This document shows positions 1-64,000 of a stretch of 64,000 nt of DNA, one piece after another. The notes beneath the pieces are model-generated. The model made no database searches, was not told the DNA's origin, and saw only the letters and a program-made list of their open reading frames with translations. Position 1 is the stretch's first letter; each line of letters starts with the position of its first letter. This DNA is from Cupriavidus taiwanensis LMG 19424 (GTDB lineage Bacteria; Pseudomonadota; Gammaproteobacteria; Burkholderiales; Burkholderiaceae). The DNA lies in assembly GCF_000069785.1 (NCBI RefSeq), contig NC_010530.1:62001-126000 (forward strand). The letters run 5' to 3'. The translations under genes were made by a program, and so were the position numbers.

Positions 1-282
1 CGTTCCCCTGATCAGGCGCCTGCCGCCCCCTGGCGCCACGTGGCGCCGCATGTCTCTCTGCGCGCGCCCGCGCGGCGCGCTCCGGCGCGCAACTTGCCGC
101 GCACCCCGGCCCGCACCGGAACCGCCCCCGGTTCCGGTGTGATGCCGCTGCAACACTCCCTGTTTTCCCGGTTTGCCCACGTCGGACGCATGCGGTACCT
201 TGCGTGACGGCGCGCGGGCGCCTGCCCGCCGCGCCGCCACAGAACAATGAAAGCAAGCCGTCCAGGCGGAGGGGTCGAGACA
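1..282. other. Non-coding left edge
   Basis: No convincing gene lies here. The open frames that cross this stretch on the minus strand read through the opposite strand of the receptor gene that follows and have arginine/alanine-rich, non-protein-like composition. The last 20 bases carry the GGAGGGG ribosome binding site of the receptor gene. Confidence 0.5.
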
Positions 283-1419
283 ATGAAGGCGAAATGGATC
301 GCGTGCGGCCTGCTGGCCGCCACGCTGGGGTGGGCCGCGCACACGGCCCGGGCGGAACCGGGCGTGACCCGCAACACCATTCGCATCGGCCAGTCGGCCG
401 GTGTCACCGGGCCGGTGGCGGGCTCGGTCAAGGAGCAGATCGCCGGCGCGCAGGTGTACCTGCGCACGGTCAACGCCAGCGGCGGTGTCGCGGGCCGGCG
501 CATCGAGCTGGTCACCTACGATGACGGCTTCGATGCGAAACGCACGCCCGACAACGTGCGCAAGCTGCTAGACGAAGACAAGGTGTTCGCGCTCTTCATG
601 GTGCGCGGCACGCCGCAGAACGAAAGCATCCTGCCCATCATTGCCGCGCAGAAGGTGCCGCTGATCGCGCCGCTGACCGGCGCCATCACGCTGCACCGGC
701 CGGTGAACCGCTACGTGTTCAACGTGCGCGCCAAGTACCAGGACGAAGTGGCGCGCGCGATCAACCACCTGGCGACGTCGGGCATGAGCCGCATCGGCAT
801 CTTCTACGCCAACGACGGCTTCGGCCAGGACGTGCTGGAAGGCTACAGCACCGCGCTGCAGGCGCGCGGCGTGCAGCCCGCGGCGACGGTCAACTTCGCC
901 CGGCCCATGGGCGACATCAGCCAGGGCGTGGCGGCCATGCACAAGGCCAACCCGCAGGCGGTGCTGGTAATCGGCTCGGGCTCGGAGGCGGCGCGCATCA
1001 TTCGCGAGCTGCGCCGTGCCGGCAGCGAGGCGCAGTTCGTCACGCTGTCCAACAACGCCGCCGATGCCTTTATCCGCGAACTCGGCGACGACGCGCGCGG
1101 CCTGATCATCACGCAGGTGGTGCCGGGCACCAACTCCAGCCAGATGACGCTGGCCAGCGAATACCGCAGCCTGGCGAAGCAGCAGGGCGTTGAGACCTCC
1201 AACGCCGGCATGGAGGGCTTCATGTCGGCCAAGGTGCTGGTCGAAGGCCTGCGCCGCGCCGGGCCCGACCTGACCCGCGAGCGGCTGGTCGCGGCGCTGG
1301 AGGGCATGCGCGACTACGACCTGGGCGGCATCCTGATCAGCTACAGCGCGGCGCGCCACACCGGCTCGTCGTTCGTGGAAATGTCGATCGTGTCGTCCAC
1401 CGGCAAGCTGATCCGCTAG
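283..1419 (+). CDS. Branched-chain amino acid (Liv)-type ABC transporter substrate-binding protein
   Basis: This 378-residue periplasmic binding protein belongs to the LivK/Leu-Ile-Val receptor family, type I fold. The ATG at 283 was chosen over one at 247 because it has GGAGGGG about 8 bases upstream and starts directly with a signal peptide (basic MKAK, hydrophobic core, cleavage near AHTARA-EPG). The start of the mature protein, with GVTRNTIRIGQSAGVTGP, is typical of receptors that deliver amino acids, amides or aromatic acids to a Liv permease. No permease or ATPase gene lies nearby, so it is an orphan receptor here. It is followed 47 bases later by an SDR gene on the same strand. The ligand cannot be read from the sequence. 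Confidence 0.85.
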   Translation: MKAKWIACGLLAATLGWAAHTARAEPGVTRNTIRIGQSAGVTGPVAGSVKEQIAGAQVYLRTVNASGGVAGRRIELVTYDDGFDAKRTPDNVRKLLDEDKVFALFMVRGTPQNESILPIIAAQKVPLIAPLTGAITLHRPVNRYVFNVRAKYQDEVARAINHLATSGMSRIGIFYANDGFGQDVLEGYSTALQARGVQPAATVNFARPMGDISQGVAAMHKANPQAVLVIGSGSEAARIIRELRRAGSEAQFVTLSNNAADAFIRELGDDARGLIITQVVPGTNSSQMTLASEYRSLAKQQGVETSNAGMEGFMSAKVLVEGLRRAGPDLTRERLVAALEGMRDYDLGGILISYSAARHTGSSFVEMSIVSSTGKLIR

Positions 1420-1466
1420 CGCGCGGCCACGGTGCGGGAGCACGCTGCTGCGGTATAGTCGCCCGC

Positions 1467-2258
1467 ATGGCTACTCCTACCCCCTCCCCCGATTCCCGTA
1501 ACCCGTTCGCGCTGCATGGCCGCGTGGCGCTGGTGACCGGCGGCGCGCAGGGCCTGGGCCTGGCGATTGCCGCCGGTCTGGCCGATGCCGGTGCCCATGT
1601 GCTGGTGGTGGCCCGCAATGCGCAACGCGTGCACGAGGCCGTGGCCACGCTGGCCGCGCGCGGCGGCAGCGCCGGGGCGCTGGTGCTCGACATCACCGAC
1701 GAGGCCGCCGTGGCGGCGGCCTTCGACCGCATCGATGCCGAGCATGGCCGGCTCGACATCCTGGTGAACAATGCCGGCGCGCGCAACCGCAGCAACATGG
1801 CGCAGCTCGATGCCGGCGACCTGCGCGCCATGCTCGAGACCAACCTGGTGGCGCCCTACGCGCTGTGCCGGCTGGCCGCGCAGCGCATGCGCCAGGGCGG
1901 CTACGGGCGCATCGTCAATGTCAGCTCGATCGCGGGCCAGGTGGCGCGCGCCGGCGACGTGCTCTATCCCGCCACCAAGGGCGGCCTGGACGCGCTCACC
2001 CGTGCAATGGCCGCCGACCTCGGCCGCCATGGCGTCACCGTCAATGCGATCGCCCCCGGCTACTTCGCCACCGAGCCGAACCAGCCCATGGTCGAAGACG
2101 AAAGTGTGGCCGAGTGGCTGCGCCAGCGCACCTCGCTCGGCCGCTGGGGCCAGCCGCAGGAGGTGGCGGGCGCGGTGGTGTTCCTGGCCTCGCCGGCCGC
2201 GTCCTATGTCACCGGCCAGGTGCTGGCGGTCGACGGCGGCTATCTCGGCCACTTCTGA
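1467..2258 (+). CDS. Short-chain dehydrogenase/reductase (SDR), classical type
   Basis: The 263-residue cytoplasmic NAD(P)-dependent oxidoreductase shows the TGGAQGLG cofactor motif near residue 20, the NNAG motif, the catalytic Ser in VNVSS and the Tyr-x-x-x-Lys pair in YPATK. The C-terminal VLAVDGGY segment is typical of FabG/gluconate 5-dehydrogenase-like SDRs. The substrate is unknown. A TATAGT hexamer ends only 7 bases before the ATG and no Shine-Dalgarno sequence is visible, so the mRNA may be leaderless. It lies tail to tail with the LysR gene that follows. Confidence 0.88.
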   Translation: MATPTPSPDSRNPFALHGRVALVTGGAQGLGLAIAAGLADAGAHVLVVARNAQRVHEAVATLAARGGSAGALVLDITDEAAVAAAFDRIDAEHGRLDILVNNAGARNRSNMAQLDAGDLRAMLETNLVAPYALCRLAAQRMRQGGYGRIVNVSSIAGQVARAGDVLYPATKGGLDALTRAMAADLGRHGVTVNAIAPGYFATEPNQPMVEDESVAEWLRQRTSLGRWGQPQEVAGAVVFLASPAASYVTGQVLAVDGGYLGHF

Positions 2259-2282
2259 CGCGCCGCACGCTGCTTTCTGTCC

Positions 2283-2308
2283 AAAGCGTACCCAATTCTG
2301 CGTACCCG
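2283..2308. repeat. GCGTACCC dispersed short repeat, copy 1
   Basis: The core GCGTACCCAATTCTGCG is one member of a short interspersed family in this window. Other copies lie near 6145 (degenerate), 14359, 14422, 14559 and 50040. This one sits between the convergent SDR and LysR genes. Confidence 0.6.
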
Positions 2309-2322
2309 CTCCGCCCCTTGGT

Positions 2323-3228
2323 TCAGCGCCGCGCGGGCGCCTTGCCGCCGCGGTAGAACGCCTGCAAGGCCTCGATCATCGCGGCGGCGGCGGCCGAATC
2401 GCCGCGGTCCCTGAGCCGCACCAGGCAAATATCGCGCACCAAGGACGGCAGCTGCAGCGGCCGGATCGCCAGCCCTTCGCGGCGGAACTGGAACAGCGCC
2501 AGTGACGGCACCGCGCTGATGCCCAGCCCCGCCTGTACCAGCGCCGCCACCGTCGCCAGGTGCTCCACCTCCATCACGCTCGCCAGCCGCAGCGGATGCA
2601 GCGCGGCGTCCAGATGCTGGCGCACGCTGGTGGTGCGCGACAGCTGGATGAACGGCAACCCCGCCAGCATCTCGGGCGTGATGCGCCGCTTGCGCGCCAG
2701 CGCATGGTCCGCCGGGCACACCAGGTGGAAAGTGTCGCGCACCAGCGGCTCGACGCGCAGGTCGTCGTCCTGGGCCGGCGCGGGCGCCAGCGCAAAGTCG
2801 GCGCGGCCCTGCCGGACCAGCGCGATGCAGCCATCGGCCAGCTGGTCGAACAATTCCAGCTCGATGCCCGGATAGCGCGCGCGAAACTGCGCCAGCAGCG
2901 GCGGCAGGTCGCCCCCGGCGAGCGAAGGCAGCGCCGCGATCGAGACCCGGCCCTTGCGCCGCTCGGCGTGCGCGCGCAGGTCTTCGAACGCGGTCTCGAA
3001 GTCGGCCAGCAGCCGGCGCGCGGTCTGCTCGAAGCGCACGCCGTCCGTGCTCAGCTCCACATGCCGCGTGGTGCGTTCGAACAGCCGGCTGCCCGCCTGC
3101 TCTTCCAGCGTTTGCACCAGCGCGCTGAAGGCCGACTGCGACAAGTGGCAGGCGCGCGCCGCGCGCGTGAAATTACGGTAGGTGGCCAGCGCCACGAAGG
3201 CGCGCAGGTGCTTGACCGACAGGTTCAT
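2323..3228 (-). CDS. LysR-family transcriptional regulator
   Basis: The 301-residue protein has the LysR N-terminal winged helix (MNLSVKHLRAFVALATYRNF, then AARACHLSQSAFSALVQTLE) and a C-terminal effector-binding domain. It is transcribed divergently from the AtuA-like gene at 3355. The 126-base gap carries an ATTA-N7-TAAT dyad that fits the T-N11-A LysR box, so it probably controls the AtuA-like/Bug operon and itself. Long open frames extending upstream of 3228 are read-through of the opposite strand of that operon. The effector is unknown. Confidence 0.88.
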   Translation of the reverse strand: MNLSVKHLRAFVALATYRNFTRAARACHLSQSAFSALVQTLEEQAGSRLFERTTRHVELSTDGVRFEQTARRLLADFETAFEDLRAHAERRKGRVSIAALPSLAGGDLPPLLAQFRARYPGIELELFDQLADGCIALVRQGRADFALAPAPAQDDDLRVEPLVRDTFHLVCPADHALARKRRITPEMLAGLPFIQLSRTTSVRQHLDAALHPLRLASVMEVEHLATVAALVQAGLGISAVPSLALFQFRREGLAIRPLQLPSLVRDICLVRLRDRGDSAAAAAMIEALQAFYRGGKAPARR

Positions 3229-3261
3229 GGCGCCAGCGGGATATATCCAGGAAGTCGATAG

Positions 3262-3276
3262 ATTAATCCAAATAAT
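3262..3276. promoter_or_regulatory. Candidate LysR box between divergent genes
   Basis: ATTAATCCAAATAAT is an ATTA-N7-TAAT dyad with T-N11-A geometry in an AT-rich patch between the LysR gene (start 3228, minus) and the AtuA-like gene (start 3355, plus). The assignment rests on motif and position only. Confidence 0.45.
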
Positions 3277-3354
3277 CCGTTTTTTGGTTGGGCCTGCCGA
3301 CCCTAGAATGGGATCGACCAGCCCTTCCCCTGCCTTGCAACCCTGCCTCCGACC

Positions 3355-4716
3355 ATGACTGCTCCCTTGCTGATCGGCTCCGGTGCCGGCTTCTCCGGCG
3401 ACCGTACCGACGCCGCACTGCCGGTGGTGCGCACGCTGATTGCCGCGGCGCAGCCCGCCGCGCTGATCTTCGAGACCCTGGCCGAGCGCACGCTGGCGCT
3501 GGCGCAGCTGGCGCGGCGCAACGACCCCGCGCAGGGCTACGAGCCGCTGCTGGATGCGCTGCTGGCGCCGGTGCTTGGCCTGTGCCTGCAGCACCGCATT
3601 CCCATCGTCGGCAATTTCGGCGCCGCCAACCCCCGCGCGGCGGCGCAGCGCGTGCGGCAGCTGGCGCAGGAACTCGGCCTGGCCGCGCCGCGGGTAGCGG
3701 TGGTGGAGGGCGACGACCTGTCCGACGCGGCCGGGCGCGCACGCCTGCACGGCATCCTGGGCGAGGCCTTCGACGCCGAACGCTTCGTCTGCGCCAACGC
3801 CTATATCGGCGCGCAAGGCATTGCCGACGCCCTCGCCGCCGGCGCCGAGGTGGTGGTGTGCGGGCGCGTGGCGGACCCGGCGCTGGCGGTGGGGCCGGCG
3901 ATGGCGCACTTCGGCTGGGCCTGGGACGACTGGGACCGGCTGGCCGCCGCCACCATGGCCGGGCACCTGCTGGAATGCGGGGCGCAGGTCACCGGCGGCT
4001 ACTTTGCCGACCCGGGCCGCAAGGAGGTGCCGGATGTGCATGCGCTGGGCTTTCCGATCGCGCAGCTCGATGCCGGCGGCGGCATCGAGATCTTCAAGGC
4101 CGCCGACACCGGCGGCTGCGTGGACCTGCGCACGGTCAAGGAGCAGCTGCTGTACGAGGTGCACGACCCGTGCGCCTACCTGACGCCGGACGTGGTGGCC
4201 GACATCGGCGCCGTCACCGTGGCGCAGCTGGGCCCGGACCGCGTGGCCGTGCGCAATGTGCGCGGCCACCCCCGCCCGGCGCAGCTCAAGGCCAATGTGT
4301 TCAGCCACGGCGGCTGGCTCGCCGAGGGCGAGATCTCTTACGCCGGCCCCAATGCCGCGGCGCGCGCGCGCCTGGCCGCCGACATCCTGCGCCGGCGCAT
4401 GCGCATGCTGGGCCACGACGCGCCGGTCCGCTTCGACCTGATCGGCGTGCTCAGCGTGCTGGCCGACGATGCCGGCGCCATGCTCGCGCAGCCCCAGCCG
4501 CACGAGGCGCAGGCGCAGGACGTGCGCCTGCGCGCCGCGCTGGCGCATGACGACGTGGCCGTGGCGCAGGCACTGCAGCGCGAAGTCAACGCGCTCTATA
4601 CCTGCGGCCCGGCCGGCGGCGGCGGCGTGCGCACGGCGCAGCGCGCACGGCTGAACGCGGTGTCGTGCCTGGTGTCGCGCGCGGCGGTCACGTCCACCTT
4701 TACCTTCATCGACTGA
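3355..4716 (+). CDS. AtuA-like acyclic terpene utilisation family protein (DUF1446)
   Basis: The 453-residue protein matches the large AtuA/DUF1446 domain: the N-terminal glycine-rich IGSGAGFSGDR, the central GNFGAANPRAAAQR and VVEGDDL segments, then VVCGRVADPALAVGP. AtuA was named in citronellol/geranyl-CoA degradation, but its biochemical role is not settled and many members lie outside terpene loci. Here it is followed 10 bases later by a gene for the small domain usually found at the C-terminus of longer AtuA proteins, so the two probably form one complex. The operon continues to a Bug receptor, suggesting uptake and use of a carboxylic acid. Confidence 0.8.
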   Translation: MTAPLLIGSGAGFSGDRTDAALPVVRTLIAAAQPAALIFETLAERTLALAQLARRNDPAQGYEPLLDALLAPVLGLCLQHRIPIVGNFGAANPRAAAQRVRQLAQELGLAAPRVAVVEGDDLSDAAGRARLHGILGEAFDAERFVCANAYIGAQGIADALAAGAEVVVCGRVADPALAVGPAMAHFGWAWDDWDRLAAATMAGHLLECGAQVTGGYFADPGRKEVPDVHALGFPIAQLDAGGGIEIFKAADTGGCVDLRTVKEQLLYEVHDPCAYLTPDVVADIGAVTVAQLGPDRVAVRNVRGHPRPAQLKANVFSHGGWLAEGEISYAGPNAAARARLAADILRRRMRMLGHDAPVRFDLIGVLSVLADDAGAMLAQPQPHEAQAQDVRLRAALAHDDVAVAQALQREVNALYTCGPAGGGGVRTAQRARLNAVSCLVSRAAVTSTFTFID

Positions 4717-4726
4717 GGAGCCCGCC

Positions 4727-5080
4727 ATGACCGCCACCGCCGCGCTCTACCAGTTCGCCCATGGCCGCACCGGCGACAAGGGCGACCGTTCCAACATCAG
4801 CGTGATCGCCTATGACCCGCGCGATTTCGACCACCTGGTCGCGCACGTGACCGAAGACGCGGTGCGCGATCTGTTTCGCGAGCGCCGGCCCACGGCGGTC
4901 ACGCGCTACCTGGTGCCGTCGCTGCACGCGATGAACTTTGTCCTCGACGGCGTGCTCGATGGCGGCGTCAATGACGCGCTGAATCTCGACACCCACGGCA
5001 AGGCACTGTCGTTCCGCCTGCTGCAGCTCGAGATCCCGGTGCCGCCGCGGCTGGCTCAGGCTACGCCGGACCGCCCCTGA
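4727..5080 (+). CDS. Small AtuA-associated domain protein
   Basis: The 117-residue protein begins a few residues before YQFAHGRTGDKGDRSNISVI, the signature of the small C-terminal domain of AtuA-type proteins (GDKGD/SN motif). It is encoded separately here, with a GGAG site in the 10-base gap after the large AtuA-like gene. The split arrangement implies a heteromeric complex. It has no signal peptide and should be cytoplasmic. The exact reaction is unknown. Confidence 0.75.
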   Translation: MTATAALYQFAHGRTGDKGDRSNISVIAYDPRDFDHLVAHVTEDAVRDLFRERRPTAVTRYLVPSLHAMNFVLDGVLDGGVNDALNLDTHGKALSFRLLQLEIPVPPRLAQATPDRP

Positions 5081-5121
5081 ACCCTTGCCTTGCCCGATAA
5101 CGACTTCAACAGGAGACCTCC

Positions 5122-6087
5122 ATGCATCCGTTCTTCAAGCCACTGGCCGTTGCCGCGCTCGCGCTGATCCTGCCCGCCGGCCAGGCCTGGGCCGAATTTC
5201 CCGACAAGCCGATCCGCTTCGTGGTGCCGTTTGCCGCGGGCAGCGCCACCGACCAGCTCGCGCGCGCCATCGGCCAGGCCATCACGGTGGACAGCAAGGT
5301 CACCGTGGTGGTCGACAACAAGCCCGGCGCCAACGGCTTTATCGCAGCGTCGGACGTGGCCAAGGCCGCGCCGGACGGGTATACCGTGCTGATCAGCACC
5401 AACACCACGCATGCGGCCAACGAGCACCTGTTCAAGAAGCTGCCCTACGACCCGGTCAAGGACTACACACCCATCACGGCGCTGGGACGCGGCGGCCAGA
5501 TCATGGTGGTCAATCCGCAGGTCCCGGCCAAGACCGTGGGCGAATTCATCGCGCTGGCGCGGCAACAGCCGGGCAAGCTCAGCTTCGGCAGCGGCAGCTC
5601 GTCGTCGCGCATTGCCGGCGAGCTGTTCCAGCAGATGGCGCAGGTGCAGCTGCTGCACGTGCCATACAAGAGCAACCCGCTGGCCATCACCGACCTGCTC
5701 GGCAACCAGATCCAGATGATGATCACCGATACCGCCACCGGCCTGCCTCAGGTCAAGAGCGGCAAGCTGCGCGCGCTGGGCGTGTCGGGCAAGACCCGCT
5801 CGCCGCTGGCGCCTGAGGTGCCCACCATCGACGAGGCCGGCGTCAAGGGCTACGAGATGAGCTACTGGTTCGCCGCCTACGCGCCCGCGGGCACGCCGCA
5901 GCCGGTCGTGGCCAGGCTCAACGCGATGATGGTGAAGGCCGCGCGCAGCGAGAGCGCCGCCGGCTTCTACAAGTCTACCGGCACGGAAGTCTTCACCAGC
6001 ACGCCCGCGGAACTGGCGAAGTTCCAGTCGCAGGAGTCCGGCAAGTGGGGCCGCATCATCAAGGCGGCGAATATCCAGCCGGAGTAA
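5122..6087 (+). CDS. Bug/TctC-family tripartite tricarboxylate-type solute receptor
   Basis: The 321-residue periplasmic receptor has a signal peptide (MHPFFKPLAVAALALILP, cleavage after GQAWA) followed by FPDKPIRFVVPFAAGSATD, the canonical start of Bug proteins. Further family marks are NKPGANGFIAASDVAKAAPDG and the C-terminal LARLNAMM-like helix. An AGGAGA ribosome binding site precedes the ATG. Bug proteins bind small carboxylates, amides or aromatic acids. No TctA/TctB membrane partner lies in the window. It is the last gene of the AtuA-like operon and is followed by a terminator. Confidence 0.9.
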   Translation: MHPFFKPLAVAALALILPAGQAWAEFPDKPIRFVVPFAAGSATDQLARAIGQAITVDSKVTVVVDNKPGANGFIAASDVAKAAPDGYTVLISTNTTHAANEHLFKKLPYDPVKDYTPITALGRGGQIMVVNPQVPAKTVGEFIALARQQPGKLSFGSGSSSSRIAGELFQQMAQVQLLHVPYKSNPLAITDLLGNQIQMMITDTATGLPQVKSGKLRALGVSGKTRSPLAPEVPTIDEAGVKGYEMSYWFAAYAPAGTPQPVVARLNAMMVKAARSESAAGFYKSTGTEVFTSTPAELAKFQSQESGKWGRIIKAANIQPE

Positions 6088-6119
6088 AAACCGGGCAGCG
6101 CAAGCTCCCATGCATGGGA

Positions 6120-6146
6120 AACGGGGCCACGTGGTCCCGTTTTTTA
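6120..6146 (+). terminator. Rho-independent terminator of the AtuA/Bug operon
   Basis: A nearly perfect dyad, AACGGGGCCACGTGG then TCCCGTT, is followed by a T6 run 33 bases after the Bug stop codon. A degenerate GCGTACC-type repeat overlaps its right edge on the minus strand (about 6145-6166). Confidence 0.8.
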
Positions 6147-6273
6147 CGCAGAAGTAGGTACGCTTTGACCCTTTCGGCCTTGCGGGGCAAGGCGCGGCTA
6201 AGATATGCGCTGGCCGCGCGCACCCATGCGCCGGCCTGCTCCTCGACAACACCAATCAGAACAGGATCAGGAT

Positions 6274-7323
6274 ATGAAGCTGCAGTCCATGGTGCGCCAT
6301 GCCACCTTCAGCCGGAGCACGCGTCCGGGCTTGCGCCGCGCGGTCTCGCATGCCGTCGTCGCCATCGCCATGGGCGGCGCCGCGCTGGCCGCCGGCGTCG
6401 CTGGCGCACAGACCGCCACGCCGCCGCAGCAGCAGAAGACGCAGGTGCCGGGCTACTACCGCATGATGGTTGGCCAGCTGGAAGTCACCGCGCTCTATGA
6501 CGGCTACATCGATCTGGACCCCAAGCTGTTCAAGTACACCAGCGCGCGCGAAGTGCAAAGCCTGCTGGCGCGGATGTTCGTCGCTTCGACGCCGGGCATG
6601 CAGACCGCGGTCAACGCCTACCTGATCCATACCGGCAGCCGCCTGGTGCTGGTCGACACCGGCGCGGCGGGCTGCTTCGGGCCGACGCTGGGGCGCATCG
6701 GCGAGAACCTGCGCGCCGCAGGCTATGCGCCCGAGCAGGTCGACACCGTGCTGCTGACCCACCTGCATGGCGACCATGCCTGCGGCCTGGCGACCGACGG
6801 CAAGGCCGCGTTCCCGAACGCGACGGTCTATGTCGACAAGGCCGACCTCGACTACTGGCTGAGCGAGGCCAACGCCGCTGCCGCGCCGAAGGAGGCGCAG
6901 GGCCTGTTCGCCATGGCGCGGGCCGCAGTCGCGCCGTACCAGGCGGCGCAGCGCCTGCGCACGTTCAATGGTGGCGCCGGCAGCGAGCCCATTCCCGGCG
7001 TGCGCGTGGTGCCGGCCAACGGGCATACCCCTGGCCACAGCGGCTACCTGTTCACCTCGGGCAACGACAGCCTGCTGCTGTGGGGCGATATCGTGCACAA
7101 CCACGCGCTGCAGCTGCGCCGCCCGCAGGTGGCCATCGAGTTCGACGTGGACAGCAACCAGGCCGTGATCACGCGCAAGCGCATCCTGGAGCAGGCGGCC
7201 AAGGGCAGGTTGTGGGTGGGCGGCGCGCACATGCCATTCCCGGGTTTGGGCCATGTGCGCCGCGACGCCGCGGGCTATGCGTGGGTGCCGGCGGAATTTG
7301 GCCCCATCCGCAGCGACCGATAA
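6274..7323 (+). CDS. Secreted MBL-fold metallohydrolase, methyl parathion hydrolase-like
   Basis: The 349-residue protein starts at the ATG preceded by AGGATCAGG and carries a long signal region (arginines near 16-24, hydrophobic core to about 45, VAGAQT). The mature part has the zinc-binding THLHGDH motif, the NGHTPGHSGYLF second histidine and WGDIVHN. LVDTGAAGCFGPTLG and the terminal GGAHMPFPGLGHVRR-like stretch match the methyl parathion hydrolase/MBL lactonase family closely. Members hydrolyse organophosphates, lactones or aryl esters, and the native substrate is often unknown. It is monocistronic and converges on the GNAT gene. Confidence 0.85.
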   Translation: MKLQSMVRHATFSRSTRPGLRRAVSHAVVAIAMGGAALAAGVAGAQTATPPQQQKTQVPGYYRMMVGQLEVTALYDGYIDLDPKLFKYTSAREVQSLLARMFVASTPGMQTAVNAYLIHTGSRLVLVDTGAAGCFGPTLGRIGENLRAAGYAPEQVDTVLLTHLHGDHACGLATDGKAAFPNATVYVDKADLDYWLSEANAAAAPKEAQGLFAMARAAVAPYQAAQRLRTFNGGAGSEPIPGVRVVPANGHTPGHSGYLFTSGNDSLLLWGDIVHNHALQLRRPQVAIEFDVDSNQAVITRKRILEQAAKGRLWVGGAHMPFPGLGHVRRDAAGYAWVPAEFGPIRSDR

Positions 7324-7413
7324 CGCAGCAACCGCTAGCCGCGGTCGAAGGGTTCCAACGGAACAACAGGGGGGGTGCCGGCGCTGCGCCGGGCCATGCC
7401 GGCCCGGGCGGGT

Positions 7414-7803
7414 TCAGGGCCGGCGCCGCTCCATCGCGACCATCGAAGGGGTAAAGCCGAGCTGGCCGAAGAAGGCGGCTTCGGACGAGCGCGCCGCGCG
7501 AAGCATCCAGCTGATATCGGGATCGCTGCCGACGATATGGCGCACGAGCGCGCGGCCGATGCCATGCCGGCGGTGGCCGGGCGCCACCACCACCATCGAC
7601 AGGAACCCGTCGCAGACATCGTCGCACAGCGCGCGGGCAAAGCCGACCACCTCGCCCTTCTCGACCGCCACGGCCACGCGCTGCGAGTTGGCCACCAGTC
7701 GCGCGAACTTCTCGGGGCCGCCTACCCGGTGGGCCCAGCCATTGGCGATCAGTAGTTGTCTGGCTGCCTCGAGGTCGTCGGGCAACAGGTTACGGATTTC
7801 CAT
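7414..7803 (-). CDS. GNAT-family N-acetyltransferase
   Basis: The 129-residue protein is a single GNAT domain. It opens with MEIRNLLPDDLEAARQLL, and the acetyl-CoA binding loop is VVVAPGHRRHGIGRALV (Q/RxxGxG/A type), followed by FFGQLGF near the C-terminus. The start at 7803 has GGAGAG 7 bases upstream and fits the family length; the frame is open further upstream but has no homologous content. The acceptor substrate is unknown. It converges on the metallohydrolase gene, with several short GC-rich dyads in the 90-base gap. Confidence 0.85.
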   Translation of the reverse strand: MEIRNLLPDDLEAARQLLIANGWAHRVGGPEKFARLVANSQRVAVAVEKGEVVGFARALCDDVCDGFLSMVVVAPGHRRHGIGRALVRHIVGSDPDISWMLRAARSSEAAFFGQLGFTPSMVAMERRRP

Positions 7804-7998
7804 TGGCGGCTCTCCCAGCAAAGCATGTACGGCCCCTCGCCGCCCCTTGCCACCAGGGCGCCGCGAGTCGAGAACGGCACGGCAAGCCGTGCTGCGCAAT
7901 TGGCGGAGTGTAGCGAGCGTGCGCGGGCGCGTCAATTTGGCTTCCGGCGGGGTGGGGCACCGCTCACGGTGACGCGCCGGCGCGGTATCATCGCTTCC

Positions 7999-9477
7999 AT
8001 GAACGCCCCCGTCTTCTCCTCCGCGCATCCGGCCGACCAGCTTGCCGAGTTCACCGACGCGGATGCGGCGGTCGCCCGCATCCGCGAGATCTACGAGGCA
8101 TCGGTCGGCGCCGTGCGCGCACGCTTCGATGCCTTCGCCGGCGGCAAGCCGCTGCCCTCGGCCGCGCATGCGTGCTATCCGTACCTGGGCATCTCGGTCA
8201 ACATCGAGACCATGGTCACCGACAGCCGGCCGTCATGGGGCACGGTGGCATACCCTGGCGTATACGGCACCACGGTGACGCGGCCCGACCTGCTGGCCGA
8301 CTACTATCGCGACCAGATCGAGCGGCTGATGCGCTATCACCGCGTGCCGGTGGTGGTGGGGCTGAGCCGGCGCCCGATCCCGCTGCCGTTCGTGATCGAG
8401 GCTTCCACCACCGACATTAGCTACACCCAGGCGCGCGAGCTGGAAGCCTCGTTCGTGCTGCCGGAACTGAACCGCATCGACGACGGCATTGCCAACGGCA
8501 CCTATGAGCCGGTGCCGGGCGAAGCCTGGCCGCTGTCGCTGTTTCCCGCGGAGCGCGTCGACCTGGCGCTGCAGCGCCTCTACCACTACACCGGCACGGC
8601 GCCGCAGCACTTCCAGCGCTTCGTGCTGTTCACCAACTACCAGCGCTATGTCGACGAATTCGTCGCGCTGGGGCGCGCGCTGATGGGCGATGGCGACGGC
8701 GGCGGCTACACGCGCTTTGTCGAGCCGGGCGACGTGGTGCAGGACCTGGGCGCGGCGGAACCCGACGATGCCACGCGGCCGCGCGTGCTGCCGCAGATGC
8801 CGGCCTACCACCTGGTGCGCGGCGACAAGCTGGGCGTGACGCTGGTCAATATCGGCGTGGGGCCGTCCAACGCCAAGACCATGACCGACCACCTCGCCGT
8901 GTTGCGCCCGCATTGCTGGCTGATGGTGGGCCACTGCGGCGGCTTGCGCCGCTCGCAGCAGCTCGGCGACTACGTGCTGGCGCACGCCTACGTGCGCGAC
9001 GACCACGTGCTCGACCACGACCTGCCGCCATGGGTGCCGGTGCCGCCGATCGCCGAGATCCAGGTGGCGCTGCAGGAAGCCGTGGCGCGCGTGACGGGTT
9101 TGTCCGGCAACGAGATGAAGACGCGCATGCGCACCGGCACGGTGGTGTCGACCGACGACCGCAACTGGGAACTGAAGTCCAAGGCGCTGTACGCGCGCTT
9201 CAACCAGTCCCGCGCGATCGCCATCGACATGGAAAGCGCGGCGGTGGCTGCCAACGGCTTCCGGCTGCGCGTCCCGTATGGCACCCTGCTGTGCGTTTCG
9301 GACAAGCCGCTGCATGGCGAACTCAAGTTGCGCGGCATGGCCAACGCGTTCTATCGCCAGCGCGTCAGCCAGCACATGACCATCGGCCTGGAGGCGATCC
9401 GCATCCTGCGCGAGAACGGCGTGGAGCAGTTGCATTCGCGCAAGCTGCGCAGCTTTGACGAGCCGGCGTTCAGGTAA
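7999..9477 (+). CDS. amn: AMP nucleosidase
   Basis: The enzyme cleaves AMP to adenine and ribose 5-phosphate in purine salvage and adenylate control. The 492-residue length is close to the 484 of E. coli Amn. The N-terminal AMP-nucleosidase-specific domain is followed by a PNP/UDP-phosphorylase-type catalytic domain with IDMESAAVAANGFRLRVPYG and the catalytic Asp region CVSDKPLHGELKLRG near the C-terminus. The start at 7999 was preferred because upstream in-frame codons do not resemble the family. A TATCAT hexamer ends 7 bases before the ATG, again suggesting a leaderless transcript. A strong terminator follows. Confidence 0.93.
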   Translation: MNAPVFSSAHPADQLAEFTDADAAVARIREIYEASVGAVRARFDAFAGGKPLPSAAHACYPYLGISVNIETMVTDSRPSWGTVAYPGVYGTTVTRPDLLADYYRDQIERLMRYHRVPVVVGLSRRPIPLPFVIEASTTDISYTQARELEASFVLPELNRIDDGIANGTYEPVPGEAWPLSLFPAERVDLALQRLYHYTGTAPQHFQRFVLFTNYQRYVDEFVALGRALMGDGDGGGYTRFVEPGDVVQDLGAAEPDDATRPRVLPQMPAYHLVRGDKLGVTLVNIGVGPSNAKTMTDHLAVLRPHCWLMVGHCGGLRRSQQLGDYVLAHAYVRDDHVLDHDLPPWVPVPPIAEIQVALQEAVARVTGLSGNEMKTRMRTGTVVSTDDRNWELKSKALYARFNQSRAIAIDMESAAVAANGFRLRVPYGTLLCVSDKPLHGELKLRGMANAFYRQRVSQHMTIGLEAIRILRENGVEQLHSRKLRSFDEPAFR

Positions 9478-9507
9478 CGGTCCGCTGCGCGTTCTCGTGG
9501 AATGCAA

Positions 9508-9540
9508 AAGGCCGGCGCCCAAGGGGCGCCGGCCTTTTTT
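9508..9540. terminator. Bidirectional Rho-independent terminator between amn and ompW
   Basis: The hairpin GGCCGGCGCCC/GGGGCGCCGGCC is flanked by an A run on the left and T6 on the right, so it can stop transcription from both convergent genes. Confidence 0.9.
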
Positions 9541-9554
9541 ATCGCGCGGCAGAA

Positions 9555-10196
9555 TCAGAATCGATACCCCACCCCCATGCTGAACAGCCACGGATCCAGG
9601 CTTACCTTGGAGACCTTGACGTCCCCCGCCTTCACGTCGCTCGACAGCCAGATCTTCTTGATGTCGGCGTTCAGGAACCAGTTCTTGGTCAGCTTGTAGT
9701 CCATGCCGATCTGCAGCGCCGGGCCTACGCTCCAGCTATCGAGCTGCAGCGCGTTGTTGGCGATGTTCTCGCCCCAGATGTGCGTGAAGTTCAGGCCCGC
9801 GCCGATATACGGGCGGAAGGTGCCGTTGGGAATGAGGTGGTACTGCATCAGCAGCGTGGGAGGCAGATGCTTGAAGGTGCCGATCTTGTTGCCGTCGAGG
9901 TAGACGTTTTGCTTCTGCGGCACCGTCAGCACCAGTTCGGCGGCAAAGTTCGGCGTGAAGAAGTAGGTGACGTCGAGTTCGGGGATCCACTTGTTGTTGA
10001 CCGTGATGCGGTCCGAACGGCCGACGCCGCCAACGGGATCCGAGCTGTGGGCCATATCGAGGTAGGTGCCGCGCAGCCGCACCATCCAGTTGCCCTGGGC
10101 GTCGTCCGCGGCGGCCGCGGGCGTGGCAAAGGCGCCGAGCATGGCGCAGGCGGCGATGGCCGAACAGGTGGCGGTGCGAAGAGACAGTGTTTTCAT
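9555..10196 (-). CDS. ompW: OmpW-family outer membrane protein
   Basis: The 213-residue protein has a signal peptide (MKTLSLRTATCSAIAACAML, cleavage near TPAAAA) and then an eight-stranded OmpW beta barrel: WMVRLRGTYLDM at the start, YFFTPNFAAELVLTVPQ, PPTLLMQYHL, RPYIGAGLNFTHI and a terminal MGVGYRF with C-terminal Phe, the usual BAM signal. OmpW forms a small channel for hydrophobic compounds. The upstream in-frame extension to 10508 is not protein-like. It is a single gene closed by the shared terminator. Confidence 0.92.
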   Translation of the reverse strand: MKTLSLRTATCSAIAACAMLGAFATPAAAADDAQGNWMVRLRGTYLDMAHSSDPVGGVGRSDRITVNNKWIPELDVTYFFTPNFAAELVLTVPQKQNVYLDGNKIGTFKHLPPTLLMQYHLIPNGTFRPYIGAGLNFTHIWGENIANNALQLDSWSVGPALQIGMDYKLTKNWFLNADIKKIWLSSDVKAGDVKVSKVSLDPWLFSMGVGYRF

Positions 10197-10539
10197 GAGG
10201 TCTGCTTGGTTTGTTATCGAAGCCGCGCCTAGTGTGGCGTAGCGGGCCAGCGGGGGCCTTGACACAAAACAAGCGGAACCAAATGGTGCGCGCGGCGTCG
10301 CGAGGGCGCGACAGCGTGCCTCGCGCAGCGCGGCCTCAGCCGTCGCTTCTAACCACATGCGAAATGATTCGTAGCGCGGCCCGATGCTGCCGCTTACGCT
10401 GTGCGAAAGATCGGAGCACGCGCAAGGCGTGTCCGGATCGGCACCAGGCATGTCGTGGGCGCCCGCAAGGGCGTCTTTCCGGGTGTGCCCCGTGGGGGCG
10501 GGGCACACCGGTTTTCTTGCGCAGCGTCAGGTGCCAGGG
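10197..10539. other. Intergenic region between ompW and leuA
   Basis: No gene is supported in this 343-base stretch. It must contain the ompW promoter on its left and the leuA terminator on its right. The main structure is the 11-bp stem at 10482-10509. Confidence 0.5.
10482..10509. terminator. Strong hairpin downstream of leuA
   Basis: GGTGTGCCCCG and CGGGGCACACC form a perfect 11-bp stem with a 6-base loop, 31 bases after the leuA stop. On the leuA strand no T run follows, so intrinsic termination is likely but not certain; on the plus strand GGTTTT follows. Confidence 0.55.
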
Positions 10540-12249
10540 CTAGGCCTCCGTGGCTGCGCTGGCCGAGGCGGTTTGCGTGGCTTGCGCCCGCGCGCCGAAG
10601 CCAGCCTGCAGGTGCCGGTTGACGCCCGAGACCACCGCGCGCAGCGAGGCCGTGACAAGGCTGGCGTCGATGCCCGCGCCGAACCCGGTCGGCGAATCGC
10701 CCACGCGGACTTCCACGTAGCAAGCTGCGCGCGCATCGGCGCCGGCAGTCATCGCGTGCTCGTGGTAGTCCATCACGCGTACCGGCAGGTCCAGCGCATC
10801 GATGAACGCGTCGATGGGGCCGTTGCCGGTGCCGCGCACGGTGCAGGGCTGGCCGTCGCGCTCCATCTGCACCGTGATCGCGGTGGCGCCAGTGGCGTCG
10901 GACGCCAGCTGATGCGAGACGTAGCGCAGCGGCGTCTCGCGCGCCAGGTACTCGCGCCGGAACAGGCCATACAGGTCGTCCGCGCTCGCTTCCAGCCCGG
11001 TGTCGTCGGTCATGGCCTGCACCGCGCGGCTGAACTCGATCTGCAGGCGGCGCGGCAGGTAGAGGCCATGCACCTGTTCCAGCAGGTAAGCCATGCCGCC
11101 CTTGCCGGACTGGCTGTTGACGCGGATCACCGCGTCGTAGCTGCGGCCCAGGTCGGCGGGGTCGATCGGCAGGTAGGGCACTTCCCAAATCGCGTCCGGC
11201 TGCTGCTGCGCGAAGCCCTTGCGGATCGCATCCTGGTGCGAGCCCGAGAACGCCGTGAACACCAGGTCGCCCACGTACGGATGGCGCGGATGCACCGGCA
11301 GCTGGTTGCAGTGCTCCACGCACTGGCGCACCGCATCGATGTCGGAGAAGTCCAGCTCCGGCGCCACGCCTTGCGTATAGAGGTTCAGCGCGAGCGTCAC
11401 CAGGTCGACGTTGCCGGTGCGCTCGCCATTGCCGAACAGGCAGCCCTCGACGCGGTCGGCGCCCGCCATCAGCGCCAGCTCGGCGGCGGCCACCGCGGTG
11501 CCGCGGTCGTTGTGCGGGTGCACCGACAGCACGATATGCGCGCGCCGCGCGAGGCGGCGGTGCATCCATTCGATCTGGTCGGCGAACACGTTGGGCGTGC
11601 TGCATTCGACCGTGGTCGGCAGGTTCAGGATCATCGGGCGACCCGGGCCGGCCTGCCACGCGGCCGACACCGCGTCGCTCACTTCCAGCGAGAAATCCAG
11701 TTCGGCCAGGCTGAAGGTCTCGGGCGAATACTCGTAGGTCCAGGCGGTCTCGGGCATGGCATCGGTCAGCGCCTTGATCAGGCGCGTGCCCGATACCGCG
11801 ACGGCCTTGATCTCGTCGCGCGAGGCATTGAAGACGATGCGCCGCCAGGCCGGTGCGATGGGGTTGTACAGGTGCACCGTGGCGCGGGCCGCGCCGCGCA
11901 CGGATTCGACGGTGCGGCGGATCAGGTCTTCGCGCGACTGCGTCAGCACGACGATGGTGACGTCGTCGGGAATGCGGCGTTCTTCGATCAGCATGCGCAC
12001 GAAGTCGAAGTCGGTCTGCGAGGCGGCGGGGAATGCCACTTCGATTTCCTTCAGGCCGATCTTTACCAGCTGTTCGAACAGGCGCAGCTTGCGCGCCGGG
12101 TTCATCGGCTCGATCAGGGCCTGGTTGCCGTCGCGCAGGTCGGTGCTCATCCAGCGCGGCGCGCGCGTGATGGTGCGGCCGGGCCAGGTGCGGTCAGGGA
12201 TGTCGACGGTGGCGGCGGGGCGGTACTTGGTAGCGGGATTGACGAGCAT
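10540..12249 (-). CDS. leuA: 2-isopropylmalate synthase
   Basis: The enzyme condenses acetyl-CoA with 2-ketoisovalerate, the first committed step of leucine synthesis. The 569-residue length fits the long LeuA type. The TIM-barrel start shows [15 protein letters not shown], the metal-binding HxH is in [13 protein letters not shown], and the C-terminal third is the leucine-sensing regulatory domain. The start at 12249 has AAGGAG 8 bases upstream. Upstream lie a leucine-codon leader peptide and a candidate attenuator, so leucine supply probably controls transcription as well as enzyme activity. It stands alone, away from leuBCD. Confidence 0.95.
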
Positions 12250-12285
12250 GCGGAGTCTCCTTCCTCGCAAGGGAAGATGAAAGGG

Positions 12286-12345
12286 AAAAAACGGGAAAAA
12301 GGGTGGCGAAAGGCTGCCGAACTGCCACGGGGCCCTAGGCCCGGC
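12286..12345 (-). promoter_or_regulatory. Candidate leucine attenuator of leuA
   Basis: On the leuA strand, a terminator-like stem GTGGC (12328-12324)/GCCAC (12307-12303) is followed by T5 and T6 runs. An alternative stem just upstream, GGGCC/GGCCC plus GCC/GGC (12345-12324), overlaps the leader stop codon and uses the same GTGGC arm, so the two folds exclude each other. This is the layout expected of transcription attenuation by a stalled ribosome. The folding was done by eye. Confidence 0.6.
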
Positions 12346-12481
12346 AACCGATCGGTAGGCTTAGCAGTAGCGAGGAAGCGCGCAGGGCGCGGCCCGATGC
12401 CAGGGCAGCCAGCACGCGTGCGCGGGCAGCGATGCGGGACGCATCGGCAGCCTGGCGGGGAGTGCTGGAGTAAAGGTTCAT
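12335..12481 (-). CDS. leuL: Predicted leucine-rich leader peptide of leuA
   Basis: This 48-residue reading frame starts at an ATG (MNLYSS...) and ends with [15 protein letters not shown]. The Leu run at residues 38-42 uses CTA CTG CTA (Ser) CTA; CTA is rare in this GC-rich genome. Clustered rare Leu codons just before a terminator/antiterminator pair are the hallmark of leu leaders in enterobacteria. A sigma70-like promoter at 12555-12584 would start transcription near 12548, so the in-frame start at 12568 would not be transcribed and the start at 12481 is preferred. No clear Shine-Dalgarno sequence is visible. Confidence 0.6.
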
Positions 12482-12848
12482 CGTGGCTGGAGTGGGAGGG
12501 GCCGCAGCCGCTCCGCGTGGATGCGCATGCCGCGCAAGTCCATAGGAACGGGCAAGGTTAGTCGACAAGTCCGGGCCCGGTCAAGCGTTGCGCGCGTGCC
12601 GTCGTGCGCGGCAAACCGTCATGGCCCGATCAGGGGATCGTGGAAGGGCTGCGCCAAACGGTTGGGGGCCGGCTGCAGTGCGTGCCATCCGGCCGCGGTT
12701 TTTCTCGGCCGAATGGCGATGTCCTGCGCTGAATGGATGAATTGCGGCGATGTTCTGTGCGCCGCACCTCAGTCCTCTGGCCGGTATTGCGCCGGCCACT
12801 TTGTGCCTAGGCTGATAGCGCGGGAAAAACACGACTGGGGGAACAATC
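12482..12848. other. Intergenic region between leuL and the lipoprotein gene
   Basis: Apart from the leuA promoter at 12555-12584 I see no gene or repeat here. The right end must hold the promoter of the lipoprotein gene; GGGGAAC lies just before its ATG. Confidence 0.5.
12555..12584 (-). promoter_or_regulatory. Predicted sigma70 promoter of the leuA leader
   Basis: TTGACC (12584-12579) and TAACCT (12560-12555) are separated by 18 bases on the leuA strand. The start would be near 12548, giving a leader of about 300 nucleotides before the leuA ATG. Confidence 0.5.
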
Positions 12849-14207
12849 ATGAGACTGAGAACGTGGGCATCCTGGCTGGTGGGCCCGGCCGCGGCCTTGT
12901 TGCTGACGGCATGCGGGGGTGGCGGCGGCGGCAGCGCGCCCGCCGCGCCGGCTTCGGGCGGCACCACCACGCCACTGACCTATACCGCGAAGATGAGCGT
13001 GACCTCGGGCGAGGTCGGCGTCGGCCGCACGCTGACCATCAGCGCGCTGGCCGTCGACAGCAACGGCGTCGACGTATCGGGCAACACCACCTTCGACTGG
13101 ACCAGCACCGACAGCGCCGTCGCCACCGTGACGCCGGGCGCCGCCACGCCGGGCAGTGCCGTGGTCCGGGGCGTTGCGCCGGGCACCACCACCGTGCAGG
13201 TGGTGGCCACGGTCCGGGCCGCCGACAACACGACCGTGCAGCTCCCCCCGCAAGCGGCCACCATCACCGTGGTGCCGGCGTCGGCGCTGAGCTACACGCT
13301 GTCCATGCCCGCCGCCAGCCTGTCGATGAGCGACGGCCAGGAACTGCCGGTCAAGGTGACGCTGCTCGACAGCAACGGCAGCGATGTGTCGGCCAGCGTT
13401 TCGAACTGGGCATGGTCCAGCAGCGGCACCGCGGTCCAGGTCACGGCCAGCCAGAACAGCGCCACGCTCAAGGCCAGCAACGGCTCGCCGACGACCGCGG
13501 CCACGGCCAGTGTCTCGGTATCGGTGACCGCGCCTGACGGACATGCCCTCGCCGGCGTCATCGCGGTGACAGTGCAGAAGAACGGCGCCGCGGCCTATCG
13601 CGTGGTGACCACCAAGGGCGGGCGCGAGGTCAATGCGCTGCAGGTGTTCAGCAATCGTCCCGACACCTTCACCGCGCGCGTGCTGCGCCACGACGGCCAG
13701 GACGTGACCGCGGACTTCGACGGCGCCTGGACCTACGCGGCCACCTCGGCGACACTGTCGGCGACCGAAGCAGCGGGTACGCATGACGCCACCGTACGCA
13801 CCAGCCTGGCCGGCGACACGGGTCCGGTCCAGGGCAGCCTGACGGTCACCGCGGTCAGCAGCAAGCTGGGCGAGCGCCGCAGCGCCACCCTGACGGTGAC
13901 CGAGAACCCGCTGTGGGCACTGGTGGGCGACAACCAGGACCCGATGACGCTGCTGCTGCTCGCGCCCGTCCCGGTCGAGGTGACCGCGCGCATGAAGCAC
14001 CTGGGCGAGGATGCGCAATTCACCGCGTGCAAGGCCTGGGCATGGTCCAGCACCGGGCCGGTGTCGCTGAGCCCGAGCGCGGTGATGCTGCCCAACCAGG
14101 TGCGCGCCAGCGGCACCGCAGCCGGCGACTTCACCATCACCGCCACGTGCACCGCGGTCGCGGACAATACGCCGCTGAAAGTGGTCTTCTACGGGACGGT
14201 GAAGTAA
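12849..14207 (+). CDS. Predicted lipoprotein with bacterial Ig-like repeats
   Basis: The 452-residue protein has a lipoprotein signal peptide with lipobox LLTAC, acylated at about Cys 21, then a Gly/Ser/Pro/Ala linker. The rest is Thr/Ser/Val-rich with repeated Big-2-like beta-sandwich signatures: ALAVDSNGVDVSGNTTFDW followed by TDSAVATVTPG, then LLDSNGSDVSASVSNWAWSS, and a last unit around CKAWAWSSTGPVSLSP. At least three or four domains can be traced. Such proteins are surface or periplasmic scaffolds, often adhesive. No partner gene is adjacent and the function is unknown. A terminator follows. Confidence 0.8.
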   Translation: MRLRTWASWLVGPAAALLLTACGGGGGGSAPAAPASGGTTTPLTYTAKMSVTSGEVGVGRTLTISALAVDSNGVDVSGNTTFDWTSTDSAVATVTPGAATPGSAVVRGVAPGTTTVQVVATVRAADNTTVQLPPQAATITVVPASALSYTLSMPAASLSMSDGQELPVKVTLLDSNGSDVSASVSNWAWSSSGTAVQVTASQNSATLKASNGSPTTAATASVSVSVTAPDGHALAGVIAVTVQKNGAAAYRVVTTKGGREVNALQVFSNRPDTFTARVLRHDGQDVTADFDGAWTYAATSATLSATEAAGTHDATVRTSLAGDTGPVQGSLTVTAVSSKLGERRSATLTVTENPLWALVGDNQDPMTLLLLAPVPVEVTARMKHLGEDAQFTACKAWAWSSTGPVSLSPSAVMLPNQVRASGTAAGDFTITATCTAVADNTPLKVVFYGTVK

Positions 14208-14231
14208 GGGCTGGTATCCCGCGGCTGACGA

Positions 14232-14257
14232 GACGCCCTCCGGATGGAGGGCGTTTT
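14232..14257 (+). terminator. Rho-independent terminator after the lipoprotein gene
   Basis: ACGCCCTCC-GGAT-GGAGGGCGT followed by TTTTG, 24 bases after the stop codon. Confidence 0.85.
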
Positions 14258-14302
14258 GCTTTGCGCTTTTGCTTTGCTGAGACGCAGACGGACTGCGGGT
14301 TT

Positions 14303-14337
14303 GCTCCCCTCTCCCGCAAGCGGGGGAGGGAGTACAC
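14303..14337. repeat. CTCTCCC-type palindromic repeat, single unit
   Basis: CCCCTCTCCCGCAAGCGGGGGAGGG dyad of the family also present near 20361, 22618 and 24571. Its translations produce spurious [16 protein letters not shown] peptides on either strand. Confidence 0.7.
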
Positions 14338-14358
14338 AAGCGGCAGGGATGACTGTTG

Positions 14359-14579
14359 AGCGTACCCGTTTCTGCGTGGCAGTGTTCGGCACCTGCGTGC
14401 CTGCCCCGCCGACGAGCGCGCAAAGCGTACCCAATTCTGCGTGGATGAGAGCAAGCCTCGCGAAGGGCCGGATTGACCCGGCAAAGGCGCACGCCGCCAC
14501 CTGCCAAGAGGCCCGGACGCGCGCAACCCGCCGCTGGCCGCGCCATGCGGCAGCAGCGAGCGTACCCGTTTCTGCGTGG
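14359..14579. repeat. Cluster of three GCGTACCC short repeats
   Basis: Three direct copies lie at 14359-14379, 14422-14444 and 14559-14579, each with a core GCGTACCC(G/A)(T/A)TTCTGCGTGG. The copies are 63 and 137 bases apart with unrelated sequence between them. They fill the gap between the lipoprotein gene and the feo operon, where no gene is supported (14208-14605). Confidence 0.7.
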
Positions 14580-14605
14580 AAGATAAGGAGAAGAAAAAGC
14601 GCGCG

Positions 14606-14917
14606 TCAGCGCTTGCGCACGAAGCGCACCACCTGCTCGGCAGGCTTGTCCTGGCTGGCGGGCGTGCTGGTGTTGGCGCCGCAGGTGTTGCAGCCGCCGT
14701 CGTCGCAGCCGCTGGCGCAGCCCGCGGCGGCCTGCGGCGCCAGCCAGCGTGCCAGGCGGCCGCGCCAGCCCGCGGCCGCAGCGCCGCCCAGGCGCGCCGC
14801 CAGCGCCGCCTTGACGCGTTCGCGCGTGCGCGGCGCATAGCGCGCCACCACCGACACCGCGCACGCCAGCACGATCAGCGGGACCAGCAGGGTTTCGATG
14901 GCGTGGTAGAGGGACAT
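14606..14917 (-). CDS. Small Cys-rich membrane protein of the feo operon
   Basis: The 103-residue protein has one N-terminal membrane segment (ETLLVPLIVLACAVSVVAR), a basic Ala-rich middle part, and a cysteine cluster CASGCDDGGCNTCG near residue 75. It starts 14 bases after feoB on the same strand, the place where many bacteria encode FeoC or a small FeoB-associated Cys-rich protein. It is not FeoC-like, having no winged helix. The cysteines could bind iron or an Fe-S cluster at the cytoplasmic mouth of FeoB. That role is inferred from position. Confidence 0.75.
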   Translation of the reverse strand: MSLYHAIETLLVPLIVLACAVSVVARYAPRTRERVKAALAARLGGAAAAGWRGRLARWLAPQAAAGCASGCDDGGCNTCGANTSTPASQDKPAEQVVRFVRKR

Positions 14918-14931
14918 GGCGGCAGCTGGCC

Positions 14932-16788
14932 TCAGCTGAACATCAGCGCGACGCGGTAGGTCACGAACGCGGCCAGGTAGGCCAGCCCGGTCAGGTAGGC
15001 GGCGGACAGCGCCATCACCTTCCAGGAGTCGGTCTCGCGCCGGATCACCGCCAGCGTCGAGATGCACTGCGGCGCGAACACGTACCACGCCAGCAGCGAC
15101 AGCGCGGTAGCCAGCGACCACTGCGCCGCGATCATCGGTGCCAGCTGCGTGGCCACGGTCTCTTCGCTGCCCGACAGCGCGTAGACGGTGGCCAGCGCTC
15201 CGACGGCGACTTCGCGCGCGGCCAGGCCCGGCACCAGCGCAATGCAGATCTGCCAGTTGAAGCCCACCGGCGCGAACACCTTCTGCAGCGCATGGCCGAT
15301 CATGCCGGCAAAGCTGTAGTCGATGGCCGGCGCGGTCGCGCCCTCGGGCGCCGACGGGAATGTCGACAGGAACCACAGCAGCACCGTCAGCGCCAGGATC
15401 ACCTTGCCCACGCGCGACAGGAAGATGCGGGCACGCTCCCACAGGCCGATCGCCACATCGCGCGGATTGGGGATGCGGTACGAGGGCAGTTCCATCAGCA
15501 GCGGATGGTCGGTACGGTCGCGGCGCAGGAACTTGAGCGCATAGGCCACCACCAGCGCGCTGACGATGCCGGCCACGTAGAGCGCGAACAGCACCAGCCC
15601 CTGCAGGTTGAACAGGCCCATCACGGTGCGCTCGGGGATAAAGGCGCCGATCAGCAGCGCATAGACCGGCAACCGTGCCGAGCATGTCATCAGCGGCGCC
15701 ACCAGGATGGTGGTGAGCCGGTCGCGCGGGTCCTGGATGGTGCGCGTGGCCATGATGCCGGGAATGGCGCAGGCAAAGCTGGACAGCAGCGGGATGAACG
15801 AGCGCCCCGACAGCCCCGCGCCCATCATCAGGCGGTCGAGCAGGAACGCCGCGCGCGGCAGGTAGCCGGATTCTTCCAGCGTCAGGATAAACAGAAACAG
15901 GATCAGGATCTGCGGCAGGAACACCACCACGCTGCCCAGCCCGGCGACCAGGCCGTCGACCAGCAGGCTCTTGAGCATGCCGTCAGGCAGCCACGCGCCC
16001 AGCATCTCGCCGGCCCAGTGCACGCCGCCCTCGATGCCGTCCATCAGCGGCTCGGCCCACGAGAACACCGCCTGGAACATCAGGAACAGCAGCACCGCCA
16101 GCAACAGCAGGCCGAGCACCGGGTGCAGCACGATGCGGTCGATGCGGTCGTCCAGCGCAGCGGTGCGCGCCGGCATGCTCACCGCGGCCGACAGCAGGCG
16201 GTTGACTTCGGCATGCACGTCGAAATCAGGGCCGGACGCAGTGCCAGCCCGCGGGGCCGGCGGCAGCGCGGCATCGAGCAGGCCGACCAGCGACGCGGCG
16301 CCGTCGCGCCGGACCGCCACGGTGCTGACCACCGGCACGCCGAGCGCGGCCGACAGCTTGTCGCGGTCGATCTGAATGCCGCGCCGCTCGGCGGCATCGC
16401 TCATATTCAGCACCACCACCATCGGCAAGCCCAGCTCGCGCAGTTCCAGCACAAAGCGCAGGTGCAGGCGCAGGTTGGTGGCGTCGACCACCGACACCAG
16501 CAGGTCCGGACGCGCTTCGCCGGCGCGCTGGCCCAGGCAGACATCGCGCGTGATGGCCTCGTCGAGGCTGGCCGCATGCAGGCTGTAGGCGCCGGGCAGG
16601 TCGAGGATGCGCACCTGGCGACCGCCCGGCGAGACGAAGTAGCCTTCCTTGCGCTCGACGGTGACGCCCGCGTAGTTGGCCACCTTCTGGCGGCTGCCGG
16701 TCAGGCGGTTGAACAGTGCGGTCTTGCCGCAATTGGGATTGCCGACCAGCGCAATGCGCAGGGCAGAGGAGGAAGCAGCTGCAGACAT
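14932..16788 (-). CDS. feoB: Ferrous iron transporter FeoB
   Basis: The 618-residue inner-membrane Fe2+ transporter has an N-terminal G domain with G1 GNPNCGKTALFNRL near residue 16, NYAGVTVERK, G3 DLPGAYSL and G4 NMSD, then two Gate segments and about eight membrane helices. It is shorter than E. coli FeoB (773 residues) but within the family range. It begins 14 bases after feoA and is followed by the Cys-rich gene, forming a three-gene operon. A Fur box lies upstream of feoA, so transcription should rise under iron limitation. Confidence 0.95.
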   Translation of the reverse strand: MSAAASSSALRIALVGNPNCGKTALFNRLTGSRQKVANYAGVTVERKEGYFVSPGGRQVRILDLPGAYSLHAASLDEAITRDVCLGQRAGEARPDLLVSVVDATNLRLHLRFVLELRELGLPMVVVLNMSDAAERRGIQIDRDKLSAALGVPVVSTVAVRRDGAASLVGLLDAALPPAPRAGTASGPDFDVHAEVNRLLSAAVSMPARTAALDDRIDRIVLHPVLGLLLLAVLLFLMFQAVFSWAEPLMDGIEGGVHWAGEMLGAWLPDGMLKSLLVDGLVAGLGSVVVFLPQILILFLFILTLEESGYLPRAAFLLDRLMMGAGLSGRSFIPLLSSFACAIPGIMATRTIQDPRDRLTTILVAPLMTCSARLPVYALLIGAFIPERTVMGLFNLQGLVLFALYVAGIVSALVVAYALKFLRRDRTDHPLLMELPSYRIPNPRDVAIGLWERARIFLSRVGKVILALTVLLWFLSTFPSAPEGATAPAIDYSFAGMIGHALQKVFAPVGFNWQICIALVPGLAAREVAVGALATVYALSGSEETVATQLAPMIAAQWSLATALSLLAWYVFAPQCISTLAVIRRETDSWKVMALSAAYLTGLAYLAAFVTYRVALMFS

Positions 16789-16802
16789 AATCCGGGGAAG
16801 GC

Positions 16803-17117
16803 TCAGGCAGTCCGTTTGGCGGACGGTTGGGCAGTCTGGTCGCCCTGCGTGGCGGGGGCGATGCGCGTGACCGAGGCACTGGCGATTTCCACCCCGATGC
16901 GCGCCGCCTCCGAGCGGCGCAGCGCAAAGCGGGTGAAGCCCACCTGCGCCACCAGCGGATCCATGCCGAACGGCCCGTAGGCGATGATCTGCACGGGCTC
17001 GCCGGCAACGAAGCCCAGTTCGCGCAGGCGGCGCGCAACCGGATCCCCAGGGGTGGCGTCGTCCACCGATTGCACTACGGCGGGCGTGCGCCGTGGAAGT
17101 TCAGACAACCGCATCAT
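16803..17117 (-). CDS. feoA: FeoA domain protein
   Basis: The 104-residue cytoplasmic protein has the SH3-like FeoA fold, with RRLRELGFVAGEPVQIIAYGPFGMDPLVAQVG as the recognisable core (quoted only to mark it: RELGF, PFGMDP). FeoA supports FeoB activity. It is the first gene of the feo operon. Two adjacent ATG codons (17117 and 17114) are possible starts. A Fur box lies 61-80 bases upstream. Confidence 0.92.
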   Translation of the reverse strand: MMRLSELPRRTPAVVQSVDDATPGDPVARRLRELGFVAGEPVQIIAYGPFGMDPLVAQVGFTRFALRRSEAARIGVEIASASVTRIAPATQGDQTAQPSAKRTA

Positions 17118-17479
17118 GCTTCCAGTCCGTGGCGCGGCCTGCCGCCAAGCGGTCGGTGCGACCGCGCCGGGGTATGTAAATGAAAATCGTTTTCATTGTA
17201 TCGCAAATGTGGCTTTGCGTTGCCCCCTCAAAGGGCGGGCACGCCAGCCTTGCCGCGCCAGGCACGGCAGGAGGCGAATGATAACCGCTAAGGGTCGTCG
17301 CTGAGCGCGTACAGGCGGTCGCGAGCGGCTGTCCATCGAGCCGCGCGACGGTCCGGCAATGAAACACCGAATCCGCGCCGAGCCTGCCGTCGCGCGCAAT
17401 TACTGCATTTGCGTTATGGCTGCCGTAAGCCGGCGGCGTTAAGCTCACAGCACGCTGAACACCCCGTTCCACGCGTACT
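17118..17479. other. Intergenic region between feoA and a LysR gene
   Basis: Apart from the Fur box at 17178-17197 I see no gene or clear repeat in these 362 bases. Confidence 0.5.
17178..17197. promoter_or_regulatory. Fur box upstream of feoA
   Basis: AAATGAAAATCGTTTTCATT is a near-perfect dyad (AATGAAAA/TTTTCATT) matching the Fur consensus in spacing and base content. It lies directly upstream of the feo operon, and a Fur protein is encoded at 52315. Confidence 0.85.
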
Positions 17480-18415
17480 TCACAAGCCATCGGTCCCTGG
17501 ACCGGTGGCTTTTTCTTGATGGCTGCGCTTCCGCTGCGCCGGCTTGCCCGCCACCATGGCGACAAAGTGGTCGCGCGCCGGATGGTCCGGCGCAGTCTTC
17601 CAGGCGCAATAGACCTCCGAGCGCACCGCGGCGTCGGCCAGCGGCCGGAACGCCGCGCCCGCCATGCCGGAGCGCTCCAGCGCCGCCGGCACCACCGCCA
17701 CGCCCATCCCCTGCGACACCAGCGACACCACCGACAGCCAGTGCCGCACCTCGTGCCGGATCTGCGGGAAGAAGCCCTGCGCGGCGCACATGTCGAAGAT
17801 GCGGCTGTAATAGTCCGGCGAGGCCTTGCGCGAGAACAGTACGAACGGTTCGCCGCGCAACGAGGTCAGCGGCAGTTCCGCCAGCGCGGCCAGCGGATGG
17901 TCGGCGGGCAGGCAGCAGACAAAGGGCTCGGAGTGCACCAGCGTGGCCTGCAGCGTATCCGGCACCCGGCCGGTGTGGATGAAGGCCGCGTCAAGTTCGT
18001 CATGCAGCAGCGCGTCGATCTGTTCCTGCGAGTTCAGTTCGGTCAGGGCCACGTGGATGCCGGGATAAGCGGCCTGGAACTCGCGCAGGGTCTGCGGCAG
18101 TCCGCGGTACAGCATCGAGCCGACAAAGCCCACGCGCAGGCGGCCGACCGCGCCGGCTTCGATCTCACGCGCCAGCACGCGCGCGGCTTCCGCCTGCGCC
18201 AGCAGCGCCGTGGCCGATTCGCGAAAGGCCCGGCCGGCCGCAGTGAGCCGCACGCCGCGGCTGTCGCGGTCGAACAGCCGTGCCCCGACCGAGGCCTCGA
18301 GCTGCTGGATGTTGAGCGACAGCGGCGGCTGCGATATGGCCAGCCGGCGCGCGGCTCGGCCGAAGTGCAGTTCCTCGGCGAGCACGAGGAAGTAACGCAG
18401 GTGGCGGAATTCCAT
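17480..18415 (-). CDS. LysR-family transcriptional regulator
   Basis: The 311-residue regulator has the LysR helix-turn-helix (MEFRHLRYFLVLAEELHFGRAARRLAISQPPLS in two stretches) of the CatR/BenM/HcaR-like branch and an effector-binding domain. It is divergent from the acyl-CoA dehydrogenase gene at 18537 with an AT-rich gap (AATTTTAGAATT dyad near 18445), so it probably regulates the dehydrogenase/Bug/CoA-transferase operon. The C-terminus ends in a polar KRSHQEK tail. Confidence 0.88.
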   Translation of the reverse strand: MEFRHLRYFLVLAEELHFGRAARRLAISQPPLSLNIQQLEASVGARLFDRDSRGVRLTAAGRAFRESATALLAQAEAARVLAREIEAGAVGRLRVGFVGSMLYRGLPQTLREFQAAYPGIHVALTELNSQEQIDALLHDELDAAFIHTGRVPDTLQATLVHSEPFVCCLPADHPLAALAELPLTSLRGEPFVLFSRKASPDYYSRIFDMCAAQGFFPQIRHEVRHWLSVVSLVSQGMGVAVVPAALERSGMAGAAFRPLADAAVRSEVYCAWKTAPDHPARDHFVAMVAGKPAQRKRSHQEKATGPGTDGL

Positions 18416-18536
18416 GGCGATACAAAATTTATATGGATCAAGCCAATTTTAGAATTAGACGCGAATGCTTGGGGTTTGAATAATGGTGGCCAAAGGGGGC
18501 CGCAAGCCGGCATCCCACCGAACCAGGAGACCAGCC

Positions 18537-20339
18537 ATGCCATCCAGCGCCGCGCGCGACATCCCCCCGCAACACCCGGCCGCGCCCGCTGCGGCCGCCG
18601 TCCATCCGGTGCCGGACCGCCAGGGCGGCAGCCTGTTCGCCGCCGACCCGGACCTGCGCGCGCTGCTGCCGCTCTACCTGCCGCCGGACCTGTTCAGCCA
18701 CCTGCTGCCGCACCTCGAGCGCATGGGCGCGCTGGCCGGCGGCGTGCTCGACGAGCTGGCCGGCGTGGCCGACCGCAACCCGCCGGAACTCAGCTACCGC
18801 ACCCGCGCCGGCGTGGATGCGCAACGCATCGACAAGCATCCGGCCTATGTCGAGATGGAGCGCGTGGCCTTTGCCGAATTCGGGCTCGCCGCGGCCTCGC
18901 ACCGCAGCGGTGTGCTGGGTTGGGACCAGCCCATGCCGCCGGCGGCAAAGTACGCGCTCACGTATCTGTTCGTGCAGGCGGAGTTCGGCCTGTGCTGCCC
19001 GCTGTCGATGACCGATTCGCTGACGCGTACGCTGCGCAAGTTCGGCGACCCGGCGTTGGTCGGGCGCTTCCTGCCCAACCTGACCACGCAGGTCTTTGAC
19101 GACCTGTATCAGGGCGCGATGTTCATGACCGAGCAGGGCGCCGGCTCCGACGTGGCCGCCACCGCCACCCGCGCGGTGCGCGATGCCTCGGCCGAGGGCG
19201 GCTGGCGCCTGCTGGGCGACAAGTGGTTCTGCTCCAATCCCGATGCCGCGCTGGCGATGGTGCTGGCGCGCGTGGAAGACGAGGCCGGCAACGCCGTGCC
19301 CGGCCACAAGGGCGTGTCGCTGTTCCTGCTGCCGCGCAAGCTGGCCGATGGCAGCGCCAACCACTACCGCATCATCCGGCTGAAGGACAAGCTGGGCACG
19401 CGTTCCATGGCCAGCGGCGAGATCCGGCTGGAGGGCGCGCATGCGTGGCTGGTCGGCGAGCCCGGCCGCGGCTTCGTGCAGATGGCGGACATGATCAACA
19501 ACTCGCGCCTGTCCAACGGCGTGCGCGCCGCCGGGCTGATGCGCCGCGCGCTGACCGAAGGCCTGTTCATCGCGCGCGAGCGCCAGGCCTTCGGCAAGCG
19601 CCTGCAGGACATGCCGCTGATGCGCCGCCAGCTGCTCAAGCTGACGCTGCCCACCGAGCAGGCGCGCACCATGGTGTTCCAGACCGCCGAGGCGCTGCGC
19701 CGCGCCGATGCCGGCGAGGCCGACGCCTACGCGCTGATGCGCATCCTGACCCCGCTGATCAAGTTCCGCGCCTGCCGCGACGCGCGCAAGGTCACCGGCG
19801 ACGCCATGGAGATTCGCGGCGGCTGCGGCTATATCGAGGAGTGGAGCGACCCGCGCCTGGTGCGCGACGCCCACCTCGGCTCGATCTGGGAAGGCACCAG
19901 CAATATCGTCGCCCTCGACGTGCTGCGCGCGGTGCGGCGCGAGGGCGCGCTGCCGGTACTGCAGGCGCACCTGGCCGGGCTGCTGGCCGATACGCCGATG
20001 CAGGCCGGTGCCCGCGCCGTGTTCGAGGGCGCCATCGCCAGCGCCGCCCAGCTTGCCGGGCACGCGGCCGCGGCCGGTGCCGACGGCGAGCTGCTGGCGC
20101 GCCAGGCGGCCTCGGCGCTGTACCACGTGACCAGCGCGGTGGCGATGGCCTGGGAAGCCGGCCGCATCGGATCGGTGCGCCGCATGCGGCTGGCGCAGCT
20201 GGTGCTGCGTCACCGCGTGCTGCCGCAGGACCCGCTGGCGGCAAGCGAGGAGCCGGCATGGCTGGCCGAGACCGTGGCGCCCCCCGCTGACGGCTTGGTG
20301 CGCGCCGCTGGCGTGGTCGCCGACGTCAACGTGTTCTGA
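18537..20339 (+). CDS. AidB-like acyl-CoA dehydrogenase
   Basis: This 600-residue FAD flavoprotein belongs to the larger AidB-like branch. It shows MFMTEQGAGSDVAAT (FAD/substrate loop), GDKWFCSNPDA, YRIIRLKDKLGTRSMASGE, and IRGGCGYIEEWSDPRLVRDA followed by the catalytic-region WEGTSNIVALDVLR. AidB in E. coli binds DNA and has weak dehydrogenase activity; many homologues are catabolic. The start at 18537 has AGGAGA before it; an earlier in-frame ATG at 18483 lacks one. With a Bug receptor and a CoA transferase downstream, oxidation of an imported acid as its CoA ester is likely. Confidence 0.85.
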   Translation: MPSSAARDIPPQHPAAPAAAAVHPVPDRQGGSLFAADPDLRALLPLYLPPDLFSHLLPHLERMGALAGGVLDELAGVADRNPPELSYRTRAGVDAQRIDKHPAYVEMERVAFAEFGLAAASHRSGVLGWDQPMPPAAKYALTYLFVQAEFGLCCPLSMTDSLTRTLRKFGDPALVGRFLPNLTTQVFDDLYQGAMFMTEQGAGSDVAATATRAVRDASAEGGWRLLGDKWFCSNPDAALAMVLARVEDEAGNAVPGHKGVSLFLLPRKLADGSANHYRIIRLKDKLGTRSMASGEIRLEGAHAWLVGEPGRGFVQMADMINNSRLSNGVRAAGLMRRALTEGLFIARERQAFGKRLQDMPLMRRQLLKLTLPTEQARTMVFQTAEALRRADAGEADAYALMRILTPLIKFRACRDARKVTGDAMEIRGGCGYIEEWSDPRLVRDAHLGSIWEGTSNIVALDVLRAVRREGALPVLQAHLAGLLADTPMQAGARAVFEGAIASAAQLAGHAAAAGADGELLARQAASALYHVTSAVAMAWEAGRIGSVRRMRLAQLVLRHRVLPQDPLAASEEPAWLAETVAPPADGLVRAAGVVADVNVF

Positions 20340-20360
20340 CGCCGTATTCGTTCCCCACTG

Positions 20361-20396
20361 TTTGCTCCGCCCTCCTGCAAGCGGGAGGGTGAGCAC
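20361..20396. repeat. CTCTCCC-type palindromic repeat, single unit
   Basis: CCCTCCTGCAAGCGGGAGGG dyad in the 124-base gap between the dehydrogenase and Bug genes. It is shorter and more diverged than the paired copies around lldP. It could weaken read-through between the genes. Confidence 0.6.
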
Positions 20397-20463
20397 CCCG
20401 CCCCGAAGACGCCCCATACCATCCCGCCTCCGCGGGAGACGTCCTACACCAGGAGACAACGCC

Positions 20464-21438
20464 ATGAAACTCTGGCAACGCGTCGCGGCCATCGCCGCGT
20501 GCTCGCTGTTTATCGCCCCCGCCTTCGCACAGAAGGACTTCCCCACCAAGCCGATCATGATGGTCGTCACCTATCCGCCGGGCGGCCCCACCGATGCCAT
20601 GGCGCGCACGCTGGCCGCCGCGCTGAAGACCAGCCTGGGCCAGCCGGTGGTGGTCGAGAACCGCGCCGGCGCCGGCGGCAATATCGGCGCCGAAGCGGTG
20701 GCGCGCGCCGAGCCCGACGGTTACACGCTGATGTTCGGCACCTCGGCGCCGCTGGCGATCAACGTCAGCCTGTACCGCAAGATCAACTACGACCCGGTCA
20801 AGAGCTTCACCCCGGTGATCCAGATCGGCCAGCTGCCCAACGTGCTGGTGGTCAATCCGTCGGTACCGGCGAAGAACGTCAACGAGCTGATCGCCTACGG
20901 CAAGGCGCACCCGGGCAAGCTGACCTATGCCTCGTCCGGCAATGGCGCTTCGTCGCACCTGGCGGGCGTGCTGTTCAACAACGTCACCGGCACCGATTTC
21001 CAGCACATCCCGTACAAGGGCACCGGCCCCGCACTGAACGACCTGCTGGGCGGCCAGGTCAGCATGACCTTCACCGACGTGCTGACCGCGATGCCCTTCA
21101 TCAAGAGCGGCAAGGTGCGCGCGCTGGGCGTGACCACCAGGGCGCGCTCGCAGGCGCTGCCCGACGTGCCGACGGTGGCCGAGCAGGGCGTGCCGGGGTT
21201 TGACGTGTCGGTGTTCTTCGGCGTGGTCGCGCCGGCTGGCACGCCGGCGGAGGTGGTCGGCAAGCTCAACCGCGCTTTTGCCGACGCGCTGAAGCAGCCC
21301 GAGGTGCGCAAGACGCTGCAGGCGCAAGGGCTGGAGTTCGCGCCGTCGACCACGCCGGAGCAGCTCGGCAGCTTCGTCAAGGCCGAGGTTGGCAAGTGGC
21401 GTGCCGTGGTGCAGAAGTCCGGTGCCCAGCTTGACTGA
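20464..21438 (+). CDS. Bug/TctC-family solute receptor
   Basis: The 324-residue periplasmic receptor has signal peptide MKLWQRVAAIAACSLFIAP (cleavage after AFA), then DFPTKPIMMVVTYPPGGPTD, the Bug ligand-site start. Later it shows ENRAGAGGNIGAEAVARAEPDG and IPYKGTGPALNDLLGGQV. CAGGAGA precedes the ATG at 20464. It lies between an acyl-CoA dehydrogenase and a CoA transferase gene, which suggests that its ligand is the carboxylic acid those enzymes process. No membrane subunit is nearby. Confidence 0.9.
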   Translation: MKLWQRVAAIAACSLFIAPAFAQKDFPTKPIMMVVTYPPGGPTDAMARTLAAALKTSLGQPVVVENRAGAGGNIGAEAVARAEPDGYTLMFGTSAPLAINVSLYRKINYDPVKSFTPVIQIGQLPNVLVVNPSVPAKNVNELIAYGKAHPGKLTYASSGNGASSHLAGVLFNNVTGTDFQHIPYKGTGPALNDLLGGQVSMTFTDVLTAMPFIKSGKVRALGVTTRARSQALPDVPTVAEQGVPGFDVSVFFGVVAPAGTPAEVVGKLNRAFADALKQPEVRKTLQAQGLEFAPSTTPEQLGSFVKAEVGKWRAVVQKSGAQLD

Positions 21439-21460
21439 GAACGCCAGGAGGATTGCAGCC

Positions 21461-22603
21461 ATGACCCAAGCCCGTCCCGGCGCGCTCGCCGGCATCCGCG
21501 TGGTCGACCTGTCGCGCATCCTGGGCGGCCCGTACTGCGGCCAGATCCTGGGCGACCACGGCGCCGACGTGCTCAAGATCGAACCGCCGCAGGGCGACGA
21601 CACCCGTACCTGGGGGCCGCCGTTCAAGGACGGCGTGGCGTCCTACTACTTCGGCCTGAACCGCAACAAGCGCGTGATGCGGCTGGACCTGACCGCCGAG
21701 CCGGACCGCGAGGTGCTGCTGGCGCTGCTGGCCGAGGCCGACGTGCTGGTCGAGAACTTCAAGACCGGCACGCTGGAGAAGTGGGGGCTGGGCTATGACG
21801 AACTGTCGGCGCGCTTCCCGCGGCTGGTCCATTGCCGCGTGTCCGGCTTCGGCGCCGACGGTCCGCTGGGCGGCCTGCCCGGTTACGATGCCGCGATCCA
21901 GGCCATGTCCGGCATCCTGAGCATCAACGGCGAGGCCGACGGCGATCCGCTGCGCGTGGGCCTGCCGGTGGTCGACATGGTGACCGGGCTCAACGCCGTG
22001 ATCGGCGTGCTGCTGGCGCTGCAGGAGCGCGCCCGCAGCGGACGCGGGCAGTTCGTCGAGGCCGCGCTGTATGACTCGGGGCTGTCGCTGCTGCATCCGC
22101 ATGCGGCCAACTGGTTCATGAGCGGCAAGACGCCGCAGCGCACCGGCAATGCGCATCCCAACATCTATCCGTACGACACCGTCGCCACGGCCACCGACCC
22201 GGTGTTCCTGGCGGTAGGCAACGACCGGCAGTTCCGCATCCTGTGCGAGCACCTGCAGGTGCCGGCGCTGGCCGACGACGAGCGCTACGCCACGGCCGGC
22301 GCGCGTTCGGTCAATCGCGCCGCGCTGAAGGCCGAGCTGGAAGCGCGCATGCGCATGCTCGACGGCAAGGCGCTGGCGGATACGCTGGTGGCCGCCGGCG
22401 TGCCGTGCGCGCCGGTGCTGTCGGTGGCGGATGCCTTGCAGCATCCGCATACGCGGCACCGCGAGATGGTGGTGGAGATGGAAGGGGGGTACCGGGGGCT
22501 GGGTGCGCCGGTGAAGCTGAGCCGGACGCCGGCGAGCTACCGGTATGCGCCGTTGACGGAGGGCGAGGCGTTTCTGGACGCCGAGTTTGCCGACAACGCC
22601 TGA
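21461..22603 (+). CDS. CaiB/BaiF-type (class III) CoA transferase
   Basis: The 380-residue protein matches the class III CoA transferase family (formyl-CoA, carnitine, succinyl-type). It opens with LAGIRVVDLSRILGGPYCGQ and LGDHGADVLKIEPP. The catalytic Asp is the one in GLPVVDMVTG, near residue 170, as in formyl-CoA transferase. The start at 21461 has CCAGGAGG upstream. It is the last gene of the LysR-linked operon and should transfer CoA from a donor such as succinyl-CoA to the imported acid. Confidence 0.92.
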   Translation: MTQARPGALAGIRVVDLSRILGGPYCGQILGDHGADVLKIEPPQGDDTRTWGPPFKDGVASYYFGLNRNKRVMRLDLTAEPDREVLLALLAEADVLVENFKTGTLEKWGLGYDELSARFPRLVHCRVSGFGADGPLGGLPGYDAAIQAMSGILSINGEADGDPLRVGLPVVDMVTGLNAVIGVLLALQERARSGRGQFVEAALYDSGLSLLHPHAANWFMSGKTPQRTGNAHPNIYPYDTVATATDPVFLAVGNDRQFRILCEHLQVPALADDERYATAGARSVNRAALKAELEARMRMLDGKALADTLVAAGVPCAPVLSVADALQHPHTRHREMVVEMEGGYRGLGAPVKLSRTPASYRYAPLTEGEAFLDAEFADNA

Positions 22604-22617
22604 TCCACGCTTGTTAT

Positions 22618-22748
22618 CTCCCCTCTCCCATTTATGGGAGAGGGGCGGGGGAGAGGGCCAGAGTCTCCACGAAGTAAAAGCCGTCGCACTTGCATACGCC
22701 GGCCCTCTCCCCCAACCCCTCTCCCGCAGGCGGGAGAGGGGAGCACAC
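22618..22748. repeat. Paired CTCTCCC palindromic element, left of lldP
   Basis: Two inverted units (22618-22658 and 22701-22748), each with a CTCTCCC-loop-GGGAGAG hairpin and an outer GGGGGAGAGGGC arm, flank a spacer of about 42 bases. The layout equals the copy at 24571-24703, and the spacers of the two copies are related when one is reversed (shared ACGAAGTA). The element lies between the convergent CoA transferase and lldP genes and can act as a bidirectional terminator. Confidence 0.75.
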
Positions 22749-22771
22749 CGCCAGCATCGACGCCTGGTCCG

Positions 22772-24493
22772 TCACCCCGGAATCATCCCCGGCAGCCAAT
22801 ACGCCTGCACCATCGTGATCACGCCGATGATCACCGCGAACAGCAGGCTGTGCTTCACGGTAAAGCGGAACAGCTCCGACTCCTTGCCCACCAGGCCGGT
22901 CGCCGCGCAGGCCACCGCGATCGATTGCGGCGAGATCATCTTGGCGGTGACGCCGCCGGTGGTGTTGGCCGCGACCATCAGCGTGTCGGACACGCCGATC
23001 TGGTGCGCGGTGGTGTTCTGCAGCGCGCAGAACAGCGCATTCGACGAGGTGTCGGACCCGGTCAGGAACACGCCCAGCCAGCCCAGGAACGGCGAGAAGA
23101 ACGGGAATGCCGCGCCGGTGCCGGCGAGCAGCAGCGCCAGCGTCGACGACATGCCGGAGTAGTTGGCGACAAAAGCGAATGCCAGCACCAGCCCGATCGA
23201 CAGCACCGGGCGCGCCAGTTCCACCAGCGTTTCACCGAACGTGGCCAGCAGGTCGCGCGGCTTCATGCGCAGCAGCACGGCGGAGATCAGCGCGGTCAGC
23301 AGGATCGCGGTGCCGACGGCGGAGAGCAGGTCGATCTTCAGCACCGCGTCATAGGCCTTGGGCGTGGCCACGATCGGCGCGGCCTTGATCACCAGCTGGT
23401 CCAGCCCGGGGATCTTGAACTTCAGCACCGTGCCGGCCAGCGCGCCGTTGGCGGCGAACAGCGCCTTGAACGGCTGCAGGCTCCACACCGTGACGATGGC
23501 GGTCAGGATGCCGAACGGCGCCCACGCGCGCAGCGTCTGCGCCAGCGTGTAGGGCGATGCCTTGCGGCTTGCCATCGCGCCGCCATAACTGCCGCCAATA
23601 TCGCCGCCAAAGCCCGCCAGCGCGACCGTGCCGCCGCTGACGTTGCCCGCGCTGCCGCCCGCGCGCTGCGATGCGCTGCGCGGCTGCCACACCTTCAGGA
23701 ACGCCGCCAGCGACACCAGGCTCACCAGCGCCGAGGTGATGTCCGGCAGTTCCGGCCCGATATGGTTGGAGGTGAAGTACTGCGTCACCGCAAAGCTGCC
23801 GCCGCACACCAGCGCCGCCGGCCAGGTCTCGCGCACGCCCTTGGCGCCGTCCATCATGAATACCAGCCAGAACGGCACCAGCAGCGACAGCAGCGGCAGC
23901 TGGCGACCGGCCATGGCGCCGATATGGAAAGGGTCGATGCCCGTCACCTGCCCGGCCACGATGATGGGAATGCCCATCGCGCCGAACGCCACCGGCGCGG
24001 TATTGGCGATCAGGCACAAGCCCGCGGCGTACAGCGGATTGAAGCCCAACCCCACCAGCAGCGCCGCGGTGATCGCAACCGGCGCGCCGAAGCCTGCCGC
24101 GCCTTCGAGGAAGGCGCCGAAGGCAAAGCCGATCAGCAGCATCTGCAGGCGCTGGTCGTCGGTGATCGACAGCACCGAGGCGCGGATCACATCGAACTGG
24201 CCGGTCTTGACCACGATCTTGTAAAGGAACACCGCGGTCACGATGATCCATGCAATCGGCCACAGGCCGTAGGCAAAGCCGAATCCGGCCGAGGCCAGCG
24301 CCTGCTGCGCGGGCATGCCATAAGCGAAGATCGCCACGGCCAGCGCCAGCAGCAGCGTCACCGCCGCGGCGACATGGCCCTTCATGCGCCAGACCGCGAG
24401 CGCGATAAAGAAGAACAGGATGGGGATCGCTGCCGCCAGCGAGGACAGCCACAGGCTGCCTAGCGGTGTGTAGAGTTGGGTCCAGGGTTGCAA
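22772..24493 (-). CDS. lldP: L-lactate permease
   Basis: The 573-residue membrane protein is LldP, a lactate:proton symporter with 12 or more hydrophobic segments. It matches E. coli LldP along its length: [40 protein letters not shown], [38 protein letters not shown] and [19 protein letters not shown]. The start is most likely the TTG at 24493, preceded by AAAGGAG; no in-frame ATG fits. It follows lutB with a 251-base gap holding a repeat element, so it may be transcribed with lutACB or on its own. Confidence 0.93.
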
Positions 24494-24570
24494 GGGTGGT
24501 CTCCTTTGGTGGTGGTTCAAAAATTCTTGTTTTGTGTGCGAGTACCGAGGCCGTCTCAGTTCCCGCTTGT

Positions 24571-24703
24571 TTGCTCCCCTCTCCCGCTTGCGGGAGAGGG
24601 GCGGGGGAGAGGGCAGGCCGTCGTCATGCGGCAGCGTTGTACTTCGTCGATGCTCCCGCCCTCTCCCCAACCCTCTCTCGCAAGCGGGAGAGGGAGTACA
24701 CAG
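24571..24703. repeat. Paired CTCTCCC palindromic element, right of lldP
   Basis: Two inverted units (24571-24614 and 24656-24703) surround a 41-base spacer, as in the copy at 22618-22748. It sits in the gap between lutB and lldP on the same strand, where it could terminate transcription partly or stabilise the upstream lut mRNA. Confidence 0.75.
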
Positions 24704-24744
24704 TGGGAAGCGTCAGTGCTGTACTGCGCCGCGCCTGCTGTCGC

Positions 24745-26190
24745 CTACTCCGGCTGCCCCTTTTCCTTCAGCAGGTCCGCCAGGCTCTTCGCCGCCGGCT
24801 TCAGCGGCGTGCGGTGCTGCGTCCATCCCATCTGACGCGCCGGTGTCAGCGCGCGCAGCCGCGTCGCGGCCCAGCGGAACAGCCGGTACGTGGCTGGATG
24901 CGAGTACGCCCCGCTCCAGAAGCGCCACACCAGGTGTTCACCCCGGCTGTACTTAGCGCCCTGCCCGCGCAGGGGATTCGCCACCTGCTCGTCGGGGTCG
25001 CGGTTGGCCTCGGTGCGCAGGCGCACCAGCAGCTGCGGGATCGGGATGCGCACCGGGCAGACCTCGCCGCAGGCGCCGCACAGGCTCGAGGCGGTGGCCA
25101 GGTCGGCGGTGGCGTCCAGCCCCAGCAGATGCGGCGAGATGATCTTGCCGATGGGGCCGGGATAGGTAGTGCCGTAGGCGTGGCCGCCGATGCGGGTATA
25201 GACCGGGCAGTGGTTCATGCAGGCGCCGCAGCGGATGCATTGCAGCGTCGCGCGCAATTGCGCGTCGGCATACGCCTGGGTGCGGCCGTTGTCGAGCAGC
25301 ACCAGGTGGACTTCGCGCGGGCCGTCGCGCTCGCCGGCGCGGCGCGGGCCGGAGATCAGGTTGAAATAAGTGGTGATGGCCTGCCCCGTGGCCGAGCGCG
25401 TCAGCAGCGTCGACAGCGGCACGATGTGCTCGAGCCTGGCCACCACCTTCTCCATGCCCATGATGGCGATATGCACATCGGGCACGGTGGTGGACAGCCG
25501 GCCGTTGCCCTCGTTTTCCACCAGCCACAGCGTGCCGGTGTCGGCGGCGGCGAAGTTCACGCCGGACAGGCCGATGTCGGCCTCGACAAAGGCCTGGCGC
25601 AGCGCGCGGCGGCCGGTCTGGATCAGCGCGTCGACGTCTTCGGTATAGGGCGTGTCGGGGATATGCTCGGTGAACAGCTGCGCGATATCGCCCTTGGTCT
25701 TGTGGATCGCCGGCATCACGATATGCGATGGCTTCTCGCCGGCCAGCTGGACGATGTACTCGCCCATGTCCGACTCGATGCAATCGACGCCGCGTTCGGC
25801 CAGGTAATGGTTCAGCTCGACTTCCTCGCTGGCCATCGACTTGCCCTTGATCACGCGCGTGGCCTGCCTGGCGCTGGCGATGCCGTGGATGATGGCGTTG
25901 GCCTCGTCGGCGGTCTCGGCCCAGTGCACCTGCACGCCGGCGGCGGTCAGATTCTGTTCCAGCTGCACCAGCAGGTCCGGCAGGTTGGCCAGCGCGTGCT
26001 GGCGCACCGCCTCGCCCAGGTCGCGCAGGCGTTCGAGCTCGTCCGCGTCGGGGAACTGCGCCAGGCGCTTGCCTTGCAGGAAGTCCATCGCGCCGCGAAA
26101 GCTCTGGCGCAGCTTGGGATCGTCCAGTGCCGCGCGGGCGCGCGCCTTGAACGCCTGCGGCGCAACGAATTGCAGGGTCTGCTCGCTCAT
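24745..26190 (-). CDS. lutB: Lactate utilisation iron-sulfur protein LutB
   Basis: The 481-residue protein combines a LUD domain with two 4Fe-4S motifs, CIRCGACMNHCPVY near residue 315 and CGACGEVCPVRIP near residue 370. With LutA and LutC it forms the non-flavin L-lactate oxidising complex (lactate to pyruvate, electrons to the respiratory chain). The start at 26190 overlaps the lutC stop by ATGA, which indicates translational coupling. The frame is open upstream but the family starts here. Confidence 0.93.
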   Translation of the reverse strand: MSEQTLQFVAPQAFKARARAALDDPKLRQSFRGAMDFLQGKRLAQFPDADELERLRDLGEAVRQHALANLPDLLVQLEQNLTAAGVQVHWAETADEANAIIHGIASARQATRVIKGKSMASEEVELNHYLAERGVDCIESDMGEYIVQLAGEKPSHIVMPAIHKTKGDIAQLFTEHIPDTPYTEDVDALIQTGRRALRQAFVEADIGLSGVNFAAADTGTLWLVENEGNGRLSTTVPDVHIAIMGMEKVVARLEHIVPLSTLLTRSATGQAITTYFNLISGPRRAGERDGPREVHLVLLDNGRTQAYADAQLRATLQCIRCGACMNHCPVYTRIGGHAYGTTYPGPIGKIISPHLLGLDATADLATASSLCGACGEVCPVRIPIPQLLVRLRTEANRDPDEQVANPLRGQGAKYSRGEHLVWRFWSGAYSHPATYRLFRWAATRLRALTPARQMGWTQHRTPLKPAAKSLADLLKEKGQPE

Positions 26191-26888
26191 CGGGTGGTCT
26201 CCGCAGTATCGGTCTCGATCACCACCCACAGCCGGCGCGGACCATGCGCTCCGTAGGCCAGGGTCTGCTGGATGTCCGAGGTCTTGGACGGGCCGGACAC
26301 CAGTACCAGGTTGGTCGGCATGCCGTCGGCCCAGCGCTCGACGCGCGCGGCCATATGCAGGTCGTCATGCAGGGTCGAGGCGCGCACCAGCGCGACATGC
26401 AACGGCGGCACCAGCGACACCGTGCGCGGCGAGCCCGCGTCAGGCGCCAGCACCAGCGTGCCGGTGGCGGCGATGCCGGAGCGCGCCACGGTAAAGCCGG
26501 CATCGACGGTGTCGAACAGTTCGGCTTTCCACGCCTCGATCGGGCGGTCATAGCCGATGGCATCGATACCGGCCGGCAACGCGGCTGCCAGCGCCGCGCC
26601 GGCCACGGTGGCCGGGTCGAGCAGCAGGCGCCTCACGCCCGCCCTGGCCAGTTCGGAAGCCAGCAATGCCGGCCAGGCGCTGGCGTGCGCGCACCACACT
26701 TCGGCATGCAGGCCCTGCAGCGCGGCCTGCATCGCGGCGACGCGTGCGGCCGTCGATGGCATGCCGTGGCGGCGTGCTTCGAAATGGCTGTCGATGCGGC
26801 GGTCCAGATCCGTCGTCTGCGGCGACGGCACGGGCGCGGCGGCGCGCAGCCGGCCCAGCATGCGTTCACGGGCGCCGGGCGTACTCAT
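26187..26888 (-). CDS. lutC: Lactate utilisation protein LutC
   Basis: The 233-residue LUD-domain protein ends with the family's TARSGIAATGTLVLAPD, SLVPPLHVALVR and LVLVSGPSKTSDIQQTLAYGAHGPRRL blocks (each quoted in part). It overlaps lutA and lutB by four bases on either side. It is the third component of the LutABC lactate oxidising system and has no Fe-S motif. Confidence 0.92.
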   Translation of the reverse strand: MSTPGARERMLGRLRAAAPVPSPQTTDLDRRIDSHFEARRHGMPSTAARVAAMQAALQGLHAEVWCAHASAWPALLASELARAGVRRLLLDPATVAGAALAAALPAGIDAIGYDRPIEAWKAELFDTVDAGFTVARSGIAATGTLVLAPDAGSPRTVSLVPPLHVALVRASTLHDDLHMAARVERWADGMPTNLVLVSGPSKTSDIQQTLAYGAHGPRRLWVVIETDTAETTR

Positions 26889-27667
26889 GCGGCACCTCCG
26901 GTACGTCGCCACAGGAAGCTGGCGAGGTGTTCGACCTGCAGCGGCGCGCGGTCGTGCGCGGCGGTATGGCCGATATTGAGCAGGCAGCCGCAGTCGGCCG
27001 AGACCAGGCGGTCGCAGCCGGTGGCGCAGGCCGCGGCCACCTTGTCGCGCACCATGGCACCGGAGATATCGGGATGCTTGAGCGAGAAGGTGCCGCCGAA
27101 ACCGCAGCATTCGGACTCGCGCGCATGCTCCACGCGGGTCACCCCCGGCAAGGCGTCGACCAGGGCCACGCCGTGCTGGCGCGTACCCATTTCTCGACGG
27201 GCGCCGCATGAGGTATGCAGCACGATGCGCTCCTGCGGCTGGGCTCCCGGTGCGGCAGCGCCGAAGTCCACCTTCAGCACGTGCAGCAGGAACTCGCCCA
27301 GCTCATACACACGCCCGGCCAGTTCGCGCGCCTTCGGGCCGGCCACGGGATCGTCGGCAAAGAGCTGCGGCCAGTGGTGGCGCATCATGCCGGCGCACGA
27401 GCCGGACGGCACGATCACCGGCCACGGCTGGCCGAACAGGTCGAGCTGGGCGCGCGCCACCGCACGGGCCGCGTCGGGATTGCCGCTGCTGTAGGCGGGC
27501 TGGCCGCAGCAGCTCTGGCCGCGCGGGAAATGCACGGTCAGGCCTTCGCGCTCGAGCAGCCGCACGGCATCGAGGCCGGCCTGCGGCACGAACATGTCGA
27601 CCAGGCAGGTGGCAAACAGGTAGGCCTGCGTGGGGGCAGGGCCGCTGGGGTACTGACGATCCTTCAT
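26885..27667 (-). CDS. lutA: Lactate utilisation Fe-S oxidoreductase LutA
   Basis: The 260-residue protein has two CCG domains, GQSCCGQPAYSSG near residue 55 and ESECCGFGGTFSLKHPD near residue 190, which bind a cubane or non-cubane cluster in this family (also GlpC, HdrB, GlcF). The ATG at 27667 has GGAG 9 bases upstream; a GTG 12 bases earlier is less likely. It is the first gene of lutACB and is divergent from lldR with a perfect LldR-type operator between them. Confidence 0.93.
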   Translation of the reverse strand: MKDRQYPSGPAPTQAYLFATCLVDMFVPQAGLDAVRLLEREGLTVHFPRGQSCCGQPAYSSGNPDAARAVARAQLDLFGQPWPVIVPSGSCAGMMRHHWPQLFADDPVAGPKARELAGRVYELGEFLLHVLKVDFGAAAPGAQPQERIVLHTSCGARREMGTRQHGVALVDALPGVTRVEHARESECCGFGGTFSLKHPDISGAMVRDKVAAACATGCDRLVSADCGCLLNIGHTAAHDRAPLQVEHLASFLWRRTGGAA

Positions 27668-27733
27668 GTCTCGCTCCACACGTGCTGGGTCGCACGTTTG
27701 GGCGCATAATTCCCGCTTCCGCGCGGCGCTTCA

Positions 27734-27750
27734 AATTGGTCGGACCAATT
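27734..27750. promoter_or_regulatory. LldR/FadR-family operator
   Basis: AATTGGTCGGACCAATT is a perfect 17-bp palindrome around a central G. It fits the AATTGGT-N3-ACCAATT form of LldR-type FCD regulators. It lies between lutA (start 27667, minus) and lldR (start 27793, plus), so the regulator likely controls both directions. Confidence 0.9.
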
Positions 27751-27792
27751 CAGAATGCGCGCCGCGCACGTTCAGGAACGAGGGATAACGGC

Positions 27793-28512
27793 ATGACGGC
27801 AGCCAGGCACGGGCACGCCCGCGGACGCGTGGAGTCGGTGATGCGGCGCATGGAAACCGCGCTGCTCGACGGCACCTGGCCGCCCGGCACCCGTCTGCCG
27901 GCCGAGCGCACGCTGGCCGAGCAGTACGCGGTGGCCCGCAACACCGTGCGCGAGGCCATCCAGCGGCTGGCCGCGCGCGGCCTGCTGCAGAGCCGGCGCG
28001 GCGCGGGCGTCTATGCCACCGACCAGCTGCGCGCCGGCATTGCTTCGCCGTGGGGCCAGCTGGTGGCCGACCATCCCGCGCTGCGCGAAGACATCCTGGA
28101 GTTCCGCCGTGTGCTCGAGGGCGCGACTGCCTATTTCGCGGCGTTGCGCGCGGATGCCGCCGACGTGAAGCGCATCCGCGCGCTGATGGCCGAGCTGGAA
28201 CGCGCGCGCACCGCCGACGACAAGCAGGCCGAGGCCGATGCCGATGCACAGCTGCATGACGCCATCGCGCAGGCCTCGCACAACACCATGTTCCTGCACC
28301 TGCATACCAGCGTGATCGGCATGCTGCGCGAGCACATCACCATCAACGGCACCGGCCTGCGCGAACAGGACGACGGCGCCTCGGACCTGCTGTTGCTGCA
28401 GCACCGCACGCTGTGCGACGCCATCTGCGCGCGCCGTCCCGAAGAGGCGCGCACGGCGATGCAGACGCATATCGACTTCGTGCGCAGCCGGGTGGAGCAG
28501 GACGGGGCCTGA
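27793..28512 (+). CDS. lldR: GntR-family (FadR/FCD) lactate-responsive regulator
   Basis: The 239-residue protein has an N-terminal GntR winged helix (RLPAERTLAEQYAVARNTVREAIQRLAARGL in two stretches) and a C-terminal FCD effector domain with EFRRVLEGATAYFAAL and the metal-ligand histidines DAQLHDAIAQASHN. It is divergent from lutACB with an LldR-type operator in between, so it most likely represses lactate genes until lactate binds. GAGGG lies before the ATG at 27793. In-frame sequence upstream to 27208 is read-through. Confidence 0.88.
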   Translation: MTAARHGHARGRVESVMRRMETALLDGTWPPGTRLPAERTLAEQYAVARNTVREAIQRLAARGLLQSRRGAGVYATDQLRAGIASPWGQLVADHPALREDILEFRRVLEGATAYFAALRADAADVKRIRALMAELERARTADDKQAEADADAQLHDAIAQASHNTMFLHLHTSVIGMLREHITINGTGLREQDDGASDLLLLQHRTLCDAICARRPEEARTAMQTHIDFVRSRVEQDGA

Positions 28513-28513
28513 A

Positions 28514-28686
28514 TAGCGGGTAGAGGCCCAAATGCCGTTCAGTTAAGGGATCCATCACTACCGTCATTCCCGCGCAGGCGGGAATCCAGCGTCTTTCACG
28601 TCCCCTCCGTGAAGAAAGTCACTGGGTTCCCGCCTGCGCGGGAACGACGGTCGTTACCTGAACGGCATTTGGGGAGAGGCCCGCTT
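28514..28686. repeat. Large imperfect inverted repeat between lldR and an AI-2E-family permease gene
   Basis: About 170 bases form an inverted repeat. CCAAATGCCGTTCAG (28528-28542) pairs with CTGAACGGCATTTGG (28658-28672), and each arm contains a smaller TTCCCGCGCAGGCGGGAA-type hairpin (28566-28585 and 28624-28642). The outer ends TAGCGGG and CCCGCTTA also pair roughly. The element separates two convergent genes. It resembles REP-pair or MITE-like elements; no coding potential is seen. Confidence 0.75.
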
Positions 28687-28725
28687 ATTGGTCCTACCAC
28701 CGGCCCGGCGTGCCGGCCACTGCCT

Positions 28726-29763
28726 TCAGACCAGCCCGGCGCCCGCGAGCTCGCGCTTCAGGTACGCATAGAAGATCGGCCCGGCGATCACGCCCGGGAT
28801 GCCGTACAGCGTTTCCATCAGCAGCATCACCATCAGCAGTTCCCACGCCGCGGCCTGGATGCGCGCGCCGATGATGCGCGCATTCAGGAAGTACTCGAGC
28901 TTGTGGATCACCACCAGGAACACCAGCGATGCCACCGCGATCGGCAGCGACACTGACAGCGAGGCCACCACGATCGCCGTGTTCGAGATCAGGTTGCCCA
29001 GCACCGGCAGCAGCCCCGCCACGAAGGTGATCACCACCAGGGTCTTGGTCAGCGGCAGGTGCACGCCGAACAGCGGCAGCACCAGCAGCAGGTAGACCGC
29101 GGTCAGCACGGTGTTGATGGTGGAGATCTGGATCTGCGCGAAGATGAACTGCGAGAACGCCTGCTGCAGCGTGCGCGCCCGCGCCACCAGCGCGGCGGCC
29201 AGCGGGCGCCGGTTGGGGCGCGCCACCGCGCGGTACAGCGCGACCATCGCGCCGATCACCAGCCCGATCAGGATATGCACCAGCGTGCGCAGCACTTCGG
29301 CGCCCAGCTTCTGCGCCATCGCGGCGTGCTCGCGCAGCGTGTCGATCAGCGTGTTGGCCAGTTCGTCGACGCCGTTGGGCAGCGCGTCGCTGAGCCACGG
29401 CGGCAGCTGCCCGCGCGAGCGGTCGATGATGTCGGCGACGTGGTTGAGCAGGCCGTCCAGGGTATTGCCCTCGCCGCTGACAAAGCGCACCAGCAGCCAG
29501 CCCGCCAGCGTCAGCCCCAGCAGGATCAGCGCCGACAGGATCGCCACGGCGAGCGCGTCGTGGCGCTGGTGCAGCCGCTTCAGGCGCGGGGCCAGCACGT
29601 CCACCAGCGAATACAGCAGCAGCCCGGACAGCAGCGCCGCGACCAGGTTGGCATGCAGCACGGTCCAGAGCGCCAGCGCGGTCAGCAGGTAGGCGACGGT
29701 GCCGACGCTGTACCACGCGGCCGGCGGCAGGCGCGGCGTGGCGGTCGGTTCGGGGTCTTTCAT
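28726..29763 (-). CDS. AI-2E family transporter (PerM/TqsA-like)
   Basis: The 345-residue inner-membrane protein has about eight hydrophobic segments in the AI-2E/UPF0118 pattern: two helices at the start (YLLTALALWTVLHANLVAALL), a large soluble part, and the conserved end VVITFVAGLLPVLGNLISN then LEYFLNARIIG. Members export small solutes or act as Na+/H+ antiporters; the name from autoinducer-2 does not prove that substrate. The start at 29763 has GGAGA upstream; an ATG 15 bases earlier has no such site. It is divergent from eutB. Confidence 0.85.
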   Translation of the reverse strand: MKDPEPTATPRLPPAAWYSVGTVAYLLTALALWTVLHANLVAALLSGLLLYSLVDVLAPRLKRLHQRHDALAVAILSALILLGLTLAGWLLVRFVSGEGNTLDGLLNHVADIIDRSRGQLPPWLSDALPNGVDELANTLIDTLREHAAMAQKLGAEVLRTLVHILIGLVIGAMVALYRAVARPNRRPLAAALVARARTLQQAFSQFIFAQIQISTINTVLTAVYLLLVLPLFGVHLPLTKTLVVITFVAGLLPVLGNLISNTAIVVASLSVSLPIAVASLVFLVVIHKLEYFLNARIIGARIQAAAWELLMVMLLMETLYGIPGVIAGPIFYAYLKRELAGAGLV

Positions 29764-29998
29764 CGGTGTCTCCGGCATGCAATTTGCTGAAAGGAATTCC
29801 TGGATCCTCGCCGATCCAGATGTAATGGCTGCGTCAGCCGCGGCTTGGGTCCCCCGGCCGCCGCGACCTCGCGCCACGACGTGGGGCCGATGTTGGCATA
29901 TCGGCACACGCAAAGGCTGTCTATATTAGGGGGAATCGTGCGCGGCCCGTGGTTCGCCGCGTAGTCCTTGTTGTCGCCAAGCCTTGGGAACGCAACGC

Positions 29999-31381
29999 AT
30001 GGCCTACACCCATACCATCGGCAACCACCGCCACGTCTTTGCCGACCTGCGCACGCTGCTGGCCAGGGCCAGCCCGGCGCGCTCCGGTGATGCGCTCGCG
30101 GGCCTCGCCGCGCAAAGCGAACAGGAGCGGATGGCGGCCAGGCTGGCGCTGGCCGACGTGCCTCTGACGCGCTTCCTCAACGAGGCGCTGGTGCCCTATG
30201 AAGAAGACGAGGTCACGCGCCTGATCCACGACCGCCACGACGCCGCCGCCTTTGCCGCGATCGATGCCACCACCGTGGGCGACCTGCGCAACTGGCTGCT
30301 GCGGCAGGAGACCGACAGCGCCATGCTGGCGCGTGTCGCCCCGGGCATCACGCCGGAGATGGCGGCGGCGGTCAGCAAGCTGATGCGCAACCAGGATCTG
30401 GTCGCGGTGGCGCGCAAGTGCCAGGTGGTCACGCGCTTTCGCAGCACCGTCGGGCTGCCGGGCCGGCTGGCGGTGCGGCTGCAGCCCAACCATCCGACCG
30501 ACGACCCCAAGGGCATCGCCGCGTCGATCATCGACGGGCTGCTCTATGGCTGCGGCGATGCCACCATCGGCGTCAATCCGGCCTCGGACAACCTGGGCGC
30601 GATCGTCTCGCTGCTGCGCATGATCGATGAGCTGCGCAGCCGCTTCGACATCCCCACGCAGTCGTGCGTGCTGACCCATGTCACCAACACGCTGCGCGCG
30701 ATCGGCCAGGGCGCGCCGGTGGACCTGGTGTTCCAGTCCGTGGCCGGCAGCGAGCGCGCCAACGCGGCCTTCGGCATCAGCCTGTCGCTGCTGGCCGAGG
30801 CGCACGACGCCGCGCAGGCGCTGGCGCGCGGCACCGTGGGCGACAACCTGATGTACTTCGAGACCGGCCAGGGCAGCGCGCTGTCGGCCGACGCGCACCA
30901 CGGCGTCGACCAGCAGACCATGGAGGCGCGCGCCTATGCGGTGGCGCGCGCGTTCTCGCCGCTGCTGGTCAATACCGTGGTGGGCTTTATCGGGCCGGAG
31001 TACCTGTACGACGGCAAGCAGATTATCCGCGCCGGTCTGGAAGACCACTTCTGCGGCAAGCTGATGGGCGTGCCGATGGGCTGCGACGTCTGCTACACCA
31101 ACCATGCCGAGGCCGACCAGGACGACATGGATACGCTGCTGACGCTGTTCGGCGTGGCCGGCATCAACTTCATCATGGGCGTCCCCGGCGCCGACGACAT
31201 CATGCTGAACTACCAGAGCACCTCGTTCCACGATGCGCTGTACCTGCGCGAAGTGCTGGGGCTGCGTCCGGCGCCGGAGTTCGAGGCCTGGCTGCAGCGC
31301 ATTGGCATTGCCGATGGCGCGGGCCGGCTGCTGGAGCCCGCGGCGCGCCAGCCGCTGCTGCAGATGGCCCACACCTTGTAA
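29999..31381 (+). CDS. eutB: Ethanolamine ammonia-lyase large subunit
   Basis: The 460-residue catalytic subunit of the adenosylcobalamin-dependent lyase splits ethanolamine to acetaldehyde and ammonia. Family marks include RLQPNHPTDDPKGIAASI, LLYGCGDATIGVNPASDN, TQSCVLTHVTNTL, SGSERANAAFG-like, ETGQGSALSADAHHGVDQ and PMGCDVCYTNHAEADQDD. It is followed 9 bases later by eutC. No microcompartment shell, eutA reactivase, permease or eutR gene lies nearby, so this is the stand-alone type. TATATT at 29922-29927 is a likely -10 box. Confidence 0.95.
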   Translation: MAYTHTIGNHRHVFADLRTLLARASPARSGDALAGLAAQSEQERMAARLALADVPLTRFLNEALVPYEEDEVTRLIHDRHDAAAFAAIDATTVGDLRNWLLRQETDSAMLARVAPGITPEMAAAVSKLMRNQDLVAVARKCQVVTRFRSTVGLPGRLAVRLQPNHPTDDPKGIAASIIDGLLYGCGDATIGVNPASDNLGAIVSLLRMIDELRSRFDIPTQSCVLTHVTNTLRAIGQGAPVDLVFQSVAGSERANAAFGISLSLLAEAHDAAQALARGTVGDNLMYFETGQGSALSADAHHGVDQQTMEARAYAVARAFSPLLVNTVVGFIGPEYLYDGKQIIRAGLEDHFCGKLMGVPMGCDVCYTNHAEADQDDMDTLLTLFGVAGINFIMGVPGADDIMLNYQSTSFHDALYLREVLGLRPAPEFEAWLQRIGIADGAGRLLEPAARQPLLQMAHTL

Positions 31382-31390
31382 GGCGCCGAG

Positions 31391-32206
31391 ATGACAGCCA
31401 AACGCCAGGCTCCCGTCCGTCCCGACCCCGCGGCCGAAGCCGACCCGTGGCAACGGCTGCGCCGCTTCACGCGCGCGCGCATCGCGCTGGGCCGCACCGG
31501 CCACAGCCAGCCCACCGACGCCGTGCTGGCTTTCGGCCTGGCCCATGCGCAGGCGCGCGATGCGGTGCACCTGGCGCTGGACGTGGATGCCGTCGCCACG
31601 GCGCTGGATGCGGCAGGGCTGCCGCACGTGGCCGTGCACAGCGCCGCGCCCGACCGCGAGCACTACCTGCGCCGCCCCGACCTGGGCCGTCGCCTGGACC
31701 AAGCCAGCCGCGCGCGGCTGGATGCAACACGGCCGCAGCAGGCGCCGGACGTGGTGTTCGTGATTGCCGATGGCCTGTCCGCGCTGGCCACGCAGTGCCA
31801 TGCGCTGCCGCTGCTACAGGCGGCGCGCCAGCGCCTGCCGCAGGACTGGCAGCTCGGTCCCGTGGTGGTGGCCGAGCAGTCGCGCGTGGCGCTGGGCGAC
31901 GAGATCGGCGAGCGCCTCGGCGCGCGCCAGGTGGTGATGCTGATCGGCGAGCGGCCCGGGCTGAGTTCGCCCGACAGCCTGGGCATCTACCTGACCCATG
32001 CGCCGCGCGTCGGCCGCACCGATGCCGAGCGCAACTGCATCTCCAACGTGCGCCCGGAAGGGCTGTCCTACGCGCAGGCCGCCGACCGGCTGGTGTTCCT
32101 GCTGCGCGGTGCCGCGGCGCTCGGGCGCTCGGGCGTGGACCTGAAGGACGACAGCGCGCCGGCATTGCCGACCGGCAGCGCCGGGCCAAGGCCAGAGCTC
32201 CGCTGA
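31391..32206 (+). CDS. eutC: Ethanolamine ammonia-lyase small subunit
   Basis: The 271-residue subunit binds cobalamin with EutB. Recognisable blocks are FTRARIALGRTGHSQPT, VVFVIADGLSALATQ, and LIGERPGLSSPDSLGIYLTH followed by AERNCISNVRPEGLSY. It forms a two-gene operon with eutB. A hairpin that follows serves mainly the opposite-strand gene. Confidence 0.94.
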   Translation: MTAKRQAPVRPDPAAEADPWQRLRRFTRARIALGRTGHSQPTDAVLAFGLAHAQARDAVHLALDVDAVATALDAAGLPHVAVHSAAPDREHYLRRPDLGRRLDQASRARLDATRPQQAPDVVFVIADGLSALATQCHALPLLQAARQRLPQDWQLGPVVVAEQSRVALGDEIGERLGARQVVMLIGERPGLSSPDSLGIYLTHAPRVGRTDAERNCISNVRPEGLSYAQAADRLVFLLRGAAALGRSGVDLKDDSAPALPTGSAGPRPELR

Positions 32207-32234
32207 AGACCGCTCCAATCCGCTGAAAACGAAA

Positions 32235-32274
32235 AACGGCCACCACGCGGGCCGCGACCCGCATGGTGGCCGTT
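32235..32274. terminator. Terminator between eutC and the YbaK-like gene
   Basis: AACGGCCACCA(C/T)GCGGG arms form a stem of about 15 bp. On the minus strand TTTTTCG follows, so it is an intrinsic terminator for the YbaK-like gene. It can also hinder transcription from eutBC. Confidence 0.85.
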
Positions 32275-32287
32275 GCCGTCGCACCAC

Positions 32288-32761
32288 CTACATCATGCGG
32301 CGCGAGAACTGCCCATGCCCCGCATCCGACATCAGCTGCTTGAACTGGTCGCCGCTCATGTGCACCAGGTCCTGGTGGTCGCCGCCCTCGAAATACACTT
32401 CGGGCTGCTGCATCAGGCTGTCGTCCACATAAGTCTGCATGCCGTATGCCATCGCCACCGGCGGAATCGCGCCGAGGTCGCAATCCTTGAATATCTCGCG
32501 GATCTCGTCCTCGTGCGCCAGCACCAGGTTGCGCCCGGTCTGTTCGCAGATGGCGGCCATCTGCAGGTGATGGCTCGAAGGGATCACAGCGGCGACGTAG
32601 CCGCGTTCATCCTCCAGCAACAGCGTCTTGGCCAGCCGGTCCCCGGGCACGTGCGCGGCCTCTGCCGTGGCCATGCTGCTCAGGGTGTAGGGGTGGCGGA
32701 TGATGTCGTAGCGGGTGTTCTTGCTGCTCAGGCAGTTTGCGAGCGTGCTAGCCAGGGCCAT
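32288..32761 (-). CDS. YbaK/ProX-type aminoacyl-tRNA deacylase
   Basis: The 157-residue cytoplasmic protein matches the YbaK/prolyl-tRNA-editing domain: YDIIRHPYTLSS near the start, AKTLLLEDERGYVAAVIPSSHHLQ in the middle and DLGAIPPVAMAYGMQTYVDDSL, which is the GxxxP-type substrate pocket. Such proteins hydrolyse mischarged tRNAs; which one cannot be told. AAGGAG precedes the ATG. TATAGT at 32815-32810 is a likely -10 box. Confidence 0.82.
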   Translation of the reverse strand: MALASTLANCLSSKNTRYDIIRHPYTLSSMATAEAAHVPGDRLAKTLLLEDERGYVAAVIPSSHHLQMAAICEQTGRNLVLAHEDEIREIFKDCDLGAIPPVAMAYGMQTYVDDSLMQQPEVYFEGGDHQDLVHMSGDQFKQLMSDAGHGQFSRRMM

Positions 32762-32845
32762 GGTTGCTCCTTGGTTCCGTATGCGCCGACGGTTTATCCT
32801 TGTGCTCCTACTATAGTGCGCCCGCGCCAGGCTGACGGCATGCGG

Positions 32846-33763
32846 CTAGCGGTGCAGCCGCGGCCACACTGCCTGCAGTTCGGTCTTCAGGAAGTTGAGC
32901 AGGTAGCGCGTGGCCAGGGTCTGGTAGCGGTTGGGCAGGGTCAGCATGTAGAGCTTGCTGCCGAACACGCTGATGCGGTAGTCGGACAGCAATGGCACCA
33001 GCGCGCCGTGGTCCAGTTCCGCGCCGATCGCATAGAGCGGAAAGATGCCGACGCCCAGGCCGGCCAGCACCGCCTCTTTCAGGAAGGCAAAATTCTCCGA
33101 GCTCAGCGTGGGCTCGAGCACCACCTGTTCGCGCACGTCGTCGCTGCCCTCGCGCGAACCTGACGCCTTGAGCTTCTGCCCTACCGGTGACGCGCACACG
33201 ATCGCATGCGACCGCAGTCCCGCCAGTGCATGCGGCGCCGGGTGCCCCGCTAGATACGCGGGCGAGGCGCAGACGATCCAGTCGACTACGCCGATCTCGG
33301 TGGCCACGACCGAATCCGGCGGTGTCGAGATGATGCGCAGCGCCACCTCCACGTCTTCGGACACCAGGTTGTGCACGCGGTTGTCGAACACCACGTCGAG
33401 CGTGATGTCCGGGTAGCGCTGCTTGAACCGCACCAGCAGCGGCGACAGCAGCGAATGGCCCAGCCCGGTGGGCACCGACAGCCGCACATGGCCTTGCAGG
33501 CTCTTGCCCATATTGCTGATCAGCGCATTGGCCGCCGCGACCTCGCCCAGGATATTGCGGCCGTGCTCGTACAGCCCGGCGCCCACCGGCGTCGGTTCGA
33601 CATGGCGCGTGGTCCGGCGCAGCAGCTGCACGCCCAGCTCTTCCTCCAGCGCCTTGAGCCGGTAGCTGACATTGGCGCGCGTCATCTTGAGCTTGCGCGC
33701 GGCCGCGCTCAGGTTGCCGGCGTCGACGATGTCGACGAACAGGCGCAGGGCGTTCAGGTCCAT
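32846..33763 (-). CDS. LysR-family transcriptional regulator
   Basis: The 305-residue regulator starts MDLNALRLFVDIVDAGNLSAAARKLKMTRANVSYRL (quoted across two parts: helix 1 and the helix-turn-helix) and belongs to the AaeR/DmlR-like branch, with a standard effector domain. It lies 79 bases downstream of an MHS-type transporter gene on the same strand and may be co-transcribed or regulate it. In-frame sequence before 33763 runs into the gap and was not included. Confidence 0.88.
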   Translation of the reverse strand: MDLNALRLFVDIVDAGNLSAAARKLKMTRANVSYRLKALEEELGVQLLRRTTRHVEPTPVGAGLYEHGRNILGEVAAANALISNMGKSLQGHVRLSVPTGLGHSLLSPLLVRFKQRYPDITLDVVFDNRVHNLVSEDVEVALRIISTPPDSVVATEIGVVDWIVCASPAYLAGHPAPHALAGLRSHAIVCASPVGQKLKASGSREGSDDVREQVVLEPTLSSENFAFLKEAVLAGLGVGIFPLYAIGAELDHGALVPLLSDYRISVFGSKLYMLTLPNRYQTLATRYLLNFLKTELQAVWPRLHR

Positions 33764-33842
33764 GGGGTGATCGGGAAAAGACGGGGGCGGTGACAGCCCC
33801 CGTATATTGCCATGCCGGCGGCATGGCGCCGCGGGCAATGCC

Positions 33843-35156
33843 TCAGTGCTCGTGGTGCAGGTACCTGGCCTGGCGCGGCAGGCGCAGGCTGACGCAGAAG
33901 GCAATCGCCATCATCGCACTCACGTACCAGTAGAACGCGGTTTCGTGGCCCAGCGTCTTCATGCCGAGCGCGACATATTCGGCCGAGCCGCCGAAGATCG
34001 CGTTGGCAATGGCATAGGCCAGGCCGACCCCCAGCGCGCGCACCTCGGGCGGGAACATCTCGGCCTTCACGATGCCGCTGATCGAGGTGTAGAAGCTGAC
34101 GATGGCCAGCGCCGCGGCGATCAGCACGAAGGCCAGTCCCGGGCTGGTGACCGTGCGCAGCGCGCTCAGGATCGGTACCGTGCACAGCGTGCCCAGCGCG
34201 CCGAACAGCAGCATGTTGCGGCGCCGGCCGATGCGGTCCGACAGGGCGCCGAACAGCGGCTGCATGCACATGTACAGGAACAGGCAGCCGGTCATCACGT
34301 AGCTGGCGGTCTTGATCGACATGCCGGCCGTGTTGACGAGGTACTTCTGCATGTAGGTGGTGAAGGTGTAGAAAATCAGCGAGCCGCCGGCGGTGTAGCC
34401 CAGCACGGTGAAGAACGCCGCCTTGTGGTGCCGGAACAGCCCGGCCACGCTGCCGGCTTCCTTGCTGCCGCGGCTGGCGGCGGACGAGGTCTCGTGCAGC
34501 GTGCGGCGCAGGAACAGGGCCACCACCGCGGTGACGGCGCCGACCACGAACGGAATGCGCCAGCCCCACGCCTTCAGCTGCGCCTCATCCAGCAGCTGCT
34601 GCAGGATCACCACCACCAGCACCGCCAGCAACTGGCCGCCGATCAGCGTCACGTACTGGAACGACGAGAAAAAGCCGCGCCGGCCGCGCAACGCCACCTC
34701 GCTCATATAGGTGGCGGTGGTGCCGTATTCTCCGCCGACGGACAGGCCCTGGATCAGCCGCGCCAGCAGCAACAGCGCCGGGGCCCAGTTGCCGATGCTG
34801 GCATGGGTGGGCAGGCAGGCGATCAGCAGCGAGCCGGCGCACATCATCACCACCGAGATCAGCATCGAGTTCTTGCGGCCGTGGCGGTCGGCAATGGTGC
34901 CGAACAGCCAGCCGCCGATGGGCCGCATCAGGAAGCCGGCGGCGAACACGCCGGCGGTATTGAGCAGCTGCGCGGTGGGATCGGACTTGGGGAAGAACGA
35001 GGGCGCGAAGTAGATCGCGCAGAAGGCGTACACATAGAAGTCGAACCATTCGACCAGGTTGCCCGACGAGGCGGCGACGATGGCATAGACGCGCTTGCGC
35101 ACGTCTTCACGGTCGGGCGACGCCGTCTGGGCTGAGGTAGCGGTGAGATCGGTCAT
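33843..35156 (-). CDS. MFS transporter, metabolite:H+ symporter (KgtP/ProP-like) family
   Basis: The 437-residue inner-membrane protein has 12 membrane helices and the family marks of the metabolite:H+ symporters: [18 protein letters not shown] at helix 1, [15 protein letters not shown] in loop 2-3, [19 protein letters not shown], and the second-half [14 protein letters not shown]. It resembles alpha-ketoglutarate permease KgtP in length and sequence, so a dicarboxylate or related organic acid is likely. The linked LysR gene suggests substrate induction. Confidence 0.88.
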
Positions 35157-35602
35157 GTTGTGGTCTTGGCAGTCAGGGCGGTGCAAGCCGCCGCGGAGGG
35201 GTCGCGCTGCGCAGTACGGGGCGGGGGATGCCGTAACCGGGGCCGCCTGACGGGAGACGGGGAAGCGGCAAAGGGGAACACACGGGGGCAGGCCGGGCGA
35301 CAAGCCCGTCGGTCTGGGGCGTGATCTGGCGCGAACTGCGGCGCTATTGGCATCAGCGTAGCGGCAACGGGCCGGCCTGCCCACCCCCTGCGATGTGCTG
35401 CGGCGCAGCATTTCCGTGAGCGGCGACGAAGCTAACAGGCTTCGCGGGCGATTGTTCCGTTAAATGGACACTGAAAACCGAATTTGACACCGTTCCGCGC
35501 ACGCGCAATGCGTTGTTGCGCGCACTGCGGCTTGCACTGTGCGCGGGTCTGGGCAATGATTCGAGCCGGACCCTCAACTGGCCTTCTGCGCCCCCGTTTG
35601 CC
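35157..35602. other. Intergenic region
   Basis: These 446 bases separate the MFS gene (minus) from the small secreted protein gene (plus). I see no coding region that looks real, no repeat of the families found elsewhere, and no clear hairpin terminator. It should contain two divergent promoters. Confidence 0.5.
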
Positions 35603-35944
35603 ATGCACCGCTCGCTGCGCCGATGGCTGTGCCTGCCTTTGTTCTTTGCCGGCGCCGGCGTTTATGCCCAGGACCTGGTCGAATGCAAGCGGATCGAGCA
35701 CGACCAGCTCATCATTGCCTCCCAGGAAACCCTGCTGTTCCTGCGCTGCCGCGCGCGCCAGGTCGCGTACGAGGCGCCGCGCCTGAAGGGTGTGTCGCAA
35801 CGCGTCAAGGACGACCTGGTGTTCGCCTGCCTGGACCAGGCGGACGCCGTGGAGCACCAGCTGCGCGTGCGCCATGGCTACTCGCGCGAAGCGCTGGCGC
35901 GCCAGCGCTGCGAACTGTCCGGCGCGCTCACGCCCGGTGGGTGA
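35603..35944 (+). CDS. Small secreted protein of unknown function
   Basis: The 113-residue product starts MHRSLRRWLCLPLFFAGAG, a signal peptide with cleavage after VYA. The mature part is mostly helical and holds four cysteines (ECKR, LRCRAR, FACLDQ, QRCELS), enough for two disulfides. I do not recognise a family. A longer in-frame version from 35513 is possible, but 35603 gives a clean signal peptide. It stands alone upstream of fpr. Confidence 0.6.
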   Translation: MHRSLRRWLCLPLFFAGAGVYAQDLVECKRIEHDQLIIASQETLLFLRCRARQVAYEAPRLKGVSQRVKDDLVFACLDQADAVEHQLRVRHGYSREALARQRCELSGALTPGG

Positions 35945-36134
35945 AGCCTGAACCTGGCTGGTCAGGCCCAAGCCTCGGACGTTGATGTGATGACGTCGTC
36001 TCATTCGAGAGGAGTGGGCGCTAATCCCTTGCTGGCGTTACAGGCTCCGCCTGCGCCGACCGGGGGCTTGCGTTAAGATCGCTTCCTTCCAGCCGTTTTT
36101 TGGCGCGCCGTTGCGCTGCATTCCGCGTCTTGCC

Positions 36135-36905
36135 ATGAGCAATCTGAACCAGCAATCCATCCTTTCCGTCCACCACTGGACCGACACCCTTTTCAGCTTC
36201 ACCTGCACGCGCGACCCCGGGTTCCGCTTTGAAAACGGCCAGTTCGCCATGGTCGGCCTGGAGGTGAACGGCCGCCCGCTGCTGCGCGCCTACAGCATTG
36301 CCAGCGCCAACTATGAAGAGACGCTGGAATTCTTCAGCATCAAGGTGCCCGACGGCCCGCTGACCTCGCGCCTGCAGCATCTGCGCGAAGGCGACCAGAT
36401 CTATGTCGGCAAGAAGCCGACCGGCACGCTGCTGGTGGACAACCTGCTGCCCGGCAAGACCCTGTGGCTGCTCGCCACCGGCACCGGCCTGGCGCCGTTC
36501 CTGTCGATCATCCGCGACCCCGACGTCTACGAGCGCTACGACCGGGTCGTGCTGACCCACACCTGCCGCTTCGTCGAAGAACTGGCCTACCGCGAACTGA
36601 TCCAGGAACACCTGCCACAGCACGAGCACCTGGGCGAAATGGTGCGCGAGAAGCTGGTGTACTTCCCGACCGTGACGCGCGAAGAGTTCGACAACCGCGG
36701 CCGCATCACCGACCTGATCGCCTCCGGCGAGCTGTTCGAGCGCCTGGACATGGCGCCGTTCTCGACCGAGAACGACCGCATCATGCTGTGCGGCAGCCCC
36801 GATATGCTCAAGGACGTGCGCGCCATCCTGGAAGCGCGCGGCTTTGCCGAAGGCAATATGAGCCACCCCGGCCATTTCGTGCTGGAAAAGGCCTTCGTCG
36901 GCTGA
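36135..36905 (+). CDS. fpr: Ferredoxin--NADP+ reductase
   Basis: The 256-residue FAD enzyme exchanges electrons between NADPH and ferredoxin or flavodoxin. The FAD-binding motif is RAYSIAS (RxYS type) near residue 55; the pyridine nucleotide part shows LLATGTGLAPFLSIIRD and MLCGSPDMLKD; the C-terminus is EKAFVG. The start at 36135 fits the family length. It converges on fumC, with a perfect hairpin between them. Confidence 0.92.
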   Translation: MSNLNQQSILSVHHWTDTLFSFTCTRDPGFRFENGQFAMVGLEVNGRPLLRAYSIASANYEETLEFFSIKVPDGPLTSRLQHLREGDQIYVGKKPTGTLLVDNLLPGKTLWLLATGTGLAPFLSIIRDPDVYERYDRVVLTHTCRFVEELAYRELIQEHLPQHEHLGEMVREKLVYFPTVTREEFDNRGRITDLIASGELFERLDMAPFSTENDRIMLCGSPDMLKDVRAILEARGFAEGNMSHPGHFVLEKAFVG

Positions 36906-36916
36906 CGCCAGTCCGC

Positions 36917-36938
36917 CCCGGCGCGATTCCGCGCCGGG
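36917..36938. terminator. Hairpin between convergent fpr and fumC
   Basis: CCCGGCGCG-ATTC-CGCGCCGGG is a perfect 9-bp stem in the 57-base gap. There is no T run, so it may act as a barrier or a weak bidirectional terminator. Confidence 0.6.
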
Positions 36939-36962
36939 CGCCCCTGTTGTATCCCCAGCGCG

Positions 36963-38369
36963 CTACACCTCGCGCGTCATCCCCTTCAGGTCGATCCACT
37001 CGGCAAACTGCGCCTCGGTGACATGCCCCGAGGCGATCGCCGCCTCGCGCAGCGACAGGTTGCGCTTGACCGCCAGCTTGGCGATTTCCGCGGCGCGGTC
37101 GTAGCCGATATGCGGGTTGAGCGCGGTCACCGGCATCAGCGAGCGCTCCAGCAGCTCGGCGATGCGTTCGCGGTCGGCCTCGACACCCTCGACCATATGC
37201 TCGGCAAAGCTCGCGGCCGCGCCCGCCAGCAGGCTGACCGATTGCAGCAGGCTGTAGATGATCACCGGCTTGTAGGCGTTCAGCTCCAGCGTACCCAGCC
37301 CGTTCGCCAGCGTGACCGTTGTGTGGTTGCCGATCACCCGGCAACACACCATCGCCAGCGCCTCGGCCTGGGTCGGGTTGACCTTGCCCGGCATGATCGA
37401 CGAGCCCGGCTCGTTGGCCGGCAGCACCAGCTCGGCAAAGCCGGCGCGCGGGCCGGAGCCCAGCAGCATGAAGTCGCGCGCGATCTTCAGGAATGACGAC
37501 GCGGTGGTGTTGAGCGCGCCCGACAGGTCGGCCAGCGCGTCGTGCGCGGCCTGCAGTGCATAGCGGTTGGGCGCGGGCTCGAACGGCAGGCCGGTGTAGT
37601 CGGCCAGCGCGCGTGCAAAGGCAGCGGCAAAGCCGTGCGGCGCGTTCAGGCCGGTGCCCACCGCGGTGCCGCCCTGCGCCACCGGCATCGCGCGCAGCAT
37701 GGCCTGCTGCAGGCGCGACTGGGCATCGGCCACCTGCGCCATGTAGCCGGAGAACTCCTGCCCCAGCGTCAGCGGCACCGCGTCCTGCAGGTGCGTGCGG
37801 CCGACCTTGACGATATCGGCAAAAGCTTCGACCTTGCGCGCGAAGGTCTGCTGCAACTGCTCCAGCGCGGGCAGCAGTTCCTGCTGGATCGCACGCGTGG
37901 CGGCGATGTGCATCGCGGTGGGAAAGCTGTCGTTCGACGACTGGCTGGCGTTGACGTGGTCGTTGGGATGCACCGGGGTCTTGCTGCCGACCTCGCCGCC
38001 CAGCAGCTGGATCGCGCGGTTGGCGATGACCTCGTTCAGGTTCATGTTGGTCTGCGTGCCGGAACCGGTCTGCCACACCGACAGCGGGAACTCGTCGGGC
38101 CAGCGGCCTTCAATGACTTCGGCGGCGGCCTGCTCGATGGCATGCGCGAGTTCGGGCGGCAGCACGCCCAGTTCGCCGTTGGCGCGCGCCGCGCACAGCT
38201 TCAGGATGGCAAAGGCCTCGATCAGCGCGGGCGGCATCTTTTCGGTGCCGATGCGGAAGTTCTGGCGCGAGCGTTCGGTTTGCGCCCCCCACAGATGGTC
38301 GGCGGGCACGGGCACATCGCCCAGGCTGTCTTTTTCGATGCGGGTGGCGGCGGTGGACGGGGCAGGCAT
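36963..38369 (-). CDS. fumC: Fumarate hydratase, class II
   Basis: The 468-residue iron-independent fumarase converts fumarate and malate in the TCA cycle. It has the superfamily signature GSSIMPGKVNP near residue 317, SGSGTQTNMN-type residues in VWQTGSGTQTNMNLNEV, and HPNDHVNASQSSNDSFPTA (in part). The start at 38369 has AAGGAG upstream. It is divergent from a LysR gene. Having an O2-stable fumarase would also serve the fumarate produced by the catabolic cluster at 54-62 kb. Confidence 0.95.
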   Translation of the reverse strand: MPAPSTAATRIEKDSLGDVPVPADHLWGAQTERSRQNFRIGTEKMPPALIEAFAILKLCAARANGELGVLPPELAHAIEQAAAEVIEGRWPDEFPLSVWQTGSGTQTNMNLNEVIANRAIQLLGGEVGSKTPVHPNDHVNASQSSNDSFPTAMHIAATRAIQQELLPALEQLQQTFARKVEAFADIVKVGRTHLQDAVPLTLGQEFSGYMAQVADAQSRLQQAMLRAMPVAQGGTAVGTGLNAPHGFAAAFARALADYTGLPFEPAPNRYALQAAHDALADLSGALNTTASSFLKIARDFMLLGSGPRAGFAELVLPANEPGSSIMPGKVNPTQAEALAMVCCRVIGNHTTVTLANGLGTLELNAYKPVIIYSLLQSVSLLAGAAASFAEHMVEGVEADRERIAELLERSLMPVTALNPHIGYDRAAEIAKLAVKRNLSLREAAIASGHVTEAQFAEWIDLKGMTREV

Positions 38370-38507
38370 GGGTTGACTCCTTGGCAAGGCGGCGGGCGGC
38401 TGGGCCGGAGGACGTGGTGCGGTCCATTAGAATACCGCTTCGCCATGGCGGGTGCCCGCGCCCGGCCGTCCTGCCGCGTGGCCGGCGTTCGCAATCTGTC
38501 CCGCCGC

Positions 38508-39392
38508 ATGCTCATCGCCCAGCTCAAATCCTTCTTCATGGTGGCCCGCATCGGCAGCGTCACGCAGGCGGCCAAGCGCCTGGGCCTGTCCCAGCCCACC
38601 ATCACCGCGCAGATCCGCGCGCTGGAAGAGGCCTACGGGGTGGAACTGTTCCATCGCGGCGGGCGCCGGCTGGCGTTGTCCGACGCCGGACTGGCACTGT
38701 TGCCGCGGGTCGAGGCGCTGGTGCAGCAGGAAACCGAGATCGACTTCTTCCTGCGCCATTCGGGCGACCTGCGCACCGGCAGCCTGCGCGTGGGCGCCAC
38801 CGCGCCGTACTACGTGCTGGAACTGATCCGCCGCTTCAGCGAGCGGTTCCCGGCGATCGACGTGAGCGTGGTCACCGGCAATTCGCAGGAGGTGCTGGAG
38901 GCGCTGCAGGAGTACCGCGTCGACCTTGCCACCTCGTCGCAGCGCGTCGACGACGCGCGCCTGTCGCGCATGCTGCTCGGCGTCGATCCGCTGATGCTGG
39001 TGGTGCACCGCACCCATGCGCTGGCCGGCCATACCGAAGTGCCGGTGAGCGCGCTGGCGGGCTGCCGGCTGCTGATGCGCGAGCTGGGGTCGACCACGCG
39101 CATCGCCACCGAGGACATGCTGGCGCAGGCGCGCGTCAGCCCGGCGGCGCAGATGGAAATCGGCAGCCGGGAGTCGATCCGCGAAGCGGTGATCCGCAAC
39201 CTGGGGGTTTCGGTGATCGCCCGGCACGAAGTGCCAAGCCATCCCGACCTGCGCGTGCTGGGCTTCACCGATGCTTCGCCGTGCCTGCACGAATACCTGT
39301 ATTGCCTGCGCGAGCGGCGCGGCGCGCGGCTGATCGATGCGTTTGCCGCGCTGGCGGACACGCCGCCCGCGCAGGGGCGCGGCGCAGGCTGA
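38508..39392 (+). CDS. LysR-family transcriptional regulator
   Basis: The 294-residue regulator starts at 38508 (MLIAQLKSFFMVARIGSVTQ, then LGLSQPTITAQIRALEE). The domain TGSLRVGATAPYYVLELIRRF resembles the branch found with phosphonate (2-aminoethylphosphonate) genes as well as CysB-like regulators. It is divergent from fumC. A putative 2-aminoethylphosphonate transporter lies 7 kb away, so a link to either is possible. TAGAAT at 38428-38433 is a plausible -10 box. Confidence 0.85.
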   Translation: MLIAQLKSFFMVARIGSVTQAAKRLGLSQPTITAQIRALEEAYGVELFHRGGRRLALSDAGLALLPRVEALVQQETEIDFFLRHSGDLRTGSLRVGATAPYYVLELIRRFSERFPAIDVSVVTGNSQEVLEALQEYRVDLATSSQRVDDARLSRMLLGVDPLMLVVHRTHALAGHTEVPVSALAGCRLLMRELGSTTRIATEDMLAQARVSPAAQMEIGSRESIREAVIRNLGVSVIARHEVPSHPDLRVLGFTDASPCLHEYLYCLRERRGARLIDAFAALADTPPAQGRGAG

Positions 39393-39425
39393 GCGGGCGC
39401 CACCCCGGCGCGCCGGGCGCCGGCG

Positions 39426-39776
39426 CTACGCCGTCATTTTCAGGCACTGCTCCATGCACACGGCGCAGGCGCGCGCACATTCCTGGCAGTGCTCGGCGTC
39501 ATGGCGTTCGCATTCTTCCTTGCACCACTTGCAGACTTCGGCGCAGTCCTCGCACACCAGCGGCGCGAACTCGCTGTTGCGCAGCATGTACGACGCGGCC
39601 AGCTGGGCGATGCCGGCGCAATCCATGTCCAGCGCAATGCAGCGCGCCATCTTGCGCACGTCCTGTTCTTCCAGGCACGCGGCCGCGCACTTCAGGGCCG
39701 CCGCCGCCGCGGCATTGCAGGCGGCAATGCAGTCGGCGTAGCGGGCGGCGTTTTCCTGCACGGTGGGTCGGATCAT
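39426..39776 (-). CDS. Cys-rich four-helix copper-binding protein (DUF326)
   Basis: The 116-residue protein has 16 cysteines, mostly in CxxxC and CxxC spacing along helices: YADCIAACNAAAAAALKC, then LVCEDCAEVCKWCKEECE and CQECARACAVCMEQC. This matches DUF326/Csp-type four-helix proteins that bind many Cu(I) ions inside the bundle. There is no signal peptide, so it should be a cytosolic store. AAGGAGG lies before the ATG. It is monocistronic; no copper exporter gene is next to it. Confidence 0.85.
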   Translation of the reverse strand: MIRPTVQENAARYADCIAACNAAAAAALKCAAACLEEQDVRKMARCIALDMDCAGIAQLAASYMLRNSEFAPLVCEDCAEVCKWCKEECERHDAEHCQECARACAVCMEQCLKMTA

Positions 39777-40096
39777 GGAACGTCCTCCTTGGGGGGTAGG
39801 TGGATGGAACCGGCATGCCCCGGAGCGGCAGGCGGCGCATCTGCGTGCGCTCGGGGCATCGTTATCCACAATAGCAGGCGCTGCAGCATCCTGTCGGCCC
39901 GGTATTTGCTGCTTGGTGCTGGTTACAATGCCGGATAGCGCGGCAGGCAGGCGGCGGCACACAGGCAGCGCTGCCGTCACCTGCGCGACGGTCCGGGGCA
40001 CCACCGGCCGGCATTGCGCATCTAACAGTCACGGCACCGGCCAGACCGGCCGGCCGCTGCAAACACACACCGGCAGCACGGGGAAGGAAGGACATC
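39777..40096. other. Intergenic region between divergent genes
   Basis: No gene is supported in these 320 bases. TTACAAT at about 39925 is a good -10 candidate for the downstream plus-strand gene, followed by a leader of about 150 bases with GC-rich dyads around CCGGCC. GGAAGGA lies just before the ATG at 40097. Confidence 0.45.
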
Positions 40097-40471
40097 ATGG
40101 GCGAGGCAAAACGGCGGGGTACTCCCGAGGAGCGTGCGGCACAGGCACGCGCAAAGATCGAGGCCTTGCGCCCCGCCCAGCTGGTCTGCGGGCACTGCAA
40201 GACCGCGTTCGCGCAGTTCGACACGCTCGACGTGCCAGGCCTGCCCGGCATCGACGCGGTGTTCGGGGGCGAATGCCCGGGCTGCGGCAATGACGTGGTG
40301 GTGTTCAAGGGCGCGCCCGAGGCCGTCGCCCAGGCCATGATCGCCTGGGAAAAGATGCTCGGCGCCGACGCACAGCTTGGCTACCAGTCCAGCGACGGCC
40401 GCCACGTGCCGTTCGAGCCCGAGGGCGCGGCCGGGGCGGTGCCGGACAAGCCCGCGGGCACCCTTCACTGA
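40097..40471 (+). CDS. Zinc-ribbon-like protein of unknown function
   Basis: The 124-residue cytoplasmic protein starts MGEAKRRGTPEERAAQ, a prefix seen in several small betaproteobacterial proteins. It carries CGHC near residue 31 and CPGC near residue 60, which could form a zinc ribbon. A function is not known. GGAAGGA supports the start. Its last seven bases overlap the end of the convergent diguanylate cyclase gene. Confidence 0.7.
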   Translation: MGEAKRRGTPEERAAQARAKIEALRPAQLVCGHCKTAFAQFDTLDVPGLPGIDAVFGGECPGCGNDVVVFKGAPEAVAQAMIAWEKMLGADAQLGYQSSDGRHVPFEPEGAAGAVPDKPAGTLH

Positions 40472-42480
40472 GCCGCGGGCGGCCCCGCCGGCTGCGCGCT
40501 GGGCGCGTCCGCCAGTTCGGGCGGGCCGATCTCGTAGCGGCCGCGGCCCGCGCCCTTGGCGCGGTATAGCAGCACGTCCGCGAGCCGCATCAGCTCGTGC
40601 TCCTGCGCGGCGCCGCCGCGATACAGCGCTACGCCGATGCTGACGTCGACGTCGGCGTGCACGCCTTCGAAGCGGAACGGCGCATCCATCGCCTGCAGGA
40701 TCGCTTGCGCGACCCGGCGCGCGGCGCCTGCCTGCGGCAGGTCTTCCAGCACCACCGCGAACTCGTCGCCGCCAAGCCTGGCCACGGTATCGCTGTCACG
40801 CACGCAGCGGCGCACGCGCTGGGCAAAGTCCTGCAGCAGCAGGTCGCCGGCGGCGTGGCCGTGGATATCGTTGACTGCCTTGAAGCGGTCCATGTCGAGA
40901 TACAGCAGCGCCATCAGCGTGCCCTGCTCGCGGCTGCGCGCCATGGCCGCGTGCAGCTGGCCTTCGAAGGCGCTGCGGTTGAGCAGCTGCGTCAGGTGGT
41001 CGGTGCGCGACATGCGCGCCAGGCGCTGGGTCTCGAGCTTGCGCTGGGTGATGTCCTGCACGTGGACATGCACGCCCACCACTTCGCTGCCGTCGGCGCT
41101 CCATTCCGGGCGCAGGCTGGTTTCCATGCAGTGGTAGACGGGGACCTCGTCCTCGGTTTCGAAGATCACCGCGCTGCCGGCCAGCGCGCGTTCCAGGTAC
41201 GGCCGCACGTGCGCGAAGCGGGCTTCGCCCAGCACCTCGCGCATGGGTTTGCCGCGCAGTTCTTCGGGCTTCAGGCCGAACACGCGCTCATAGGCCAGGT
41301 TGTTGAACACATAGCGCGCGTCGGTATCGACGAAGGCCAGCAGCGACGGCAGCGTGTCGGTCACCGCGCGCAGCCGCCGCTCGCTGCGGTCCAGCGCCTG
41401 GCGGCGCTCGCGCACGTCGCGCATCAGCTTGATAAAGGCGCGCGTCAGGTCGCCGATTTCGTCGCGCTGCTGCCGCGTGGGCAGCCGCTCGAAGGCGGAC
41501 AAGTCGTTGGCGCTGGCCAGCACCACCCGGTGCAGGCGCGACAGCGGCGTCAGCTGGCGCCGCACTGCCAGCCAGATCAGCAGCGCCACCCCGGCCATCG
41601 CCACCCCGGCCATGCCGAGAAAGCGCTGCTGCATCTGCCGCAGCGGGGCGTAGGCCTCGCGCGCCGGCAGCAGCGCCACCAGTTCCCAGCCGGTGGTCGA
41701 CATCAGATGGCGCGCAATCACCGGCCGCGCCGGCGTCAGGAATTCCAGCGGCGCCGGGCTGTCGTCCTCGCCGCAGGTGTCGCCCACTGGCCGGGCCGGC
41801 TGGCGGGCCTGGGCGGGGTCGGGATGGCGCACGTAGACGGGCTCGCGGCCCGCGGATACCAGGCAGTAGTAGCCGGTGGTGCCGAGGCGGTTGTGCAGGA
41901 TGTCGACCAGGAAGTTGGCGCTGGACAGGTCCAGCCAGCCGCCCACCAGGCCCAGGAAGCTGCGCTGCGGCGACAGCACCGGCACCGAAACCAGCACGCC
42001 CATCTGGCCGCTGGTGCGCGAGCGGATCGGCGGCGATACCACCGGGGCCAGCGTGCGCGTGGCCTCGCGGAAGTAGTCGCGGTCGCGGACTTCGGCGCCG
42101 GCGCCCTGGTCGCTGAGGACATTGCCGTGCTGGTCGGCAACCAGCAGCGCGTTGAACGCCGCCGGCACCGGGATCGCGTCGGACAGCGCCTGCAGCGCGC
42201 GCTGCCGCATCGCGGCGGCGTGCGCGCCGTGCGCCTGCGCCATCAGGCCGCCGAGCCGGTCGGCCTGGTGCGACAGCAGCTGGATACGGTCGTTCATGGC
42301 CGTGTCGAGCTGGTTGGCGGTCAGCTTGACCACGGAATCCTGCTGGCCTTCGAGCGCATCGTGCAGATCGCTGTGCGCGTCATACAGGGCGATCAGTATG
42401 ATGCCGGTGCCGAACACCGCGGCCAGCACGGTGGTGATGATCGCAATGCGCGCTTTCAGCGTGGGCGTGTAAACGGGCAT
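40465..42480 (-). CDS. Membrane diguanylate cyclase (dCache-HAMP-PAS-GGDEF)
   Basis: The 671-residue protein has an N-terminal membrane helix (IAIITTVLAAVFGTGIILIAL), a periplasmic Cache-type sensor to about residue 285, a second helix, a HAMP linker, a PAS domain near 385-500 and a C-terminal GGDEF domain. The active-site motif is RLGGDEF near residue 568. An RxxD inhibitory site (RDSD) lies five residues before it, so the enzyme should make c-di-GMP and be feedback-inhibited. The ligand of the sensor is unknown. It converges on the zinc-ribbon gene. Confidence 0.9.
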   Translation of the reverse strand: MPVYTPTLKARIAIITTVLAAVFGTGIILIALYDAHSDLHDALEGQQDSVVKLTANQLDTAMNDRIQLLSHQADRLGGLMAQAHGAHAAAMRQRALQALSDAIPVPAAFNALLVADQHGNVLSDQGAGAEVRDRDYFREATRTLAPVVSPPIRSRTSGQMGVLVSVPVLSPQRSFLGLVGGWLDLSSANFLVDILHNRLGTTGYYCLVSAGREPVYVRHPDPAQARQPARPVGDTCGEDDSPAPLEFLTPARPVIARHLMSTTGWELVALLPAREAYAPLRQMQQRFLGMAGVAMAGVALLIWLAVRRQLTPLSRLHRVVLASANDLSAFERLPTRQQRDEIGDLTRAFIKLMRDVRERRQALDRSERRLRAVTDTLPSLLAFVDTDARYVFNNLAYERVFGLKPEELRGKPMREVLGEARFAHVRPYLERALAGSAVIFETEDEVPVYHCMETSLRPEWSADGSEVVGVHVHVQDITQRKLETQRLARMSRTDHLTQLLNRSAFEGQLHAAMARSREQGTLMALLYLDMDRFKAVNDIHGHAAGDLLLQDFAQRVRRCVRDSDTVARLGGDEFAVVLEDLPQAGAARRVAQAILQAMDAPFRFEGVHADVDVSIGVALYRGGAAQEHELMRLADVLLYRAKGAGRGRYEIGPPELADAPSAQPAGPPAAQ

Positions 42481-42741
42481 GTCGGGTGCAAGGGGGGCGC
42501 AAGGGCCGCGAGGAAGAGCGCGAGCTTGTCGCAACCTGCAGGTCGAGTCTCGGGTGCAACCCTACCATACCCCCGCCCTCGCGGGGCATCCGGCATTTCC
42601 CCGCGCGCGGTGCCATGCCGCGGCGGGGCTGTGCGCGCTGCCTGCGCCACGGTATAGTCCCCCGCTAAGGCGAGGGCTGGCCGCGTGGCGGCATGCCTGC
42701 GCAGGGGAAGTGCCCCTGCCGCATGCCGGAACCCACCGACC

Positions 42742-45700
42742 ATGAGACTGACTTCGCTTTCCCCCGCCCTGTTGTCCTTGCTGGTCGCGGCCGGCGGCGC
42801 GATGCTGACGGCGGGGGCATGGCTGCAGGCCGACCGGCTCGAGCGCCATGCCGCCCAGCAGCACTTCGATGCGCTGCTGGCGCAGGCCGGCAGCGCGCTG
42901 CGCGAGCGCATGCAGGAGAACGAACGGCTGCTGCGCGGCGTGGCCGCGGTGATGACCGCCAATCCTGGCGCCTCGCGCGCGCAATGGCGCAACTACCTCT
43001 ATACCGCGCAGCGCGACGACCTGCCGGCCGGCACCCAGGCCATCGGCTACGCGCCGCTCACCACGCCGCAGCAGGTGCCCCGGCTGGTGCAGGCCGCGCG
43101 CGCCGACGGCCTGGCCGATTACAGCATCCATCCCGCCGGCGCGCGCGCGCTGTACGCGCCCATTCTCTACATCGATCCGCTGGACGGGCGCAGCATGCGC
43201 GTCGCGGGTTTCGACATGCTGTCCGAGCCCACCCGCAGGGCCGCGCTCGAAGCCGCGCGCGACAGCGGCGAGCCGCGCCTGAGCGCCGGCCTGGACCCGA
43301 TCGGCGAGCCCGAAGCCGTGGCGCGCCAGCGCGGTGCGCTGGTGTTCCTGCCGGTCTATGGCGCCGGTGCCCCGCTCAGCACGGTGGCGCAGCGGCGCGA
43401 GGCCGTGCTGGGCTACGTCTACCTGTCATTGCGGCTGGGCGACCTGATGCGCGCGGTCGGGGCCTCGGCATCGAACGAACTCGAGCTGTCGCTGCACGAG
43501 GGCGGCCCCGCCGCCGCCGGCGCGCTGCTGTCGGGCGGCCCCACCGAAGGCGAGCTGCGCGAAGACGGCAGCGCCCCGCTGCTGCAGGGCGAGCGCCAGT
43601 TCCACTATGGCGGCCGCAGCTGGACGCTGCGCGCCGCCACCCGTCCCGCCTTCGAAGCCGCGCATGGGCCGCGGCCCGCTTTGCTGGTGCCGGCCGCGGG
43701 GGGCCTGGCGACGCTGCTGCTGGCCTGGCTGACTTATGCGCTGGCGCGCCAGGGCCGCGCCGCGCGGCAGCGCGAGGCCCGCGCCGTGCACGCCTGGGAA
43801 GACGACAGCGCCATGCTGCAGGCCTGCCTGGCGCAATCCGCCGACGGCTTCGTCGTGACCGATGCGCATGGCGTGGTGGTGCGCGCCAGCGAGCGCGCCG
43901 GGCAATTGTTCGGCACCAATGCCACGCGCCTGGCCGGACGCAGCCTGGACGCGCTGATTCCCGGCGCCACCGGCGTGGTCCCCGCGGACGCCGCGGCAGG
44001 TTCCGCGATCCGCCGCGAACTGGCGGGACTGCGCGCCGACGGCGACCGCTTTGCGCTGCGTGTCAGCGCGGCGCGGCTGCCCGCCGCCGAAGGCGCCGCG
44101 TCCCACTGGCTGTGGACGGTTACCGACCTTGCGCCCGAGCGGCGCGCGCAGGACGCCGCCGCGATGCAGGCGGCGCGCTATGCCGGCCTGCTTGACCACG
44201 CCGCGTTCTGCGTCATCACCTTCGACGAGGACGGCCTGATCACCGGCATCAACGCGGCCGGCCAGCGCATGCTGTGGTACAGCAGCACCGAACTGGTCGG
44301 CCACATGCCGGTGACCGGGCTGCATGTCGCGGCCGAACTGGCCGACCACGCGCGCGCGCTGAGCGCCGAGCTGGGTGCGCCGGTGGCGCCGGGGCTGCCC
44401 GCGCTGCTGGCCAAGCCGCGGCTGGGGCTGACCGATGAACGCGAATGGACCTGGGTGCGCAAGGGCGGCTCGCGCATGCCGGTGCGGCTCGCGGTGTCCG
44501 CGTTGCCCGTGCCGGCGCAGGCAACGGTGGCCGCCGGCTACCAGGCGATCGGCTATGACCTGACCGAGCGCCTGCGCGTGGACGAGTACATCCGCCACCT
44601 CGCGCTGCACGATCCGCTGACCGGCCTGCCCAACCGCGCCGAGCTGGGCGAGCGCGCCCAGGCCCTGCTGCTGCAAGCACGCACCCGCGGCGAGCGCGTG
44701 GCGCTGCTGCTGCTCGACCTGGACCACTTCAAGCGCATCAACGATTCGCTCGGCCACCCGGTGGGCGACGACGTGCTGCGCACCATGGCCGACCGCATCA
44801 AGGGCACGGTGCGCCAGGGCGACCTGGTGGCGCGCATGGGCGGCGACGAGTTCGGCGTGGTGCTGGGCGGCCTGCGCCACGACAGCGAGGCGGAACTGAT
44901 CGCCGCCAAGATCCAGGCGCGCGTCAATGAAGAGCTGGTGGCCGGCGGCCAGCGCCTGCGGGTGACGCCGTCGGTCGGCATGGCGGTCTTTCCGGACGAT
45001 GGCGACACGCTGACCGAGCTGCTCAAGTCCGCCGACTCCGCCGTGTACGCCGCCAAGCAGGGCGGGCGCGCGCGCCTGTGCCGGTTTGCCAGCGCCATGG
45101 CCGAGGCCTCGCTGGCGCGCTTCACCATCGAAGGCCTGCTGGGGCGCGCGCTGGCCGGCAACGAATTCCGGCTGCGCTACCAGCCGATCGTCGATACCGC
45201 CACGCTGACCATCCCCGCGGTCGAGGCGCTGATTACCTGGGAGACCGCCGAACGCGGCGTGATCCAGCCGGCCGAGTTCATCCCCATTGCCGAGCAGAGC
45301 GGCCTGGTGGTGCCGCTCGGCGAATGGACCCTGTCCACCGCCTGCCGCGAGATCCAGGCCCTGCGCGAGGAGCTGGGCCGCGAGCTGGAGGTGGCCGTCA
45401 ATATCTCGCCGCTGCAGCTGCGCCAGGCCGACTTCCCCGACACCGTGGCGCGCTGCCTGCGGCAGGCCGGCTTGCCGCCGCAAGGGCTGGTGATCGAAGT
45501 CACCGAGGGCATCCTGGTCGACGGCGGCGAGACCACCATCGAGACCTTCCGCCGCCTGCGCGAATTGGGCGTGGGGCTGTCGATCGACGATTTCGGCACC
45601 GGCTACTCCGGGCTCAACTACCTGACCCGCCTGCCGATCAGCCGGCTCAAGATCGACAAGTCCTTCGTCGACGGCGTGGACACCCCCGGCCACGACCAGG

Positions 45701-45936
45701 CCGTGGCCGCGGCCATCATCGCGCTGGGGCACCAGCTGCATCTCAAGGTAATCGCCGAAGGGGTGGAAACCGAGGCGCAGTTTGCCTTCCTGCGCGCCCA
45801 GGGATGCGACGGGCTGCAGGGCTTCCTGTTCAGCCAGGGCGTGCCGCAGCAGGCGCTGCGCGATGTGCTGCGCAAGCCGTTACCGGTCCCCGGCACCGCG
45901 GGCACGCCGGCCGCGTCCACTCCGCAACAGGCCTGA
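42742..45936 (+). CDS. CHASE-PAS-GGDEF-EAL c-di-GMP enzyme
   Basis: The 1064-residue inner-membrane protein has a periplasmic CHASE-type sensor between two helices (about 8-25 and 315-335), PAS-like domains near 350-470 and 480-600, a GGDEF domain (RMGGDEF near 699, RQGD I-site five residues before) and an EAL domain. The EAL part keeps VEALITW near 826, NISPLQL, EVTEG, DDFGTGYS near 948, KIDKSFV and AEGVET, so both activities look possible. The start at 42742 opens directly with the first membrane helix. A TATAGT -10-like box is at 42653. It is divergent from the other cyclase. Confidence 0.9.
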   Translation: MRLTSLSPALLSLLVAAGGAMLTAGAWLQADRLERHAAQQHFDALLAQAGSALRERMQENERLLRGVAAVMTANPGASRAQWRNYLYTAQRDDLPAGTQAIGYAPLTTPQQVPRLVQAARADGLADYSIHPAGARALYAPILYIDPLDGRSMRVAGFDMLSEPTRRAALEAARDSGEPRLSAGLDPIGEPEAVARQRGALVFLPVYGAGAPLSTVAQRREAVLGYVYLSLRLGDLMRAVGASASNELELSLHEGGPAAAGALLSGGPTEGELREDGSAPLLQGERQFHYGGRSWTLRAATRPAFEAAHGPRPALLVPAAGGLATLLLAWLTYALARQGRAARQREARAVHAWEDDSAMLQACLAQSADGFVVTDAHGVVVRASERAGQLFGTNATRLAGRSLDALIPGATGVVPADAAAGSAIRRELAGLRADGDRFALRVSAARLPAAEGAASHWLWTVTDLAPERRAQDAAAMQAARYAGLLDHAAFCVITFDEDGLITGINAAGQRMLWYSSTELVGHMPVTGLHVAAELADHARALSAELGAPVAPGLPALLAKPRLGLTDEREWTWVRKGGSRMPVRLAVSALPVPAQATVAAGYQAIGYDLTERLRVDEYIRHLALHDPLTGLPNRAELGERAQALLLQARTRGERVALLLLDLDHFKRINDSLGHPVGDDVLRTMADRIKGTVRQGDLVARMGGDEFGVVLGGLRHDSEAELIAAKIQARVNEELVAGGQRLRVTPSVGMAVFPDDGDTLTELLKSADSAVYAAKQGGRARLCRFASAMAEASLARFTIEGLLGRALAGNEFRLRYQPIVDTATLTIPAVEALITWETAERGVIQPAEFIPIAEQSGLVVPLGEWTLSTACREIQALREELGRELEVAVNISPLQLRQADFPDTVARCLRQAGLPPQGLVIEVTEGILVDGGETTIETFRRLRELGVGLSIDDFGTGYSGLNYLTRLPISRLKIDKSFVDGVDTPGHDQAVAAAIIALGHQLHLKVIAEGVETEAQFAFLRAQGCDGLQGFLFSQGVPQQALRDVLRKPLPVPGTAGTPAASTPQQA

Positions 45937-46008
45937 TCGCACCCGGCGCACCGCATCCCAAATCCCCCGATACCTCCATCGGAATACTTTGCCGATCTGC
46001 CATATGGC

Positions 46009-46024
46009 TGGCATCTGCGCTGCC
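46009..46024 (+). promoter_or_regulatory. Candidate sigma54 promoter of the phosphonate ABC operon
   Basis: TGGCATCTGCGCTGCC keeps GG and GC at the 12-base distance required by sigma54 and matches TGGCA and TGC of the consensus. It lies 44 bases before the ATPase ATG. The match is incomplete. Confidence 0.35.
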
Positions 46025-46067
46025 TATGCTGGCGGCCGGTTCGATCGAGATGCAGGGAGATGCGGTG

Positions 46068-47176
<1,109 letters not shown>

Positions 47177-47180
<4 letters not shown>

Positions 47181-48904
47181 TGCGGGCCGCGACCGCTGCG
47201 CTGCCGGCACAGGCGCCGTCGTCCCATCGGCGCGGCACCGGCCTGGCCGCGCGACTGGCGCATGGCGCTCCCGCCGCGATGAAGTGGCTGTGGCTGGCCG
47301 GGCTTGCCGCTGGCCTGCTGCTGCCGCTGCTGGCGCTTTTTCGCCAGGCCTGGTTCGACGGCGCGGGCCAGTGGGTGCTGGGCGCGCGCATGGCGGCGCT
47401 GGTATCCGGCCCGAACTTCCTGCCGATGCTGGGGCGCAGTGTCGCGGTGTCGCTGACGGTGGTGGCGCTGGTGGTGCCGCTGGCGTTCGGCTTTGCCTAT
47501 GCGCTGCAGCGTTCCTGCATCGCGCTGCGGCCACTGTGGCGCGGCATTGCGCTGCTGCCGCTGTTCGCCCCGTCGCTGCTGCCGGCGATCGCGCTGGTCT
47601 ACTTGTTCGGCAACCAGGGCATCTTCCGCGGCGTGTTCGGCCCGGGCGGCATCTACGGATTCTGGGGCATCGTGCTGGGCGAGGCCTTCTACACCTTCCC
47701 GCATGCGCTGATGGTGCTGGTGGCGACGCTGTCGCTGGCCGACGCGCGCCTCTACGAAGCGGCACGCGCCATGGGTGCGGGGCCGTGGCGCACCTTCCGC
47801 ACCGTGACGCTGCCGGGCGCGCGCCAGGGCCTGTTCGCCGCGGCATGCCTAGTGCTGACGCTGGTGATCACGGACTTTGGCGTGCCCAAGGTGGTGGGCG
47901 GCGGCTACCCGGTGCTGGCGCTGGAGGCGTACAAGGCCGTGGTGGGACAGCAGCAGTTCGACCGCGGCGCGCTGATCGGCATGCTGCTGCTGGCGCCCGC
48001 GCTGCTGACCTTTGCCGTGGACATGGCGCTGCAGCGGCGCCAGCGCACGCAGCTGGGCAGCCGCGCGCAGGTCTACGTGCCGGCGCCCGAGCGCGGCCGC
48101 GACGGCGCCTGCCTGCTGCTGGTGCTGGCCGTCAGTGCCGCGCTGCTGGCGGTGGTCGCCACCGCGGTGGGGGCGTCGCTGGTCAAGCTGTGGCCCTATA
48201 ACCTGGGCCTGACGCTGGCGCACTACGACTTCGACAACATGGACGGCGGCGGCTGGCTGGCCTACCGCAACAGCCTGAAGTTGTCCGTGCTGACCGCGCT
48301 GGCCGGCACCGTGGCGATCTTCCTCGGTGCCTGGCTGACCCTGCGCACGCGCGGTCCGGCCTGGCTGCATGGCGTGCTGCGCGCGGGCTTCCTGCTGCCG
48401 ATGGCGGTGCCTGGCCTGGTGCTGGGGCTGGGCTACGTGTTCTTCTTCAACGCGCCCGGCAATCCGCTGCATCCGCTGTACGGCACCATGGCGCTGCTGG
48501 TGCTGTGCAATGTCGCGCATGGCTATACCACCGGCCACCTGACCGCTGCCGCCGCGCTGCGCCAGCTCGACCAGGAGTTCGAGGCCGCCGCGCTGTCGCT
48601 GGGCGTGGCGCCGCTGCTGACGTGCTGGCGCGTGACCGTGCCGGTGTGTCTGCCGGCGCTGCTCGATATTTTCCGCTACCTGTTCGTGTCGTCGATGACG
48701 ACGGTCTCGGCGGTGATCTTCCTGTACAGCCCCGACACCGTGCTGGCCGCGATCTCGGTGCTGAACATGGACGATGCCGGCGATACCGCGCCCGCCGCGG
48801 CGATGTCGACGCTGATCCTGCTCACCGCCGTGCTGGCGGCGCTGTTGCTGCACGCGCTGTCAGCCGGCTGGCTGCGCCGCGCGCAGCGCTGGCGCGCCGG
48901 CTGA
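47177..48904 (+). CDS. ABC transporter permease, two-domain type, putative 2-aminoethylphosphonate uptake
   Basis: The 575-residue membrane protein has 12 predicted helices in two halves, each with a BPD-type permease loop (EAARAMGAGPWRTFRTVTLPGA and EAAALSLGVAPLLTCWRVTVPV, the EAA motifs, quoted in part). Fused permeases of this kind occur in ferric iron and 2-aminoethylphosphonate systems. It begins at ATG 47177 inside the ATPase stop (ATGA), so the two are translationally coupled. Confidence 0.87.
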
Positions 48905-48967
48905 GCCTTCCGTTTTGTCATCCCGCTGCACTGCGCCACACACTGACCGATTTCAAAGGAGGAAACC

Positions 48968-50002
48968 ATGTCCCGCATCACCCGCCTTTCCGCGGCCATT
49001 GCAACCGTGGCCGCCGCCACGCTGCCGCTGCTGGCCGGCCACGCCGCCGCCGCCACCGTGCTGACGGTCTACACCGCGCTCGAAGCCGACCAGATCGCCG
49101 CCTACAAGGCCGCGTTCGAGAAGGTCCATCCCGATATCGAAATCAAGTGGGTGCGCGACTCCACCGGCATCGTCACCGCCAAGCTGCTGGCGGAGAAGGC
49201 CGCGCCGCGCGCCGACGCGGTGTGGGGCCTGGCGGGCTCCAGCCTGGCGATCCTCGACAAGGAAGGGATGCTCGAACCGTACGCGCCGAAGAACCTGGGT
49301 GCGATCGATGCCAGGTACCGCAGCGCGGCCAACCCGCCGGCATGGGTCGGCATGGACGTGTGGGGCGCGGCGATCTGCTTCAACACGGTCGAGGCGCAGA
49401 AGCAGGGCCTGCCCAGGCCCACCTCGTGGGCCGACCTGACCAAGCCGGTCTATGCCGGCAAGGTGGTGATGCCGCATCCGGCGTCGTCGGGCACGGGCTT
49501 CCTTGACGCCAGCGCATGGCTGCAGATGATGGGCGAGCAGAAGGGCTGGCAGTACATGGATGCCCTGCACAAGAACATCGGCCTGTACACGCACTCGGGT
49601 TCCAAGCCGTGCAAGATGGCCGCGCAAGGCGAGTTCCCGATCGGCATCGCGTTCGAGTACCGCGCCATGAAATCGAAGAAGGAAGGCGCGCCGATCGATA
49701 TCGTGCTGCCCAGCGAAGGCCTGGGCTGGGACATCGAGGCGACCGCCATCGTCAAGGGCACGAAGAACCTGGAAGCCGCGCGCAAGCTGGCCGACTTCTC
49801 GGCGTCGCGCGAGGCGATGGCGCTGTATGAAAAGAACTTCGCGGTGCTGGCCGTGCCAGGCATTGCCAGGCCCGACGCGTTGCTGCCGGCGGACTACGAG
49901 AAGCGGCTGATCAAGAACGACTTCCGCTGGGCCAGCGATAACCGCGACCGCATCCTGGCCGAATGGAGCAAGCGCTACGAAGGGAAGGCGGAGAAGAAAT
50001 AA
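48968..50002 (+). CDS. ABC transporter substrate-binding protein, putative 2-aminoethylphosphonate receptor
   Basis: The 344-residue periplasmic receptor has a signal peptide (MSRITRLSAAIATVAAATLP, cleavage near GHAAA) and a type II binding fold of the Fbp/AEP group: TVYTALEADQIAAYKAAFEK, then IKWVRDSTGIVTAKLLAEK. AAAGGAGG precedes the ATG. It is the third gene of the ABC operon. No phnWX or other phosphonate degradation gene is in the window, so the ligand assignment rests on family resemblance; ferric ion or a polyamine-like ligand is the alternative. Confidence 0.83.
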   Translation: MSRITRLSAAIATVAAATLPLLAGHAAAATVLTVYTALEADQIAAYKAAFEKVHPDIEIKWVRDSTGIVTAKLLAEKAAPRADAVWGLAGSSLAILDKEGMLEPYAPKNLGAIDARYRSAANPPAWVGMDVWGAAICFNTVEAQKQGLPRPTSWADLTKPVYAGKVVMPHPASSGTGFLDASAWLQMMGEQKGWQYMDALHKNIGLYTHSGSKPCKMAAQGEFPIGIAFEYRAMKSKKEGAPIDIVLPSEGLGWDIEATAIVKGTKNLEAARKLADFSASREAMALYEKNFAVLAVPGIARPDALLPADYEKRLIKNDFRWASDNRDRILAEWSKRYEGKAEKK

Positions 50003-50039
50003 GAGCCGTTGGGCCGGCGCCGCGGCGGCACGAGCAGCC

Positions 50040-50057
50040 CGCAGAAACGGGTACGCT
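50040..50057. repeat. GCGTACCC dispersed short repeat, inverted copy
   Basis: CGCAGAAACGGGTACGCT is the reverse complement of the core found at 14359 and 14559. It lies between the ABC receptor gene and the convergent PadR-like gene, between two copies of GGCGCCGCGGC. Confidence 0.65.
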
Positions 50058-50100
50058 GTCGGCGCCGCGGCCGCCGCTGACGGGCCCGATTGAGCCCGAT

Positions 50101-50430
50101 TCAGGCCGAGCGTTTGGCGTCGTCGGACGCGGACGCCGGCAGGCCGGCGTGCAGCCGGCGGTAGAGTTCGTCGATGCGCTGGCGGCTGGCCTGCAGTTCT
50201 TCGCGGCCGCGTTCGGTCAGCAGGTAGACCCGGCCGATGCCGTCGCGCAGCACGCTTTCCAGGTAACCTTCCATTTGCAGCGCACGCAGCAGGGGGCGCA
50301 CCGAGCCGATATCGACCTGGAAGCCATACTCCATCAGCATGTCGGCCAGCATGGCCACCGTGGCGGGCACTTCCAGCGCGAATTGCAGGACGTAGACGCG
50401 GGCCAGCAGGCCCAGGAACTGTCGTTTCAT
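50101..50430 (-). CDS. PadR-like winged-helix regulator
   Basis: The 109-residue protein (MKRQFLGLLARVYVLQFALE at the start) has the PadR-type winged helix: LLRALQMEGYLES in the recognition region and GIGRVYLLTERGREEL in the wing, then a short C-terminal helix. The small size fits PadR subfamily 2. It is convergent with the phosphonate ABC operon. The target and effector are unknown. In-frame sequence upstream of 50430 is Arg/Pro/Ala-rich and was not included. Confidence 0.72.
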   Translation of the reverse strand: MKRQFLGLLARVYVLQFALEVPATVAMLADMLMEYGFQVDIGSVRPLLRALQMEGYLESVLRDGIGRVYLLTERGREELQASRQRIDELYRRLHAGLPASASDDAKRSA

Positions 50431-50564
50431 GTGGATTGGCAACGCGACTGGCGCCGCGCCGGTTGACGCAGGATGCGGGCAGTGTGATGCCCGCGGCGCC
50501 GCGGGCGACGGCCAACCGAGAGGTCGGTTGCCGGTGCGCCGGGCAACGCGCATTCTACCGGATC

Positions 50565-50636
50565 AAAAAAAGAAGCCGCCAGGAGGCCTGGCGGCTTGTC
50601 GGGAATGCGTCGGAGGGGTCAATTAACTCTGGCGCA
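50565..50636 (-). ncRNA. Candidate small RNA of about 70 nucleotides
   Basis: On the minus strand a good sigma70 promoter (50643-50672) is followed by a short non-coding stretch and a strong intrinsic terminator: GCCGCCAGG-CCT-CCTGGCGGC (50595-50575), then TTC and T7 (50571-50565). No reading frame or neighbouring gene explains a promoter and terminator only 50 bases apart. A C-rich single-stranded stretch, ACCCCTCCG, could pair with ribosome binding sites. The transcript is a prediction. Confidence 0.5.
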
Positions 50637-50642
50637 GACCAG

Positions 50643-50672
50643 ATTTTAATTTAATCTAATCCGGATTGTCAC
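50643..50672 (-). promoter_or_regulatory. Predicted sigma70 promoter of the candidate small RNA
   Basis: GTGACA (50672-50667) and TAAAAT (50648-50643) are 18 bases apart on the minus strand, each matching five of six consensus bases. The spacer is AT-rich, in contrast to the surroundings. Confidence 0.55.
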
Positions 50673-50932
50673 GCGTCCGTGTCGCGTCCCCTCCTGCGAG
50701 GGGAGGGAATGAAAGGTCCCGGTAAGAAAGTGACGTATTTACGTGACATTGTGGCGAAAACGCCGCTCATTTGCGCGTAAAACTGCGAAGCTGCCCTCAA
50801 TCTCCAGCCCTTGCCAGCCAGGCAAACGATGCTGCCGGGCCACAGGTCCGAATCCGGCTTGCGGCCGGCGCTGCACCGGCGTCCAATGCGGCATTGCCGA
50901 TTTTGCCGGCGGGGTGTCCCCTCGCCTGACCA

Positions 50933-51862
50933 ATGAAACCCCTCGACTTGCTCCGCCTGCTGGCGCTGGCCGCCCTCTGGGGCGGCAGCTTCCTCTTCAT
51001 CCGCATCGGCGCGCCGGTGCTGGGGCCGGTGCCGACGGCCTTCGTGCGCGTGCTGATCGGCGCCCTGACGCTGGCGGCGTGCCTGCCGTTGCTGGGCCTG
51101 CGCTGGAACATGCAAGGCAAATGGCCGGCGGTGCTGGCGCTGGGCGTGGTCAACTCGGGCATTCCGTTCGCGATGTATGCCGTGGCGGCGCTGTGGCTGC
51201 CGGCCGGTTACTCGGCCGTGTTCAACGCCATGACCCCGCTGATGGGCGTGGCAATCGGCGCGCTGGCTTTTTCGGAACCGCTGACGCGGGCGAAGGCCAT
51301 GGGCGTGGTGCTGGGCGTGGCGGGAGTCGGGGTGCTGACGCGCACCGGGCCGGTGGCCTTTTCCACGGAGGTCCTGCTGGGGGCGCTGGCTTGCCTGTTT
51401 GCCACCGCGTGCTACGGGCTGTCGGGCTTTCTTGCCCGGCGCTGGATCACGCAGCGCGGCGGGCTGGACAGCCGGCTGGTCGCGGCCGGCAGCCTGCTCG
51501 GCGCGGCGGCGTTCCTGCTGCCCTTCTGCGTCGCGGCGCTATGGCGCCACAACACCCTGCCAGACGCGGGCGTCGGCGTGTGGGCGGCGATGGTGGGCCT
51601 GGGCACGCTGTGCACGGCGCTGGCCTACATCCTGTATTACCGGCTCATTGCGGACCTTGGCCCGGTGCGCTCGCTGACCGTCACCTTCCTGATCCCGCCG
51701 TTCGGCATGGTGTGGGGCGCGCTGTTCCTGGGCGAGGCACTGTCGTGGGCGCATGCCGCCGGCGGCGCGCTGATCGGGATGGCGGTGTGGCTGGTACTGC
51801 GGCCGGGGGCTGCGCGGGAAACGGGAAGCAGCCAGATCGCCGCGACTACCGCTGAACGCTGA
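50933..51862 (+). CDS. DMT-superfamily transporter (EamA domains)
   Basis: The 309-residue inner-membrane protein has 10 helices formed by two EamA repeats. The first repeat opens with LLALAALWGGSFLFIRIG and ends around VLGVAGVGVLTRTG; the second ends with VWGALFLGEALSWAHAAGGALIG. Members export amino acids or other metabolites. The frame could start earlier in another reading frame, but 50933 is the family start. It stands alone; the substrate is unknown. Confidence 0.88.
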   Translation: MKPLDLLRLLALAALWGGSFLFIRIGAPVLGPVPTAFVRVLIGALTLAACLPLLGLRWNMQGKWPAVLALGVVNSGIPFAMYAVAALWLPAGYSAVFNAMTPLMGVAIGALAFSEPLTRAKAMGVVLGVAGVGVLTRTGPVAFSTEVLLGALACLFATACYGLSGFLARRWITQRGGLDSRLVAAGSLLGAAAFLLPFCVAALWRHNTLPDAGVGVWAAMVGLGTLCTALAYILYYRLIADLGPVRSLTVTFLIPPFGMVWGALFLGEALSWAHAAGGALIGMAVWLVLRPGAARETGSSQIAATTAER

Positions 51863-52013
51863 CGCAGGCCACGTGGATGCGGTGGAGGCCCTACGGAGAC
51901 TACCTCGCGCAATTTGCGCAAGCGGGGATCTGATCCCGCATGCCGCGTGGGCGGATTGCCGCAACGCTCGGCATCACGGCAGCACAGCTCGACATCTGAC
52001 CGGAGCGGCCGGT

Positions 52014-52271
52014 TCAGGCCTGCGCCGCGGTGCCCACGTTGTACTGCGCGCGCACCATCATCAACACGCGGCGCGCCTGGCGCCAGTGACGCATGGCGTC
52101 GGCTTCGCTGCGTTCGGGAAAATCGACTTCGGCGCTCCAGTTGCAGCCGGTATGGTCGGGACGGTGCACGCACACCGCGCGCAGCTGGCAGTCGTGGCAG
52201 CCGGGCTCCTGGCGCAGGCACAGGTTGATCAGGTGCTTCAATTCGGACAGGGGTTTGGTCAGGCGCTCCAT
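52014..52271 (-). CDS. Small Cys-containing protein downstream of fur
   Basis: The 85-residue protein starts MERLTKPLSELKHLINLCLR and has a cysteine cluster EPGCHDCQLRAVCVHRPDHTGC in its middle (positions about 25-45), which could bind a metal or cluster. I do not recognise a family. It starts 43 bases after the fur stop on the same strand and may be co-transcribed, which hints at a link to metal homeostasis. Confidence 0.62.
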   Translation of the reverse strand: MERLTKPLSELKHLINLCLRQEPGCHDCQLRAVCVHRPDHTGCNWSAEVDFPERSEADAMRHWRQARRVLMMVRAQYNVGTAAQA

Positions 52272-52314
52272 GGATGGCTCCGTCAGGCGCGCAACATGCG
52301 GCGGGGCGGCGTGA

Positions 52315-52785
52315 TCAGGCGCTGGCCGGCAGTTCCGGCACGCGCTGCGCATCGGCAGCGCCGGCGCGGCACTGCGGGCATACGCCATACAGCACCAGCA
52401 TATGCTCGCGCAGCTCAAAGGCGTTGTCGGCGGCAACCTGGCGCTGGCGCTGCTCGATGCGCTCGTCGCGGAATTCCTCCACGCGGCCGCACGCCACGCA
52501 GATCAGGTGGTCGTGGTGACCGCCCTCGTTCAGTTCAAATACCGCGTGGTCCGACTCGAAGCTGTGCCGCAGCAGGATATCGGCCTGCACCAGCTGGTTG
52601 AGCACGCGGTACACCGTCGACAGTCCGGCATCCTCGTCCTGCGTCAGCAGGATGCGGTAGACATCTTCCGCGCTCAGGTGGCGCCGGGCGCTGGCGCGGA
52701 ACACTTCTAGGATGCGCATCCGCGGCGAGGTGGCCTTCAGGCCGGCGCGCTTGAGGTGGCTCGGGTTGGTGCTCTCGGATGACAT
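52315..52785 (-). CDS. fur: Ferric uptake regulator Fur
   Basis: The 156-residue protein is close to canonical Fur: RAGLKATSPRMRILEVF at the start, RRHLSAEDVYRILL, GLSTVYRVLNQLVQADIL (recognition helix), the metal site ELNEGGHHDHLICVACGRVEEF and the structural CPQC near the end. It represses iron uptake genes with Fe2+. The start at 52785 was chosen by homology; ATGs at 52797 and 52803 add a few residues. The Fur box at feoA is a likely target. Confidence 0.9.
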   Translation of the reverse strand: MSSESTNPSHLKRAGLKATSPRMRILEVFRASARRHLSAEDVYRILLTQDEDAGLSTVYRVLNQLVQADILLRHSFESDHAVFELNEGGHHDHLICVACGRVEEFRDERIEQRQRQVAADNAFELREHMLVLYGVCPQCRAGAADAQRVPELPASA

Positions 52786-53245
52786 GGCGGATGGCATAGG
52801 CATGCTGCGGCTGGCGCCCCGCAGTCAGGGCGGCGCCCGGCCTGGCGCCGCACGGGCACGGCGTCAGTGGCTTGGCGGAATTTCAGGCGGGAAGCGCCAG
52901 GGCCGGCCGGGCGCTGGCGCCCTCGTCCCTGGCGGCGCGACGTGCCTGCACGGCGCGCGGAATAAAAAGGTGGCCTGGCTTGCCGCCGGAAGACGCGATC
53001 GGGAAAGCGGGGTCTGGTTGCTTTCCCGATCTTCCGGAGACTGGCTACTACCAAACGCTCCGCGTGACGGAGCGGTCCCCACAAAAGTCGGTATCGAAGG
53101 CCGCGGGGGCGGCCGCCGGAAATCTGTCATGCCCGCCAGCGCTGGATGCCGTCGCGTGCCGCGAGGGGGGCCAGCCTGGCCGGTCTGCCCGCGACGTCCG
53201 GTGCTTGTCTGTGTGCACCGCGCGTCAGGCAGTGATCGAATAGTA

Positions 53246-53264
53246 AATGGGAATCGATCTCATT
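53246..53264. promoter_or_regulatory. Fur-like box between fur and the porin
   Basis: AATGGGAATCGATCTCATT shares AATG, AATCG and TCATT at the same spacing with the feoA Fur box (AATGAAAATCGTTTTCATT). It lies 460 bases from fur and 280 from the porin, with no gene directly beside it. Confidence 0.5.
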
Positions 53265-53273
53265 ACAAGGAAA

Positions 53274-53301
53274 ATTTTCGGGTAGAGATTTTCGGGTAGA
53301 G
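53274..53301. repeat. Perfect 14-bp tandem duplication
   Basis: ATTTTCGGGTAGAG occurs twice without a gap. It lies just right of the Fur-like box and could be an insertion footprint or two direct regulatory sites. Confidence 0.7.
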
Positions 53302-53368
53302 CACATTCTGTTCGGCAGTGACTTCCCCTACGCGCCCGGATCTTCAGGCGGCTCGGGGAAAACCATTA

Positions 53369-53385
53369 TTTGACACTGTCTCAAA
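53369..53385. promoter_or_regulatory. Operator 1 and promoter -35 of the porin gene
   Basis: TTTGACACTGTCTCAAA is a TTTGA-N7-TCAAA dyad. It includes a -35 box TTGACA, followed after 17 bases by CAATAT (53393). The preceding sequence ACCATTATTTGACA is identical to that at the hydrolase promoter. Confidence 0.65.
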
Positions 53386-53397
53386 ATACCCTCAATA

Positions 53398-53415
53398 TTG
53401 ATTGTATATCAAATA
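53398..53415. promoter_or_regulatory. Operator 2 of the porin gene
   Basis: TTGATTGTATATCAAATA contains the dyad TTGAT-N5-ATCAA. It is shared, with 16 of 18 bases, with the promoter of the Bug receptor gene at 63411. It lies just after the predicted -10 box. Confidence 0.6.
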
Positions 53416-53527
53416 AATGAAAAGGCCATCGTAGCATTAGCGAGATTTCGATGTGCCCGCGAACACGAGACGCAAGCCCCCCGACGCGATGAATCCTCGG
53501 CGGGGCTCTACCATCACCGGAGGAGCC

Positions 53528-54592
53528 ATGAAGAAATACCTGCCCATCGCGGGCGCCATGCTCGCGGCGGCGGTCACGCACGCCCATGCGCAGTCGTCGG
53601 TCACGCTTTATGGTGTGGCGGACATCGGCATCGAGTACCTGAACCATGTGCCCGATGCCACGCGGCAGAGTAGCAACCTCTTCCGTATGACGTCCGGCAA
53701 TATCGCCGGAAGTCGCTGGGGCATGCGCGGTGTCGAAGATCTTGGCGGTGGGCTGAAGGGTGTGTTCGTGCTGGAAGGCGGTATGGTGCTCGACACAGGG
53801 ATGGCATCGCAGGGCGGACGGCTCTTCGGGCGCAAGGCGTACGTCGGACTGGACAGCAACGCGTTCGGGCAGTTCACCATGGGGCGACATCACAACCTGA
53901 TGTTCGACCTGATCATCACGTATGACCCAATGTACTTTGCACCGAAGTACTCGGCCTTCAGCCATGATCCGTGGTTGGCGGGTAGGGTCGACAATGCGGC
54001 CAAATACACAGGCAAGTTTGGCGGCCTGACGATTTCAGGGCTTTACAGTTTCGGTGTTGATTCGACTGTAGCTAATGGATCGGAGGTTCCCGGAAATAGC
54101 CGAGTCGGCCGCGACATGAGCGCTGGCTTCAGCTACCAGGCCGGAAAGTTCCGCTTCGGCGGTGTCTATGATCAGCTCAACGGCAATTCAGCCTCGAAGG
54201 CAAGCCTCACCGAACGACGTTATGTCGGTGCCGCGGCGGTTGACGTTGGTCCCGTGACGGCATACCTCGGCTACCGCCGTCTGGTGAGCCAACTCGTGAC
54301 GACGATGTCCCGCACAGATTTGATGTGGGCGGGGGCAAACTGGAACCTCGCACCGAACTTTGCATTGACTGGGGCGGTATACAAAACCAACGATCGTACC
54401 TCGGCGAGGGATCCCATCTCATTCGTGGTATCCGCCGATTACCGGTTGTCGAAGCGTACCGATGCCTATGTGACCGCGTCTTACACAAAGAACAAGAGCG
54501 GATCGGCGCTAAGCGCGAACGGCTATGACGGTTCCGTCCTGCCCGGTGAAAATCAAATTGGCGCCGTCATCGGCATGCGCCACAGCTTCTAA
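53528..54592 (+). CDS. Gram-negative general porin (beta-proteobacterial type)
   Basis: The 354-residue outer-membrane porin has signal peptide MKKYLPIAGAMLAAAVTHAHA and the family start QSSVTLYGVADIGIEYLN. It shows GSRWGMRGVEDLGGGLKG and FGRKAYVGLDSNAFGQFTMGR and ends in RHSF with terminal Phe. The start has GGAGGAG upstream. Codon choice is less GC-biased than in the neighbours left of 53 kb. It is the first gene of the catabolic island, with its own operator-covered promoter and a strong terminator, and probably admits the island's substrate. Confidence 0.92.
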   Translation: MKKYLPIAGAMLAAAVTHAHAQSSVTLYGVADIGIEYLNHVPDATRQSSNLFRMTSGNIAGSRWGMRGVEDLGGGLKGVFVLEGGMVLDTGMASQGGRLFGRKAYVGLDSNAFGQFTMGRHHNLMFDLIITYDPMYFAPKYSAFSHDPWLAGRVDNAAKYTGKFGGLTISGLYSFGVDSTVANGSEVPGNSRVGRDMSAGFSYQAGKFRFGGVYDQLNGNSASKASLTERRYVGAAAVDVGPVTAYLGYRRLVSQLVTTMSRTDLMWAGANWNLAPNFALTGAVYKTNDRTSARDPISFVVSADYRLSKRTDAYVTASYTKNKSGSALSANGYDGSVLPGENQIGAVIGMRHSF

Positions 54593-54629
54593 AGCGGCTT
54601 CATCTTCTGTGCGGCATTGCCGTACCTTG

Positions 54630-54665
54630 AAAGCACGCGCCCTGGCAGGCGCGTGCTTCTTTTTC
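54630..54665 (+). terminator. Rho-independent terminator after the porin
   Basis: AAGCACGCGCC-CTGGCA-GGCGCGTGCTT followed by CTTTTT, 38 bases after the stop codon. Confidence 0.92.
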
Positions 54666-54700
54666 CGCATGATCAACGAACGCGACAAGGTTTACCATTA

Positions 54701-54717
54701 TTTGACATGGTATCAAA
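54701..54717. promoter_or_regulatory. Operator and promoter of the catabolic operon
   Basis: TTTGACATGGTATCAAA is a TTTGA-N7-TCAAA dyad with the same geometry as at 53369. It covers the -35 box TTGACA; TACATT follows after 17 bases as -10 (54725-54730). Fourteen bases, ACCATTATTTGACA, are identical to the porin promoter. Confidence 0.7.
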
Positions 54718-54763
54718 TCGCGCCTACATTATTGAGACGGTAGCATTTATCAGAGGAGACATC

Positions 54764-56017
54764 GTGACAGATCAAGAGAAGCCGACGGTGACAGCGGGCA
54801 TGCGGGGGGCGTCATGGGACGCACGGCTGATGTCCAGACCCTATCAAATGGTCCCCTATGCACTCAACACGGCAGATGGCCAGCGCACGCTAGGCTTCTT
54901 GTTCACGGTCACGGGAAAAGAAAAGACCGTCGTCTCCCTGATGCACCCCCGCGAAATGGCCATCACCCATTACCTGGTGCCGTTCGTGCTGGACGCCGGC
55001 TGCGCCTGCTGGGTCCAGGGCCCGCGCTCGATTGGCAACGATCTGCGCCTGGAGCATGAACTCGCCTTGCTCGACGTAGCCGCCGGCATGGCCCACTTGC
55101 GCGAGCTGGGTTACGAGCGCATCGTGCTGCTAGGCAACTCCGGCGGCGCGGGGCTGTATGCCTTCTACAACCAGCAGTCGCAAGCCGCCTCCGACCAGCG
55201 CATCGCCCGCACGCCAGGCGGCCGCCCGACCAGCCTGGCCGAAGCCGAGATGCCCGTGGTCGACGGCATGATCCTGGTGTCGCCACACCCCGGCCAGGGC
55301 AAGCTGCTGATGAGCGGCCTCGACCCCTCCGTGGTCGACGAGAACGACCCCATGCAAACCGACCCGTCGCTCGACCCGTTCTCCGCCGCCAACGGCTTTG
55401 ATGCCGCCGCCGGGCGGGGCAGCTACGCGCCGGACTTTATTGCGCGCTACCGGGAAGCACAGGAGAAACGTGCGGCTCGCATCGACACCCGCGCCCGCGC
55501 ACTTCTCAAGGCGAAGCATGAAGCCAGGCAGCGCATCAAGGGCGGCAGCGGCACCGAAGCCGACCGCCGCGTGGCTGCGCATGCCCCCATCTTCCAGGTC
55601 TGGCGCACCGATGCCGACCTGCGCTCATGGGACATCTCGCTCGATCCCTCGGACCGCAAGACCGGCTCGCTGTGGGGCAGGGACCCGTTCGTGTCGAACT
55701 GGGGCAGCGTCGGCTTCGGCCGCGTGGTCACGCCGGAGTCGTGGCTGTCGACGTGGTCCGGGCTGTCGTCGAATGCCGCGCTCGACAAGACCCTGGATGC
55801 CCTGCACCAGCCCACGCTGCTGCTGGAATACACCGGCGACCAGTGCACCTTCCCGGCCGATATCGAAGCGATCTACCGCCAGATCCCCAGTGCGCGCAAG
55901 CAGCACCTGCGCGTGCGCGGCAACCACCACGGCATGGCGCTGAGCCGGGACGAAGAACCGGGCCAGCGCATCGCCGGCCGCCATATCGTCGCCTGGCTAC
56001 GCGAGAACATGAGCTAG
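54764..56017 (+). CDS. Alpha/beta-fold hydrolase
   Basis: The 417-residue cytoplasmic protein starts at GTG with AGGAG upstream. It has the nucleophile elbow LLGNSGGAG (Ser near residue 125), an acid candidate in LEYTGDQCTF near 356 and a catalytic His in GNHHGMAL near 386. A helical insert of about 150 residues sits between the elbow and the acid. It is the first gene of the operon and may hydrolyse an ester or amide precursor or a ring-cleavage product. The exact family is not recognised. Confidence 0.8.
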   Translation: MTDQEKPTVTAGMRGASWDARLMSRPYQMVPYALNTADGQRTLGFLFTVTGKEKTVVSLMHPREMAITHYLVPFVLDAGCACWVQGPRSIGNDLRLEHELALLDVAAGMAHLRELGYERIVLLGNSGGAGLYAFYNQQSQAASDQRIARTPGGRPTSLAEAEMPVVDGMILVSPHPGQGKLLMSGLDPSVVDENDPMQTDPSLDPFSAANGFDAAAGRGSYAPDFIARYREAQEKRAARIDTRARALLKAKHEARQRIKGGSGTEADRRVAAHAPIFQVWRTDADLRSWDISLDPSDRKTGSLWGRDPFVSNWGSVGFGRVVTPESWLSTWSGLSSNAALDKTLDALHQPTLLLEYTGDQCTFPADIEAIYRQIPSARKQHLRVRGNHHGMALSRDEEPGQRIAGRHIVAWLRENMS

Positions 56018-56107
56018 CCGGCAAGCCACCACCAGAGCCAGCGCGCCGTCGCCCCTCCGACACCAACGCACGCGGCTCCGACCATCGACAACACAGGGTA
56101 GAGACAC

Positions 56108-57808
56108 ATGCTGCAGAACCACACTGTCCGACCGCCGCAATTGCTGGCGGGCGTCCGGTATCCCGACGAAGATCGCCTGCGCCGCTATGTCGCCGAAGGC
56201 GTGCTGACCGGCGAATCCCTCGCGGGCGCCTTTCGTGAATCGTTCGAACGCCATGCCGACCGCCTGGCGCTGGCAGGCCCCGAAGGCGAGCTGACCTATC
56301 GCCAGCTCGACGAGCAGACCGACCGCCTGGCCGCCGCGCTGTTGGCGCTTGGCCTGAAGCCGCTGGACCGCGCCGTGTTCCAGTGCGGCAACTGCAATGA
56401 ACTGCTGCTGGCGTTCTTCGCCTGCCTGAAGGCCGGCATCATCCCGCTGTGCTCGCTGCAGGCGTTCCGCAAGCTGGAGATCAGCTACCTGGGCAACCTG
56501 TGCGAAGCGCGGCTGCACCTGGTGCAGGGCGACGATCCCAAGTTCGACGATGTGGCTTTCGCGGAAGAGATGCAGGCCGAGGTGCCGAGCTTTGCCCACG
56601 TCCTGCAGGCGCGCGGCGAGCGCCGTGGCAAGGCAGTGCTGCTGGCCGACCTGATCGAACAGATGCCGCTGGTCCGGGCGCGCGAGCTGCTCGCCGGCGT
56701 GCGGCACGATCCCTTCCAGGTGGCCGTGTTCCAGCTTTCGGGCGGCACCACCGGTGTGCCCAAGATCATCCCGCGCTTCCAGAACGAATACCTGTACAAC
56801 ATGCGCGCGGTGGCCGCGTGCAACGGCTACACGCAGGAAGACGTGCTGTTCTTCCCCACGCCGTACATGCACAACCTCAATATGGGCTGCTTCTTCGGCC
56901 CGTTCCTGCTGACCGGCGCGACCGTGACCGTGACGCCGGATATCGGCGAGGAGAACCTGCAGCGGCTGGTGCGCGACTACCGTCCGACCTGGTTCGGCGT
57001 GGCGGGGCCGATCCTGACGCGGATCGCGCCGGAGCTGGCCAAGGCGGGCGCGGCCGAGCGCGCGCGCCGCAACTTCGTCGCGCCGAAGAACGCGGCGGGG
57101 CTGACGCGGCTGACCGGCTCGCCGACGCACCACATCTTCGGCATGACCGAGGGCGTGATCATGTTCGCGCGCCGCGACGATCCGCAGGAGATCCGCGATA
57201 GCTCGGTCGGCAGCCCGGTGTCGGAGTACGACGAAGTGAAGATCGTCCATCCCGGCACCGAGGATCCGGTGCCGGACGGCGAGGCCGGCGAGGCGCTGTT
57301 CCGCGGCCCGTACACGATCCGCGGCTACTACAAGTCCGAGAAGGAAGACGTGACGCGCTTTACCGCCGACGGCTTCTACCGCTCCGGCGACCTGATGTCG
57401 TCGCGCGTGGTCGACGGGCGCCGCTACTACTTCTTCTGCGGCCGCATCAAGGACGTGGTCGACCGCGGTGGCGAGAAGATCAATGCGGAAGAGCTGGAGA
57501 ACGTGATCAACCTGCATCCGGCGGTGCTTGCCTGCGCCGTGGTGGGCATGCCCGACCGCATCTACGGCGAGCGCGTGTGCGCGTTCATCGTGCCCAAGCC
57601 GCCGGCTACCAGCCTGTCGCTGCCGCAGCTGACCGAGTACCTGCAGCAGGCGGGCCTGGCCAAATTCAAGTGGCCGGAGAGGGTGGAAGTTGTGCGCGAA
57701 TTCCCGCTGACCGCATCCGGCAAGCTCAGCAAGGCGCTGCTGCGCCAGCAGATCACCCAGACGCTCGAGGCCGAGGCGGCCCGTGGCAATACCAATGAAG
57801 GGAAGTGA
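56108..57808 (+). CDS. Aryl-acid--CoA/AMP ligase (EntE/DhbE-like)
   Basis: The 566-residue adenylating enzyme has motif A3 QLSGGTTGVPKIIPR near residue 210, A5 FGMTEG near 343, A7 YRSGDL, A8 RGGEKINAEELEN near 454 and the A10 lysine in PLTASGKLSKALL near 536. It is closest to aryl-AMP ligases acting on 2-hydroxy- or 2,3-dihydroxybenzoate. With a hydroxylase of the salicylyl-CoA 5-hydroxylase type and a thioesterase downstream, salicylate or a related aromatic acid is a reasonable substrate. It lies 90 bases after the hydrolase gene and 1 base before the next. Confidence 0.87.
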   Translation: MLQNHTVRPPQLLAGVRYPDEDRLRRYVAEGVLTGESLAGAFRESFERHADRLALAGPEGELTYRQLDEQTDRLAAALLALGLKPLDRAVFQCGNCNELLLAFFACLKAGIIPLCSLQAFRKLEISYLGNLCEARLHLVQGDDPKFDDVAFAEEMQAEVPSFAHVLQARGERRGKAVLLADLIEQMPLVRARELLAGVRHDPFQVAVFQLSGGTTGVPKIIPRFQNEYLYNMRAVAACNGYTQEDVLFFPTPYMHNLNMGCFFGPFLLTGATVTVTPDIGEENLQRLVRDYRPTWFGVAGPILTRIAPELAKAGAAERARRNFVAPKNAAGLTRLTGSPTHHIFGMTEGVIMFARRDDPQEIRDSSVGSPVSEYDEVKIVHPGTEDPVPDGEAGEALFRGPYTIRGYYKSEKEDVTRFTADGFYRSGDLMSSRVVDGRRYYFFCGRIKDVVDRGGEKINAEELENVINLHPAVLACAVVGMPDRIYGERVCAFIVPKPPATSLSLPQLTEYLQQAGLAKFKWPERVEVVREFPLTASGKLSKALLRQQITQTLEAEAARGNTNEGK

Positions 57809-57809
57809 G

Positions 57810-58691
57810 ATGACCCAAGCAACGACCCAAGCGACGAACATTGCCGCGGCGCCATCCGTGCAGCTGCATGGCGTGCACCACACCGCGCGCCCGACGTGGA
57901 AGCTGGCCGAGACCGTGCACTTCTACCGCGACCTGCTCGGCCTGCCGCTGGTGCATGCGATCTCTGCCAAGGGCTGGGGTCCGGACAACCATGCCGACTT
58001 CCTGCATTTTTTCTTCGACAGCGGCAACGGCAGCACCATCGCCTTCTTCTACTACATCGGCACCGAGCGTCCCGACTGGCTCACGGTGCGCGAGCACTAC
58101 CAGGACCGCGCCACGCATACCGCCTGGCGCGTGCGCGACGAGGCCGAGCTGCTGCGGTGGCGCCAGCGTGTCGAAGCGGTCGGCATCCCGCTGCGCTACC
58201 AGATCCGGCACGAGGTGATCGAGTCGATCTACTTCAACGATCCCAACGGCTATCCGATCGAAATTACCTGGCAGGTGCGTCCGTTCAGCGAGTCCGATGC
58301 CGAAGACGCACGGCTGACCATCGAGGCCGCCATCGGGCTGGAGAACGCCGGCAAGGATGGCGCGCCGTTCGGTTCGATCGAACCGGTGTGGCAGCGCAAG
58401 GCCGCGCTGATCGACAAGGCCGCGCCGGCGGGCAAGGCCTCGGTGTTCGTGCTCGACGTGCCCGAGTTCGCCGCGCTGCTGGACGTCGCCGACAAGACCG
58501 AAGGCTACGCCACCACGCCGCTCGGTAACGGCTACGTGCGCATCGACGGCAACCCCGGCATTCGCTTCGGCCGCAAGGCGCTCGGCTTCAAGCCGGCGGT
58601 CTGGTACGGCGCGCTGACCGGCGGGCTGGCAGGGCGCATCGAGCAGTTCGACATGGATGCATTGGTCATCGCCCCGGGGGAAGCCAAATGA
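57810..58691 (+). CDS. VOC-family (glyoxalase/extradiol dioxygenase-fold) enzyme
   Basis: The 293-residue protein has an N-terminal VOC module with a likely 2-His-1-Glu metal site: His 24 in GVHHTARP, His 103 in ATHTAWRV and Glu 151 in YPIEITW, as in type I extradiol dioxygenases and glyoxalases. HFYRDLLGLPLV and YFNDPNGYPIEI are typical. The C-terminal 120 residues look like a degenerate second module. The start at 57810 has AAGGGAAG upstream. In this operon it is the only candidate ring-cleaving dioxygenase in the window. A lyase or isomerase is also possible. Confidence 0.8.
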   Translation: MTQATTQATNIAAAPSVQLHGVHHTARPTWKLAETVHFYRDLLGLPLVHAISAKGWGPDNHADFLHFFFDSGNGSTIAFFYYIGTERPDWLTVREHYQDRATHTAWRVRDEAELLRWRQRVEAVGIPLRYQIRHEVIESIYFNDPNGYPIEITWQVRPFSESDAEDARLTIEAAIGLENAGKDGAPFGSIEPVWQRKAALIDKAAPAGKASVFVLDVPEFAALLDVADKTEGYATTPLGNGYVRIDGNPGIRFGRKALGFKPAVWYGALTGGLAGRIEQFDMDALVIAPGEAK

Positions 58692-59845
58692 AAGTCGCCA
58701 TTATCGGGGGCGGTCCGTCGGGGCTGTTCCTGGCTATCCTGCTGAAGGAGCGGCTCGCCGATGTCGACATCGACATCTACGAGCAAAACCCGGAAGACGC
58801 CACCTTTGGCTTCGGCGTGGTGCTGGCAGACACCGGGCTGTCCAATCTGCGCGCGGCCTCGCCGGCCGTGGTCGACGAGCTGGCGCGCGCGATGCGCTTC
58901 AGCGACCGCCATTCCATCGTCAGCCACGAGTACCCAATCACGATGAAGCGCCCGGGCGCGGGCGGCGGCGCGATCCCGCGCATCCGGCTGCTGCAGATCC
59001 TGCAGGCGCGCGCGCGCGAACTGGGCGTGCGGATTTCGTATAACCAGCGCATCAGCGATTTCTCGGCGATCGATGCCGATCTGGTGGTCGGCGCCGACGG
59101 CGTCAATTCGCTGCTGCGCGGCGCCAACGAGGCCGGTTTCGGCACGCGCCGCCATAGCCTGACCAACCACTTCGCGTGGTACGGCGTGGAAAAGCCGTTC
59201 CCGAACCCGGCGCTGGTGTTCCGCAAGTACGAGGGCGGGTATTTCGTCGCCCACTACTATCCCTACTCGGACGCGATGAGCACCTTCGTGGCCGAGTGCG
59301 ATCACCAGACCTGGCTCGACTTCGGCATGGAGGCGATGACGCAGGAAGAGCGCCAGGCGTTGTTCGAGAAGATCTTTGCCGCCGAGCTGGGCGGCTACCG
59401 GCTGGTGTCGAACAACTCGGTGTGGCGCCAGTTCCCGGTGATCGTCAATGACACCTGGCATGTCGGCAACCAGGTGCTGATCGGCGATGCGCTGACCAGC
59501 GCGCATTTCTCGATCGGCTCGGGCACGCGCATTGCCATGGAAGACGCGATCGCGCTGGCCGAGGCCATTGTCTCGTCGCCGGACGATGTGCAAGCGGCGC
59601 TGCAACGCTATGACGCCAAGCGCCGCCCGGAGAAGGCCAAGCTGATCAGCGCGTCGGAGGCCTCGTACAACTGGTACGAACGCATCCGCGAATGGATGGA
59701 TCTGCCCACGGCGCATGAGTTCGTGTTCCGCTTCATGACCCGCACCGGCCGCGTCGACCTGAACCGGCTGCGCGAGCAATACCCGAACCTGCTTGCCGAG
59801 CTGACGGCGGCGGGCGTGTCGGCGCCGGCAGGGCCGCACCCATGA
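58688..59845 (+). CDS. FAD-dependent monooxygenase, salicylyl-CoA/2-aminobenzoyl-CoA hydroxylase-like
   Basis: The 385-residue flavoprotein has the FAD motif IIGGGPSGLFLAILL at residues 5-19, FGFGVVLADTGLSNLRAA, which is typical of hydroxylases acting on aryl-CoA esters, the ADG motif in VVGADGVNSLLRG and the GD motif in VLIGDALTSAHFSIGSGTR. It corresponds to the FAD part of 2-aminobenzoyl-CoA monooxygenase or salicylyl-CoA 5-hydroxylase, without the extra C-terminal domain those can carry. It overlaps both neighbours by four bases. It should hydroxylate the CoA ester made by the ligase. Confidence 0.83.
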   Translation: MKVAIIGGGPSGLFLAILLKERLADVDIDIYEQNPEDATFGFGVVLADTGLSNLRAASPAVVDELARAMRFSDRHSIVSHEYPITMKRPGAGGGAIPRIRLLQILQARARELGVRISYNQRISDFSAIDADLVVGADGVNSLLRGANEAGFGTRRHSLTNHFAWYGVEKPFPNPALVFRKYEGGYFVAHYYPYSDAMSTFVAECDHQTWLDFGMEAMTQEERQALFEKIFAAELGGYRLVSNNSVWRQFPVIVNDTWHVGNQVLIGDALTSAHFSIGSGTRIAMEDAIALAEAIVSSPDDVQAALQRYDAKRRPEKAKLISASEASYNWYERIREWMDLPTAHEFVFRFMTRTGRVDLNRLREQYPNLLAELTAAGVSAPAGPHP

Positions 59846-60297
59846 TCCGCGCCACCGAGTACGTGCTGAGCGACCAGCCCTTCGTGGTGCGCCGCACCGT
59901 GCGCTGGGGCGACTGCGATCCGGCCGGGGTCGTCTACACCGGCCGTTTCACGGACTACCTGCTCGGTGCGGTGGGGCTGTTCTCCGACCATATCGCCGGC
60001 GGTGCGGGGCGGCTGGGCACTCTGCATGGTGTCGGTACGCCGTGCAAGGCCATGCGTTTCGAATTCATCGGCACGTTATGGCCTGACGATGTGATCGACA
60101 TCGAGTGCTGGATCGAAGCGATCCGCACGCGCTCCTACGACATCCGCTGCATGGCCCGGCGCCCCGACGGGAGCGCGGTGTTCGACGCGACCTTCTCGCC
60201 GATCTGCGTGCGGTTGGACGAACGTGTCGGCACGTCCATTCCCGACTCGCTGCGCGCCGCGCTGTCGGCCTTCCTGCGGCCCGCTACCGCGCGCTGA
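59842..60297 (+). CDS. Hotdog acyl-CoA thioesterase (4-hydroxybenzoyl-CoA type)
   Basis: The 151-residue protein has the 4-hydroxybenzoyl-CoA thioesterase motif RWGDCDPAGVVYTGRF; Asp 26 matches the catalytic Asp 17 of the Pseudomonas enzyme. It overlaps the hydroxylase gene by ATGA. In the pathway it would release the hydroxylated aromatic acid, for example gentisate from gentisyl-CoA. Confidence 0.87.
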   Translation: MIRATEYVLSDQPFVVRRTVRWGDCDPAGVVYTGRFTDYLLGAVGLFSDHIAGGAGRLGTLHGVGTPCKAMRFEFIGTLWPDDVIDIECWIEAIRTRSYDIRCMARRPDGSAVFDATFSPICVRLDERVGTSIPDSLRAALSAFLRPATAR

Positions 60298-60333
60298 TGC
60301 GCGGCGATGCCGCCGAATCTCTCGACTTCCATC

Positions 60334-61089
60334 ATGCAATACAGAATCGGACAGATCGTCCCCAGCTCCAACATCACCATGGAGCGCGAAGTCCCCGCCA
60401 TCTTCGCCGGCCGCATGCAGGTGCTGCCCGAGCGCTTCTCCTTCCATTCCAGCCGGGTGCGCATGCACCGCGTGGTGGCCGAGGAACTGGCGCAGATGAA
60501 CCGCGACATGGGCCGCTGCGCGCAGGAACTTGCCGATGCGCGCGTCGACATCATGAGCACCGCATGCCTGGTCGCGACCATGTGCATGGGGCAGGGCTAC
60601 CACCGGCAGGTCATCGAAGACCTTACCGCGGCGATCGGCGACGGGCCGCACCTGCCTGAAGTGATGACCTCCGCCGGCGCACTGGTGGAAGAGCTGAAGG
60701 ACTTCGGCGCGCGCCGCATTGCGCTGCTGGCGCCATACAGCGACGCACTCACGCGCACCGTGGTCGACTACATCGAAAGCGAAGGCATCGCGGTGCAGGA
60801 TGCGATCAATTTCTCGATCCTCGACAACCTGGAAGTCGGCGCGCGCGATCCGATGCAGCTGCTGCAGGACGTGCAGCGTCTAAATACCGCCGGCGTCGAT
60901 GTGGTGGTGCTGTCCGCCTGCGTGCAGATGCCGTCGCTGGCGGCGCTGGAGCCGGCCCAGCAGGCGCTCGGCATCCCGGTGACATCGACGGCGGCCTGCA
61001 CCGCGCGCCAGATGCTGCGCCGGCTCGGCCTGCGCGCCGAAGCGCCCGGCGCCGGCGCCTTGCTCGGCAGCCGCACCGGACTGGCATGA
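60334..61089 (+). CDS. Maleate cis-trans isomerase-like protein (Asp/Glu racemase superfamily)
   Basis: The 251-residue protein starts YRIGQIVPSSNITMEREVP after the initiator, as maleate isomerases do. It has the two expected cysteines, Cys 78 in MSTACLVATM and Cys 196 in VLSACVQMP, matching the catalytic pair of maleate isomerase in spacing. Arylmalonate decarboxylase is related but has one cysteine. It would turn maleate into fumarate. ATG 60334 was preferred over 60307 because the family begins there. It follows the thioesterase gene by 36 bases. Confidence 0.83.
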   Translation: MQYRIGQIVPSSNITMEREVPAIFAGRMQVLPERFSFHSSRVRMHRVVAEELAQMNRDMGRCAQELADARVDIMSTACLVATMCMGQGYHRQVIEDLTAAIGDGPHLPEVMTSAGALVEELKDFGARRIALLAPYSDALTRTVVDYIESEGIAVQDAINFSILDNLEVGARDPMQLLQDVQRLNTAGVDVVVLSACVQMPSLAALEPAQQALGIPVTSTAACTARQMLRRLGLRAEAPGAGALLGSRTGLA

Positions 61090-61142
61090 CACAAAAGCGA
61101 CCGCCCGCAGAGACGGTAACCATCCGCAACGGAGACACCACC

Positions 61143-62402
61143 ATGCAGCAAGCCCCCCAACCGGCGCCGGCCGCCGGCCGCTGGACCTATGTCGTCGTCA
61201 TCCTGGGTGCGGCGCTCGGGATGCTCGCGGGTTACGCCCCGCTGTTCAACGCCACCGCCGGCGTCTTCGTGCAGCCGCTGGCGCAGGAGTTCGGCTGGGG
61301 CCGCTCGGAAGCTTCGCTGTCTTACGCGGCGTCGATGTTCGGGCTGGCGGTGGTCAGCCCGCTGGTCGGCACGATGATGGACCGCTTCGGCATCCGCCGG
61401 GTGATCGCGGCGTCGGCGCTGGTGTTCGGCATCGCCACGGCATGCATGGCCTTGCAGGATGGCAGCAAGACGATGTGGGTGAGCCTGTCGGTGGTGGTTG
61501 GCGTGTTTGGCGCTGCGACCTCGGTGCTGGGCTATCTGGCGGTGCTGCCGCAGTGGTTCGACCGGCGTTTGGGGCTGGCGCTTGGCATCGCGATGTGCGG
61601 CCTCGGCGCGGGCACGGTGCTGATGCCGGCCACCGCGCAGTACCTCGTCACTGGCTACGGCTGGCGCACGGCTTATGTTGCGCTGGGACTCGGGTCGATC
61701 GTGCTGTCGCTGCTGGCCTGCGCGCTGCTGCGCGAGCGCCGCGTGCCCGGCATGGCGCGTGCCGCATCAAAGGCGGCAGCGCCCGGGGTGCCGCTGCGCG
61801 AGGCGCTGCGCAGCTACCGCCTGTGGGCGATCTGGGGGGTGTTTATCCTGGCGTCGTCGGCAACGCTGTCGCTGGGGCCGCACCTGCCGGCGATGTTTGC
61901 CGACAAGGGCTTCAGCCCGGCCGAAGCGGCACGCAGCGCGTCGATGGTCGGTGTGGGGCTGCTGGTGGGCCGCATCCTGACCGGGGTGCTGATCGATCGC
62001 ATCCATGCGCCGTTCGTCGCCTGCGTGTTCTTTGTCGGCGGTGCCGCGGGCATCTACCTGCTCGGCGTCACGCGGGATTACCAGTTGCTGCTGGTCGCCG
62101 CCACGCTGATCGGGCTGACCATCGGCGCGGAGGGCGACCTGATCTCTTACCTCGTGCGCTCGTATTTCGGGCTGCGCGCGTTCGGGGCGCTGTTCGGGAT
62201 TGCGTTCTCCGGCTACGGCTTTGGCGCGGTGATCGGGCCGATAGGGCTTGGAGGCTGGTTCGACCAACATGGCAACTACGACACGGCGCTGCTGGTGCTG
62301 CCGTGCATGCTGCTGGCGGCGGGGGCGCTGACGCTGTCGCTGGGGCGTTACCTGCGCCCGAGCACTCATGGTTCGGGCTTGCCCGAGCCCGCCGGCGCCT
62401 GA
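61143..62402 (+). CDS. MFS transporter of the catabolic operon
   Basis: The 419-residue inner-membrane protein has 12 helices in the monocarboxylate/OFA-like MFS pattern: YVVVILGAALGMLAGYAPLF, SLSYAASMFGLAVVSPLVG, MMDRFGIRRVI in loop 2-3 and VLIDRIHAPFVACVFF in loop 8-9. CGGAGA precedes ATG 61143; an ATG at 61086 overlapping the isomerase stop is possible. It probably imports the aromatic or dicarboxylic acid used by the operon. Confidence 0.86.
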   Translation: MQQAPQPAPAAGRWTYVVVILGAALGMLAGYAPLFNATAGVFVQPLAQEFGWGRSEASLSYAASMFGLAVVSPLVGTMMDRFGIRRVIAASALVFGIATACMALQDGSKTMWVSLSVVVGVFGAATSVLGYLAVLPQWFDRRLGLALGIAMCGLGAGTVLMPATAQYLVTGYGWRTAYVALGLGSIVLSLLACALLRERRVPGMARAASKAAAPGVPLREALRSYRLWAIWGVFILASSATLSLGPHLPAMFADKGFSPAEAARSASMVGVGLLVGRILTGVLIDRIHAPFVACVFFVGGAAGIYLLGVTRDYQLLLVAATLIGLTIGAEGDLISYLVRSYFGLRAFGALFGIAFSGYGFGAVIGPIGLGGWFDQHGNYDTALLVLPCMLLAAGALTLSLGRYLRPSTHGSGLPEPAGA

Positions 62403-62438
62403 GTTCGCCATGGCTGGCGCAGCACGGTAAAATTACCA

Positions 62439-62459
62439 GGGCCGCAATTTATGCGGCCC
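62439..62459. promoter_or_regulatory. Perfect inverted repeat before the TetR gene
   Basis: GGGCCGCA-ATTTA-TGCGGCCC is an 8-bp perfect stem ending one base before the GTG start. A TAAAAT -10-like box (62428-62433) would start transcription at its left edge. It can be an autoregulatory operator, an RNA hairpin that hides the start, or a terminator without T run. Confidence 0.5.
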
Positions 62460-62460
62460 T

Positions 62461-63309
62461 GTGTCCACGACCGGTCAGACCAACATGCCAGCCGCACGCC
62501 GCAATCCTACTGCCGCCGCAACCGCCGCAAGCGCCGGAAAAACTGCCGCCACCCCCACTGCGCCGCGCCGCCGTGGTCGGCCGCCCAAGACAGAATCGCC
62601 CATCGGCGCCGAGCCGATGCTGAGCCGGGTTGCGATCCTGCAGCATGCGATCAAGCTTGCCAAGTCCATGCCACTGGACCAGATCTCGATGGTGCAGCTG
62701 GCCAGGGATTTTGGCGTGGCGCCCGGGTTGATCCACTATTACCTCGGGGGCCGTGACCAGCTGGTGTCCGGCGTGCTCAACGACTACTACCGCCAGCGCG
62801 TTGGGGCGCTGCCGTCGCTGACCGGCGACTGGCGAGCCGACGTGGAGGGAATTGCAAGGCTCAGCTTTGAAGTGGCGGTGGAGAATCCTGGCGTCAGCAT
62901 TTACGTGGCTTCGCACAACCGCTTCCGCCTGTTCCAGGACGTCGAACCGGGCGAGACGGATTACGGGATGGAGTTCTTCAACCGGATGACGTCGGCCATC
63001 ATGCAGGGCGGATTTACGGCCGAACAGGTGGCCCTGGGCTATCACCTGATTGCGCAGTATCTGGTGTCGGCCAGCATGGCCGAGGCCTCGCGGCAGCTCC
63101 CCGCTTATCACCAGGCATTTATTGAGAAGAAGCTGGAGTCGGCCTCCGAGCTGCAGTATCCGGGGGCGCGCTTTGTCAGCAAGGCGTTTTCGCGGCTGTC
63201 TTCCGATAGTGCCTTCGAAGAAGGATTGCGCATCACGCTTGATGGCATCGAGGCGTGGAAGCGGCAGAGTCGCCAGCCGTTGCGAAAATCCCGGGACAAG
63301 GCCGCCTGA
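62461..63309 (+). CDS. TetR-family regulator of the catabolic island
   Basis: The 282-residue protein has an Ala/Thr-rich N-terminal tail of about 40 residues ending in RRRGRPPK, an AT-hook-like motif. A TetR helix-turn-helix follows (SMVQLARDFGVAPGLIHYYL), then a ligand-binding domain. The start is GTG 62461 or ATG 62485; neither has a clear Shine-Dalgarno sequence. It follows the MFS gene by 58 bases. It is the only regulator in the island and so the best candidate to bind the TTTGA-N7-TCAAA operators. Confidence 0.85.
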   Translation: MSTTGQTNMPAARRNPTAAATAASAGKTAATPTAPRRRGRPPKTESPIGAEPMLSRVAILQHAIKLAKSMPLDQISMVQLARDFGVAPGLIHYYLGGRDQLVSGVLNDYYRQRVGALPSLTGDWRADVEGIARLSFEVAVENPGVSIYVASHNRFRLFQDVEPGETDYGMEFFNRMTSAIMQGGFTAEQVALGYHLIAQYLVSASMAEASRQLPAYHQAFIEKKLESASELQYPGARFVSKAFSRLSSDSAFEEGLRITLDGIEAWKRQSRQPLRKSRDKAA

Positions 63310-63383
63310 AAATTTCGGCCGTTGTACGGCGCTTCATGGCTTGGCTCTGACTTCCAGGCAGTTTCCTTAGTGGTAAGTACTTA

Positions 63384-63428
63384 TTTGAGACCAAGGCAAT
63401 TAATTTAAAATTGTCTGTATATCAAATA
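63384..63428. promoter_or_regulatory. Promoter region of the Bug gene with shared operator elements
   Basis: TTATTTGAGACCAAGGCAAT (from 63381) resembles the left half of operator 1 at 53369 but lacks the right half. TTGTCTGTATATCAAATA (63411-63428) matches operator 2 at 53398 in 16 of 18 bases. The two elements are 27 bases apart here and 29 at the porin gene. Confidence 0.55.
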
Positions 63429-63478
63429 GCATTGCCACGCCGCCCCCGGCAGGCTGTGCGCCATACATGGGAGACAAC

Positions 63479-64000
63479 ATGAAACGTCGCGCCTGCCTCG
63501 GGCTGCTTCTTCTTGCCGGGCTTACCGCCACGGCTTCTGCCAACGCTGCTGCCTATCCGGAGAAGATGGTTCGCATCGTAGTGCCATCGATCGCGGGCAG
63601 CGCCCCCGACATCATCGCGCGCCAGGTTGCCGAACGCCTTACTGCCGTGTGGAAACAGCAGGTCATCGTCGAAAACAAGCCAGGCGGCAACGGCATTGTT
63701 GCCATGACTGCACTGCGGCAATCGGCGCCGGACGGCTACACACTGGGCCTGTTCCATGCTGCGGCCGCAGTGATCACGCCAATGATGTACAAGGAGGCCA
63801 AGTTCGACATTCAGCGGGACACGGAGGTCGCGTCGACACTGGCCTACACGCCCATGATGTTCGTTGCCGATCCTAAATCGGGATACCAAAGTCTTGCTGA
63901 AGTGCTCAAGGCAGGAAAGGCTAGTCCAGACGATATCGCCATCGGCAGTCCGACCCGTGGATCAGTGCCTCACTTGACCGCCGAGATGATGGGCCAGTTG
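63479..64000 (+). CDS. Bug/TctC-family solute receptor, partial (cut by window end)
   Basis: The first 174 residues of a Bug receptor are present; the gene continues beyond the window. The signal peptide MKRRACLGLLLLAGLTATASA is followed by YPEKMVRIVVPSIAGSAPD, and ENKPGGNGIVAMTALRQSAPDG is the second family mark. GGAGA precedes the ATG. Like the porin gene it uses a less GC-biased codon set. Its promoter shares elements with the porin promoter, so it likely supplies the same catabolic pathway. Confidence 0.88.
   Translation, partial: MKRRACLGLLLLAGLTATASANAAAYPEKMVRIVVPSIAGSAPDIIARQVAERLTAVWKQQVIVENKPGGNGIVAMTALRQSAPDGYTLGLFHAAAAVITPMMYKEAKFDIQRDTEVASTLAYTPMMFVADPKSGYQSLAEVLKAGKASPDDIAIGSPTRGSVPHLTAEMMGQL

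Follow-up and report, generated by a model that had tools for sequence, protein, structure and literature searches.

A predicted operon for a salicylate-type acid in Cupriavidus taiwanensis pairs a VOC protein and a hydrolase as candidates for ring cleavage and C–C hydrolysis

The window, a 64,000-nucleotide stretch of Cupriavidus taiwanensis LMG 19424 (contig NC_010530.1), carries eight + strand genes at 54764-63309, each an open reading frame without internal stops. Seven of them form an operon, which is real, and the eighth encodes a TetR-type regulator. The features of the locus are:

54702-54730, + strand: promoter-like TTGACA-17-TACATT, 5' of HYD, a consensus match only
54764-56017, + strand: HYD, serine hydrolase, GTG start, 417 aa
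56108-57808, + strand: LIG, EntE/DhbE-type AMP-forming ligase, by family match
57810-58691, + strand: VOC, a PF00903 protein, with an alternative upstream ATG at 57795
58688-59845, + strand: FMO, single-domain FAD monooxygenase (PF01494), by family match
59842-60297, + strand: TE, hot-dog thioesterase, by Pfam match to PF13279 4HBT_2
60307-61089, + strand: MAI, maleate cis-trans isomerase-like, matching 4fq7 and 2xec
61086-62402, + strand: MFS transporter, by Pfam and NCBIfam
62461-63309, + strand: TetR-type regulator with TetR_C_1, by Pfam and NCBIfam
63467-64000, + strand, running past the window end: open reading frame of a presumed Bug/TctC-type solute receptor, after the annotation of its relatives

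The earlier note had described eight tightly spaced genes with ATGA overlaps. The gene set and order stand, and its family assignments agree with Pfam, NCBIfam and solved-structure matches. ATGA overlaps, however, occur only at the VOC/FMO, FMO/TE and MAI/MFS junctions; because the remaining gaps measure 90 (HYD/LIG), 1 (LIG/VOC), 9 (TE/MAI) and 58 bases (MFS/TetR), the description was slightly generous. The promoter-like signal is weak, since two such sites were observed against 1.2 expected from shuffles; a terminator-like hairpin (54631-54658) lies ahead of it, 3' of a porin gene. A TetR operator search returned a palindrome at 62437-62461 and no inverted repeat of at least 12 ahead of HYD. 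The MFS protein is likely the importer of the acid, and the downstream receptor, which we take to be of Bug/TctC type partly from its relatives' annotation, is likely accessory to the operon.

C. metallidurans CH34 has these genes in the same order, at 76-84% identity, and the core recurs in many other loci; the cluster is not a product of chance. Among the best 80 of 194 loci around VOC relatives, with partners sought within 10 kb, HYD was found in 80, LIG in 80, FMO in 78, TE in 60 and MAI in 52; MAI and TE went undetected within this distance in 28 and 20 loci, respectively, and some of these contigs end early. A cupin gentisate dioxygenase (GDO) was found within 10 kb in 0 of these 80 loci, and a FAH-fold gene in four. 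Relatives of the MFS transporter, the TetR regulator and the Bug/TctC-type receptor accompany 23, 43 and 27 of the 80. In other loci, TRAP, ABC or Bug/TTT genes lie close by.

In the genus sample, 28 VOC copies occur in 22 of 60 genomes, and every copy (28/28) has HYD beside it on the same strand, the two starts no more than 3.2 kb from each other. Sixteen plasmid records match VOC over 80% of its length; the records with HYD at 42% identity or more are the same 16. MAI, VOC and HYD lie together in three of the five actinobacterial loci inspected (L012, L111, L112), distant VOC and HYD relatives adjoin each other in L014, L017 and L115, and FMO is swapped inside a fixed VOC-HYD-LIG set (L058, L060 and L074 versus L062). 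A natural swap, in which LIG and FMO of this type would stand with a cupin GDO in place of VOC and HYD, was absent from the five plasmid matches inspected. VOC and HYD form the cluster's constant core; for ring cleavage and C–C hydrolysis, they are the natural candidates.

VOC matches PF00903 above the cut-off, and NCBIfam dioxygenase models match it far under theirs. His24 and His103 are present in 87 of 87 aligned rows and Glu151 in all 77 rows displayed of the 87; the three residues are also invariant in two further alignments and, by analogy with known VOC enzymes, are the predicted 2-His-1-carboxylate metal ligands. Family membership and this site are those of an extradiol-type (type I) enzyme. 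The AF2 model (pLDDT 90.6) has two beta-alpha-beta-beta-beta modules, and the C-terminal ~90 aa (about 58410-58691) correspond to a separate small open reading frame in alpha-proteobacteria and Actinobacteria. The nearest solved relative, 9u42, is named just 'Glyoxalase', and FosB and glyoxalase I profiles match as well. We propose that VOC is a ring-cleaving dioxygenase.

HYD matches no family of Pfam or NCBIfam at E ≤ 0.001; its profile matches are alpha/beta hydrolases (esterases and lipases), weak at a best E of 1e-6, and its AF2 model has a pLDDT of 91.9. It carries the GxSxG nucleophile, Asp and His of a serine alpha/beta hydrolase, with GxSGG in all 90 rows, (T/S)GD in each of the 82 that were displayed, and a nearly invariant His389. 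From gene pairing rather than from its sequence, HYD is proposed to be the C–C hydrolase of the ring-cleavage product, converting maleylpyruvate to maleate and pyruvate. Among 398 genomes of the phylum, 12 have divergent HYD relatives, at 13 places in total: VOC lies within 5 kb at five of them and HgmA at one (L108), and at seven the queries used found no ring-cleavage gene within 5 kb, six of these having had one or two neighbours scanned with Pfam and L109 none. At locus L015, a HYD relative follows a homogentisate-dioxygenase-type cupin. These contexts bear on a quite improbable reading, in which HYD would be an upstream esterase that frees salicylate, VOC would be a non-oxygenase of isomerase or glyoxalase-like type, and the ring would be opened by an enzyme encoded elsewhere, for instance a small monocupin. 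HYD is indeed first in the operon with esterases and lipases as its weak matches, the VOC profile also finds FosB and glyoxalases, and the GDO search described below was made with the cupin GDO model TIGR02272. Yet across two phyla VOC and HYD stay linked and the upper genes change, HYD relatives sit beside or near homogentisate-type dioxygenases (L015, L108), and the genome has no GDO match.

The upper enzymes point to a salicylate-type substrate. The residue at the Ser240 position of DhbE decides between salicylate and DHB in these ligases. LIG has the HN motif and a Cys at this position, as in 5wm2 and PchD; the two salicylate ligases compared have Cys and the three DHB ligases Ser. LIG is proposed to be a salicylate (or salicylate-like) acid:CoA ligase. 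The best NCBIfam model for FMO is NF006101, salicylyl-CoA 5-hydroxylase, at 322 bits and below the cut-off of 1078; this model describes a two-domain bifunctional enzyme of 768 positions, of which FMO covers 1-380. In a tree with long branches, FMO groups with cehH-type hydroxylases of GDO loci (split 99/96), and VioD, the long, probably bifunctional enzymes and the hydroxylases of the other cassette type fall apart from this group. Judged by family, FMO is a member of the salicylyl-CoA 5-hydroxylase/VioD group. A GDO gene was seen with three of seven non-cassette relatives in the cehH group; since the contexts of the four others (L125-L128, 10-16 kb each) showed no GDO, VOC or HYD with the queries used, the argument from GDO-linked relatives rests on three loci. 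For TE, the Asp of the CDPAG motif, which is catalytic in 4HBT thioesterases, is kept in 65 of 65 rows.

At the other end of the operon, MAI matches maleate isomerase 4fq7 over nearly its full length (E 1.1e-68). Two Cys that we take to be those of the active site, 4fq5 being the second-Cys mutant by its sequence, are each kept in 56 of 56 rows. Among 13 representative proteins encoded by neighbouring genes at MAI-less loci, no substitute such as maleate hydratase was found; these neighbours are transport components, regulators, an outer-membrane protein, a thiolase, a gluconolactonase-like protein, an alcohol dehydrogenase, a methyltransferase and a sulfite dehydrogenase. The nicotinate pathway, too, has a maleate isomerase and a deformylase of the alpha/beta-hydrolase kind, and this likeness would allow a pyridine-type route from nicotinate or picolinate, with VOC opening a dihydroxypyridine, HYD deformylating the product and MAI acting last. 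We consider this barely credible, because the operon has no candidate for maleamate amidase, and its CoA ligase, hydroxylase and thioesterase are not known to belong to the nicotinate route.

Based on these findings, we propose a plausible scheme, built on observed gene content, families and catalytic residues, from which we infer every reaction and the identity of the acid. LIG would adenylate a salicylate-type acid to give its CoA ester, and FMO would hydroxylate the ring para to the 2-OH, yielding gentisyl-CoA or an analogue, from which TE would release gentisate. VOC, as a metal dioxygenase unrelated to cupin GDO, would then cleave C1-C2 to form maleylpyruvate, HYD would split the C–C bond of maleylpyruvate to maleate and pyruvate, and MAI would turn maleate into fumarate. 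The order anticipated in the earlier note, from acid through CoA ester, hydroxylation, thioester hydrolysis and cleavage to maleate and fumarate, fits the families and catalytic residues. Its suggestion that the middle steps may be new gains support from the VOC and HYD core, two genes it had listed without a step. On balance, with slightly better than an even chance, we favour the operon as a self-contained route for a salicylate-type acid in which VOC would open the ring, HYD cut the product and MAI provide fumarate. The broader claim falls a little short of even. In it, VOC would act as a 1,2-dioxygenase on gentisate or a substituted gentisate, with a fold new for this reaction, and would bear a new accessory domain of ~90 aa that alpha-proteobacteria and Actinobacteria have as a separate subunit; HYD would represent a new C–C hydrolase family; and the two, together with maleate isomerase, would constitute another gentisate pathway, unrelated to the first and present in two phyla or more.

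As a variant of this scheme, VOC might act on the CoA thioester, gentisyl-CoA, with TE or HYD freeing CoA or the acid after cleavage. The gene order HYD-LIG-VOC-FMO-TE and the 20 of the best 80 loci lacking a detected TE are compatible with such a sequence, as is L014, where VOC and HYD are accompanied by further CoA-ligase and thioesterase genes. We nevertheless regard it as unlikely, given that L012 combines MAI-VOC-HYD and a ligase with no detected FMO or TE relative, and that L017 has VOC and HYD with no detected relative of LIG, FMO, TE or MAI.

The GDO genes of the genome and genus speak both for and against the preferred scheme, in which free gentisate or an analogue is the ring that is opened. 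In the complete genome, a search with the cupin GDO model TIGR02272 gave 0 matches at E ≤ 0.001, whereas this model picks up divergent GDOs with E values of 1e-74 to 1e-81 and finds GDO in 40 of 60 genus genomes. FAA_hydrolase has nine matches elsewhere in the genome and none within the window. The statement in the earlier note that the window holds no cupin GDO or FAH-fold hydrolase is borne out, whereas its suggestion that missing steps are encoded to the right fails for cupin GDO once the contig is extended to the whole genome. Across the genus, GDO accompanies the window's VOC type in 14 of 20 genomes and is present in 26 of 40 others; the idea that the cassette replaces GDO genus-wide was rejected on these counts. 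The remaining six of the 20 have no GDO match. On a Streptomyces plasmid, a GDO-FAH-maleylpyruvate isomerase set adjoins MAI-VOC-small subunit-HYD-LIG with two transposase genes between them, and two cassette types occur together in four genus genomes. The coexistence with GDO, the plasmid and the double cassettes together suggest a substituted gentisate or another analogue as substrate.

Such a reading keeps the chemistry and changes the ring: the acid would be an ortho-substituted benzoate, either a methyl-, hydroxy- or halo-substituted salicylate or another acid of this kind; the specificity of VOC and HYD would be for the substituted gentisate, and the substrate of MAI would be maleate or a substituted maleate. 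Besides the coexistence just described, it draws on cassette types that differ in the ligase pocket (Cys in 48 and Tyr in 35 of 89 rows) while sharing related VOC-HYD-MAI genes. Against it, LIG of the window has the salicylate-type Cys, FMO groups with cehH-type hydroxylases, and plain gentisate would need another opener in the six genomes without a GDO match. We judge it somewhat unlikely, and it overlaps the favoured explanation in part, so that the odds of the readings do not add up to one.

AromaDeg (PMC4250580) describes gentisate dioxygenases as cupins, and in the open-licence literature we recognised no paper on a VOC gentisate dioxygenase, this cassette or cehG/cehH. If the proposal is true, surveys based on cupin GDO miss salicylate or gentisate degradation at some of the loci seen here from Burkholderiales, Pseudomonas, Azospirillum and Actinobacteria, and two uncharacterised families (VOC with its small domain, and HYD) gain a directly assayable candidate function. 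Salicylate is a plant immune hormone; a capacity to degrade it therefore matters for root microbes.

The predicted intermediates are the same as those of the classical gentisate pathway (nag, mhb, Hbz), whose maleylpyruvate-hydrolase branch yields maleate and pyruvate. That pathway uses a cupin GDO and HbzF, a FAH-fold hydrolase, and the operon is without either. For VOC, a precedent in chemistry is offered by PcpA and LinE, VOC-superfamily metal enzymes (lineage 3) that open 1,4-diols according to PMC4250580 and PMC3727088, which counts in favour of VOC as the opener of a 1,4-diol ring. No chain named PcpA or LinE is among the VOC profile matches, and the putative relative MhqO (3oaj) matches weakly; VOC differs from both enzymes: it has one predicted metal site, its C-terminal domain of ~90 aa is new, and its predicted substrate bears a carboxylate.

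MAI is like the maleate isomerases 4fq7/4fq5 and 2xec in length and in both Cys, and its context is that of an aromatic acid, not nicotinate. The pairing of a serine hydrolase gene with a VOC ring-cleavage candidate resembles that of the alpha/beta-hydrolase C–C hydrolases of meta-cleavage pathways, BphD and MhpC; HYD, however, has no Pfam match and finds its weak structure matches elsewhere, and its predicted product is of gentisate rather than catechol type.

The upper half is closest to the CoA-dependent route from salicylate to gentisate, known from the sdg genes of Streptomyces WA46 (PMC13215587 and PMC6460240) and represented by cehG/cehH/cehI annotations in Agrobacterium (L010). The operon shares with it a CoA ligase, a FAD salicylyl-CoA 5-hydroxylase of the same family and a thioesterase (cehI in L010, a thioesterase gene in L009), although the L009 and L010 ligases are just distantly related to LIG. 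The three CoA-route loci inspected have a cupin GDO and a FAH-fold gene, two of them also a maleylpyruvate-isomerase-type gene, where the operon has VOC, HYD and MAI instead. We rate the operon as a putative new version of the CoA-dependent gentisate route.

The eight-gene operon proposed in the earlier note is borne out: all genes are open reading frames, in the order claimed, encoding a serine hydrolase (HYD), an EntE-like ligase (LIG), a PF00903-matching protein (VOC), an FAD monooxygenase (FMO), a thioesterase (TE), a maleate isomerase-like protein (MAI), an MFS importer, and a TetR regulator. Of the seven gene junctions, three are ATGA overlaps and the rest are gaps (1, 9, 58, and 90 bases). 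The porin gene upstream is closed by a terminator-like hairpin, and a promoter-like site, weak against shuffles, precedes HYD; an inverted repeat was sought ahead of HYD and none was found. A ten-pair palindrome at 62437-62461, just 5' of the TetR gene, is a possible operator. The window corresponds to C3:62001-126000 of the host genome (6.48 Mb, 3 contigs, 100% complete), and Cupriavidus supplies the closest VOC relatives that bear a name (97% identity), so the host is taken to belong to that genus.

LIG belongs to the EntE/DhbE type of aryl-acid ligases (365 bits to TIGR02275, under the cut-off of 724), with the aryl-acid adenylation enzymes 6e8o and 5wm2 as its closest solved relatives. The residue at the DhbE Ser240 position, which we take to tell salicylate from 2,3-dihydroxybenzoate ligases, is Cys in LIG and in the salicylate enzymes 5wm2 and PchD, and Ser in all three aligned 2,3-dihydroxybenzoate enzymes (6e8o, 1md9, and 4iz6). 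FMO, an FAD monooxygenase with a single domain, best matches the models for salicylyl-CoA 5-hydroxylase (NF006101) and VioD, in both cases under cut-off. It groups with cehH-type hydroxylases from loci of the cupin gentisate 1,2-dioxygenase (GDO) with support of 99/96, in a tree that includes VioD and long, probably bifunctional, enzymes and whose several long branches call for caution. The neighbourhoods of four further cehH-group relatives showed no GDO with the queries used. TE keeps the Asp of the 4-hydroxybenzoyl-CoA thioesterase CDPAG motif.

MAI aligns with the maleate isomerases 4fq7 and 2xec over almost its full length, with both Cys kept. In VOC, two His are invariant in 87 sequences, and every one of the 77 rows displayed has the Glu; all three residues are invariant in alignments of 27 and 45 sequences. 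The closest solved relative, 9u42, is named just "Glyoxalase". PcpA and LinE are VOC enzymes that open 1,4-diols (PMC4250580, PMC3727088), and GDO is described as a cupin (PMC4250580). HYD had no match in a search of Pfam and NCBIfam models; its sequence shows GxSGG, an aspartate within (T/S)GD, and a His that hardly varies. Both predicted structures are confident (pLDDT 90.6 for VOC, 91.9 for HYD).

In alpha-proteobacteria and Actinobacteria, the counterpart of the last ~90 residues of the window's VOC (58410-58691) is a free-standing small ORF, about 80-98 aa long across the set, as at L006:12678-12938, L007:15822-16082, and L112:8684-8929. No Pfam family scored above cut-off over this small domain, one copy of which gave a sub-threshold MmoB_DmpM match (E 0.03). 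Y42, R55, A63, and W65 (fragment numbering) are invariant in 8 sequences.

Of 194 loci in GTDB genomes that encode VOC relatives, the best 80 (some genomes contributing two) were searched by tblastn, with score thresholds, for partner genes within 10 kb of VOC. HYD and LIG each occurred at 80/80, FMO at 78/80, TE at 60/80, MAI at 52/80 (undetected nearby in 28), FAH-fold genes at 4/80, and cupin GDO at 0/80; all six enzymes of the operon were present in 45/80. The constant core of the cluster is the VOC-HYD pair. In the 60-genome genus sample, all 28 VOC copies (22 genomes) have a same-strand HYD whose start lies no more than 3.2 kb from theirs, the HYD match being in two pieces in genome G048. 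Only one other genus genome, G052, has HYD at ≥57% identity, and its adjoining VOC lies in overlapping frame-shifted pieces. HYD relatives at 35-44% identity occur without a VOC match at 1e-40 in G014, G015, G030, and G059, and G006 and G048 each hold such a relative as an additional copy; near the low-identity HYD of G015 (L103) and of G006 (L132) there is a VOC gene of more distant kind. Among 72,556 plasmid records, the 16 with VOC coverage >80% are the same 16 with HYD at ≥42% identity, the two matches being separated by 10 to 14 kb in the Mycobacterium avium and Streptomyces NBC_01450 records. In Cupriavidus sp. LEh25 the operon occurs twice, each copy on its own contig (L018, L019).

The pair also occurs outside the full operon. 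The order MAI-VOC-small subunit-HYD is found in Rhodococcus USK13, Tsukamurella, and S. chartreusis; of two further actinobacterial loci, L013 reads FMO-LIG-VOC-small subunit-HYD, with MAI not seen, and L113 is split. Distant VOC and HYD genes adjoin in Variovorax SRS16, C. necator N-1, and Bosea, where MAI was not detected; the Variovorax locus holds further CoA-ligase, thioesterase, and FAD monooxygenase genes. Distant pairs at L014:7373-10926 (Variovorax SRS16, also with a DUF2783 gene) and L099 adjoin an MhpA-like FAD monooxygenase (PRK08132 type) and may belong to a related route that acts on a different phenol. In Rhodococcus oxybenzonivorans, a homogentisate-dioxygenase-type cupin is followed by a HYD relative. 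Within 5 kb of 13 divergent HYD places in a 398-genome phylum sample, VOC was present at five, HgmA at one, and neither at seven. A VOC-HYD pair that outlasts the other genes is what would be expected if VOC cleaved the ring and HYD hydrolysed the resulting compound, and the presence of MAI points to maleate or a relative as product. Among routes known to us, gentisate-type cleavage followed by hydrolysis yields maleate and pyruvate.

Two main types of VOC-HYD gene set, or cassette, were distinguished. The second type in the genus has the order HYD-VOC-small subunit-LIG-MAI-FMO (L130 and L131, from G044 and G003), and there the VOC C-terminal domain matches as a separate frame. The FMO of the other type falls on the outgroup side of the FMO tree. 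The ligase pocket residue, over 89 rows including the window, is Cys in 48, Tyr in 35, and another residue in 3, the last 3 rows being unrelated ligases. Loci L058, L060, and L074 carry an FMO of the window's side, though VOC, HYD, and LIG place them with L062, which has the other type of FMO, so hydroxylases have been swapped while the VOC-HYD-LIG set stayed constant. Such exchange suggests a reaction of shared type.

The host genome gave no match to cupin GDO, with a model that also detects divergent cupin GDOs. This VOC type (E below 1e-150) is present in 20 of the 60 genus genomes, of which 14 have a GDO match and six, including the host, have none. In those six, any gentisate that the operon produced would go no further unless something else opened its ring. 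The earlier note had left ring cleavage and hydrolysis unplaced, as steps that "may be new or encoded to the right". Its interpretation is partly supported, and the missing steps are now most likely those of VOC and HYD, inside the operon. GDO is about equally frequent in genomes without this VOC type (26/40), and the operon thus does not displace GDO in general. Moreover, all four genus genomes with VOC-HYD pairs of both cassette types (G002, G003, G017, and G019) also have GDO. On the S. chartreusis plasmid (L111:2104-10086), two transposase genes separate a classical gentisate operon of cupin GDO, FAH-fold, and mycothiol-dependent maleylpyruvate isomerase genes from MAI-VOC-small subunit-HYD-LIG. 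Such redundancy counts against the simple reading and would make more sense if VOC acted on particular substituted gentisates. Counting against that reading as well are the four cehH-group neighbourhoods that showed no GDO, the 28 loci with MAI undetected nearby, and the bare name "Glyoxalase" of 9u42.

We file the operon as a previously undescribed variation on the CoA-dependent gentisate route, its reactions being predicted. The classical gentisate pathway is defined by cupin GDO, and by that test of membership the operon falls outside it; the operon is nonetheless predicted to work like the classical pathway.
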